Assembly (NCBI GenBank): GCA_009773415.1
Contig: WSNO01000026.1
Location: 1 to 35,245 of the forward strand
From: Nitrospirota bacterium
Lineage (GTDB): Bacteria; Nitrospirota; Thermodesulfovibrionia; Thermodesulfovibrionales; Dissulfurispiraceae
Length of the DNA stretch: 35,245 nt
Reading direction: 5' to 3'
The notes beneath the pieces are model-generated. The model saw only the letters and a program-made list of their open reading frames with translations. It searched no databases and was not told the DNA's origin. Position numbers and translations under genes: made by a program. How positions within the stretch are numbered: the first letter of the stretch is position 1; each line of letters starts with the position of its first letter. Shown here in pieces: positions 1-35,245 of the stretch.

Positions 1-8
1 TTCTTCAT
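1..8 (-). CDS. start of an unidentified gene, cut by the window edge
   Basis: On the minus strand an ATG at positions 8-6 is followed by a lysine codon and runs off the left edge. It is preceded, about seven bases upstream, by a good Shine-Dalgarno sequence (AAAGGAG, reading the complement around 17-23). That spacing and the divergent layout opposite sdhC suggest a real gene whose body lies outside the window. Nothing can be said about the product. Confidence 0.45.
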
Positions 9-289
9 GGTGGTGTCTCCTTTCGTTTCGGTTGATTGAAGGTCAACTCTGAAAGGTTACACCGCCTACCTCAATTTACACACCTTTTGAGGATACCTCG
101 AGATTTCCCCTCATTTGGGATATTGTCTTGGCATTTTATTTGCTTTGCAGGAGCCGACTCAGCCGGATTGCTTCTTGCCTTGCTTAAGTAGACAGGCTGG
201 CTCGGTAGAATCCTTTAGTTATACGAACAAAACGTTTTGCGGGAATGCATCAGTCCGCATATCATTCACTGTTTAAGGAGAATGCATAA
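9..289. promoter_or_regulatory. divergent intergenic region upstream of sdhC, with a 12-bp palindrome
   Basis: This gap of about 280 bases separates the truncated minus-strand gene from sdhC and must hold promoters for both. I see no convincing pair of -35 and -10 hexamers. The clearest element is a perfect palindrome, CAAAACGTTTTG, at 228-239, about 50 bases upstream of the sdhC start, which could be a repressor or activator site. A strong ribosome-binding site (AAGGAG) precedes the sdhC ATG. Confidence 0.4.
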
Positions 290-997
290 ATGGCAACCGC
301 ACCGAATGAATGTACCTGCTCATGTCTCAAGGTTCTTGACAATCCCGTTGCAAAGAAGATGCTCATGGCGCTGACCGGCTTCGGCCTCGTCGGATTTCTG
401 TTCATTCACCTGATTGGAAACATGTCTCTCTATGCCGGACCGGGAGGAATCAATGTTTACGGTCAGACTCTGCATGCGCTGCCGCCGATCGTCTGGGCAT
501 TTCGGGGAGCCATGCTTCTGTTGTTCGTGATCCACGTCTGGCTCGGCATCAAGGTCACGCTGGAAAACCAGGTTGCACGGCCGACGCCGTATGCCCGCCG
601 AGAATACCTGAAAGTCACTTTTGCCTCACGAACCATGATTTGGACTGGAGCCGTCATTGCCCTTATTCTCGTCTATCATATCCTGCATTTCACTATACAA
701 ATGCTTTACCCTGATACGGCCGCCAATGCTCTAAAAGATGTGCTAGGTCGGCCTGATGTTTATACAATGGTGGTCGCCAGCTTCAAAAAAGCGGGTGTCG
801 CTCTTCTCTATGTCGTCTGGATGTTTGCAGTCGCCCTCCATGTCTCGCACGGTTTCCACAGCGGACTGCAAACGCTCGGTCTCGCGAGCGAGAAAACCCT
901 GCCGCTTTGGACGCGCCTTGCGCTCTGTGTGGCAGCATTCTTTTTTATTGCTTACACATCCATACCGGCAAGCATCCTGGCCGGTATGGTGAATTAG
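290..997 (+). CDS. sdhC: succinate dehydrogenase/fumarate reductase cytochrome b subunit (b558 type)
   Basis: This is the membrane anchor that carries electrons between the quinone pool and the soluble flavoprotein/iron-sulfur subunits. The 235-residue protein has five hydrophobic helices, as in Wolinella-type FrdC. Histidines at about 40, 82, 130 and 184 lie in separate helices, the pattern expected for two b hemes. The ATG follows AAGGAG. It leads a three-gene operon with the flavoprotein and iron-sulfur genes; the next start codon lies 11 bases after its stop. Enzymes of this class can work as succinate dehydrogenase or fumarate reductase, and the sequence alone does not show the physiological direction. 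Family assignment is firm. Confidence 0.93.
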
Positions 998-1008
998 GGG
1001 GAACGACA

Positions 1009-2922
1009 GTGATACTTGATGGAAAATGCCCATCCGGTCCGCTTGCACAAAAATGGGACAATCATCGCCAGGATATGAAACTGGTCAACCCGGCGAATAA
1101 AAGAAAATACAGGATCATCGTGGTCGGCACCGGGCTTGCGGGGGCATCAGCAGCAGCTTCACTCGGAGAACTCGGCTATAATGTGGACGCCTTCTGTTAT
1201 CAGGACAGCTCCCGGCGCGCCCACAGCATTGCCGCTCAAGGCGGCATCAACGCTGCAAAAAACTATCCGAACGACGGTGACAGCATCTTCAGGCTCTTTT
1301 ACGACACTATTAAGGGCGGCGACTTCCGCTCCCGCGAGGCAAACGTGTATCGTCTCGCTCAGGTCAGCAACAGCATCATCGACCAGTGCGTTGCTCAAGG
1401 CGTTCCGTTTGCGCGGGATTATGCAGGGTATCTTGATAACCGCTCATTCGGCGGGGCTCAGGTCGCTCGCACTTTTTATGCGCGAGGACAAACAGGACAA
1501 CAGTTGCTGCTCGGAGCCTATTCGGCGCTGTCCCGCCAGGTGAAAGCCGGCACGGTCAAGGTGCATACCCGCACTGAAATGCTCGACCTCGTCGTGGTCG
1601 ATGGTGAAGCCAAGGGGATCACGGTCCGGGATCTCGTGACCGGCCAAGTCGGTTGCTATGCCGCCGATGCGGTCTGCCTCTGCACTGGCGGCTATGTGAA
1701 TGTCTACTATCTTTCTACCAATGCTCAGGGATGTAATGTTACTGCAAATTACCGCGCATATAAAAAAGGCGCTTTCTTTGCTAATCCCTGCTACACGCAG
1801 ATTCATCCTACCTGTATTCCTGTTTCAGGCGAACATCAGTCAAAGCTGACCCTGATGTCCGAATCGCTCAGAAACGACGGCCGGGTCTGGGTTCCGCTAA
1901 AAAAAGGCGACAAAAGACCTCCTCACGAGATACCTGAAAATGATCGTGACTATTACCTTGAGCGCAAGTATCCAAGTTTCGGAAATCTCGCCCCGCGCGA
2001 CATATCTTCACGCGCCGCAAAAGAAGCCTGTGATGACGGCCGCGGTGTCGGGCCCGGCGGATTCGGCGTCTACCTCGATTTTTCCGACGCGATCAAGCGG
2101 CTCGGCGATGACAAAATCCGCGAGCGGTATGGCAACCTCTTCGAAATGTACGAGCGCATCACCGATGAGAACGCATACAAGCAGCCGATGCGCATCTATC
2201 CGGCCCTGCACTATGCCATGGGCGGCCTCTGGGTCGATTACAATCTGCAGTCGAACCTTCCGGGCCTTTTCGTACTTGGCGAAGCGAACTTCTCCGATCA
2301 TGGTGCAAACCGCCTCGGCGCCAGCGCGCTCATGCAGGGACTCGCGGACGGTTATTTTGTTATCCCGTACACCATAGCCAACTATTTGGCAATGACCAGG
2401 CCCGGCGCGGTAACAACAAATCATCCTGAATTCGACAAGTCGAGACAAGATATTGAAAATCAGATAAAGAAACTTCTCTCAATCAACGGCAGAAAGACCG
2501 CAAAGGAATTTCATCGGGAACTCGGCAAGGTCATGTGGGAACATGTCGGCATGGAACGAAGCGAACAGAGTCTGAAGAGAGCAATAGAAATCATTCCCGG
2601 CATTCGTGAGGAGTTCTGGAAAAACGTCAGGGTAACCGGCAGCGGCGCGGAACTGAACCAGGAGCTTGAAAGAGCAGGGCGTATTGCCGACTTCCTGGAA
2701 TTCGGAGAACTGCTTGCCCGCGATGCACTCAATCGCAATGAATCGTGCGGGGGTCATTTCCGTGTGGAATTCCAGATGCCGGATGGTGAGGCAAAACGCG
2801 ACGACGAAAACTTCAGCTATGTTGCGGCGTGGGAATTCAAGGGCGTTGATCAGACGCCGGAAATTCACAAGGAGCCGCTGGTATTTGAAAATGTACATCT
2901 CGGAATAAGGAGTTATAAATAA
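1009..2922 (+). CDS. sdhA: succinate dehydrogenase/fumarate reductase flavoprotein subunit
   Basis: This catalytic subunit interconverts succinate and fumarate using covalently bound FAD. I place the start at a GTG (1009) because AGGGGGAA lies about six bases upstream and the resulting N-terminus ([15 protein letters not shown]) looks like family N-termini; an upstream in-frame ATG at 907 would sit inside sdhC. The product is 637 residues, a normal length. The dinucleotide-binding GTGLAGA is at about 40-46. The FAD-linking histidine is about residue 72 in [12 protein letters not shown]. The HPT motif and the arginine-rich substrate region follow, and [12 protein letters not shown] lies in the second FAD segment. 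The stop overlaps the sdhB start (TAATG), so translation is probably coupled. Confidence 0.95.
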
Positions 2923-3662
2923 TGAACCTGAATCTTTATGTCTGGCGACAGAAAGGTCCGAACGCTGCCGGAAAACTACAGCAGATGCAGGCAAAAAATA
3001 TCAGTCCCGACATGTCTTTTCTTGAAATGATCGATGAAGTCAATGAAGATCTCGTCAGAGAAGGAAAAGAGCCCATAGCCTTTGACCACGACTGCCGCGA
3101 GGGCATCTGCGGCACCTGTTCCCAGGTCATCAACGGCATCCCGCACGGACCGCAGGAGCGAACCACCGTCTGCCAGCTCCACATGAGAAAATTCAGGGAC
3201 GGCGATTCCATCTACATCGAACCATGGCGGGCTAAAGCCTTCCCGCTCATTAAAGATTTGATTGTCGATCGCAGTGCCCTCGACCGCATCATCCAGGCAG
3301 GCGGCTACACCTCATGTCATACCGGCGGCGTTCCTGATGCAAACGCCATACTGATTCCCAAACCCGATGCCGATGTCGCGATGGATGCTGCCGAATGCAT
3401 CGGGTGCGGCGCATGCGTTGCCGCCTGTCCGAACGGTTCGGCAATGCTTTTCACCTCAGCGAAGGTAACGCAGCTTGCCAGCCTTCCGCAGGGCAGGGCT
3501 GAAGCAGCCAGGCGAGTATGCGTCATGACTGAAGCCATGCTAAATGAAGGCTTCGGCAATTGCAGCAATCACTATGAATGCCAGGCAGCCTGCCCCAAAG
3601 GCATCAAGGTTTCATTTATTGCAAAACTGAACCGGGAGTTTATAAAAGCACACATGAGCTAA
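2922..3662 (+). CDS. sdhB: succinate dehydrogenase/fumarate reductase iron-sulfur subunit
   Basis: This subunit passes electrons between FAD and the cytochrome b subunit. In 246 residues it has a plant-type 2Fe-2S site (C58, C63, C66, C84) and then the clusters of the C-terminal domain: C159, C162, C165 and C169 in [12 protein letters not shown], and C214, C220 and C224 in [14 protein letters not shown]. All expected cysteines are present, so the subunit looks functional. Its ATG overlaps the sdhA stop. The operon ends about 50 bases later at a strong bidirectional terminator. Confidence 0.95.
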
Positions 3663-3712
3663 GCTCCCTCGTGCATAATTCACGGCATCATTGATCTTGA
3701 AGATTTGTGCGG

Positions 3713-3772
3713 AAAAAAAAAGCTGAATCACCCCGCCCTTTCGATCAGTATGGGGGATGATTCAGCTTTTTT
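3713..3772. terminator. bidirectional rho-independent terminator between sdhB and the ACT gene
   Basis: A long inverted repeat runs from A-rich AAAAGCTGAATCA plus CCCC to GGGG plus TGATTCAGCTTTTTT, with a loop of about 17 bases. The A-tract on one side and T-tract on the other give a terminator in both directions. It sits between convergent genes, sdhB (plus) and the ACT protein at 3788 (minus). Confidence 0.85.
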
Positions 3773-3787
3773 AGGCTTATTGCCGTG

Positions 3788-4219
3788 CTATAAGCCGTAT
3801 AGCTCTTCCGGGGTCAGTACTTTCACTTCACCATGTTTCAGCGCCTTGAGCGCGCCGTCGTTGTTTTCGGTGCGAATGACGACGATTGCATCCTTTTGAC
3901 TCTTGGCGACAAAGGCATACAGGTACTCGACGTTGATGTCGCAATCCTGAAGGGCTTTCAGCACGAATGAAAGACCTCCCGGCCGGTCCGGAACTTCGAT
4001 TGCGATAACGTTATTCTCTTTGACCGTAAAGCCGCCCTTTTCGAGTACCTTCTTGGCAGCATCCGGGTCGGGAACAATCAACCGGAGAATGCCGAAATCC
4101 GCGGTATCGGCAATCGAGAGCGCACGGATGTTAATCTTTTCTGTTGCCAGTACATTCAGCACCTCATACAGGCGACCCTTTCGGTTTTCCAAAAATACGG
4201 ATATCTGCTTTACTTTCAT
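3788..4219 (-). CDS. tandem ACT-domain protein paired with paaK1
   Basis: This small protein of 143 residues is made of two ACT domains (about 1-70 and 71-140). Each starts with a beta strand and a loop of the kind that binds amino acids or other small ligands: ENRKGRLYEVLNVLA in the first and PDRPGGLSFVLKALQ in the second. It carries no catalytic domain, so a ligand-sensing or regulatory role is likely. It starts 12 bases after paaK1 with a strong AAGGAG site. ACT proteins of this kind are often found beside PaaK in anaerobes, which suggests that one responds to an aromatic amino acid or arylacetate and modulates the ligase. That link is inference. A second copy lies at 5554-5988. Confidence 0.85.
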   Translation of the reverse strand: MKVKQISVFLENRKGRLYEVLNVLATEKINIRALSIADTADFGILRLIVPDPDAAKKVLEKGGFTVKENNVIAIEVPDRPGGLSFVLKALQDCDINVEYLYAFVAKSQKDAIVVIRTENNDGALKALKHGEVKVLTPEELYGL

Positions 4220-4231
4220 GGCCGTTCTCCT

Positions 4232-5530
4232 TTACAGTTGCCGCTTGTCAACAACACGTTTTGCCTTCCCTTCGCTGCGCGGAAGGCTCTTCGGCTCAAC
4301 GAGCAACACCTTCGCCCGGAGTCCGATTGCTTCCTCGATTTTTTTCTCGATTTTCCGCCGCAGTTCCTCTATCTTGCGAATCTCGTCAGAGAACAACTTC
4401 TTCGACATCTCGACCTGCACTTCAATCTCATCAAGATGATGCTCACGGGTGACGATAATCTGGTAATGCGGCTCGATGCCTTTCATTTCGAGCAGAGCTT
4501 TTTCGATCTGATACGGAAATACGAGAACGCCGCGAATCTTCAGCATGTCGTCGCTGCGGCCGGTAATGCGCTCCATGCGGACTAGCGTTCTACCGCACGC
4601 GCATGGTTCACGATGGAGCGCCGTAATATCTCGAGTCCTGAACCGAAGCATCGGAATGCCTTCACGGGTAAGAGTCGACAGAACAAGTTCTCCCTTTTCG
4701 CCCTCAGGCAGCAGCTCAAGAGTTTCAGGCGAGATGATTTCAGGATAGAAGTGATCTTCGAAAATATGGAGCCCGCACTTCTCAGGGCACTCATGCGCAA
4801 CGCCGGGACCGATGATCTCGGTAAGGCCGTAAATATTGAGCGCGAGAATGTGAAACCGCTTCTCTATCTCGGTCCGTATCTGCTCGGTCCACATCTCGGC
4901 ACCGAAACACCCCGCCTTCAGAGATAACTTTTTGAGATCAATGCCCTGCTCTTCAGCAACTTCGGCAAGATAAAGAGCATAGGAAGGCGTGCAGGCAATG
5001 ATAGTCGTCTGGAAATCAAGCATAATATCGATCTGCCTCTTCGTGTTGCCGGCAGAAATAGGAACCACTGTGGAGCCAATACGGTGGGCGCCGTAATGCA
5101 CGCCGAGACCGCCCGTAAATAAACCGTATCCGTAACAGTTCTGGATAATCGACTTCTCGGTTGCGCCTGCCATCGACAATGCGCGCGCCATGACTTCGCT
5201 CCAGAGGTCGATGTCGTTGCGCGTATACCCGGTAACAACCGGCTTGCCGGTGGTGCCGGACGATGTATGCACCTCGACAATCTTCTCCATCGGCACGGCA
5301 AACATGTTGAACGGGTACCCTTCACGGAGTTCGGCTTTCGTGATAAAGGGGATCCGGCGGATATCGTCAAGCGTTTTGATATCATCAGGCTTAATCTTTG
5401 CGTCACCGAATCTCTTGCGGTAAAAAGGGACTGCGTCACAGGTCCTTTTCACAGCGGCTTTGAGACGCGCAAGTTGAAGAGACCGCCGCTCTCCGGCCGG
5501 CATGCATTCTGCCTGCTTGTTCCAGATCAT
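4232..5530 (-). CDS. paaK: phenylacetate-CoA ligase family (copy 1)
   Basis: This is an AMP-forming ligase that activates an arylacetate with ATP and CoA. It has 432 residues, the usual length. Residues 90-97 (SSGTTGKP) form the ATP-binding loop, [12 protein letters not shown] is the adenylate-binding segment, and CACGRT followed by [11 protein letters not shown] starts the mobile C-terminal domain. I chose the ATG at 5530 because GAAGGAG precedes it with good spacing; an ATG at 5557 would overlap the upstream ACT stop as ATGA and is the alternative. It lies between two ACT genes in a four-gene operon. Substrate could be phenylacetate, hydroxyphenylacetate, indoleacetate or a related acid, and the sequence does not decide. 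Confidence 0.88.
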
Positions 5531-5553
5531 CGAATTCTCCTTCGCTGCCTTCT

Positions 5554-5988
5554 TCATGCCGGTGCCTGCTGCTTTGCGCCGAGAAATGTCAGGCCGGAAT
5601 TTTTCAGCTGCTGTTTTGCTTTTTCAATATCCTTCACTTCGACCAGCAGGTAGGCGCGCTTTCGGGACTCAGCGACATAGACCGAAGCATTTTCTATGTT
5701 TACGCCTTTCTCGGAGAGAATCTGCACAACGTCATGCAGACCGCCCGGTTTGTCTTTCATCTCAATAGCAAGCACCTCGCTCAGCGACACGGTGAAGCCA
5801 GCCTCCCGAAGTTTTGCCAGCGCAAGATCGCACTTGTCCACCATAAACTTGATGACGCCGAAGCCGTTGGTGCTCACGATTGCGGTGGCGAGAATGTTGA
5901 TGCCGTTTTCACCAAGTACCCGGGTAATCTTTTCGAGACGCCCCGGTCTGTTTTCGGCAAAAATCGAAAGCTGCTGCACTTTTTCCAT
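5554..5988 (-). CDS. tandem ACT-domain protein paired with paaK2
   Basis: The 144-residue protein has two ACT domains, the first opening with [23 protein letters not shown] and the second containing [22 protein letters not shown]. It is clearly related to the ACT protein at 3788-4219. GGAGG precedes its ATG, and it lies 17 bases after paaK2 and just before paaK1. The arrangement ligase, ACT, ligase, ACT implies that a two-gene unit was duplicated. A role as ligand sensor for the ligase or for a regulator is inferred from family and context. Confidence 0.85.
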
Positions 5989-6005
5989 GAGAAAATCCTC
6001 CGAAC

Positions 6006-7307
6006 TCAGAGTGTGCGTTCATCGATAACCCGCTTCGCCTTGCCGTCTGCGACCGGGAGCGTCCCCGGCTCAAGCAACTCGACATCAGGTCTAACCAATA
6101 CCGATGATCTCACCTTTTCGATAATTTCCTTCTTTATCGCGAGAAGTCGCTCTATATTTCCATCAAACATGTCGCTGGCTATCTCGACGCGGATCGTTAT
6201 GTCATCAAGGGATTCAAGGACAATCTGATAATTTTGGGCGACGCCCCGAATTCCCATAAGAACGTTTTCAATCTGTTGCGGAAAGATGTTGACGCCGCGA
6301 ATAATAAACATATCGTCAGTACGTCCGAGAATTCTTGATATCCGGCGGTGCGTCCGTCCGCAAGGACATTTGCCCGGCTTGACCCGGGTAATATCCCTGG
6401 TCCGATAACGCATTATCGGCATCGCTTCCCGGCAGAGCGTCGTCAGCACAAGCTCTCCCTGCTCGCCGTCAGGAAGCTGCTGTCCGGTTGCCGGGTCGAT
6501 AATTTCCAGAATGAATTGGTCTTCCCACAGATGAAGGCCCGAACGCTCCATACAGTCGAAAGCAACACCCGGTCCGTTCATTTCGGTAAGACCATAACAG
6601 TTATAAACATCTATGCCGTAAATACTCTCGATTTTCTGGCGCGTCTTCTCCGAATATGGTTCAGCTCCCATATACGCACGCTTCAGAGAAAGGTCCTTCC
6701 GGGGATCCATGCCGTGCCGAGCCATAAAGGTCGCGATGTAGAGCGCATAACTCGGCAGGATATGCACCGCAGTCGTGCCGAAGTCTTTCATAAGTGCCAC
6801 TTGGCGTTCAGTACTGCCCGGACCGGCAGGGATGACCAGGGCGCCCACCTTTTCCGCTCCATAATGCATGACCATTGCCCCCGTGAATAGACCGTATGTC
6901 ATCATGTTCTGCAGAACGTCACCGCTGCCCGTTCCGGTCATGGTCAGACAGCGGGCGATCAGATCAGCGGATTGATTAATGTCCTTTTTGGTAAAAAATA
7001 GCGCCTTCGGTTTTCCGGTGGTTCCGCTGGACGTATGCAGACGCACTGCCTTGTCGCGGGACACGGCGAGCAGTCCGTCGGGATATCCGCCCCGCAGATC
7101 TTCGGAAGTTGTAAAGGGGATCTTGACAATATCTTTCAGCGACTCGATGTCTGACGGCTTAACGCCTGATTCACGGCATTTGCTCTGAAAATTGGGAACG
7201 GTACGATACAGACGAGAAAAAACTGAACGCAGACGCTTCACCTGAAGGTCTTCCAGCGAGCGCCGGCTGATAGTTTCAATATCCTTTTGCCAGTAGCGTT
7301 TTGTCAT
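6006..7307 (-). CDS. paaK: phenylacetate-CoA ligase family (copy 2)
   Basis: This is a 433-residue PaaK-type ligase and the first gene of the minus-strand operon. The ATP loop SSGTTGKP is at about 93-100, followed by NCYGLTEMNGPG and CPCGRTHRRISRILGRTDDM. It differs from copies 1 and 3: its N-terminus lacks their N-x-x-x-ECMP start, and it has KALFFTKKD and IPAGPGSTERQ where they have GYTRND and PIS-GNT. A different acid substrate is therefore plausible. The ATG follows AGGGAG. A candidate promoter lies about 245 bases upstream, giving a long leader. Confidence 0.88.
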   Translation of the reverse strand: MTKRYWQKDIETISRRSLEDLQVKRLRSVFSRLYRTVPNFQSKCRESGVKPSDIESLKDIVKIPFTTSEDLRGGYPDGLLAVSRDKAVRLHTSSGTTGKPKALFFTKKDINQSADLIARCLTMTGTGSGDVLQNMMTYGLFTGAMVMHYGAEKVGALVIPAGPGSTERQVALMKDFGTTAVHILPSYALYIATFMARHGMDPRKDLSLKRAYMGAEPYSEKTRQKIESIYGIDVYNCYGLTEMNGPGVAFDCMERSGLHLWEDQFILEIIDPATGQQLPDGEQGELVLTTLCREAMPIMRYRTRDITRVKPGKCPCGRTHRRISRILGRTDDMFIIRGVNIFPQQIENVLMGIRGVAQNYQIVLESLDDITIRVEIASDMFDGNIERLLAIKKEIIEKVRSSVLVRPDVELLEPGTLPVADGKAKRVIDERTL

Positions 7308-7557
7308 GCGTGAACTCCCTCTCAGGCAGCAGCTTCAAGACCGGAACGGACAGCATTCAGATTGATCTCAATGAACATCATCGGAACATATGTGCGAAAA
7401 ACATTTTCCCCAAATTCGACCGGTTAATGCGGAAAGCACGTTATCAACATGAGATATTCGGCTTTCCTGTTTCGCAACGATACCAAGTCCGACAACAACG
7501 AAAATCAACCAACCGCAATCGTCATGGACTCCATCCTGAACAGCTGAAAATTTATGA

Positions 7558-7588
7558 ATTATATCATACAGAAATTTTTTCCTGCAAT
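7558..7588 (-). promoter_or_regulatory. candidate extended -10 promoter for the paaK2-ACT-paaK1-ACT operon
   Basis: Reading the minus strand, TATAAT occupies 7563-7558 and is preceded by TGA, giving an extended -10 (TGnTATAAT). A weak -35 (TTGCAG) lies 18 bases upstream. The implied leader to the paaK2 ATG is about 245 bases. No other hexamer pair in the gap looks better for this direction. Confidence 0.45.
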
Positions 7589-7613
7589 GAAAACCACTGG
7601 ACAGATTCTGAGG

Positions 7614-7633
7614 TTGCGGGCATGCCGCCGCAA
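7614..7633. promoter_or_regulatory. palindrome between the divergent paaK and liv promoters, possible operator
   Basis: TTGCGG and CCGCAA flank an eight-base centre containing GCATGC. A related GGCATGC recurs about 40 bases downstream (7659-7665). The element sits between the two candidate divergent promoters, where a shared regulator would bind. No regulator gene is present in the cluster itself. Confidence 0.35.
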
Positions 7634-7670
7634 AGTTTCTGCGTTCGAGTCACACGCTGGCATGCGGTGA

Positions 7671-7700
7671 TTGTGTTCTCAGTAGTAGATTTGCTATGAT
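7671..7700 (+). promoter_or_regulatory. candidate promoter for the liv-paaK3-porin operon
   Basis: TTGTGT (7671-7676) and TATGAT (7695-7700) are separated by 18 bases, with TGC just before the -10 giving an extended -10. Transcription from here would pass through the MITE-like element before reaching the first binding-protein gene, leaving a leader of about 230 bases. Confidence 0.45.
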
Positions 7701-7752
7701 TATAAACTATTTCACCATAGTTCCATATAGATAACGTGGAGTAGATCATTAG

Positions 7753-7901
7753 CAGGGTGCTGAAAAACTCTTGGTGCAAAATGCACTGCTAAAAACGACT
7801 CTCTCAGAGGCTCAAGAATCGTAAAACTCGGGGCAATCCATGTCAGAACATCCCCAGAAATTGACCCTGCTGAGCCGAAGAGGGACTTTTTCAGCAGCCT
7901 G
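7753..7901. mobile_element. MITE-like element, 149 bp, with about 18-bp terminal inverted repeats
   Basis: The left end CAGGGTGCTGAAAAACTC matches the inverted right end CAGGCTGCTGAAAAAGTC at 16 of 18 positions. The element carries no plausible gene. A small hairpin (GTGCA, AAA, TGCAC) lies near the left end. No clear target duplication is visible, although both flanks are A/T rich and partly similar. Such ends resemble those of small non-autonomous elements moved by a transposase encoded elsewhere; that is inference from structure. It lies between the candidate liv promoter and the first binding-protein gene. Confidence 0.6.
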
Positions 7902-7939
7902 ATAGTAATCATAGCAATCTAAAAAAGGGGGTACAAACA

Positions 7940-9094
7940 GTGCATATGAGGATTCTTCTTTCCATGTCAGCAGTGCTTATGCTCGTATTCCTCGCCGCAA
8001 TCAGCGGACACGCACAGGAGCCGATCAAAATCGGCGCGATTTTTTCGGTAACCGGCGGGGCATCCTTTCTCGGAGAACCTGAAAAAAACACCGTCCTCAT
8101 GCTCAAGGAACAGATCAACAAGGCCGGAGGTATCAATGGACGCCCGGTGGAAGTCATCATCGAAGATTCAAAAAGCGATGAATCAGCCGCCGTACTCGCA
8201 GCAAAAAAACTGATTGAACGCGACAAGGTCGTCGCCATCATCGGTCCTTCCACCACCGGTGAATCGATGGCAGTTCTGAAAATCGCGACAAATGCGCAGG
8301 TACCGCTTGTCTCTGTTGCAGCAGGAGCAGGTATCACCCAGCCAGTGGAAGATCGTTACTGGATATTTAAAACTGCTCAGTACGACACCAGCGCTGTTGA
8401 AGCTATTTATACCTATGCAAAAAAGCAGGGGATCACCACAATCGGCATTATTACGGTCACGTCAGGCTTCGGCGATGCTGGCCGCAAGGCTTTGCAGGAA
8501 ATGGCACCTAAATTCGGTATTTCTATCGTGGCTGATGAACGATACGGTCCGAAAGACGCCGACATGACAACCCAGCTTACCAAAATTAAGGCTTCCGGAG
8601 CCAAAGCCGTCATCAACTGGTCTATCGGACCCGGACAGGTCGTTGTTGCCAAGAACTGGACTGCCCTGAAAATGGGAATTCCGCTCTACCAGAGTCACGG
8701 ATGGGGCAGCAAGAAGAATATCGAGCTTGCAGGCAAGGCAGCAGAGGGTGTAATCGCGCCGCTCAGCCGCCTTGTCGTATGGGACAAACTTCCGGACAAA
8801 CATCCGCAGAAAGCGTCGCTGAAAAAATACTCGCAGGAATATGAGTCGAGGTTTAAGGGCGAACCGGGAGCGTTCGGGGGATATGCCTTCGATGCACTCA
8901 TGCTCGTCGTGGAAGCATCGCGCAAAGCCGGCGCCGATCGCAAGAATATTCGCGATTACATTGAAAACAACATAAAAAAATGGTCAGCCATGAGCGGAGT
9001 CTTCACCATGTCTCCGAAAGACCATTGCGGGCTTGACAAGGATGCATTTGAAATGGTCGTGGTGAAAAACGGGGACTGGCAGATTCTCAAGTAA
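7940..9094 (+). CDS. Liv-type ABC transporter substrate-binding protein (copy 1)
   Basis: This periplasmic binding protein belongs to the type I fold family that serves branched-chain amino acid and aromatic-acid importers. The 384 residues begin with a signal peptide (hydrophobic MSAVLMLVFLAAISGHA, likely cleaved after GHA), and the mature protein starts EPIKIGAIFSVTGGASFLGE. AIIGPSTTGESMAV lies in the ligand-cleft region. I use the GTG at 7940, eight bases after AGGGGG; an ATG two codons later is possible. It is the first gene of the liv operon and is followed by a close paralogue. The ligand is unknown; placement beside three PaaK ligases suggests an aromatic or other carboxylic acid rather than leucine. 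Confidence 0.9.
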   Translation: MHMRILLSMSAVLMLVFLAAISGHAQEPIKIGAIFSVTGGASFLGEPEKNTVLMLKEQINKAGGINGRPVEVIIEDSKSDESAAVLAAKKLIERDKVVAIIGPSTTGESMAVLKIATNAQVPLVSVAAGAGITQPVEDRYWIFKTAQYDTSAVEAIYTYAKKQGITTIGIITVTSGFGDAGRKALQEMAPKFGISIVADERYGPKDADMTTQLTKIKASGAKAVINWSIGPGQVVVAKNWTALKMGIPLYQSHGWGSKKNIELAGKAAEGVIAPLSRLVVWDKLPDKHPQKASLKKYSQEYESRFKGEPGAFGGYAFDALMLVVEASRKAGADRKNIRDYIENNIKKWSAMSGVFTMSPKDHCGLDKDAFEMVVVKNGDWQILK

Positions 9095-9135
9095 GAACTT
9101 TGTATTGATTAATGCTGAGGAGGTCTTTCATCGTG

Positions 9136-10284
9136 ATGAATTTCTTTAAAGCAACTCTTGCAGTTACTCTGCTTCTCATGATTTCGGTATCGTTTGCAGC
9201 CGCTCAGGAACCGATCCGAATCGGGGCTATTCTCTCAGTCACCGGCGCGGCTTCGTTTCTCGGCGAGCCGGAAAAAAATACGGTCATCATGCTCAAGGAA
9301 CAGATCAACAAGGCCGGAGGCATAAACGGACGTCCGCTGGAGGTTATCGTTGAAGACTCCAAAAGCGATGAAACCCAGGCGGTTCTCGCCGCCAAGAAAC
9401 TTATCGAGCGCGACAAGGTCGTCGCAATCATCGGCCCGTCAACAACCGGAGAGTCCATGGCAGTTATTTCGACCATGATGCAGAACAAGGTCATGCTCAT
9501 ATCCGCCGCTGCTGGCACCGGCATCACCCTTCCGGTCAAGGAACGCTACTGGATATTCAAGACCGCCCAGTATGACATGAGCGCAGTTGAAGCTATTTAC
9601 TACGAACTAAAGAAAAAGGGCATTGTAAAGGTCGGCATCATCACTATTACCACAGGATTTGGCGATGCGGGACGAAAAGCGCTTCAGGAGATTGCTTCAC
9701 AATACGGCATTTCAATTGTAGCGGACGAGCGGTACGGCCCGAAAGATTCCGACATGACGGCACAGCTGACAAAAATACGGGCTGCCGGAGCGCAGGCGGT
9801 CATCAACTGGTCGGTCGGGCCGGGGCAGGTCGTCGTCACCAAGAACTGGCATGCACTGAAGATGGGCATCCCGCTTTACCAGAGCCACGGATGGGGCAGC
9901 AAGAAGAATATCGAGCTTGCAGGCAAGGCAGCAGAAGGCGTGATCGCCCCGCTCGGACGTGTGGTCATATGGGACAAACTCCCGGAAAAACATATACAGA
10001 AGGCTCTTCTCAAAAAATATGTCACTGAATACGAAGCCCGATTTAAGGGTGAGCCGGGACAGTTCGGTGCTCACGCATATGACGCGATGCAGATGATAGC
10101 GGAAGCCCTGAAAAAAGTCGGACCGGACAGACAGAAACTCCGCGACTACGTTGAAAACAACCTGAAGAATTGGCCGGGCGCAGGCGGTGTCTACAACATG
10201 TCGCCGTCCGATCACTGCGGACTTGATAAAAACGCTTTCGAGATGGTCGTCGTCAAGAACGGTGACTGGATGCTGCTGAAATAA
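9136..10284 (+). CDS. Liv-type ABC transporter substrate-binding protein (copy 2)
   Basis: This is a close paralogue of the preceding gene, aligned over the full length without large gaps. It has its own signal peptide (FFKATLAVTLLLMISVSFAAA) before EPIRIGAILSVTGAASFLGE. AGGAGG at 9118-9123 points to GTG 9133 or ATG 9136; the ATG at 9112 lies before the ribosome-binding site and is unlikely. I list the ATG at 9136 (382 residues). A 50-base stretch (9886-9935) is identical to 8696-8745 in copy 1. Differences cluster in the middle (NVMLISAAAGTGITLPVKE compared with AQVPLVSVAAGAGITQPVED), so ligand preference may differ while both feed one permease. Confidence 0.9.
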   Translation: MNFFKATLAVTLLLMISVSFAAAQEPIRIGAILSVTGAASFLGEPEKNTVIMLKEQINKAGGINGRPLEVIVEDSKSDETQAVLAAKKLIERDKVVAIIGPSTTGESMAVISTMMQNKVMLISAAAGTGITLPVKERYWIFKTAQYDMSAVEAIYYELKKKGIVKVGIITITTGFGDAGRKALQEIASQYGISIVADERYGPKDSDMTAQLTKIRAAGAQAVINWSVGPGQVVVTKNWHALKMGIPLYQSHGWGSKKNIELAGKAAEGVIAPLGRVVIWDKLPEKHIQKALLKKYVTEYEARFKGEPGQFGAHAYDAMQMIAEALKKVGPDRQKLRDYVENNLKNWPGAGGVYNMSPSDHCGLDKNAFEMVVVKNGDWMLLK

Positions 10285-10350
10285 CGCATGATCTTTGTGC
10301 ATTCGGCTTGCGGACGTCTTTGGCGTGAAGCAATTTTGGTGACCATAGGC

Positions 10351-10380
10351 GGAGGAATACCGTGCTGACGGTATTCCTCC
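10351..10380 (+). promoter_or_regulatory. perfect hairpin hiding the livH ribosome-binding site and start codon
   Basis: GGAGGAATACCGT (10351-10363) and ACGGTATTCCTCC (10368-10380) form a perfect 13-bp stem closed by the four-base loop GCTG. The 5' arm contains the Shine-Dalgarno GGAGG and the first two bases of the GTG start; the 3' arm is codons 3-6 and the first base of codon 7. No T-tract follows, so it is not an intrinsic terminator. In the mRNA it should block initiation at livH unless opened. Confidence 0.8.
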
Positions 10381-11249
10381 AGTTTCTCTTCTCCGGTCTG
10401 ACGGTCGGGTCGGTCTATGCGCTTGTCGGCATGGGCTTCAACATCATCTACAACGCCACGTCGATTATCAACCTTGCGCAGGGAGAATTCGTCGTTATCG
10501 GCGGACTGCTCATGTGGTTCTTTCTGGAGTCCTGTAAGCTGCCGTTTCTGCTTGCTGTGGCGCTGACGATTCTGAGCGCCGGGCTCGTTGCTCTCATCAT
10601 GGAACGCCTCACTATCCGCCCGCTGAAAACCAATGATCTCCTCATAATGATCATGGTGACCGTGGCGGTCGCCATCGTCATGCGAGGCCTGCTCATGTTC
10701 AAGTTCGGCAAGGAGCCCTATTCCTTTGCTGCATTCACTGAAGGGGATCCGCTCGTTATCGGCGGAGCCGTCATTCAGCTTCAAACCCTTTGGGTGCTCG
10801 GCATCACCGGTACCTGCATTCTTGCATTGTATGCATTTTTCAATCTGACCATCGCCGGAAAAGCGATGCGTGCGTGTTCATTTGATCCCACAGCAGCAAG
10901 CCTTGTAGGCATTCCGGTTTCACGGATGATCATGTTCTCATTTATCCTGAGCGCTATGGTCGGCGCTATCGGCGGCATTGCGATTACCCCTATTTCTCTG
11001 ATGGAGTATGACAAGGGACCAATGCTTGCAGTAAAAGGCTTTTGTGCCGCGATGATGGGGGGCCTCGGGCGCGGGCGCGGCGCTGTTGTCGGAGGTCTCA
11101 CCATCGGCGTTCTTGAATCGATGACCGCCGGCTATATCCATTCAGGACTCAAAGATGCGGTTGCACTACTCATTCTCCTTTCCATCCTCTTTTTCCGACC
11201 GGCAGGGCTTTTCGGCAACGCCGCCATGCAGCGGCTGAAGGGGCATTAG
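10362..11249 (+). CDS. livH: Liv-type ABC transporter permease LivH
   Basis: This is one of two inner-membrane permeases of the importer. It has 295 residues, mostly hydrophobic helices, opening with the family pattern FLFSGLTVGSVYALVGMGFNIIYN and then INLAQGEFVVIGG. The C-terminal half contains GRGAVVGGLTIGVLES, the cytoplasmic loop that contacts the ATPase. The start is a GTG six bases after GGAGG, and both are inside a perfect hairpin. A 77-base gap separates it from the second binding-protein gene, the largest gap within the liv genes. Confidence 0.93.
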   Translation: MLTVFLQFLFSGLTVGSVYALVGMGFNIIYNATSIINLAQGEFVVIGGLLMWFFLESCKLPFLLAVALTILSAGLVALIMERLTIRPLKTNDLLIMIMVTVAVAIVMRGLLMFKFGKEPYSFAAFTEGDPLVIGGAVIQLQTLWVLGITGTCILALYAFFNLTIAGKAMRACSFDPTAASLVGIPVSRMIMFSFILSAMVGAIGGIAITPISLMEYDKGPMLAVKGFCAAMMGGLGRGRGAVVGGLTIGVLESMTAGYIHSGLKDAVALLILLSILFFRPAGLFGNAAMQRLKGH

Positions 11250-11253
11250 TCCG

Positions 11254-12198
11254 GTGAACAGACGACACGGCATTGCGCTTTTCCTTCTGGCCGCTATGGT
11301 GTACGCACTTCCAAACCTAACTGACGATTCGTATTTCATTACGCTTATGATATTTTCAGGCATCAACGCGATTGTGGCGATCGGCCTCTGCATTTTGATG
11401 GGTTCCGCCGGCCAGGTCTCGCTCGGCCAGGCCGGATTTTACGGCATTGGCGCCTACGCATCTTCTGTCCTAAGCCAGTCTTTCGGGCTGCCTGTTGTTA
11501 TCAGCATGCTATGTGCAGCTGTCATATCTGGAATTGCAGCCGTTATTCTCGCGGCACCGTCCCTCCGGCTGAAAGGTCACTACCTTGCGGTCGCAACGCT
11601 CGGCTTCGGAGAAATAATCCACATTATCCTGAATGAATTCGGACCGGGAGGTCCGTCAGGATTCGGCGATATTCCGGCGCTTTCGGCAGGCGGATTCGTA
11701 TTGACAACCCCGGCTCATGTTGCCTGGGTGGTCTGGGGCATTTTGCTGTTGCTCATGATTTTCTCCCTGAATATGCTCAATGCAAGGCCGGGGCGCGCCC
11801 TGAGAGCTCTTCACGGCAGCGAAACCGCATGCAATGCGATGGGACTCGACGTCGTCGGTCTCAAGATTAAAGTATTCGTTCTGAGCGCGGTATATGCATC
11901 CATTGCCGGCAGTCTCTATGCCCACTATGTCTCATTCATCAGCCCGAGCAGCTTTACACTCTTTCATTCGGTGCTATTGCTCATGATGGTTGTCCTCGGC
12001 GGAATAACAACCGTCTGGGGAGGATTGGTCGGAGCAGTTATCATTACCCTGCTTCCGGAGACACTGAAGGCATTTGAAGAACTTGATGTCCTCGTGTACG
12101 GGCTTATCCTGACTCTTTCCCTGCTTTTTCTGCGTCGCGGCATTGTGCCGATTGTGACCGCAAAAATCCATTCCCTGCTGGTGCGTCGCAATGCTTGA
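11254..12198 (+). CDS. livM: Liv-type ABC transporter permease LivM
   Basis: This is the second permease subunit, 314 residues with about eight to ten hydrophobic helices. The family segments IALGLCILMGSAGQVSLGQAGFYGIGAY (here beginning IVAIG) and APSLRLKGHYLAVATLGFGEI are recognisable, as is GGITTVWGGLVGAVII in the ATPase-contact loop. The start is GTG 11254, four bases after livH. The 3' end overlaps livG by eight bases, which implies coupled translation. Confidence 0.93.
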   Translation: MNRRHGIALFLLAAMVYALPNLTDDSYFITLMIFSGINAIVAIGLCILMGSAGQVSLGQAGFYGIGAYASSVLSQSFGLPVVISMLCAAVISGIAAVILAAPSLRLKGHYLAVATLGFGEIIHIILNEFGPGGPSGFGDIPALSAGGFVLTTPAHVAWVVWGILLLLMIFSLNMLNARPGRALRALHGSETACNAMGLDVVGLKIKVFVLSAVYASIAGSLYAHYVSFISPSSFTLFHSVLLLMMVVLGGITTVWGGLVGAVIITLLPETLKAFEELDVLVYGLILTLSLLFLRRGIVPIVTAKIHSLLVRRNA

Positions 12199-12958
12199 GG
12201 TGCAGAATATCAGCAAGGTTTTCGGCGGAGTGCATGCACTGGTCGATGTGTCTTTTTCGGTTGCTGAGGGGTCCTTGTCTGCCCTTATCGGACCAAATGG
12301 CGCTGGAAAAACAACGATGATGAACATTATCAGCGGCATATTCCCTCCCGACAAGGGAAGCATATCGTTCAAGGGCGGCGTAATAACCAGGCTTTCACCG
12401 GCGGCAATTGCACGGAGGGGGCTCTCACGAACCTTTCAGCACATCGAACTCTTCGCGGAGATGACAGTGCTTGAAAACATCCTTGTCGGCAGATATATCA
12501 AAAGCCGCTCCGGCTTTCTTGCGGCCGGGTTGCGACTTCCCTTCGTCCGGACCGAGGAAGAAAAGAACCGTGCGAAAAGCCTTGAAATTCTTGCGTCTAT
12601 AGGCCTTGAAGGGAAGGCGGACGAACTCGCGTCCAATCTGCCGCTCGGCGAACAGCGCATGCTTGAGATCGGCAGGGCTCTTGCTACAGAGCCGTCGCTC
12701 CTTCTGCTGGATGAACCGGCTGCAGGTCTGAACATCCGCGAGACGCGCGATCTTGGCAAAATGATTGTCCGGCTGAATACCGAGCGTGAAATAACGATTC
12801 TGCTGGTCGAGCACGATATGGATCTGGTCATGCGCATCAGCACCTCCATCACGGTCCTGAACTTTGGACAGAAAATCGCATCGGGCAAACCTGCTGATAT
12901 TCAGCGCAACCGGGACGTCATAACGGCATATCTCGGCGAAGAAGATCCCTCATGCTGA
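12191..12958 (+). CDS. livG: Liv-type ABC transporter ATP-binding protein LivG
   Basis: This is one of the two ATPases energising the importer. It has 255 residues. Walker A (GPNGAGKTT) is at about 34-42, the signature region reads LPLGEQRMLEIGRALA, and Walker B is LLLLDEPAAGLN, followed by the switch histidine in LLVEHDMDLVM. The signature LPLGEQ is the usual variant in LivG proteins. It overlaps livM upstream and livF downstream by a few bases. Confidence 0.94.
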   Translation: MLEVQNISKVFGGVHALVDVSFSVAEGSLSALIGPNGAGKTTMMNIISGIFPPDKGSISFKGGVITRLSPAAIARRGLSRTFQHIELFAEMTVLENILVGRYIKSRSGFLAAGLRLPFVRTEEEKNRAKSLEILASIGLEGKADELASNLPLGEQRMLEIGRALATEPSLLLLDEPAAGLNIRETRDLGKMIVRLNTEREITILLVEHDMDLVMRISTSITVLNFGQKIASGKPADIQRNRDVITAYLGEEDPSC

Positions 12959-13677
12959 AGCTCAAAAATGTCGACATTTTTTACGGAAAGATCCATGCTA
13001 TCAAACGTGTTTCACTGCATGTAGATGAAGGAAAAATTGTTGCGCTGATCGGCGCAAACGGCGCAGGGAAAAGCACCCTGCTTAAGACAATATCCGGACT
13101 GCACCGACCGGAACAGGGTGCCATTAGCTTTGGCGACAGCGACATCACCCGCATGGCACCGGAAGACATCGTTCGGTGCGGCATTTCACAGGTGCCGGAG
13201 CGCGCCCATGTTTTCAAGCCGATGTCGGTTGAAGACAACCTTCTGCTCGGGGCATACCATCGATCATCACGCTCTGCGCAAACATCCATACGCCACGATA
13301 TAGACCGTGTCTATGACACTTTTCCGGTGCTGCGAGAGCGCAAAAAACAGCTTGCCGGAACCCTGTCGGGAGGAGAACAGCAGATGCTCGCCATCGGTCG
13401 TGCCCTCATGGCTAAGCCCAAAATGCTGCTTCTTGACGAACCAAGCATGGGTCTTGCTCCGATCATTGCGCGTGAGATACTCACTATGATTGCGCACCTG
13501 CGTCAGCAGTTGGGATTGACTGTTCTGCTGGTTGAACAGAACGCCCGCAGTGCGCTGCGGATTGCCGACTCAGGCTACGTTCTTGAGACAGGACGAATTC
13601 TTGTTCAGGGAACTGCAGACGATTTGCTTGCAAATCGGGATGTGCAGCGTGCCTATCTCGGCCGCGACGCCGAGTAA
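12952..13677 (+). CDS. livF: Liv-type ABC transporter ATP-binding protein LivF
   Basis: This is the second ATPase, 241 residues. It has GANGAGKST (about 33-41), LSGGEQQMLAIGRALM as the signature, and LLLDEPSMGLAP as Walker B. The usual switch histidine is replaced by glutamine in LLVEQNARSAL, which is normal for LivF. Its start overlaps the livG stop by seven bases. An 80-base gap follows before paaK3. Confidence 0.94.
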   Translation: MLKLKNVDIFYGKIHAIKRVSLHVDEGKIVALIGANGAGKSTLLKTISGLHRPEQGAISFGDSDITRMAPEDIVRCGISQVPERAHVFKPMSVEDNLLLGAYHRSSRSAQTSIRHDIDRVYDTFPVLRERKKQLAGTLSGGEQQMLAIGRALMAKPKMLLLDEPSMGLAPIIAREILTMIAHLRQQLGLTVLLVEQNARSALRIADSGYVLETGRILVQGTADDLLANRDVQRAYLGRDAE

Positions 13678-13757
13678 TGGATAGGATTCCAGAATTGAGC
13701 TGCTTACAAATTATGGCATACTGATTATTGTTTAAAGGCCGACCGAAGGAGGAAGTC

Positions 13758-15056
13758 ATGTACTGGGAAGCGATCAACGAATGCATGCCGCGGGACGAAC
13801 GGGAACAGTTGCAGCTGGAGCGCCTTCAGGCAACACTCTTCCGGGTGTATATGAATGTTCCTTTTTACCGCAAGACCTTCGATACGCTCGGCATCGATCC
13901 CGATGCTTTTCGTTCGCTCGATGATTTACGAAAACTCCCCTTTACGACCAAAGAAGACCTTCGCGCCAGTTATCCTTACGGAATGTTTGCTGTTCCGCTT
14001 CGTGAAGTCGTTCGCATTCAGGCATCATCGGGAACGACCGGTGCGCCGACCGTCGTGGGATATACCCGCAACGACCTCAAGCACTGGTCCAATCTTGTTG
14101 CCCGAATCCTTACCGCTGCTGGTGTTACACAGAATGATATTGTGCAGATTGCCTTTGACTATGGCCTTTTTACCGGTGCCTTCGGATTCCACTATGGGGC
14201 AGAGCGCATTGGAGCGTCCGTTATCCCGATCTCTTCAGGCAACACCAGGCGGCAGCTCAAGATTATGCAGGATTTCCGGACATCCGCTCTGCTTTGCACG
14301 CCAAGCTATGCTCTGGCACTTGCCGAGGCAATCCAGGAGAGCGGCACATCCGTTTCGTCTCTCTCTCTCAAGTACGGTCTCTTCGGAGCTGAGCCGTGGT
14401 CTGAAGCGATGAGGTCAGAACTGCAAGACAAGCTGAAGATCATCGCCACGGACAACTACGGACTAAGTGAGGTAATGGGTCCCGGGGTAGCCGGCGAATG
14501 TTTGGAACGAAACGGCCTGCATATTAATGAAGATCATTTTTTTGTGGAAGTAATCAACCCTGAAACGCTTGAGCCTGTTGCTCCCGGAGAGACCGGAGAA
14601 CTGGTCATTACTACCCTCACCCGCGAGGCATTTCCGGTAATTCGCTTCCGGACACGCGACCTGACACGTCTCCTGCCTGAACCCTGTGTATGCGGCCGCA
14701 CCCTGACACGCATGACAAAAGTTATGGGACGAACCGATGACATGATTAAATTGCGCGGCATTACCGTCTTTCCTTCGCAAATCGAAGCGGTGCTCTGCGC
14801 CACCGAAGGGGTTGAACCCCACTTTCAAATCGAAATTGACCGGAAAGGAGCGCTTGATGAAATGACTCTTCTTGTAGAGGTCTCCGACTCGCTCTTTTCT
14901 GATGAAATAAAGGACCTGCAGGGATTCATGGATCGAATCAGGCGCGATCTTGAGTCGGAAGTCGGCTTTCCTGTTGAGGTGAAACCGGTTGAAAAGAAGT
15001 CGCTTGAACGTTTTGATGGAAAGGCGCGTCGGGTCATTGACCGGCGCAAAAAGTAA
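13758..15056 (+). CDS. paaK: phenylacetate-CoA ligase family (copy 3), in the liv operon
   Basis: This is a 432-residue AMP-forming ligase with SSGTTGAP at about 90-97, DNYGLSEVMGPG, and CVCGRTLTRMTKVMGRTDDM. The ATG at 13758 is preceded by an excellent AAGGAGGA, so in-frame starts further upstream are not needed. It is closer to copy 1 than to copy 2: both begin with an ECMP-type N-terminus and share GYTRND and PIS-GNT motifs. It has no ACT gene next to it. Its position directly after livF suggests it activates the acid as it is imported, trapping it as CoA thioester. A weak internal promoter in the 80-base gap is possible but not convincing. Confidence 0.9.
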   Translation: MYWEAINECMPRDEREQLQLERLQATLFRVYMNVPFYRKTFDTLGIDPDAFRSLDDLRKLPFTTKEDLRASYPYGMFAVPLREVVRIQASSGTTGAPTVVGYTRNDLKHWSNLVARILTAAGVTQNDIVQIAFDYGLFTGAFGFHYGAERIGASVIPISSGNTRRQLKIMQDFRTSALLCTPSYALALAEAIQESGTSVSSLSLKYGLFGAEPWSEAMRSELQDKLKIIATDNYGLSEVMGPGVAGECLERNGLHINEDHFFVEVINPETLEPVAPGETGELVITTLTREAFPVIRFRTRDLTRLLPEPCVCGRTLTRMTKVMGRTDDMIKLRGITVFPSQIEAVLCATEGVEPHFQIEIDRKGALDEMTLLVEVSDSLFSDEIKDLQGFMDRIRRDLESEVGFPVEVKPVEKKSLERFDGKARRVIDRRKK

Positions 15057-15083
15057 TCACAATGTAAAGAAAGGGGTACTATT

Positions 15084-16502
15084 ATGATAAGGGCAATCCT
15101 TGCGGCGCTCGTAGCGCTCTTAATCGGGCTGGTGGATGCACGGGCATTGTTCGCGGAAGTAAAGTTCGACTACGGGGCGGCACTCAGGCTGCGGCAGGAA
15201 ATTTGGGACAATGTGACCCATCTTGGCACTGACCCTGGAAATGTCGGTAAATACGACAGAAACTTCTTCCGCATAAGAACGCAACTCTGGGGGAAAGTCG
15301 AAATCGACAAGAACTATGGAGCATACCTGCGTTTAACCAATGAAGCCAAATATTACAACGGGCCGTATTTATTGCCTCAGGGACTTTCATCATCAAAACC
15401 GGATGAACGCAAACACTGGGAAGAAGACGAAATATTTGTAGATAATTTTTATTTAGACTTCAAAAACATTTTTGGTCTTCCCGTTGACGCACGAATCGGT
15501 CGTCAGGATTTTCTTGGTGAATTCGGCGACGGCTTCGTTATTCTTGACGGCTCCCCAGGTGATGGTTCGCGCTCTTTTTATTTTAATGCGGCAAAGGTCA
15601 TCATCAAGCCACACCAGAACCATTCTATAACTGTCGCCTATTTTATAAATCCAAAAACAGATAAATTCATGCCGGTGCTGCATAGTTCCATCGTGAATGC
15701 CAACTACTATCAGGAACAGCGCACCCTGAGTGTGTCGAACGAGACCGGCTTTATTCTTTACAGCAAAAACAAGTTCGATAGTGTCACGGTAGACCCTTAT
15801 TACATCTATAAGACAGAAGGCGCCTTTCCTGTTCCGGGATCTGCCCTCACCACAGCACGGTCTTTTCTTCATACAATAGGAGGACGCGTTGAAGCAAAAC
15901 CCGGAAACTGGAAAATGAAGGCTGAATATGCACATCAGTTCGGCAGCTACACTGATACGGTCAATGCTGACAGACAAGGAGACGGCGCCAATCTCTCTGT
16001 AGGGTATGCGTTCAAGACTGCCCCATTAAAGCCGGAGGTTGAAATCGGCTACGTCTATCTTTCCGGGGACGACCCTGCGACGGCAAAAAATGAGGGGTGG
16101 GATCCGCTCTGGTCGCGCGCGCCCATGTGGAATGAGCTTTACATATACACCATCATAAGCGAGACGGTTTCAAAGGGCGGAGCAATCCCGGGGTATTGGA
16201 GCAATCTGCAGCTGTATCGTGCCAATCTCAAAGTGCATTTCACGGATAAGACCAATCTCATGCTGGGATATAACTATATGCAGGCAGTCGAAAATAGTGG
16301 CCTCGCACCCTCTGCATCACAATTGATTTACTCTAACAGCGGCAAAGAGCGCGGTCACCTCTTTCAGAGCATGTTGAGTCACAAGTTCAGCAAGAACATT
16401 GATGCTTTCATTCAGGCAGAACACTTTCTCCCTGGCAATTACTATCAGGATCAGACGCGGAATGCAACTTTTTTCCGCTGGCAGCTGCAGTTCAGGATTT
16501 AA
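15084..16502 (+). CDS. outer-membrane beta-barrel porin, alginate-export-like
   Basis: The 472-residue protein starts with a signal peptide (AILAALVALLIGLVDARALFA) and continues as alternating polar and aromatic beta strands typical of an outer-membrane barrel, such as YGAALRLRQEIWDN, FFRIRTQLWGKVEI and FDSVTVDPYYIYK. It ends in an aromatic-rich strand (FFRWQLQFRI), although the last residue is Ile rather than the usual Phe. Overall it resembles the alginate-export/porin family. It lies 27 bases after paaK3 with an AAGGGG site, so it is probably the last gene of the liv operon. It may be the outer-membrane entry route for the acid handled by the transporter; that is inferred from position. 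Confidence 0.75.
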   Translation: MIRAILAALVALLIGLVDARALFAEVKFDYGAALRLRQEIWDNVTHLGTDPGNVGKYDRNFFRIRTQLWGKVEIDKNYGAYLRLTNEAKYYNGPYLLPQGLSSSKPDERKHWEEDEIFVDNFYLDFKNIFGLPVDARIGRQDFLGEFGDGFVILDGSPGDGSRSFYFNAAKVIIKPHQNHSITVAYFINPKTDKFMPVLHSSIVNANYYQEQRTLSVSNETGFILYSKNKFDSVTVDPYYIYKTEGAFPVPGSALTTARSFLHTIGGRVEAKPGNWKMKAEYAHQFGSYTDTVNADRQGDGANLSVGYAFKTAPLKPEVEIGYVYLSGDDPATAKNEGWDPLWSRAPMWNELYIYTIISETVSKGGAIPGYWSNLQLYRANLKVHFTDKTNLMLGYNYMQAVENSGLAPSASQLIYSNSGKERGHLFQSMLSHKFSKNIDAFIQAEHFLPGNYYQDQTRNATFFRWQLQFRI

Positions 16503-16512
16503 GAAATCTTCC

Positions 16513-16551
16513 TTTGTCAACGCGTCCCGCACCGAGGGACGCGTTGACAAA
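16513..16551. terminator. perfect 16-bp hairpin after the porin gene
   Basis: TTTGTCAACGCGTCCC and GGGACGCGTTGACAAA form a perfect 16-bp stem with a seven-base loop, starting 10 bases after the porin stop. No T-tract follows, so intrinsic termination would be weak; it may instead protect the 3' end or act with Rho. The 3' arm contains TTGACA, which also serves as the -35 of the following promoter. Confidence 0.6.
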
Positions 16552-16573
16552 CATAACCTGCTGAATTTATAAT
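16544..16573 (+). promoter_or_regulatory. consensus sigma-70 promoter for DUF177-rpmF-plsX-fabH
   Basis: TTGACA (16544-16549) and TATAAT (16568-16573) are both perfect consensus hexamers, 18 bases apart. Transcription would start near 16580, leaving a leader of about 29 bases that contains an A/T-rich inverted repeat (TTTTTGTT, AAA, AACAAAAA at 16586-16604) and no Shine-Dalgarno. Confidence 0.75.
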
Positions 16574-16608
16574 TAAAACTTACTATTTTTGTTAAAAACA
16601 AAAACACC

Positions 16609-17118
16609 ATGAAAATCATCGTATCCGAAATACCCGAGGGCGGGCTTGATGTTGAACTGCATGACCGTGTAACTGCCGACGCGGCAAAGATTGTGTCGCC
16701 CGTGCATGCGACTCTGCGTTTCGACAGGCAGGAGTCCGATGTTATCGTTACCGGTGCGGTCGAAGGAGATGTCGAGCTTCAGTGCAGCCGCTGCCTGAAG
16801 GTCTTTTCTGCAACAATTTCTTCCAGAACTGACCTTGTCTATCATCCGTTCTCGTTTATTCGCGACGCTGAAGATGGCCAGCTCAAAGGAGACGAACTGG
16901 ATACAACGTTTTATAAAAACGACGTGATTGATACCGACGATTTGCTTGCTGAGCAGATTGTGCTCAACCTGCCGATGAAATCGCTCTGCTCTCCCGAATG
17001 CAAAGGTTTTTGCCCTCAGTGTGGTGCTGATCTGAGCGTTCAGGGATGTTCATGCGGGGCCGCTGAAACAGATCCGCGTCTCGCAGTACTCAAGCAACTT
17101 TTACCGAAGAAGGAGTAA
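16609..17118 (+). CDS. DUF177 (YceD) family protein
   Basis: This protein of 169 residues belongs to the YceD/DUF177 family, linked in many bacteria to ribosome or 23S rRNA accumulation and usually encoded just before rpmF. It opens with MKIIVSEIPEGGLDVEL, a typical family start, which supports the ATG at 16609 even though no Shine-Dalgarno is present. Cysteines occur in pairs: C59 and C62 (CSRC), C127 and C131, C135 and C138 (CPQC), and C147 and C149, suggesting metal binding. The next gene, rpmF, starts five bases after its stop. Specific function is not established by sequence. Confidence 0.88.
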   Translation: MKIIVSEIPEGGLDVELHDRVTADAAKIVSPVHATLRFDRQESDVIVTGAVEGDVELQCSRCLKVFSATISSRTDLVYHPFSFIRDAEDGQLKGDELDTTFYKNDVIDTDDLLAEQIVLNLPMKSLCSPECKGFCPQCGADLSVQGCSCGAAETDPRLAVLKQLLPKKE

Positions 17119-17123
17119 CACAC

Positions 17124-17306
17124 ATGGCAAATCCAACACATCGTCATTCCCGCTCACGACGCGACAAGCGTCGGGCAAACTGGAAGGGTGAAACCCCCAA
17201 CCTCAGTACCTGCTCCGAGTGCAAGGAGCTGAAGCAGCCGCACCGCGCATGCGCCAGTTGTGGTTCTTACCACGGCAAGAAAGTTCTCGAGATCGTTTCA
17301 AAGTAG
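17124..17306 (+). CDS. rpmF: 50S ribosomal protein L32
   Basis: This is a 60-residue large-subunit ribosomal protein. It begins MANPTHRHSRSRRDKRRANW, a typical L32 start, and carries a zinc-ribbon cysteine set, C30 and C33 (CSEC) with C43 and C46 (CASC), so it is the zinc-binding form. It follows DUF177 with a GAAGGAG site and precedes plsX by two bases, the common order in many bacteria. Confidence 0.96.
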   Translation: MANPTHRHSRSRRDKRRANWKGETPNLSTCSECKELKQPHRACASCGSYHGKKVLEIVSK

Positions 17307-17308
17307 CA

Positions 17309-18337
17309 ATGAAAGTCGCCCTCGATGCTATGGGCGGGGACTACGCGCCGGATATTACAGTTGCCGGAGCGATCGATGCGGTTACGGAATTTGATTTTGA
17401 GGTCATTCTTGTCGGTGACCGCCAGCGTCTCCAGGAAACCCTTGCAGGCAAAAAATATCCTCAAAACAAACTGACAATCTTTCATGCGTCGGAGACGGTC
17501 GGTATGGATGAAGCCCCGGCTGTCGCCCTGCGCAAAAAGAAGGACTCCTCCATGCGCCGCGCTGTCGAGTTGGTCCGGGATGGCAATGCTGATGCAGTAG
17601 TCAGCGCCGGCAATTCCGGCGTCATGATGGCGACATCACTTTTTGTTCTGGGAAAGCTGCCGAACGTCGACCGTCCTGCGATTGCTGCAATCATGCCTGC
17701 TATGAACGGCTTCTTTGTTCTTGTCGATGCAGGGGCAAATGTCGACTGCAAGCCTGAAAATCTGCATGAGTTTGCGTATATGGGAAATGCTTACTATCAG
17801 GCCATCTTTAATATCCCGTCCCCGCGGATTGCTCTCATCAGCATCGGCGAAGAAGATACGAAAGGCAACGAACTGACCAAAGAAGCCTTCAAGCTTCTGA
17901 AAAACGCAAATCTTAATTTTACGGGCAACATCGAAGGAAAAGATATTTTTACCGGAGGTGCAGATGTTTTTGTCTGTGACGGATTTATCGGCAATGTCGT
18001 GCTGAAGGTCAGCGAAGGACTTGCTGACACTATCATCAAAATGCTGAAACGCGAAATCGCAAGCGCCGTTACCGGAAAAATTGGGTACCTTATGTTGAAA
18101 CCGGCCATCAAAAAGTTCAAAAAACGCACTGACTATGACGAATACGGCGGGGCCCCCCTTTTGGGTATTAACGGGACGAGCATCATCAGCCATGGTCGCT
18201 CCTCATCGCGTGCAATCAAGAACGCCCTCAGGGTTGCGGCTGAAATGTCCCGGAAACGTGTCCATGAACGCATCTCTGAACAGCTTCATGCCATGAGCTT
18301 TAAAAGAGACGGGGTCAGGAAACATGCTAAAAGCTAA
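17309..18337 (+). CDS. plsX: phosphate acyltransferase PlsX
   Basis: PlsX converts acyl-ACP to acyl-phosphate for phospholipid synthesis at the inner membrane. I chose the ATG at 17309 (MKVALDAMGGDYAP, the family start), giving 342 residues; the reading frame is open further upstream inside rpmF but that extension is not family-like. Family segments include VSAGNSGVMMATSLF and VFVCDGFIGNVVLK. No strong Shine-Dalgarno is seen, consistent with coupling to rpmF, whose stop is two bases upstream. Its 3' end overlaps fabH by 14 bases. Confidence 0.95.
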   Translation: MKVALDAMGGDYAPDITVAGAIDAVTEFDFEVILVGDRQRLQETLAGKKYPQNKLTIFHASETVGMDEAPAVALRKKKDSSMRRAVELVRDGNADAVVSAGNSGVMMATSLFVLGKLPNVDRPAIAAIMPAMNGFFVLVDAGANVDCKPENLHEFAYMGNAYYQAIFNIPSPRIALISIGEEDTKGNELTKEAFKLLKNANLNFTGNIEGKDIFTGGADVFVCDGFIGNVVLKVSEGLADTIIKMLKREIASAVTGKIGYLMLKPAIKKFKKRTDYDEYGGAPLLGINGTSIISHGRSSSRAIKNALRVAAEMSRKRVHERISEQLHAMSFKRDGVRKHAKS

Positions 18338-19304
18338 AATTACCGGAACCGGTTCATATGTGCCGGACAAGCTGCTCACCAACAAGGATCTTGTACGCAT
18401 AGTTGATACATCGGAAGAATGGATTCTGGAGCGAACCGGCATCCGCGAGCGTCATATAGCGGCAAAGGATCAGACAACGTCGGATCTTGCTGTGGAAGCT
18501 GCCAGACAGGCATTAAAAGCAGCCGGAGTCAAGGCCAAGGATCTCGATCTTATCATCGTTGGAACCTGCACTCCCGATATGTTTCTGCCCTCGACAGCCT
18601 GCATGGTGCAGCTCAAGCTTAATGCAAAGAATGCTGCTGCCTTTGATCTGAATGCTGCGTGCTCCGGATTTCTTTATGGTCTCTCTGTAGCAAGCGGCTA
18701 TATGAGCTCCGGCGCATTCAAAAAAATTCTTGTCATCGGGGCCGAAACACTCTCACGGTTTACTGACTGGCAGGATCGCTCAACATGTATTCTGTTTGGC
18801 GATGGAGCAGGCGCTGTCGTTCTTGAAGCCACTACCGGAAGCAATGCCCTTCTTTATACACATATTAAATCTGATGCTGAATACTGGGACTATATCCAGA
18901 TTCCGGGCGGCGCCGCTAAGGAACCCGCAACCAGAGCTGTTGTGGACAAGCGGCTGACCAAGATCCGAATGAAGGGAAATGAAACCTTCAAGGTCGCGGT
19001 AAAAACGCTTGAAAATCTTGTTGTGGAGACGCTGGAAAAATGCGATCTAAAGCCATCACAGCTCTCACTGCTTATCCCTCATCAGGCGAATCTCCGTATC
19101 ATCCAGGCAACTGCAAAACGGCTCGGTCTCCCGATGGACAAAGTCATGCTCAACCTTGAGCGCTACGGAAATACATCGGCGGCGTCGATTCCGATTGCTT
19201 TAGATGAATCGGTTCGCACCGGTCGCGTGCGCGAAGGCGACTATATTTTGCTGGAAGCCTTTGGCGCTGGCCTTACTTGGGCATCAGCGCTCGTAAAGTG
19301 GTAA
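18324..19304 (+). CDS. fabH: 3-oxoacyl-ACP synthase III (FabH)
   Basis: FabH starts fatty acid synthesis by condensing an acyl-CoA primer, usually acetyl-CoA, with malonyl-ACP. It has 326 residues. The catalytic triad is visible as C113 in NAACSGFLYG, H253 in IPHQANLRII and N283 in YGNTSAASIP; GDGAGAVVLE lies in the middle. The C-terminus (LEAFGAGLTWASALVKW) is complete. No terminator is evident in the 19 bases before the convergent gene. Confidence 0.95.
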   Translation: MLKAKITGTGSYVPDKLLTNKDLVRIVDTSEEWILERTGIRERHIAAKDQTTSDLAVEAARQALKAAGVKAKDLDLIIVGTCTPDMFLPSTACMVQLKLNAKNAAAFDLNAACSGFLYGLSVASGYMSSGAFKKILVIGAETLSRFTDWQDRSTCILFGDGAGAVVLEATTGSNALLYTHIKSDAEYWDYIQIPGGAAKEPATRAVVDKRLTKIRMKGNETFKVAVKTLENLVVETLEKCDLKPSQLSLLIPHQANLRIIQATAKRLGLPMDKVMLNLERYGNTSAASIPIALDESVRTGRVREGDYILLEAFGAGLTWASALVKW

Positions 19305-19323
19305 GAGCCAAGCAGCTATCAAT

Positions 19324-19674
19324 CTACGGTTCATTCGGATACCGCATCTTTTCCCGAAACTCTTCAGGACTGACAAACTTGAACCACCGGAGACATTCAA
19401 GCGCGATATTTCGCATATAGGCTTCTTCTCCCGAATACCCGCCAAGCGCGACTATTGGTTCGCGTCTCTTCTTGAGATTCGCAAAGAATGAGTGCACGTC
19501 GCAGATGGTTACGACATAGTCGCGGTAATTGCAGAGATCATCTGTCAGTCTAAGCGTGATGTGCGATTTCCCGGCATCAATGACATGGTCTGGAATACTG
19601 TTCCGGTAGAATTCGAGTAATTTCTTTTGCATCCGGTCAGACATATAGTGCAGACCGTTTTTTTCTTCCTTCAT
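19324..19674 (-). CDS. conserved-looking protein of unknown function, 116 aa
   Basis: I do not recognise a family. The soluble product has no membrane segment or signal peptide and is rich in charged residues. It has a helical start (MSDRMQKKLLEFYRNSIPD), a strand-like core (SHITLRLTDDLCNYRDYVVTICDVHS, quoted only for position about 37-62), and GGYSGEEAYMRNIALECLRWF near the C-terminus. The start at 19674 is favoured because its ATG overlaps the upstream kinase-like gene's TGA (ATGA) and GGAAG lies upstream; a longer reading from 19719 would run inside that gene. The tight overlap suggests it acts with the kinase-like protein. Confidence 0.65.
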   Translation of the reverse strand: MKEEKNGLHYMSDRMQKKLLEFYRNSIPDHVIDAGKSHITLRLTDDLCNYRDYVVTICDVHSFFANLKKRREPIVALGGYSGEEAYMRNIALECLRWFKFVSPEEFREKMRYPNEP

Positions 19675-21257
19675 ATCGTTTCGACTTCCTTTCCGACCTG
19701 GTTTGATACCATGCACCACTTGACCGGGAATATGATGTCGAAAGTCGTCCCCTTCCCCGGTTCGCTGTTCACAATAATCTCCCCCAGGTGTTCGGTCACA
19801 ATCTGACGCACCAGAGGCATCGCCATCCGAAGACGTTCGCCGCCGCTCTGACTGTAGAGCGGATCAAACAGGCGCTGCAGCATCTCTTGGGAGATGCCGC
19901 ACCCTGTGTCGGAGATGCGGACCGTCACGAGTTCACCGCTTACAAAGGTCTGCACGGTAATGGAGCCTCCGGCAGACGTGGCGTTAATAGCATTGCGCAT
20001 CAGGTAGAACAGACCGACACGGAAGAGACTCCTCTGCAGGTTAATCTTTGCGGGCTCATGCGACAGATCGGCAATCAGCGTGATACCGCGCTGTTCAGCC
20101 TCTGGCCGCATAGCTTCAACTATGCTGTGTACGACCTCGTTGACGTCTTCATAGCGAAACATACGGGGACGATTCTTGATGATACTTTCGAAATCGGCAA
20201 CAATCTTCTCAAGTTTCCTGCATGCATCGAGCACATCCTCAAGATTCTCCCGCTGATTCACCGGAATATCTTCCCGCTTCAGCATGCGATGCGAAACACA
20301 CCCGATAATAGAGACGGGGTTTCTGATGTTGTCTGCAATGCGGAGTCCCAAAAGGGCAAACGTCCGCTCGGCGCCGAGTTCTCCCATCTCCTGATTCAGA
20401 TTCATGATATCCGCGCTGACCTCCTCAATCTTCTTCTTGTCATCCGACATCTTCAGGTAAATCTGATAGATCCAGACGAAAAAGAGCGTCAGCGTGGCGA
20501 CAAAAAAGCGAACGGCAGTATTCAGACTGCCTGAGATGGCCTCAAGGGACTGCCAGACGTAGCCGTGCTCCATGGGAATCAGGAAATGACGCCAGACGTG
20601 GCCGAAAGATCGTGAACAGGCAAAAAACAGAAACGCCGAAGAGAGCCAGACCATGTAGCTCCAGAGTATGTTCTCCCGCTCCCGGCGGAATAGCTGGAAA
20701 CTGGTCACCAGACAGAGATACGCAAGAACCAGAAACAGAATGTTCCCGAATATATCTGTTAGCAAAATCGGCAGTAACGGCAGAACAACTGCGGGAAGAA
20801 CTAAATTTTTTTCCCGCTCTTCTGTGAAATTAAGATGCTCCCGCAACCCCCGGTAAAAGAAAAACATTGCTATGTTCAGAACAATGAAATCAAACCGCGA
20901 CAGAAAAAAGAGATATCCTGCCCCGTCAATCTGGAGCGTTCTGAAGAAATAGTCCCATCCGACCGTCGATTCATTCGGCATTGCAACGACGGACTCGGCG
21001 ACGAATGCCTCTATCAGGCGTCCGAAAAACACAATTAAAACCCACGCAAGAAAACAGATTAGTGCGATGAAGATATATCGCCAGCCCGGCTCTTTTCTGA
21101 GGTTGTTGTGGATAATCGTCCAGAGAAAGACCGCGCAAGCGAGAGCGTAATAAATATTTCCTATCTGATGGGTATAAATCGCAGGATAGTCGTGAGGCAC
21201 GTAGGCGTGCCCTTCGACCGGCAAAAGCAACAGAATCAGCAGATAGAGAGGGCGCAT
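19671..21257 (-). CDS. membrane histidine kinase-like protein lacking the phospho-acceptor histidine
   Basis: The 528-residue protein has an N-terminal signal-like segment, then about seven further membrane helices to about residue 268, a short coiled coil (272-300), a dimerisation-type helix pair, and a C-terminal HATPase domain. The ATP-binding boxes are mostly present: N-box LMRNAINA (419-426), G1 box DTGCGI (450-455) and the F-box-like FDPLYSQ (464-470); the G2 box is degenerate (GGERLRMAM). Where related kinases have A-H-E-I-R-N-P, this protein has A-D-N-I-R-N-P (308-314), so Asp309 replaces the phospho-acceptor His. GAGGAG precedes the ATG. It lies eight bases after the TVP38-like gene and overlaps the 116-aa gene. 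No response regulator is nearby. Confidence 0.85.
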   Translation of the reverse strand: MRPLYLLILLLLPVEGHAYVPHDYPAIYTHQIGNIYYALACAVFLWTIIHNNLRKEPGWRYIFIALICFLAWVLIVFFGRLIEAFVAESVVAMPNESTVGWDYFFRTLQIDGAGYLFFLSRFDFIVLNIAMFFFYRGLREHLNFTEEREKNLVLPAVVLPLLPILLTDIFGNILFLVLAYLCLVTSFQLFRRERENILWSYMVWLSSAFLFFACSRSFGHVWRHFLIPMEHGYVWQSLEAISGSLNTAVRFFVATLTLFFVWIYQIYLKMSDDKKKIEEVSADIMNLNQEMGELGAERTFALLGLRIADNIRNPVSIIGCVSHRMLKREDIPVNQRENLEDVLDACRKLEKIVADFESIIKNRPRMFRYEDVNEVVHSIVEAMRPEAEQRGITLIADLSHEPAKINLQRSLFRVGLFYLMRNAINATSAGGSITVQTFVSGELVTVRISDTGCGISQEMLQRLFDPLYSQSGGERLRMAMPLVRQIVTEHLGEIIVNSEPGKGTTFDIIFPVKWCMVSNQVGKEVETI

Positions 21258-21265
21258 GGCACTCC

Positions 21266-22033
21266 TCAGGCAGATCGCTTCGTCTTCCGCCTTTTGTAGT
21301 CGCGAATATGCAACAGTCGCAAAATGCGTTCAATACGCTCCCGGAAGAGCATCGCCAATATTACCACCACAATGGCAACTGCTGTAAGAACCCAGAACTT
21401 TTCATACTCCTCATGACGAATATACGTGCCGCCTAAGGTAAGCAGAATAGTTCCGAAAAGTCTTCCCGACGTGCCGATGATTAAGAATTGAGTCGTAGAC
21501 AAGTGCCCGAGGCCCAGAACATAGCACAGCGCGTCTTTTGGTACACCGGGAATCAGAAAGAGAAGAAACACAAGGAATGCACCTTTATGATGCAAAAGAT
21601 AATCGAACTTGTCAATCAGCGTTTTGCTTACAAACCGATCGACAAACGGCCGCCCGAATCGTCGTGAAAGAACAAACGCACAGTATGACCCAACGGTCAA
21701 TCCGATAGTCGAATAGATAACGCCCAGAAACTCCCCGAAAAGGATGCCGCCGACAAGACCGGTCACTTCACCGGGAATAGGAGCAAAAACGACCTGCAGC
21801 GACTGCAGGATTATAAAAACCATGACAGTAGTTGTCGGATTCAGCCTCGAAAGGAATTGCTCCAGATAGTCGCGGCTTGTGAACAGACGAATAAGATCTG
21901 TCTCATACAGCAGCCAGGTCAATACACCGCAAATAGCCAGAAACACAAAAAGATTCATCCAGATGTGCTGACGCGACCCGCCCTGCTTCGTCTCGGGCGC
22001 GTCAGCCATCAGGCGATGATCATTTTCCGTCAT
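21266..22033 (-). CDS. TVP38/TMEM64 (DedA-like) inner-membrane protein
   Basis: This is an integral membrane protein of 255 residues with about five or six hydrophobic segments. The family core is clear: [18 protein letters not shown], then [17 protein letters not shown], and [17 protein letters not shown]. Related proteins are proposed lipid scramblases or flippases, or transporters; no substrate is evident here. The C-terminus is strongly basic ([12 protein letters not shown]). I use the ATG at 22033, five bases after AAGGGG; an ATG at 22048 would be the longer alternative. It overlaps the end of the slipin gene by 14 bases. Confidence 0.85.
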
Positions 22034-22799
22034 TCTGCCCCTTTTCATAGGTCTTCAAGAAGTTCGAAATCAGATCGATGGGAACAGGGAAAATTATGGT
22101 CGAATTTTTTTCGGTTGCAATTTCCGTCAGTGTCTGGAGAAATCGCAACTGCAAGGTTGCCGGCTCAGATGAGATTATTTTCGCAGCATCTGCAAGCTTC
22201 TGGGATGCCTGGAACTCGCCTTCTGCGTGAATTACTTTCGCACGCCGCTCGCGTTCTGCCTCAGCCTGACGCGCAATCGCCCGGAGCATCTCGGACGGCA
22301 GGTCCACATTCTTCACTTCGACGGATGATACCTTAACGCCCCACGGTTCGGTCTGGGTATCAATAACCTTCTGCAGTTCAGCATTGAGCTGTTCACGGTT
22401 GATCAGCAGATCATCGAGCGTGCTCTGACCAAGGATACTTCTTAGCGTTGTCTGCGCAATCTGTGACGTTGCATAATAAAAATCTTCCACTTCCGTAACC
22501 GCCTTAATCGGATCGATCGGACGGAAATAGATGACCGCATTCACCTTTACCGTGATGTTGTCGCGGGTAATGATGTCCTGCGGAGGAACATCCATCGTGA
22601 CGGTTCGCAGACTGACTTTCACCAGCTTGTCGATAATCGGCCAGACAAGCACAAGCCCCGGCCCCTTAACGGGAATGATGCGCCCGAGACGGAATACGAC
22701 ACCGCGCTCATACTCTTTGAGAATGCGGATGGCACTGGACAGAAGATAGACACCAAAGACAATGAAAAATACAACCGTCACAAACGATGAAGAAAACAT
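22020..22799 (-). CDS. slipin/stomatin-type SPFH membrane-scaffold protein
   Basis: The 259-residue protein has one N-terminal membrane segment (about 5-25), then an SPFH domain opening [15 protein letters not shown], and a C-terminal coiled region ([30 protein letters not shown]). Such proteins form oligomeric scaffolds in the membrane and commonly sit beside an NfeD-type protein, which is absent here. AAGGGGG lies seven bases before the ATG. It is the first gene of a four-gene operon with TVP38, the kinase-like protein and the 116-aa unknown. Confidence 0.9.
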
Positions 22800-22837
22800 G
22801 TTTATGCCCCCTTGGACCGGAAAGTTAGACTATGTAT

Positions 22838-22866
22838 ATTATACTGCAAACCGCACTCTTGTCTCA
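22838..22866 (-). promoter_or_regulatory. candidate promoter for the slipin operon
   Basis: On the minus strand TATAAT lies at 22843-22838, with a weak -35 (TGAGAC, 22866-22861) 17 bases upstream. It lies about 39 bases before the slipin ATG. The rest of the gap up to the malate synthase stop at 22996 shows no clear terminator. Confidence 0.4.
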
Positions 22867-22995
22867 TGCACGGAAATGGCGGAATCCCGTGAAACGATGT
22901 TCTATGCCGGGAAACTCACCCCAACCGCACATCATGGTTCCGTGAAAACCCGGACGGCAAAAGACTGGCCGCTCGACGGTTCAGCATCACTATGG

Positions 22996-24591
22996 TCAAG
23001 CAATCAACTCATAGGCCGGCACGGTAAGAAAATCTGCAAAATCATCATCTTCGCTCAGCTTTGCAAAAAGTTCGGCAGCCTGTGCATATTTACCGGCAGC
23101 GTATCGTTCATCTCCGGCTGATGTCCTGATTTTCGCCATCTCTTCGCTGAGTATCTGCCGGAAAAGTTCTTTCGTCACCTTGCGCCCATCGTCAAAAATG
23201 CCCTTTGGATGGCGAATCCATTGCCAAAGCTGAGCACGAGATATTTCGGCCGTCGCGGCATCCTCCATGAGATTATGAATTGGCACCGCACCGTTGCCGC
23301 GTAGCCATGCTGCCGTATATAGTATCCCTACTTCAATATTCAGGCGGACACCCTTTTCCGTAATGCTCCCTTCCGGTACGGCAAGCAGGTCTGCAGCGGT
23401 CGCCCGGACATCATCGCGCTGCCTCGCCACTTGATTCGGCTGCGGCATGATGCGGTTGAAAACCTCCAGTGCGACACCGACAAGTCCCGGATGAGCCACC
23501 CACGTCCCGTCGTGTCCGTCAGTAGCCTCCCGCTCCTTGTCGGCACGAACTTTTGCAAAAGCTTCGTCATTGGCAGCAGGATTGTTCTTGATCGGAATCT
23601 GTGCCGCCATTCCGCCTATGGCATGCGTTTTCCGTTTGTGGCACGTCTTTATGGTAAGCAGCGAGTATGCACGCATGAACGGCGACGTCATCGTCACTTG
23701 AGCACGATCGGGAAGAATAACCTCGGGACGGTTTCTGAATTTCTTGATGAAGCTGAAAATATAGTCCCACCGTCCGCAGTTCAGACCGGCAGAATGGTCG
23801 CGCAGTTCATAAAGGATTTCATCCATCTCAAATGCGGCAAGAATTGTCTCTATCAGCACGGTCGCCTTGATTGTTCCGACCGGAATGCCGAGTTCCTTCT
23901 GCGCCATCACAAAGACATCGTTCCAGAGGCGCGCCTCAAGATGGCTCTCCAGCTTCGGCAGGTAGTAATAGGGTCCCGATCCTTTTGCCCTCAGCGCTCC
24001 GACGTTGTGGAAAAAATAGAGCGCAAAGTCGAAGATGCTACCGGATATCGGCTCGCCGTCAACGAGCACATGTTTTTCCAGAAGATGCCAACCGCGCGGA
24101 CGGGCCATGCTCAGCGCAACCGTCGGCTGCAGTGAATAATGCTTCCCTTCGGGACTCGCATAAGAAATAGTTCCGTTGTTGGCATCCCGCATGTTGATCT
24201 GGCCATGGATCATGTTTTCCCAGAGTGGGGCATTGGCATCTTCAAAGTCAGCCATAAAAACTTTCGCACCGGAATTCAGCGCATTGATGACCATCTTGCG
24301 GTCGCTTGTCGGCCCGGTAATTTCGACACGACGGTCCTGCAGATCGGCAGGCACCGGTGCTATCGTCCAATCGCCAGCACGAATATGGGCTGTCTCCGAG
24401 AGGAAGTCCGGCATCACTCCGGCATCAATCATATTTTGGCGATCATCGCGCTTGCGAAGCAGTTCAACCCGCTTGTCGCGAAATGCCCTGACAATCTTTG
24501 CGGTAAATGCCAGCGCATTCGGGGTGAGAATAGTGTCAAAACCTTCATGCATCTTTCCGACAATCTGAACTCCACTCTGCATACTACTCAT
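22996..24591 (-). CDS. aceB: malate synthase A
   Basis: It condenses glyoxylate with acetyl-CoA to make malate. The 531-residue length is that of the A-type enzyme. Family motifs in order include [75 protein letters not shown] and [11 protein letters not shown] start it at 24591 because GGAGG lies five bases upstream of that ATG; the ATG at 24603 would place the ribosome-binding site inside the gene. It is probably co-transcribed with yjbQ and the patatin-like gene. No isocitrate lyase gene lies in the window, so the glyoxylate source is not shown. Confidence 0.95.
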
Positions 24592-24620
24592 ACAAACCTC
24601 CATGTGATATGCGAATTGCT

Positions 24621-25043
24621 TTATTCGCCGATAATTTTCACCAGAACACGCTTCTTTCTTCTACCGTCGAACTCTCCATAAAAAATCTGCTCCCAGGGAC
24701 CGAGGTCAAGCCGCCCGCTCGTAATGGCAACAACAACCTCCCGCCCCATAATCTGGCGTTTCATGTGCGCATCTGCGTTTTTTTCTCCGACGTTATGCCG
24801 ATATTGTCCTGTCGGTTCATAAGGCGCCAATTTCTCGAGCCACACCTCGTAATCATGATGCAGTCCCCGCTCGTCATCATTGATGAACACCGATGCGGTT
24901 ATGTGCATTGCGTTTACGAGCACGAGTCCTTCACGAACACCGCTTTCGCTAAGGCACTCGTCTACCTGGGCGGTAATGTTCATGAATGCCATGCGCGACG
25001 GAACATGAAACCAGAGCTCTTTGCGGTAATGTTTCATCGGCAT
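24621..25043 (-). CDS. YjbQ (UPF0047) family protein
   Basis: This small cytosolic protein of 140 residues belongs to the YjbQ family, for which a secondary thiamine-phosphate synthase activity has been described in E. coli. Recognisable segments are [27 protein letters not shown] and [17 protein letters not shown], with the conserved histidines in place. It starts three bases after the patatin-like gene, and malate synthase follows 29 bases later. Its role here is not clear from context. Confidence 0.88.
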
Positions 25044-25046
25044 CTC

Positions 25047-25943
25047 TTACAGTCTTCCTTCGTGCCGCAACCTGCCGACCGTTGCCTTTATGTGGGGCAA
25101 TGCTTCGTTTGCAGCACGCTCGCCTTCAAGAATAGCCTCATGACGCTTATCAAACTCAGCAGAGCCGATGTGGCCGACCTTGGGTCGCACAATGACATCT
25201 GCCCGGGCAAGCTGCGATGCAGCTATCTTTGTATACATGATGTTGACCGACTGCAAAATGGTGTCGATAGTGCCTTCCGGAACGCGGATGTCGAGATCCG
25301 ATGAAATGTCGACTGCAATAACTATATCAGCGCCGAACCGCCGGGCAGCTTCAACCGCAACCGGGCTTACCACCCCGCCGTCGACATACGCTCTCCCGTT
25401 AATGCGGACCTGCCTGAACACGCCTGGAATCGCGCTGCTGGCGCGAACCGCCATTCCGGTGTTCCCCTGGGCAAAAATAACCTCCTCGCCGGTGCTGACG
25501 TTTGTAGCCACCGCATAAAACGGAGTCCGCAGTTTTTCGATGGGAGTGTTGCGAAGCATGCGGTTGACGTAATTCTCGAGCAGCTCACCTTTCACAAAGC
25601 CGTTATCCGGAATCGTGAGGTCAATCACATCGCCTTTCTGCAGCTCCATCGCCATTTTCTGGAGCTGATACGCGTTGAAACCGTATGCAGAAAGACTCCC
25701 GACAAAACTGCCGGCACTTGTGCCGACTATCATGTGGACCGGGATTCCATTATTTTCAAGCACCTTGAGTACGCCGATATGAGAAAACCCGCGCGCAGCG
25801 CCTGCACCAAGCACAAGCGCGATCTTGGCAGAAGGCTTCGGTGGCTGGACAATATCTCTTGGGGCACACGATGTTAATGAAAAAAGAAGAGAAAGCAATG
25901 CAAAGCTTGATAGTATTTTCCCTGCGAGTAAATTTATGGACAT
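25047..25943 (-). CDS. patatin-like phospholipase, predicted lipoprotein
   Basis: This predicted membrane-anchored serine hydrolase has 298 residues. A lipoprotein signal ends in LTSC (Cys26). The patatin fold follows, with the oxyanion-hole segment GAGAARGFSHIGVL (46-59), nucleophile Ser76 in GTSAG and Asp188 in DGG, so the catalytic dyad is intact. It resembles RssA/NTE-type bacterial patatins. GGAGG precedes the ATG. It leads a likely operon with yjbQ and malate synthase. The substrate is probably a phospholipid or lysophospholipid, from family knowledge only. Confidence 0.9.
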   Translation of the reverse strand: MSINLLAGKILSSFALLSLLFSLTSCAPRDIVQPPKPSAKIALVLGAGAARGFSHIGVLKVLENNGIPVHMIVGTSAGSFVGSLSAYGFNAYQLQKMAMELQKGDVIDLTIPDNGFVKGELLENYVNRMLRNTPIEKLRTPFYAVATNVSTGEEVIFAQGNTGMAVRASSAIPGVFRQVRINGRAYVDGGVVSPVAVEAARRFGADIVIAVDISSDLDIRVPEGTIDTILQSVNIMYTKIAASQLARADVIVRPKVGHIGSAEFDKRHEAILEGERAANEALPHIKATVGRLRHEGRL

Positions 25944-26027
25944 GACACCTCCGGAACAGTATTCTGATTATTTTATCACAAGCACTTACACCCACACGGC
26001 TGATGCGAAGCCGGAACCAACGTCAGG

Positions 26028-26069
26028 AGAAAAAAACAGAGAGCGTCTGCCGAATCCGGCAGTCGCTCT
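26028..26069 (-). terminator. rho-independent terminator after the HDOD gene
   Basis: On the minus strand AGAGCG, A, CTGCCG, GATT, CGGCAG, A, CGCTCT forms a strong stem interrupted by one A-A mismatch and is followed, after three bases, by seven T. It ends transcription of the HDOD gene, whose stop is at 26113. The gap 25944-26112 also contains the upstream region of the patatin-like gene, in which I see no clear promoter. Confidence 0.75.
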
Positions 26070-26112
26070 TTTCCCCGATCTGTCAGGAATGCTCTCTATC
26101 CGCCAGCCGATA

Positions 26113-26955
26113 TTACCCCGTTAAACTCTCTTTCTGCGCCTCGAAATCAACGCTGAACTGCTGCTGAATTTCCTCGAAGCGTCCCCTGCTCAATCCCACA
26201 CTGTCGAGGTATATTTCCCCGGCATGGGGACCGGCCAAGCCGATTCCAAGGCTGTTCACCAGTGCGTCAGCCACGCCGACAATCTGGCAGAGCGACTCGA
26301 ATGTTGTGTCGGCATAGTCAGGAAGCACCGTGCTGTGGTGAAACTCTATAACCGTCTCTATGTTTTTGGGCAGTTTCCACTTGCGCGCTATAAAACCTCC
26401 GACAGTGCAGTGATTGAACCCAAGCAGCGCATCCTCGACTTCAACGAATGCACCAGCGCCCTGGTAGACATTTTCGACCACCATCGAATAGCGATCCGGA
26501 ATATTGTTATTGAGGATGGTCTTTCCGATGTCGTGAATCAGCCCTGCCATAAGCGCTTCATCAGAAGCTGCAAGCCGGGTCTCTTTCGCCAGCATGGAGG
26601 CTGCCATCGAGACACCGAGGCTGTGCTCCCAAAGCTTCTGCTCAAAAAGACCGAACCTGCGGTTTACATCTTTAATCGCCGCTGCCATAACGAGCGAAAA
26701 CATAGTCCTGACCCCGATCAGCAGAAGCGAACTGGAAATGGAATCCACATTTCGGTTTCTGCCGTAAAAAGGGGAGTTCGCCATTTTGAGGACGCGGGAG
26801 GAAAAAGCCTGATCCTTTTCAATGGTTTTTTCGAGCTCATCCAGAGAGAGGTTCTCGTCTTTCACCATCTGAAGCACCTTGGCGGCAACAGCAGGCAGAC
26901 TGGGAATATCTCCCGTCGCGAGAATAATTTTTTCGAATTCACTGTCGTGTGCCAT
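26113..26955 (-). CDS. HDOD-domain signalling protein
   Basis: HDOD proteins are degenerate relatives of HD phosphohydrolases found in bacterial signalling. I start it at the ATG at 26955 (MAHDSEFEKIILATGDIPSLPAVAAKVLQMV, quoted for residues 1-20 and on), giving 280 residues; the longer frame from 27099 adds an unconserved-looking stretch. The core contains AGLIHDIGKTIL, a full HD-type motif, and FHHSTVLPDY. No receiver or output domain is attached. There is no Shine-Dalgarno, and a TATAAT lies only 10 bases upstream of the ATG, so the mRNA may be nearly leaderless. It diverges from hpt. Confidence 0.85.
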   Translation of the reverse strand: MAHDSEFEKIILATGDIPSLPAVAAKVLQMVKDENLSLDELEKTIEKDQAFSSRVLKMANSPFYGRNRNVDSISSSLLLIGVRTMFSLVMAAAIKDVNRRFGLFEQKLWEHSLGVSMAASMLAKETRLAASDEALMAGLIHDIGKTILNNNIPDRYSMVVENVYQGAGAFVEVEDALLGFNHCTVGGFIARKWKLPKNIETVIEFHHSTVLPDYADTTFESLCQIVGVADALVNSLGIGLAGPHAGEIYLDSVGLSRGRFEEIQQQFSVDFEAQKESLTG

Positions 26956-26965
26956 GGTGTAATGT

Positions 26966-26971
26966 ATTATA
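26966..26971 (-). promoter_or_regulatory. -10 element giving a near-leaderless HDOD mRNA
   Basis: TATAAT on the minus strand (26971-26966) ends 10 bases before the HDOD ATG, so transcription should start about three or four bases upstream of the start codon. No good -35 is visible at 16-18 bases. Confidence 0.45.
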
Positions 26972-27114
26972 CTATACGCATGAAATGCTCTCTGCGCATG
27001 ATGCAGGTTTTCAAAAAACCATCCGGACGATTGCAGCGCTGCGACTCCTGCTGAAATTTGATAGTCAGAATTATTCCGATGCTCCGTTCTGCGCTTCATA
27101 ACTGCTTGTCTGCC

Positions 27115-27144
27115 TTGAGAAATCTTGGGAGTGCCGGTTAATAT
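27115..27144 (+). promoter_or_regulatory. candidate promoter for hpt-queD-pmbA
   Basis: TTGAGA (27115-27120) and TAATAT (27139-27144) are 18 bases apart, about 33 bases before the hpt ATG, which has GGGAGG nearby. Confidence 0.5.
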
Positions 27145-27177
27145 AGAGAGATTTCATATTTGGGAGGATGAGACGCC

Positions 27178-27702
27178 ATGATTTTCGGCAAACCACTGCT
27201 TTCCGCAGAACAGATTCAGGATAAGGTCACAGAGCTTGCACGGCGCATTTCTGATGATTATGCCGGAAAAGAGATTCTGGCCATCGGCATCCTCAAAGGA
27301 TCATTCATGTTTTTTGCTGATCTTATCCGCGCCGTTCAGGTCCCGGTCTCAATAGATTTTATTATTGCAACAAGCTATATCAAAACAGCCTCCACCGGAA
27401 CGGTCACCGTTCATTCGGATGTCCGGGAGGATGTCGCCGGCAAGCATGTTTTGCTGATCGACGACATTGTGGATACCGGCATTTCACTAAGGCAGATTTG
27501 CGACCAGCTCCGTGCAAAAAATCCGGCCTCTCTGAAGATCTGCACACTGCTTGATAAAGAAGATAGACGGGCAGTCGATATTCCTCTCGACTATGTCGGT
27601 TTCAAGATTCCGAACCATTTTGTCGTCGGATACGGCCTTGATTTTGAAAACCATTACCGGAACCTTCCCAATATTGCCATTTTCATTAAAAAGCAATCGT
27701 AG
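27178..27702 (+). CDS. hpt: hypoxanthine phosphoribosyltransferase
   Basis: It salvages hypoxanthine (and often guanine) to nucleotides using PRPP. In 174 residues it has the expected GILKGSFMFFADLIR, then the PRPP-binding loop VLLIDDIVDTGISL (about 91-104), and the C-terminal DYVGFKIPNHFVVGYGLDF. Length and motifs are typical. GGGAGG precedes the ATG. It is followed after 25 bases by queD. Confidence 0.94.
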   Translation: MIFGKPLLSAEQIQDKVTELARRISDDYAGKEILAIGILKGSFMFFADLIRAVQVPVSIDFIIATSYIKTASTGTVTVHSDVREDVAGKHVLLIDDIVDTGISLRQICDQLRAKNPASLKICTLLDKEDRRAVDIPLDYVGFKIPNHFVVGYGLDFENHYRNLPNIAIFIKKQS

Positions 27703-27727
27703 TAAGCATTGACACAAGGAGGCAGCA

Positions 27728-28102
27728 ATGTACGAACTTATGGTGGAGTCGACGTTCTCTGCGGCTCATCAGCTCCGTGGCTATAAGGGCAAATGTGAGA
27801 ATCTGCATGGACATACCTGGCGGGTTCAGGTACATGTTTCTGCGCAAGAGCTGAATGAGATAGATCTGGCGATTGACTTTCACGATCTCAAGAAAATCGT
27901 AAGCGATGTGCTTGCACCGTTCGATCATGTCTGCATCAACAATGTATTTCCGTTTACCGAACGCAACCCTTCTTCAGAGAACCTGGCGAAATGGATTTTT
28001 GACGGCGTGAAAAAACGGCTCAGCGGCTGTCCGAACGTATTGGCATCTGCGGTTACTGTATGGGAGTCTGATACGTCGTCCGCGACATACTCTGAAGATT
28101 AA
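27728..28102 (+). CDS. queD: 6-carboxytetrahydropterin synthase QueD-like
   Basis: It belongs to the 6-pyruvoyltetrahydropterin synthase fold; bacterial members usually make 6-carboxytetrahydropterin for queuosine. In 124 residues the zinc ligands H14, H27 and H29 (AAHQL and HGH) and catalytic C23 (GKCENLHGHTW) are present, as are PFDHVCIN and WESDTSSATY near the end. AGGAGG lies just before the ATG. No other queuosine gene lies in the window, so the pathway role rests on family membership. Confidence 0.9.
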   Translation: MYELMVESTFSAAHQLRGYKGKCENLHGHTWRVQVHVSAQELNEIDLAIDFHDLKKIVSDVLAPFDHVCINNVFPFTERNPSSENLAKWIFDGVKKRLSGCPNVLASAVTVWESDTSSATYSED

Positions 28103-28112
28103 GGAGACGAAT

Positions 28113-29447
28113 GTGGATACCGGATTTGCGACACAACTGCTCGATGCTGCCCGGCGTGCAGGCGCTGAACAGGCGGAAGTCTTTCTCAAGAGCGCCACAA
28201 ACCTGAGCATTGAAGCCAAGCACCAGGCGATAGAGACGCTGGAAAAGTCGACGACCTCCGGATATTGCCTGCGGGTTATCCGAGACGGCCGTCTCGGTTT
28301 TTCGTATGCCACCGAACCGGCGGCATGGCAACGCGTTGTAGAGCTTGCAGTGGAAGCTTCCCGCCACGCGGAACCTGACGACTATAACGGACTTGCGTCA
28401 ACATCCGGATATGCCGATGTAGCAGTCTATGACGACGCTATTGCGATGTTGCCGGAAACGGATGCCATCCGCGCGGCTCTGATGATTGAAAAAGCTGCCC
28501 GCGACAGAGATCCCCGCATCACAAAAATCAGAAAAGCTGCAAGCAGTTTCACGACAGCCGAAACACGGATTCTGAGTTCGCTCGGCATCGATGTTGCCTA
28601 TCGCGCCACCGCATGCAGTGCCCAGATCATGGCAGTCGCGGAACAGCAGAGCGAAAGCCAGATGGGCTGGGATTATCAGGGAAGCAGGTTTCTGCGGGAC
28701 ATCGACTTCGTGGCCGTCGGCAGAAAGGCTGCTGACCGGGCGCTTAGTCTCTTGGGCGCTGAAAAGATCGCATCGCTGAAAGGCTCGATTGTTCTTGAGC
28801 ATTCGGTAGCTGCGGAATTTCTCGGCATACTCTCATCGGCACTCTTATCGGAATCGGTGCAGAAAAAAAAATCAATGTTCGCTGGACGCCTCGGTCAGCA
28901 GGTTATCGCCGAACGCCTCCGCATCGTTGACAGCGGGCTGATTCCCGGCAGGCTCGGCAGCCGCCCGTTTGATGACGAAGGCGTTGCCATGGCCGAAAAA
29001 ACTCTTATTGACCATGGAACCTTAAAGGGATTTCTCTATAATACCTATACTGCCCGCAAGGATGGTGTCGTATCGACCGGCAATGCGGTGCGCGGGGGGT
29101 TCAAGGGGATGCCGTCTGTTGGACCATCAAATCTTTTTCTGGATGCCGTTTCCGATGCCGATCGAGAAAAAGCGGATTCGCTCATGGAGCATATCGATAA
29201 AGGAATGGTTGTAAACGAAACGATGGGAATGCATACCGCCAATCCCATTTCGGGCGAGTTTTCGGTCGGAGTTTCCGGTCTCTGGGTTGAAGGCGGCAAG
29301 GTAGTCAGGCCCGCGAAAGAGGCGGTCATTTCTGGCAACATTCTGGACCTCTTCAAAAACGTTGCGCTGGTTGGAGACGACCTGATTTTTTATGGTAACA
29401 TAGGGGCGCCGAGTCTCCTGATAGAAGGGATAGATATCAGCGGTTAG
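28113..29447 (+). CDS. pmbA: TldE/PmbA-family metalloprotease subunit
   Basis: This protein of 444 residues belongs to the TldD/PmbA family, in which TldD and TldE (PmbA) form a heterodimeric protease acting on unfolded peptides and some modified peptides. Typical segments are ALAVEASRHAEPDDYNGL-like DPAxYNG (here EPDDYNGLAS), GRLGSRPFDDEGVAM and a C-terminal LVGDDLIFYGNIGAPSLLIEGIDISG. The start is a GTG six bases after AAGGAG. No HExxxH motif is evident, which fits the non-catalytic TldE subunit; the TldD partner must lie elsewhere. It follows queD by ten bases. Confidence 0.9.
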   Translation: MDTGFATQLLDAARRAGAEQAEVFLKSATNLSIEAKHQAIETLEKSTTSGYCLRVIRDGRLGFSYATEPAAWQRVVELAVEASRHAEPDDYNGLASTSGYADVAVYDDAIAMLPETDAIRAALMIEKAARDRDPRITKIRKAASSFTTAETRILSSLGIDVAYRATACSAQIMAVAEQQSESQMGWDYQGSRFLRDIDFVAVGRKAADRALSLLGAEKIASLKGSIVLEHSVAAEFLGILSSALLSESVQKKKSMFAGRLGQQVIAERLRIVDSGLIPGRLGSRPFDDEGVAMAEKTLIDHGTLKGFLYNTYTARKDGVVSTGNAVRGGFKGMPSVGPSNLFLDAVSDADREKADSLMEHIDKGMVVNETMGMHTANPISGEFSVGVSGLWVEGGKVVRPAKEAVISGNILDLFKNVALVGDDLIFYGNIGAPSLLIEGIDISG

Positions 29448-29519
29448 TCGCTCTATCTCTTTCTCCCGCAGCATTGCAACCTATATATAGCGTTTGAATT
29501 GAACCAAGGAGGATACTGA

Positions 29520-30677
29520 ATGGATTATTTTTTGACGGAAGAACAGATTATAATTCGGGATCTTGCCCGGCAGATCGCCCGGGAAAAGATTGTCCCTGTG
29601 CGGGCTGAGCTTGATGAAACCGGCGAGTTCCCTTGGGAAATCATCAAGGTTCTCGCCCAGTCGGACATGATGGGCATCTACATTCCGGAAGAGTACGGCG
29701 GACTGGGCAAAGGATGCCTCGAACTCTGCATTGCCGTTGAAGAAATATCCGTTGCATGTGTCGGAGTGTCCACATCGTATGCCGCCAATGCTCTCGGAAC
29801 CTTTCCGATCCTGCTATTCGGCTCTGAAGCACAGAAAAAAAAGTATCTCCCGGACATCGCCGCTGGAAAGAAACTTGTCGCCTTCGGCCTGACCGAGGCC
29901 AACGCAGGCAGTGACGCCGGCGGCATCCAGACGACTGCAAAACTCGACGGCGACCACTATGTACTGAACGGCACAAAGCAGTGGATTACCAACGGCAGCG
30001 TTGCCGACGTATACAGCATTATTGCCATTACCGATAAAACAAAGGGGCCGCGCGGAGCGTCGGCATTTATTGTTGAAAAGGGAACCCCCGGATTCAGTTT
30101 CGGCAAAAAAGAGAACAAGATGGGCATTCGCTGCTCAATCACCACAGAACTGGTTTTTGACAACTGCCGCATTCCGAAGGAAAATATTATCGCGAAAGAA
30201 GGCATGGGCTTTATAGTTACCATGAAAACACTCGATGCATCCCGCACCGGCGTTGGCGCACAGGGCCTCGGTGTCGCACAGGGCGCGTTTGACGAGGCGG
30301 TCAAGTTTGCCCGTCAGCGGATTCAGTTTGGTCATCCGGTCATCAGCTTCCAGGCGGTGCAGCATATGCTTGCCGATATGGTTATCGAAATTGAGGCTGC
30401 CCGCGCCCTCATCTATTCAGTCGCCCGGTTTATCGACAGTGGAGCCAAGGATGTTTCGAAGGAGTCCGCCGCGGCAAAAACCTTCGCCACAGATCTCGGC
30501 ATGAAGGTTACAACCAATGCGCTTCAGGTGATGGGCGGTTCAGGATATATGAAAGAGTATCCGGTCGAAAAAATGATGCGCGATGCAAAAATCCTCCAGA
30601 TTTATGAGGGGACAAACCAGATTCAGCGCAACGTTATCGGTCTGGCTATAATCAGGGAAGCAGCAAAGAAACTTTAA
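29520..30677 (+). CDS. acyl-CoA dehydrogenase (short-chain type)
   Basis: This FAD enzyme oxidises an acyl-CoA to the 2-enoyl-CoA. In 385 residues it has the N-terminal helical domain, the flavin-contact AFGLTEANAGSDAGG and KQWITNGSVADVY in the beta domain, and the C-terminal helical domain. The catalytic glutamate is at about 363 in IYEGTNQIQRN, the position seen in short-chain and butyryl-CoA enzymes. AAGGAGG precedes the ATG. The 72-base gap after pmbA contains A/T-rich TATATATAG that could hold its own promoter. No EtfAB genes are nearby. A bidirectional terminator follows. Confidence 0.93.
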   Translation: MDYFLTEEQIIIRDLARQIAREKIVPVRAELDETGEFPWEIIKVLAQSDMMGIYIPEEYGGLGKGCLELCIAVEEISVACVGVSTSYAANALGTFPILLFGSEAQKKKYLPDIAAGKKLVAFGLTEANAGSDAGGIQTTAKLDGDHYVLNGTKQWITNGSVADVYSIIAITDKTKGPRGASAFIVEKGTPGFSFGKKENKMGIRCSITTELVFDNCRIPKENIIAKEGMGFIVTMKTLDASRTGVGAQGLGVAQGAFDEAVKFARQRIQFGHPVISFQAVQHMLADMVIEIEAARALIYSVARFIDSGAKDVSKESAAAKTFATDLGMKVTTNALQVMGGSGYMKEYPVEKMMRDAKILQIYEGTNQIQRNVIGLAIIREAAKKL

Positions 30678-30694
30678 ACTTCGCGCATGACAGG

Positions 30695-30727
30695 AAAGGC
30701 GGGATGGAACTCCACCCCGCCTTTTTT
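30695..30727. terminator. bidirectional terminator between the acyl-CoA dehydrogenase and the Rrf2 gene
   Basis: AAAGGCGGG, a mismatch, TGG, AACT loop, CCA, then CCCGCCTTTTTT form a strong stem with a T-tract on the plus strand; the 5' AAA gives a shorter T-tract on the minus strand. The Rrf2 gene's stop codon (30728-30726) lies within the T-tract of the structure. Confidence 0.8.
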
Positions 30728-31124
30728 ATGAAGAACGAATGCGTTCAAATGTAACCCGTCGAAAAACCTCCTCGACCTCCTGCCGGACACGTACCCAGAA
30801 CGGATGAACCTTGCAGGTACGACTCAGATCGCACGATTTGCGGTCTTCCGTGCAGATATTCAATGCCAAAGGCCCTTCCGTCACAACCATGACATCATAA
30901 AAGCTGACTTCTTCAGGCGCTTTTGCGAGACGAAATCCACCCTTCACTCCCTGACAGGAGGTTACCAGTCCGCCACGCGCAAGCTTCTGCAGTATCTTGG
31001 CGGCAAAACTTTTCGGAATCGCCATTTCCTGAGCGATTTCCTCAACCATGACGAGATCGTCTTCACGCCCTGCCAGATAGAATAGGCACCGAATGGCATA
31101 GTCGGTTTCCCGTTTTATCTGCAT
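30726..31124 (-). CDS. Rrf2-family Fe-S transcriptional regulator, third gene of cydAB operon
   Basis: The 132-residue regulator opens with MQIKRETDYAIRCLFYLAGR and contains the winged helix (IAQEMAIPKSFAAKILQKLARGGLV) and GVKGGFRLAK wing. Cysteines C91, C98 and C104 match the three-cysteine cluster-binding region of IscR/NsrR-type proteins, so an iron-sulfur sensor of oxygen, nitric oxide or cluster status is likely. It starts six bases after cydB ends and is probably co-transcribed with cydAB. A matching palindrome lies on the cydA promoter (33557-33573), consistent with regulation of its own operon. Confidence 0.9.
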   Translation of the reverse strand: MQIKRETDYAIRCLFYLAGREDDLVMVEEIAQEMAIPKSFAAKILQKLARGGLVTSCQGVKGGFRLAKAPEEVSFYDVMVVTEGPLALNICTEDRKSCDLSRTCKVHPFWVRVRQEVEEVFRRVTFERIRSS

Positions 31125-31130
31125 AAAAAC

Positions 31131-32159
31131 CTAGTATGCATGTTTGTCCCCGGCTATCTCTTCCGCAGAAAGACGCTCACTGAAGATCCTGTATACCCAG
31201 ATTTGATAGGCAATGACAATAGGGACAAAGATCAAAGCAACCACCGTCATTATCCTCAATGTGTAAACACTGGAAGATGAGTTGAAGATGGTCAGGCTGT
31301 AAAGCGGATCGAGAGTTGACGGAATCAGGTTCGGGAAAAGTCCTGCAACTCCGGTAAATACGACCATGACAATCGTGACACAGGAGGCCGAGAATGCCTT
31401 GAACGACTCGTTCCGCCTGGCAAAATGCCCGACTGCAAGCAATGCCGCCACAGCAATCACAGGAATTACAATAAGCACCGGCGCACTGAGATAGTTGTCA
31501 TAAAGCTTTGTCGCAAACGCCGTGGCAACGAGGAATGCGACTGCAATGCCGAACAGCGGAAACCACAGCTTCATTGCCAAATTCTGAGAACGAACCATAA
31601 TGTCACCCTTGGTGCGGATTGCAAGATAGAGTCCGCCATGCACTGCAAAAAGAAGAACAAAGAGCACTCCCGTTAATAGACCATAAGGATTCAACAAAGA
31701 TAAGAGATTGCCGTGATAGCCGGCAGCATCCATCGGCAAGCCGCGGAAGATATTGCCGAACGCAACACCGAACAGCAGTGACGGGAGGAAACTGCTTACG
31801 ACAAATGCCCTGTCCCAAGCACTCTTCCATCTCTCGCCGTCGCCTTTTCCTCGAAAATCAAGCGATACTCCGCGAACGATCAACGCAAAAAGAATCAGAA
31901 GCATGGCCGTATACATATAGCTGAACATGAGCGCATATGCGGTCGGAAATGCGGCGAACGTAGCGCCGCCTGCTGTAATAAGCCAGACTTCATTGCCGTC
32001 CCAGACCGGGCCGATGGAGTTCAGAACCACACGCCGCTCAGCATCGCTTTTCGCAACAAACGGCTGAATCATCGCGACGCCGAAATCAAAGCCGTCAAGC
32101 ATAAAGTAGACCGCCCACAGAACGGCCCACAGAACAAACCAGATAATCTGATATTCCAT
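31131..32159 (-). CDS. cydB: cytochrome bd oxidase subunit II
   Basis: CydB is the second core subunit of the cytochrome bd quinol oxidase, which reduces oxygen to water with high affinity. It has 342 residues and eight or nine hydrophobic helices, starting IIWFVLWAVLWAVYFMLDGFDFG (the family opening) and containing IGPVWDGNEVWLITAGGATFAAFP. Length is typical. It starts nine bases after cydA ends and precedes the Rrf2 gene by six. Confidence 0.95.
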   Translation of the reverse strand: MEYQIIWFVLWAVLWAVYFMLDGFDFGVAMIQPFVAKSDAERRVVLNSIGPVWDGNEVWLITAGGATFAAFPTAYALMFSYMYTAMLLILFALIVRGVSLDFRGKGDGERWKSAWDRAFVVSSFLPSLLFGVAFGNIFRGLPMDAAGYHGNLLSLLNPYGLLTGVLFVLLFAVHGGLYLAIRTKGDIMVRSQNLAMKLWFPLFGIAVAFLVATAFATKLYDNYLSAPVLIVIPVIAVAALLAVGHFARRNESFKAFSASCVTIVMVVFTGVAGLFPNLIPSTLDPLYSLTIFNSSSSVYTLRIMTVVALIFVPIVIAYQIWVYRIFSERLSAEEIAGDKHAY

Positions 32160-32168
32160 GTCTTCCCC

Positions 32169-33515
32169 CTAAACCCTGGTCATCTTGACAAATTCTGTCA
32201 AATCTTCGTCAGGTCCCTTTTTTGCATATTTTTTCAGGAGATAAAAATCAATAACAGCAAGTGTGCCGTAAAGCAACGTGAACCCGATGAGCGACATGAT
32301 AACCTGTATCGGCTCCACAGACTTCGACACCCCGTCTGCAGTGCGCAGAACACCATATACCGCCCAGGGCTGACGACCAACCTCGGCAACTATCCAGCCA
32401 ATCTGCACCCCGATATAAGGGATTGGGAGCGAATAGAGCATGAGCTTCAAAAACCAGGGGTTCGCTTCCAGTTTATCCCGCATGGACAGATAGACCGCCG
32501 CCAGAGAAACAAGAATAAAGAACATGCCCATGGCTACCATCAACCGGAAACTGAGAAATGTAATCATGACCGGCGGCCTGTCCTCTTTCGGAAAATCCCG
32601 GAGTCCCTTTACCTCAGCATTCGGATCGTGAAATGCGAGCAGGCTGAGCATGTTCGGAATCGTGACCGCCTCAATCGCATTTCTTTCATTGTCAGGGTCC
32701 GGGACGACGATAAGAGGATACCCTGCCCCCTTCTTAGTTTCCCAATGAGATTCCATTGCGGCAAATTTCGTCGGCTGGACCTTGGCGATCTCCACTCCGT
32801 GAAAGTCTCCGGACCCCAGCACCAGCAGCGAGCTTGCAAGCGCTAACACCGCTGCATAACGAAAGGACACTTTGAACAACCGTACATTGCTTTTCTTCAG
32901 GATATGATATGCGGCTATTGCCATGACAAAAAATGCGCCTAGAATGTAAGCAGATGTTAGCGTATGTAAAAATTTTGTCCAGCCGTATGAGTTCGTCACC
33001 AGTGCCCAGAAATCGACCATTTCCGCTCGGCCATTCCTGAGGACATACCCTACCGGTTTCTGCATCCATCCGTTTGCAAGGAGAATCCAGAGTGCAGACA
33101 TATTTGTCGCGAAGGCAACGATAGTAATGCACCATGCGTGCAGTTTCTTGGAGATTCTGTTCCAGCCGAAAATCCAGACTCCGATGAATGTTGACTCCAG
33201 AAAAAAAGCAACCGTAGCCTCAATCGCGAGGAGCGATCCAAAAATGTCGCCAACGTATTTTGAGTACTCCGCCCAGTTCATGCCGAACTGAAACTCCAGG
33301 GTTATCCCTGTTACCACTCCAAGGGCAAAGTTGATAAGAAACAATTTACCCCAAAACTTTGTCATACGCAAATACATCTCGTCGCCTGTTTTAACATACC
33401 GCCATTCCATGTATGCAATCAGCCACGAAAGGCCCAGGGTCAGCGGCACAAAAATAAAGTGAAACGCTGCCGTGACCGCAAACTGGATTCTGCTGAGCAG
33501 TACCACATCATCCAT
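32169..33515 (-). CDS. cydA: cytochrome bd oxidase subunit I
   Basis: CydA carries the hemes and quinol site of the bd oxidase. In 448 residues the heme ligands appear at H19 (AFHFIFVP), H184 (KFLHTLTSAY) and M326 (SFRLMVAMG). The quinol-site segment HGVEIAKVQPTKFAAME is intact, and the Q-loop lacks the long E. coli insertion, so it is the short-loop form. GGGAGGA precedes the ATG. No CydX-like small gene is recognised after cydB. A promoter with an Rrf2-type operator lies about 40-75 bases upstream. Confidence 0.95.
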   Translation of the reverse strand: MDDVVLLSRIQFAVTAAFHFIFVPLTLGLSWLIAYMEWRYVKTGDEMYLRMTKFWGKLFLINFALGVVTGITLEFQFGMNWAEYSKYVGDIFGSLLAIEATVAFFLESTFIGVWIFGWNRISKKLHAWCITIVAFATNMSALWILLANGWMQKPVGYVLRNGRAEMVDFWALVTNSYGWTKFLHTLTSAYILGAFFVMAIAAYHILKKSNVRLFKVSFRYAAVLALASSLLVLGSGDFHGVEIAKVQPTKFAAMESHWETKKGAGYPLIVVPDPDNERNAIEAVTIPNMLSLLAFHDPNAEVKGLRDFPKEDRPPVMITFLSFRLMVAMGMFFILVSLAAVYLSMRDKLEANPWFLKLMLYSLPIPYIGVQIGWIVAEVGRQPWAVYGVLRTADGVSKSVEPIQVIMSLIGFTLLYGTLAVIDFYLLKKYAKKGPDEDLTEFVKMTRV

Positions 33516-33556
33516 AATCCGCTATCCTCCCTCTAAGCATTTTGAACTATCTAAAT

Positions 33557-33573
33557 AGGACTAATTTAGTCCT
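33557..33573. promoter_or_regulatory. Rrf2/IscR-type operator on the cydA promoter
   Basis: AGGACTAA, T, TTAGTCCT is a perfect 8+1+8 palindrome. Its core, GACTA then three A/T then TAGTC, resembles the core of the E. coli type 1 IscR site. It covers the -10 of the cydA promoter, so binding should block transcription. Confidence 0.7.
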
Positions 33574-33591
33574 CTTTAATGCATTTGTCAA
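33563..33591 (-). promoter_or_regulatory. promoter of cydA-cydB-rrf2
   Basis: On the minus strand TTGACA (33591-33586) and TAAATT (33568-33563) are 17 bases apart. The -35 is consensus. The -10 is inside the operator palindrome. The implied leader to the cydA ATG is about 40 bases with a strong Shine-Dalgarno. Confidence 0.7.
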
Positions 33592-33785
33592 GATTTTTTT
33601 CGCTCTGATTTTCAGACCAGAATTGTTAACGAAGAGAGAAGTGTCCTGCTTCGAACACTCCTGAATCCCGGACACGGGAATACGCAATTGCGCATCAGCC
33701 TGCCAGACCCAATCCGCAGGGCACAGGCAGGCATCAGCTCCTTTTCGGCAAACAGACGCTCACTGTCTTGTCATCTCTGGCACGC

Positions 33786-33838
33786 AAAAAACTGAGCCAG
33801 CTCAAAAATCATCCCGCATGGTTCTTACCTTGCGGGAT
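33786..33838 (-). terminator. tandem terminator hairpins after the truncated beta-rich protein
   Basis: On the minus strand ATCCCGCA and TGCGGGAT form a stem (33838-33811) that encloses the gene's stop codon and is followed by a five-T run. A second small hairpin (TGAGC, TG, GCTCA) follows with six T at 33791-33786. Together they should end transcription before the cydA promoter. The rest of 33592-33785 holds only short inverted repeats (TCCCG-GACA-CGGGA near 33667 and CGCAATTGCG near 33683) and no gene. Confidence 0.65.
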
Positions 33839-35245
33839 ATCCCTCAACACGTGTAAATCCTGCACCATTAGATCCGCTGTTTTGAGCCCACGTTGATGGT
33901 TCAGAATCAATAACAGTATATGTCCCCGCTGGCAGAGTTATATTAGGATAAACAGTCCAATAAGCATTTGGCACGCCTCCCTGTCCTGGGGAGCCTTTTG
34001 CCTGCCACGGTCCGTAGGTTCTGCCGCTTTGGTCTCGTAAGGCTATCGTTCCGGGCGTTGAGCCTCTCGCATTGTTCCAATGGTAGTTTTGAATGAGTGT
34101 AATCACATGGGGCTGGTTAACAATAAATGTAGTTGGTCTTGTTGGATTGTTGTAAACACCTGCAATGTTGCCGTTGTTGAAGATGACTTGTCCTTTGCCT
34201 GATGAAATAGTGTTTGAATGCGTTGAGCCTGAAGTTGGAGATTGAGATGTTCTCTCAAGTCGCACATTATCTATAAGCAAGCCAAGATTGTCTCCACCTG
34301 AGTTCCTGAAACTCAATGTGCCAGAGGTAGTAGATGAGATGGTAATATTTTTCTTAATCTTTCGCATTGGTTCGCTGCTAGTAAGAATTATGTTTTCACT
34401 GAATACATTCCCAAGCTTCACTGTCACGGTATTTGTATCGCCTCTCTGAGATCCTCCAAGGTCAAAAGACAGACGATAAATCCCTGGCTCCAAATAGAAA
34501 ATCTGTCGAGTCTCAAACAGACCTGATTTATTGGTAGAGCCATCAAGGTCAACATATAGACCTCTGCCAGGAATAGAATCATGGTATCCATTTCCTATTA
34601 AATCTACTGAGCCATCTTTAACTGTCCATTTGGAGAAGCCTGTATAGTTCAGCATACCTCGTCCATTATTCTCAGTGTCGAAAGTGTCATCAAAAATGAC
34701 CTGTGAAGTCATGTCTCCAGAAGATATAATATGAGACTGAGGAGGTTGTGGTGTAGTAGGTGGCATCTGAGTTCTCTTTGCCCACCAAGAAAATTGTCCA
34801 GCATAATTTTCTTGGGTAAAAGTCCCTTCAAGTCTATCACCAGACAAGGTGCCTGAATATCGCTGGGTTGCGCCTGCAATAGGCCTCGTGAATTGAAGCC
34901 TCCCTGCGGCAGCATCAAACAGGATATTCGTAAGTTGTTCCCATGTCCGATGTGCATCCAGCCATATGCGGCCGCCCCATCCACTGCCACTGCGTTGTAG
35001 CTCCATCTTTCCTTTATAGTTGTTGAAACTAACCTCCCAAGTTCCCTCCACACCTCCTGATGGCGCAGCCGGTGGCCTTGTCTGCTGCACAGCCTGCTGT
35101 TTCTTGACCTCAGCCTCAAGCTTGGCGATATGCTGCTCAAGCGCGGGGTCAGGCAGCAGTTTCAGACTCTCGCGATATTTGGCAACCGCCGCCGCATACT
35201 GCTTCTGGTTCTGCAACTGTTCTCCCTCATCACGCAGCTTCTTCG
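33825..35245 (-). CDS. 5'-truncated beta-rich protein with TPR-like start, function unknown
   Basis: The reading frame is open to the right edge, so the N-terminus is missing. The visible 473 residues begin with a TPR-like helix pair (QNQKQYAAAVAKYRESLKLLPDP) and a short coiled coil. A beta-rich segment around GTWEVSFNNYKGKMELQRSG follows, then a proline-rich linker (MPPTTPQPPQSH). Next comes a jelly-roll-like domain (VIFDDTFDTENNGRG to LLIDNVRLERTS) resembling carbohydrate-binding folds. A C-terminal domain contains NYHWNNARG, YGPWQAKG and AGTYTVIDSEPSTW. The middle is richer in A/T than neighbouring genes, which may indicate acquisition or relaxed selection. A cell-surface or secreted role is inferred. 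It ends in tandem terminator hairpins. Confidence 0.7.
   Translation of the reverse strand, partial: KKLRDEGEQLQNQKQYAAAVAKYRESLKLLPDPALEQHIAKLEAEVKKQQAVQQTRPPAAPSGGVEGTWEVSFNNYKGKMELQRSGSGWGGRIWLDAHRTWEQLTNILFDAAAGRLQFTRPIAGATQRYSGTLSGDRLEGTFTQENYAGQFSWWAKRTQMPPTTPQPPQSHIISSGDMTSQVIFDDTFDTENNGRGMLNYTGFSKWTVKDGSVDLIGNGYHDSIPGRGLYVDLDGSTNKSGLFETRQIFYLEPGIYRLSFDLGGSQRGDTNTVTVKLGNVFSENIILTSSEPMRKIKKNITISSTTSGTLSFRNSGGDNLGLLIDNVRLERTSQSPTSGSTHSNTISSGKGQVIFNNGNIAGVYNNPTRPTTFIVNQPHVITLIQNYHWNNARGSTPGTIALRDQSGRTYGPWQAKGSPGQGGVPNAYWTVYPNITLPAGTYTVIDSEPSTWAQNSGSNGAGFTRVEGYPAR

Follow-up and report, generated by a model that had tools for sequence, protein, structure and literature searches.

How operons make far more binding protein than permease is an old question, and the known answers include REP elements, leaky terminators and RNA processing. 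The REP elements between malE and malF of E. coli are stem-loops placed between the binding-protein and translocator genes. In cellulolytic Clostridia, stem-loops were found in 87.3% of the long intergenic regions of 5'-SBP clusters, where they set the SBP excess (PMC9045158). These clostridial stem-loops at the SBP junction, with stabilities from -10 to -38 kcal/mol, act as internal terminators and stabilizers (PMC9045158). A second class of described systems consists of coupled genes, in which a downstream gene is silenced by structure at its ribosome-binding site (RBS) until ribosomes arriving from upstream unfold this structure; f1 VII-IX, MS2 coat-lysis and E. coli rpmI-rplT have been reviewed (PMC12548453).

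The locus described here was analysed within a window of 35,245 nt, i.e. the whole stretch of DNA presented above. On its plus strand, two periplasmic binding-protein genes (7940-9094 and 9112-10284; Pfam Peripla_BP_6, 3.3e-56 and 5e-58, respectively) are followed by a livH-type permease gene (10362-11249; Pfam BPD_transp_2, 7e-31, and orthologs), by genes of the livM, livG and livF types (11254-13677, i.e. 11254-12198, 12191-12958 and 12952-13677) and then by a paaK-type ligase gene. livH starts with GTG at the position of the TTG used by most close relatives, and x-T-V-F-L-Q-F follows the shared start codon in the close orthologs, so the livH start is well placed. The operon is of the branched-chain amino acid transporter type. 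The close relatives are Nitrospirota from metagenomes, several of them labelled Thermodesulfovibrionales. Tandem binding-protein genes (7940-10284) ahead of a single livHMGF set, and a paaK-type ligase gene on either flank of the operon (6006-7307, minus strand; 13728-15056, plus strand), suggest by gene content the uptake of aromatic acids rather than amino acids. With this arrangement, an excess of binding protein over permease is expected.

A hairpin over the livH start

The Shine-Dalgarno (SD) sequence and start of livH are covered by a perfect 13-bp hairpin (10351-10380, plus strand) of sequence GGAGGAATACCGT-GCTG-ACGGTATTCCTCC, in which 13/13 pairs are Watson-Crick and the loop has 4 nt (10364-10367). 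The SD GGAGG (10351-10355) lies entirely within the 5' arm, with the spacer and the GT of the GTG (10362-10364), whose last G is in the loop. The 3' arm, at 10368-10380, spans codons 3-6 and reaches one base into codon 7. The sequence thus confirms the preliminary description, which had reported a mismatch-free 13-bp stem with a four-base loop, pairing the SD, the spacer and most of the GTG to codons 3-7, and an upstream stop 66 bases away; this stop is the TAA of the second binding-protein gene at 10282-10284. When the 10285-10450 region was folded, as had been proposed there, the hairpin was the core of the predicted structure (MFE -62.4, z -2.72). Folded alone, it reached -22.8 kcal/mol, well below the limit of -10 kcal/mol or less for a stem-loop at the SBP-permease junction of ABC importers, and it lies between 10284 and livH codon 7. 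The predicted cost of opening was 14.5 kcal/mol for the SD alone and ~21 kcal/mol for the SD and start, i.e. the livH RBS is occluded by a stable stem.

How often such stems occur was estimated from a 928-kb sample of the genome (~900 crude ORF calls, 499 with a predicted SD). A perfect stem of at least 6 bp over the SD was present at only three of the 499 SD-bearing starts: the 13-bp stem of livH, one of 6 bp and one of 17 bp. The 17-bp case, a terminator-like stem at a probable false start, is the only other SD stem of at least 7 bp in the sample; the crude gene caller yields some false starts, e.g. the terminator-like stem in L106. SD regions of this genome seldom carry such stems, and the livH start is an outlier. 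The hairpin is real and unusual, and it is probably functional. Perfect stems of at least 12 bp are otherwise common in the genome, many of them in intergenic gaps and many without a T run. Within the window, a perfect 16-bp stem with a 7-nt loop and no immediate T run (16513-16551) begins 11 nt past the stop of an alginate-export-like porin ORF (15084-16502) and is similar to other gene-end stems of the genome that have no T run. On contig C7 of the same genome (L077), the near-identical palindrome GTAGGGGCACGGCATGCCGTGCCCCTAC occurs at 12102-12129, 12417-12444 and 14189-14215; with at least three copies in ~2 kb, it resembles a short dispersed palindromic repeat.

A long perfect dyad at a gene start could also be a DNA operator, the 30-bp palindrome being the binding site of a repressor. 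This is highly improbable: the 24-bp core has no other copy within 3 mismatches in the whole genome, no plus-strand sigma-70-like promoter was found in 9900-10700, and the centre of the palindrome differs in the sister species. Membership in a dispersed repeat family or in a regulon was rejected because of the same uniqueness of the core.

The within-genus comparison was made with one other species (G001, the same contig as L042/L131), the genus being represented by two genomes. LivH of this sister is 88% identical, and four-fold sites differ at 94/152 positions in livH and 95/164 in the binding-protein gene (~60%). The intergenic gap ahead of GGAGG, 66 nt here vs 52 nt in the sister, is barely alignable. 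At the same place, the sister has the hairpin GGGCTGGAGGAATATCG-CGGTGA-CGGTATTCCTCCAGTTC, with 17 pairs, 14 of them Watson-Crick, a stability of -26.5 kcal/mol and an opening cost for SD and start of 21-22 kcal/mol. Eleven of the 13 pairs are unchanged, one has become G-U and the closing pair is lost, and outer pairs have been gained; the livH start of the sister is apparently one codon further downstream (GCG-GTG). In neutral simulations from the window sequence, at least 12 bp were kept in 1-6% of runs and 17 bp in <=0.2%; with the 3' arm frozen, at least 12 bp were kept in 3-22% of runs (22% at mild divergence). The persistence of the hairpin despite near-saturated four-fold sites favours selection, as far as two sequences can, which is not proof. 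Shared ancestry and a partial constraint on the SD explain some of this persistence. The search for compensatory changes that had been proposed found none between the two hairpin-bearing species; only two distinct sequences were compared, and their 3' arm is invariant. Codons 3-7 carry no synonymous difference from the sister (0/5 codons vs 51% gene-wide, P about 0.03). An additional synonymous constraint on these codons was given little weight, as the gene has further stretches of 5-6 identical codons and relatives that lack the hairpin also conserve part of the arm sequence.

Junctions outside the genus and origin of the arms

Outside the genus, 15 distinct orthologous junctions were compared from the binding-protein stop to livH. 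In none of them (0/15) does the SD pair with codons 3-7 over these 13 bp. A free-standing stem-loop of 9-19 pairs lies in the gap past the binding-protein stop and ahead of the livH SD at 11 of the 15 (L004, L009, L031, L032, L034, L035, L037, L038, L039, L041 and L045); it mostly ends 18-25 nt 5' of the livH start, so that the SD is free. A strong stem-loop is absent from the other four (L003, L008, L010 and L043), with gaps of 31 nt in L008, 28 nt in L010 and -1 nt in L043. Opening the SD and start is predicted to cost 2.4-14.5 kcal/mol in these orthologs vs ~21 in the focal genus; the costliest is L032, whose SD pairs with codons further downstream. Six of the junctions (L034, L035, L038, L039, L041 and L045) share the stem-loop TTGAGGGGAT...ATCCCCTCAA, which ends 18-21 nt before livH. 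In this sub-group, 98.6% of cells pair and 2/12 pairs have changed on both sides (a small sample).

From this comparison, a stem-loop at the junction is usual and its placement on the SD is specific to the genus. The preliminary description had named relatives lacking the pairing as evidence against a functional hairpin. This expectation was borne out for pairing at the start, absent from all 15 junctions, but not for the junction as a whole, as a nearby stem-loop, differently placed, is present at 11 of the 15.

The 3' arm sequence ACGGTATTCCT is also present in L003 and L031, both without the SD hairpin, and, of the close orthologs, those of this genus alone have CTC at codon 6. The 3' arm is old and the pairing new, the genus-specific parts being the 5' arm and the codon-6 CTC. 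The hairpin may have arisen as a quasi-palindrome that template switching made perfect, which would be compatible with later selection. A chance or mutational origin goes further: GGAGG opposite CCT-rich codons would have given rise to a quasi-palindrome, a template switch would have completed it, and descent would have kept it, with little effect on the cell. The age of ACGGTATTCCT fits this account, as does what looks by eye like an imperfect version in L003 (CAGG-AG-AATA-G-CG facing CGGTATTCCTG). Template switching could make an inverted repeat perfect again even if no RNA function were selected for, and two reports on yeast document the homogenization of arms by this process (PMC8604942, PMC3820800). 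Nevertheless, the stem was kept and extended despite near saturation at four-fold sites, and SD stems are strongly depleted elsewhere in the sampled 928 kb, so that a neutral or harmful one should have been lost. This origin without function was considered rather unlikely.

Termination, translation and the short upstream frame

The 3' arm is followed by an interrupted T-rich tail, AGTTTCTCTTCTCC (10381-10394, plus strand), which encodes the end of Q and F-L-F-S. The hairpin had initially been described as not being a terminator, since no T-tract follows. The tail AGTTTCTCTT is indeed coding sequence without an uninterrupted T run, but the exclusion is weak: a loose terminator rule (5 T in 8) is passed here and also by the tail CTCTTTTCCG of the sister. 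A leaky terminator is perhaps present at the livH start. The T-richness encodes Q-F-L-F, the same in relatives without a hairpin there, and is therefore not evidence of selection for termination.

These tails bear on another explanation, in which the element is mainly a leaky internal terminator or a stabilizer of the 3' end of the binding-protein mRNA. The overlap with the livH start would then be incidental and translation gating minor, as ribosomes would load while the 3' arm has yet to be transcribed. In most relatives, the junction has a stem-loop, with a T run directly after it in L004 and L031, and discontinuous U tracts are able to terminate transcription in Clostridia (PMC9045158). 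On the other side, the Q-F-L-F-encoding tail is unchanged in relatives without the hairpin, transcript ends formed there would fall inside livH, and the single match to the loose rule compares with 0.7 expected in shuffles. Termination or stabilization as the main role is possible, though not the probable explanation.

SD occlusion is the usual output of riboswitches, RNA thermometers and small-RNA switches. Control of livH by such a switch is hardly to be expected at this locus. The Rfam covariance-model search returned no family at the gathering score and none at E up to 1, no conserved aptamer-like sequence was found upstream, where the 66-nt and 52-nt gaps barely align, and a stem of -23 to -26 kcal/mol would be too stable for a simple thermometer.

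Occlusion of the SD at a cost of 21 kcal/mol should nearly abolish initiation at equilibrium. As livH and the genes downstream are intact, this points to opening by upstream ribosomes or to initiation on nascent RNA. The preliminary description had concluded that ribosomes leaving the binding-protein gene would not directly open the hairpin, which overlooks a candidate frame running into the stem. This 26-codon open frame (10288-10368, plus strand; MIFVHSACGRLWREAILVTIGGGIPC and a stop codon) has its ATG 3 nt past the binding-protein TAA, spans the whole 5' arm and ends with TGA (10366-10368), overlapping the livH start. If translated, the putative frame would give ribosomes a way of opening the stem. 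Its counterpart in the sister has 20 codons, with the ATG 7 nt after the stop and the same overlap with the livH start; the peptide sequences are not conserved between the two species. Shuffles of the gap gave such an ATG frame in 5% of cases here and 8.5% in the sister (26% and 30% with looser rules), by a rule that was chosen after the frames had been seen. As a coupling frame, it is suggestive only. A relay is conceivable, although doubtful: ribosomes finishing the binding protein would begin the poorly conserved frame of 20-26 codons, pass through the stem and stop on the livH start, so that a fixed fraction is handed over and the ratio of binding protein to permease is set, whatever the peptide sequence.

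The preferred reading, to which a probability of about 0.55 was given, is that of a stoichiometry stem-loop which gates the translation of livH as well: an mRNA element, selected at the junction between binding-protein and permease genes, that holds permease levels well under those of the binding proteins. It is drawn from the 21 kcal/mol occlusion and the junction stem-loops of the relatives, along with the stem itself, its rarity, its persistence in the sister and the open frame. According to this reading, the junction stem-loop that is free-standing in most relatives sits, in this genus, on the livH RBS. There it would act as a barrier to degradation, perhaps also as a leaky terminator, and so mark or protect the binding-protein message at its 3' end, and it would block independent initiation at livH, which would be translated only once the stem is opened. 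The likeliest openers would be ribosomes that, having completed the binding protein, enter by the short frame at 10288-10368, or else initiation on nascent RNA ahead of the emergence of the 3' arm. Effects on translation, mRNA ends and stoichiometry would follow. Against this reading, the operon is maintained in relatives whose SD is not occluded, and a strong stem-loop is missing from four junctions.

Comparison with known systems

Junction stem-loops are already known; what is new here is the position on the permease SD. The hairpin is like the clostridial stem-loops of ABC importers (PMC9045158) in its gene junction and in its stability (-22.8 kcal/mol here and -26.5 kcal/mol in the sister). 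As in those clusters, binding protein is expected to exceed permease, and relatives of this operon carry free-standing versions. Unlike the clostridial and malE-malF stem-loops, this stem covers the SD and start codon of the downstream gene and is not in the spacer, and its U tract is an interrupted coding sequence. As in the coupled genes (PMC12548453), a stem that ribosomes from upstream could unfold conceals the downstream SD; in contrast to them, 66 nt separate the end of the annotated upstream gene from the stem, and coupling would depend on the unannotated 26-codon frame or on scanning ribosomes. If the preferred reading is true, one lineage has its junction stem-loop on the permease RBS, joining the control of mRNA 3' ends with the gating of translation, and possibly adds a relay reading frame.

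Follow-up and report, generated by a model that had tools for sequence, protein, structure and literature searches.

Fixed aspartate at the phospho-acceptor position in a family of histidine kinase-like proteins from Thermodesulfovibrionia, a candidate phosphatase or conformational signalling module

A kinase-like membrane protein of a Nitrospirota bacterium carries an aspartate where the H-box of a histidine kinase has its phospho-acceptor histidine. The aspartate is fixed throughout a large family, well beyond chance, and as judged from the trees described below these Asp kinases are one group, a single-origin family. Rather than send signals, their members probably turn them off or pass them on through a change of shape. 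Phosphatase activity and conformational signalling are the two leading readings that the sequences suggest for the Asp protein. Tentatively, and with real reservation, we favour the first, in which the family would have lost the kinase chemistry and become the phosphatase-only arm of a HisKA-type transmitter.

The gene lies on the minus strand at positions 19671-21257 of the window, that is, of the whole stretch of 35,245 nucleotides analysed, and is recognised as an open reading frame with a HATPase_c match and orthologues. Its 528-residue product, whose sequence reads RTFALLGLRIADNIRNPVSII, comprises an N-terminal membrane sensor domain (residues 1-285; 20403-21257, minus strand), delimited by AF2 secondary structure and hydropathy, an H-box equivalent reading ADNIRNP (residues 308-314; 20316-20336, minus strand), in which Asp309 takes the place of the HisKA phospho-acceptor histidine and Asn313 is at +4, and a CA (ATP-binding) domain (residues 365-513; 19719-20165, minus strand), detected by Pfam HATPase_c (E 2.6e-18) and by VIA-align to histidine kinase CA domains. 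The HisKA score stays below the Pfam cutoff (18.6 vs 26.9 bits). The N-box Asn422 and the G1 motif DTGCGI are retained, and G2 reads GERLRMAMPLV within a degenerate, genus-specific G2/ATP-lid stretch (residues 467-483; 19809-19859, minus strand). According to hydropathy and the AF2 model, which is of middling quality (pLDDT 71.6, pTM 0.45), the membrane part consists of a signal-peptide-like segment and six or seven transmembrane helices. Locally built models detected no REC domain in the 35-kb window and no other kinase core. The sequence-only reading had described the aspartate, the state of the three boxes, seven or eight membrane helices and the lack of a nearby response regulator, all of which are borne out here; its view of a kinase-like protein that keeps its ATP-binding domain and is unable to act as a histidine kinase appears right as well.

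The family was defined as the 99 distinct cores that score at least 238 bits against the core profile, every other core scoring 182 bits or less. The histidine column holds Asp in 99 of 99, and the residue after it (+1) is R in 66, K in 27, and Q, N or S in two each, being acidic in 0 of 99. Asn at +4 is present in 98 cores, the exception being locus L190 with Gly, and the spacing DxxxN, with Asn as the amide, is found in 98 of 99; Pro at +5 is unchanged, and the +3 column is invariably Arg. The N-box Asn is kept in 99 of 99 and the GxGL of G2 in 97, the two exceptions being the window protein and its congener, so that the degenerate G2 is, on these alignments, a peculiarity of the window's genus and not a family trait. 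By comparison, the non-family set (61 kinase pieces, of which 20 are unaligned at the histidine column and were excluded) has His followed by E/D in 41 of 41, and Asn at +4 in 38 of 41. When 60 related genomes were searched with the whole protein, an approach free of bias towards Asp, 30 loci were obtained, with Asp in the histidine column in 29 and His in one, L018, where a window-type membrane domain sits on a normal-His kinase. Further loci of the set were added from larger searches; the patterns of the one that kept the best 80 of 250 relatives contained the Asp motif, and its 80 loci are therefore biased towards Asp. No NCBIfam cutoff was reached by the window protein or, among the 25 best rows for each, by six Asp-family members.

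A lone mutation or a decaying gene, which the degenerate G2 in the window's genus might suggest, is hardly credible. Besides the presence of Asp in every family core, the window protein and its congener differ by a dN of 0.14 and a dS of 2.0 overall, and the resulting dN/dS of about 0.07, although dS is saturated, indicates purifying selection and a protein in use. With dS again saturated, dN is 0.07 in the DHp helix and 0.08 in the strongly constrained CA domain, and the lid region is under as much constraint as the remainder. Fixation and constraint refute this explanation at the family level. The sequence-only reading had proposed to look for fixation in a subfamily, which the family cores display, and had named a normal histidine in the same neighbourhood as the sign of a lone mutation; all SPFH-linked copies examined carry Asp.

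That the protein is still a kinase, its phosphate being taken by Asp309 or by another residue, is very improbable. The CA domain is conserved, and GHKL-fold enzymes of other families phosphorylate serine; against this, the histidine and the acidic residue at +1 are both missing in 99 of 99 cores, and either change ends autokinase activity in CrdS, according to the part of PMC3510030 at hand. His323 is rejected as an alternative phospho-acceptor, since it is not conserved among the orthologues: the congener has Gln at this place, and the others have either Lys or Gln.

A tree computed without the H-box columns places 52 Asp rows and 40 other rows on the two sides of one dividing branch (SH-aLRT 100), and a second tree, also without these columns, splits 36 Asp rows from 48 others (SH-aLRT 99); the rows of both were thinned (52 and 36 of the 99 Asp cores), and the other side includes some rows with an unaligned histidine column. 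Across 295 Nitrospirota genomes, cores of at least 237 bits occur at 56 places, in 43 of the 117 genomes from the window's class and in none of the 178 from other classes (43/117 and 0/178, like 11/18, 10/11, 5/18, 8/24 and 11/89 below, were tallied by hand). Beyond the phylum the picture rests on the best 80 of 250 relatives, which bear mainly titles such as Nitrospirota, Nitrospirae or Thermodesulfovibrionales, with a few others, for example uncultured bacterium and Deferribacteres; other phyla are possible. The window genome itself has two Asp cores among 48 HATPase_c places, namely the window gene and L066 on contig 15, where a weak ABC_sub_bind match precedes the core. A published account of Asp-type kinases was not found, and the fixed-Asp trait is undescribed within the literature searched, which mostly leaves subscription papers outside.

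To our knowledge, it is normally only in laboratory mutants that the two activities of sensor kinases, kinase and phosphatase, come apart. A family in nature that is devoid of both kinase residues and has kept the phosphatase residue would put the requirements of the DHp helix for either activity to a direct test. The motif of CrdS is H-E/D-x-x-T/N, and the portion of Willett and Kirby (PMC3510030) available reports that H371A and E372A abolish autokinase activity and N375A phosphatase activity. The half-life of the phospho-regulator is given there as 53.5 min alone, 0.7 min with wild-type CrdS, 2.6 min with H371A, 0.4 min with E372A and 47.6 min with N375A. With the kinase residues (His and acidic +1) gone and the phosphatase Asn kept, the Asp family resembles a kinase-minus, phosphatase-plus mutant.

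We propose that the DHp helix of the Asp module would dock a phosphorylated receiver domain, and that Asn313 would position the attacking water, with Asp309 as its acidic partner, placed as in the CheZ/HisKA_3 phosphatases (DxxxQ there, DxxxN here). The same source lists DxxxQ as the motif of CheZ and NarX, and ExxN as that of CheX (PMC3510030, in part). By analogy, such a DxxxN dyad would explain why Asp specifically, and not any residue, stands at this position. The level of activity would be set by the nucleotide in the CA domain and by the attached sensor, which would be the membrane domain in the window protein and a REC, PAS, Cache or Tll0287 domain in relatives; the target receiver of the window protein would lie outside the window.

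Several points temper the phosphatase reading. In PleC, H610A loses both kinase and phosphatase activities, as far as the available text of PMC3510030 reports, so a DHp helix devoid of His need not be a phosphatase. DivL, another histidine kinase that has no His at this place, likewise shows no phosphatase activity in the part of PMC4211667 available. The phosphatase activity of CrdS, in the same text, requires only the Asn/Thr at +4, which makes the DxxxN dyad an analogy, and since Asn at +4 is also found in 38 of the 41 non-family kinases, its retention alone discriminates weakly. The lack of a receiver near the window gene and the degenerate ATP lid of the window protein also count against it, and so do the 77 of 89 Asp loci, described below, that have no normal kinase close by on their strand.

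A close rival is that the Asp module binds a phospho-receiver or a partner kinase and signals by shape, with no catalysis, as DivL does; we consider this a possibility of some substance, though a doubtful one. DivL is the best characterised His-less histidine kinase (Tyr550 at this place), and in the portions of its literature at hand its binding to DivK~P is phospho-specific and needs Arg553 at +3, a column that is invariant in the Asp family too. DivL also ranks with the closest structural matches to the CA domain: the AF2 model matches histidine kinase CA domains with Z of about 19-22, DivL being at the top with 22.5. The other matches trail by only one to two Z units, and with so many kinases close to DivL the fold cannot separate the rival readings. 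The kinase genes that adjoin some Asp loci, and the PAS-HisKA kinase fused to one Asp protein (both described below), suit a modulator of a kinase. On the other hand, DivL binds ATP weakly, according to those same portions, whereas the Asp family keeps the N box in 99 of 99 and G2 in 97 of 99, and mere binding leaves an invariant Asp, and Asn at +4, with no obvious explanation.

The Asp core stands behind many sensors, which argues for an exchangeable output module. Besides the membrane domain found in the window protein, Pfam domains that precede it are REC (L078), REC-PAS (L104), Tll0287 (L132, L142 and L048), MASE3 (L058), Cache-HAMP (L061) and HAMP (L053), as well as ABC_sub_bind, below the Pfam cutoff, in L131 and L066. 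REC comes directly before the core in 24 of 89 loci, and 8 of these 24 REC-Asp genes overlap an upstream kinase-core gene, by 4 bases in six cases. About a dozen REC-PAS-Asp genes (L098, L100, L101, L103, L104, L108, L109, L114, L118, L119 and L121) precede a gene of about 739 codons, accompanied in most by genes for about 574 and 405 residues; the 739-residue product is a GspD-type secretin in L100, the locus scanned.

In 11 of the 89 Asp loci a canonical kinase on the same strand is no more than 100 bp away, and one fusion can be added to these (about 1 in 8). The remaining 77 loci have no normal kinase within this distance on the same strand, which is evidence against an obligatory kinase neighbour. 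Where neighbours exist, a hybrid kinase is found 15 bp downstream of a window-type gene (L034), an Asp gene from the Tll0287 subgroup is followed after 86 bp by a Tll0287 kinase (L056, and its twin L138 with the same coordinates), and an ABC_sub_bind kinase gene overlaps an ABC_sub_bind-Asp gene (L131). The last two are sensor-matched pairs, with Tll0287 or ABC_sub_bind in both partners, the Tll0287 domain of the Asp protein in L056 being assigned from its relatives. The fusion (L032, 5955-8882) is a protein of 975 residues that joins a window-type Asp protein to PAS and a normal HisKA kinase with the motif AHDMKNP; the same fusion appears as L084, from Thermodesulfovibrio sp. SW.3.61. An Asp gene with an adjoining normal hybrid kinase would correspond to a bifunctional kinase split into a kinase protein and a phosphatase protein. 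A broader scenario seems to us conceivable rather than probable, in which a phosphatase-only transmitter arose once in Thermodesulfovibrionia, its phospho-His site converted to an Asp/Asn dyad, and spread under at least six sensor types, the lineage running split kinase and phosphatase proteins in place of the single bifunctional kinase of other lineages. If so, it would be a ready-made module for switching signals off, equipped with many sensors.

The window-type membrane domain is found in 32 of the 295 genomes of the phylum. It reaches no Pfam cutoff, and its best match among PDB sequences has an E value of 0.09. A relationship to MASE3 was rejected (hhalign probability 0.1 against the MASE3 protein L058), and a 7TMR-DISM match, seen at E 0.023 in only 1 of 14 rows, was not trusted. 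Another family of the order encodes the domain in two ORFs that overlap or abut, with the Asp core on the second and with SPFH and fabH adjacent (L245, 7040-8665; L247, L047, L144 and L147); this has the appearance of a gene that was split in nature and is stable in that form. In a third family, four genomes (L235-L238) carry the domain on a different, normal kinase core with the motif SHELRTP, in a cassette that comprises a hybrid kinase (about 900 residues), the membrane-domain kinase, a single REC and a REC-kinase. A normal-His version with a different core in another cassette points to a domain swap and not to a point mutation: either the Asp core would have taken the place of a working core or a working core that of the Asp core, and the membrane domain appears to serve true kinases also. 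The C-terminal half of the domain is further found fused to GAF proteins with no kinase core (L242, 7002-8534; L243, 5685-7016; L248, 4722-5801).

Upstream of the window gene, in the same run on the minus strand, lie genes for a VTT-domain (DedA/TVP38-type) membrane protein (21266-22048; Pfam VTT_dom E 2e-21) and for an SPFH/Band 7 (slipin/HflK-like) protein (22020-22799; Pfam Band_7 E 2.6e-39), the latter being the first gene of the conserved run. Of the 18 full-length orthologues, 11 have VTT immediately upstream; SPFH accompanies it in 10 of these 11, and the remaining one (L036) lies close to the end of its contig. fabH and plsX adjoin 10 orthologues of the same set of 18, on the opposite strand. 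Elsewhere in the window are three AMP-binding enzymes with an AMP-binding_C_2 domain inside 11 kb (4232-5557, 6006-7307 and 13728-15056), which we take to be of the phenylacetate-CoA ligase type, and adjoining subunits I and II of a cytochrome bd oxidase (31131-33515).

Downstream, a gene for a 116-residue protein (19324-19674, minus strand) shares an ATGA overlap with the kinase-like gene at 19671-19674, as had been noted from the sequence. Its product, then taken as the obvious candidate for the output of the Asp protein, is too rare for a general output: the gene adjoins 5 of the 18 full-length orthologues, is present in 5 of 295 genomes and is confined to one subclade. No Pfam family passes its cutoff for the protein, a convincing PHROG was not found and the PDB yields no relative; its weak AF2 model (pLDDT 63) gives nothing below E 0.2 with Foldseek against the PDB. 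The gene is accessory, and SPFH-VTT is the commoner partner.

A further reading is that the window branch acts mainly as a nucleotide-driven switch that regulates SPFH-VTT, with the 116-residue protein as adaptor where present, and not a receiver; we consider this unlikely. The recurrence of VTT and SPFH, the presence of SPFH beside the split versions, the lack of a receiver nearby and the finding of the SPFH-VTT pair next to the Tll0287-Asp genes of L048 and L132 speak for it. However, 7 of the 18 orthologues (L032, L038, L041, L043, L044, L045 and L076) are devoid of the SPFH-VTT pair, and a private role with SPFH-VTT cannot explain the conservation of an Asp core that is used with many other neighbours.

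Among known systems, the window protein shares with the HisKA kinases (AtoS, ZraS, CrdS and HK853) a DHp helix with an RNP motif and HATPase_c; its nearest profile matches are AtoS and ZraS, and its nearest PDB sequence is ZraS. It differs from them by having Asp, neither His nor acidic +1, and a HisKA match below the Pfam cutoff. In CheZ and in the HisKA_3 phosphatases (NarX), an acid and an amide stand four apart (DxxxQ), which resembles the DxxxN of the Asp family, a likeness of spacing and not of demonstrated homology. LvrB of Leptospira, a Rec-controlled kinase, has the REC-DHp-CA layout of the REC-Asp relatives, and the accessible part of PMC13269768 describes its activation by an upstream kinase and the presence of its acceptor H161; by analogy, the REC-Asp relatives may be activated by an upstream kinase as well. 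The window protein, unlike LvrB, has a membrane sensor, and neither REC nor acceptor His. DivL of Caulobacter likewise derives from a histidine kinase, with the His replaced and the CA fold kept; in the available part of PMC4211667 it is devoid of both activities, kinase and phosphatase, and has a stabilising effect on DivK~P. It differs in having Tyr instead of Asp, in its weak ATP binding and in being a single protein of one pathway, as far as its literature at hand describes, whereas the Asp family is found under many sensors. The MA_type 2 kinases of Methanosarcina (RdmS and MsmS) are also devoid of an H-box; the kinases tested in PMC11784639 bind and hydrolyse ATP, the MA_type 2 one having no autokinase activity in the portion of that paper available. 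The His-less kinases found in the literature searched (DivL and MA_type 2) are single proteins or small sets from one organism, and where the H-box is absent from MA_type 2 kinases, it is converted to a fixed D-x-x-R-N-P in the Asp family.
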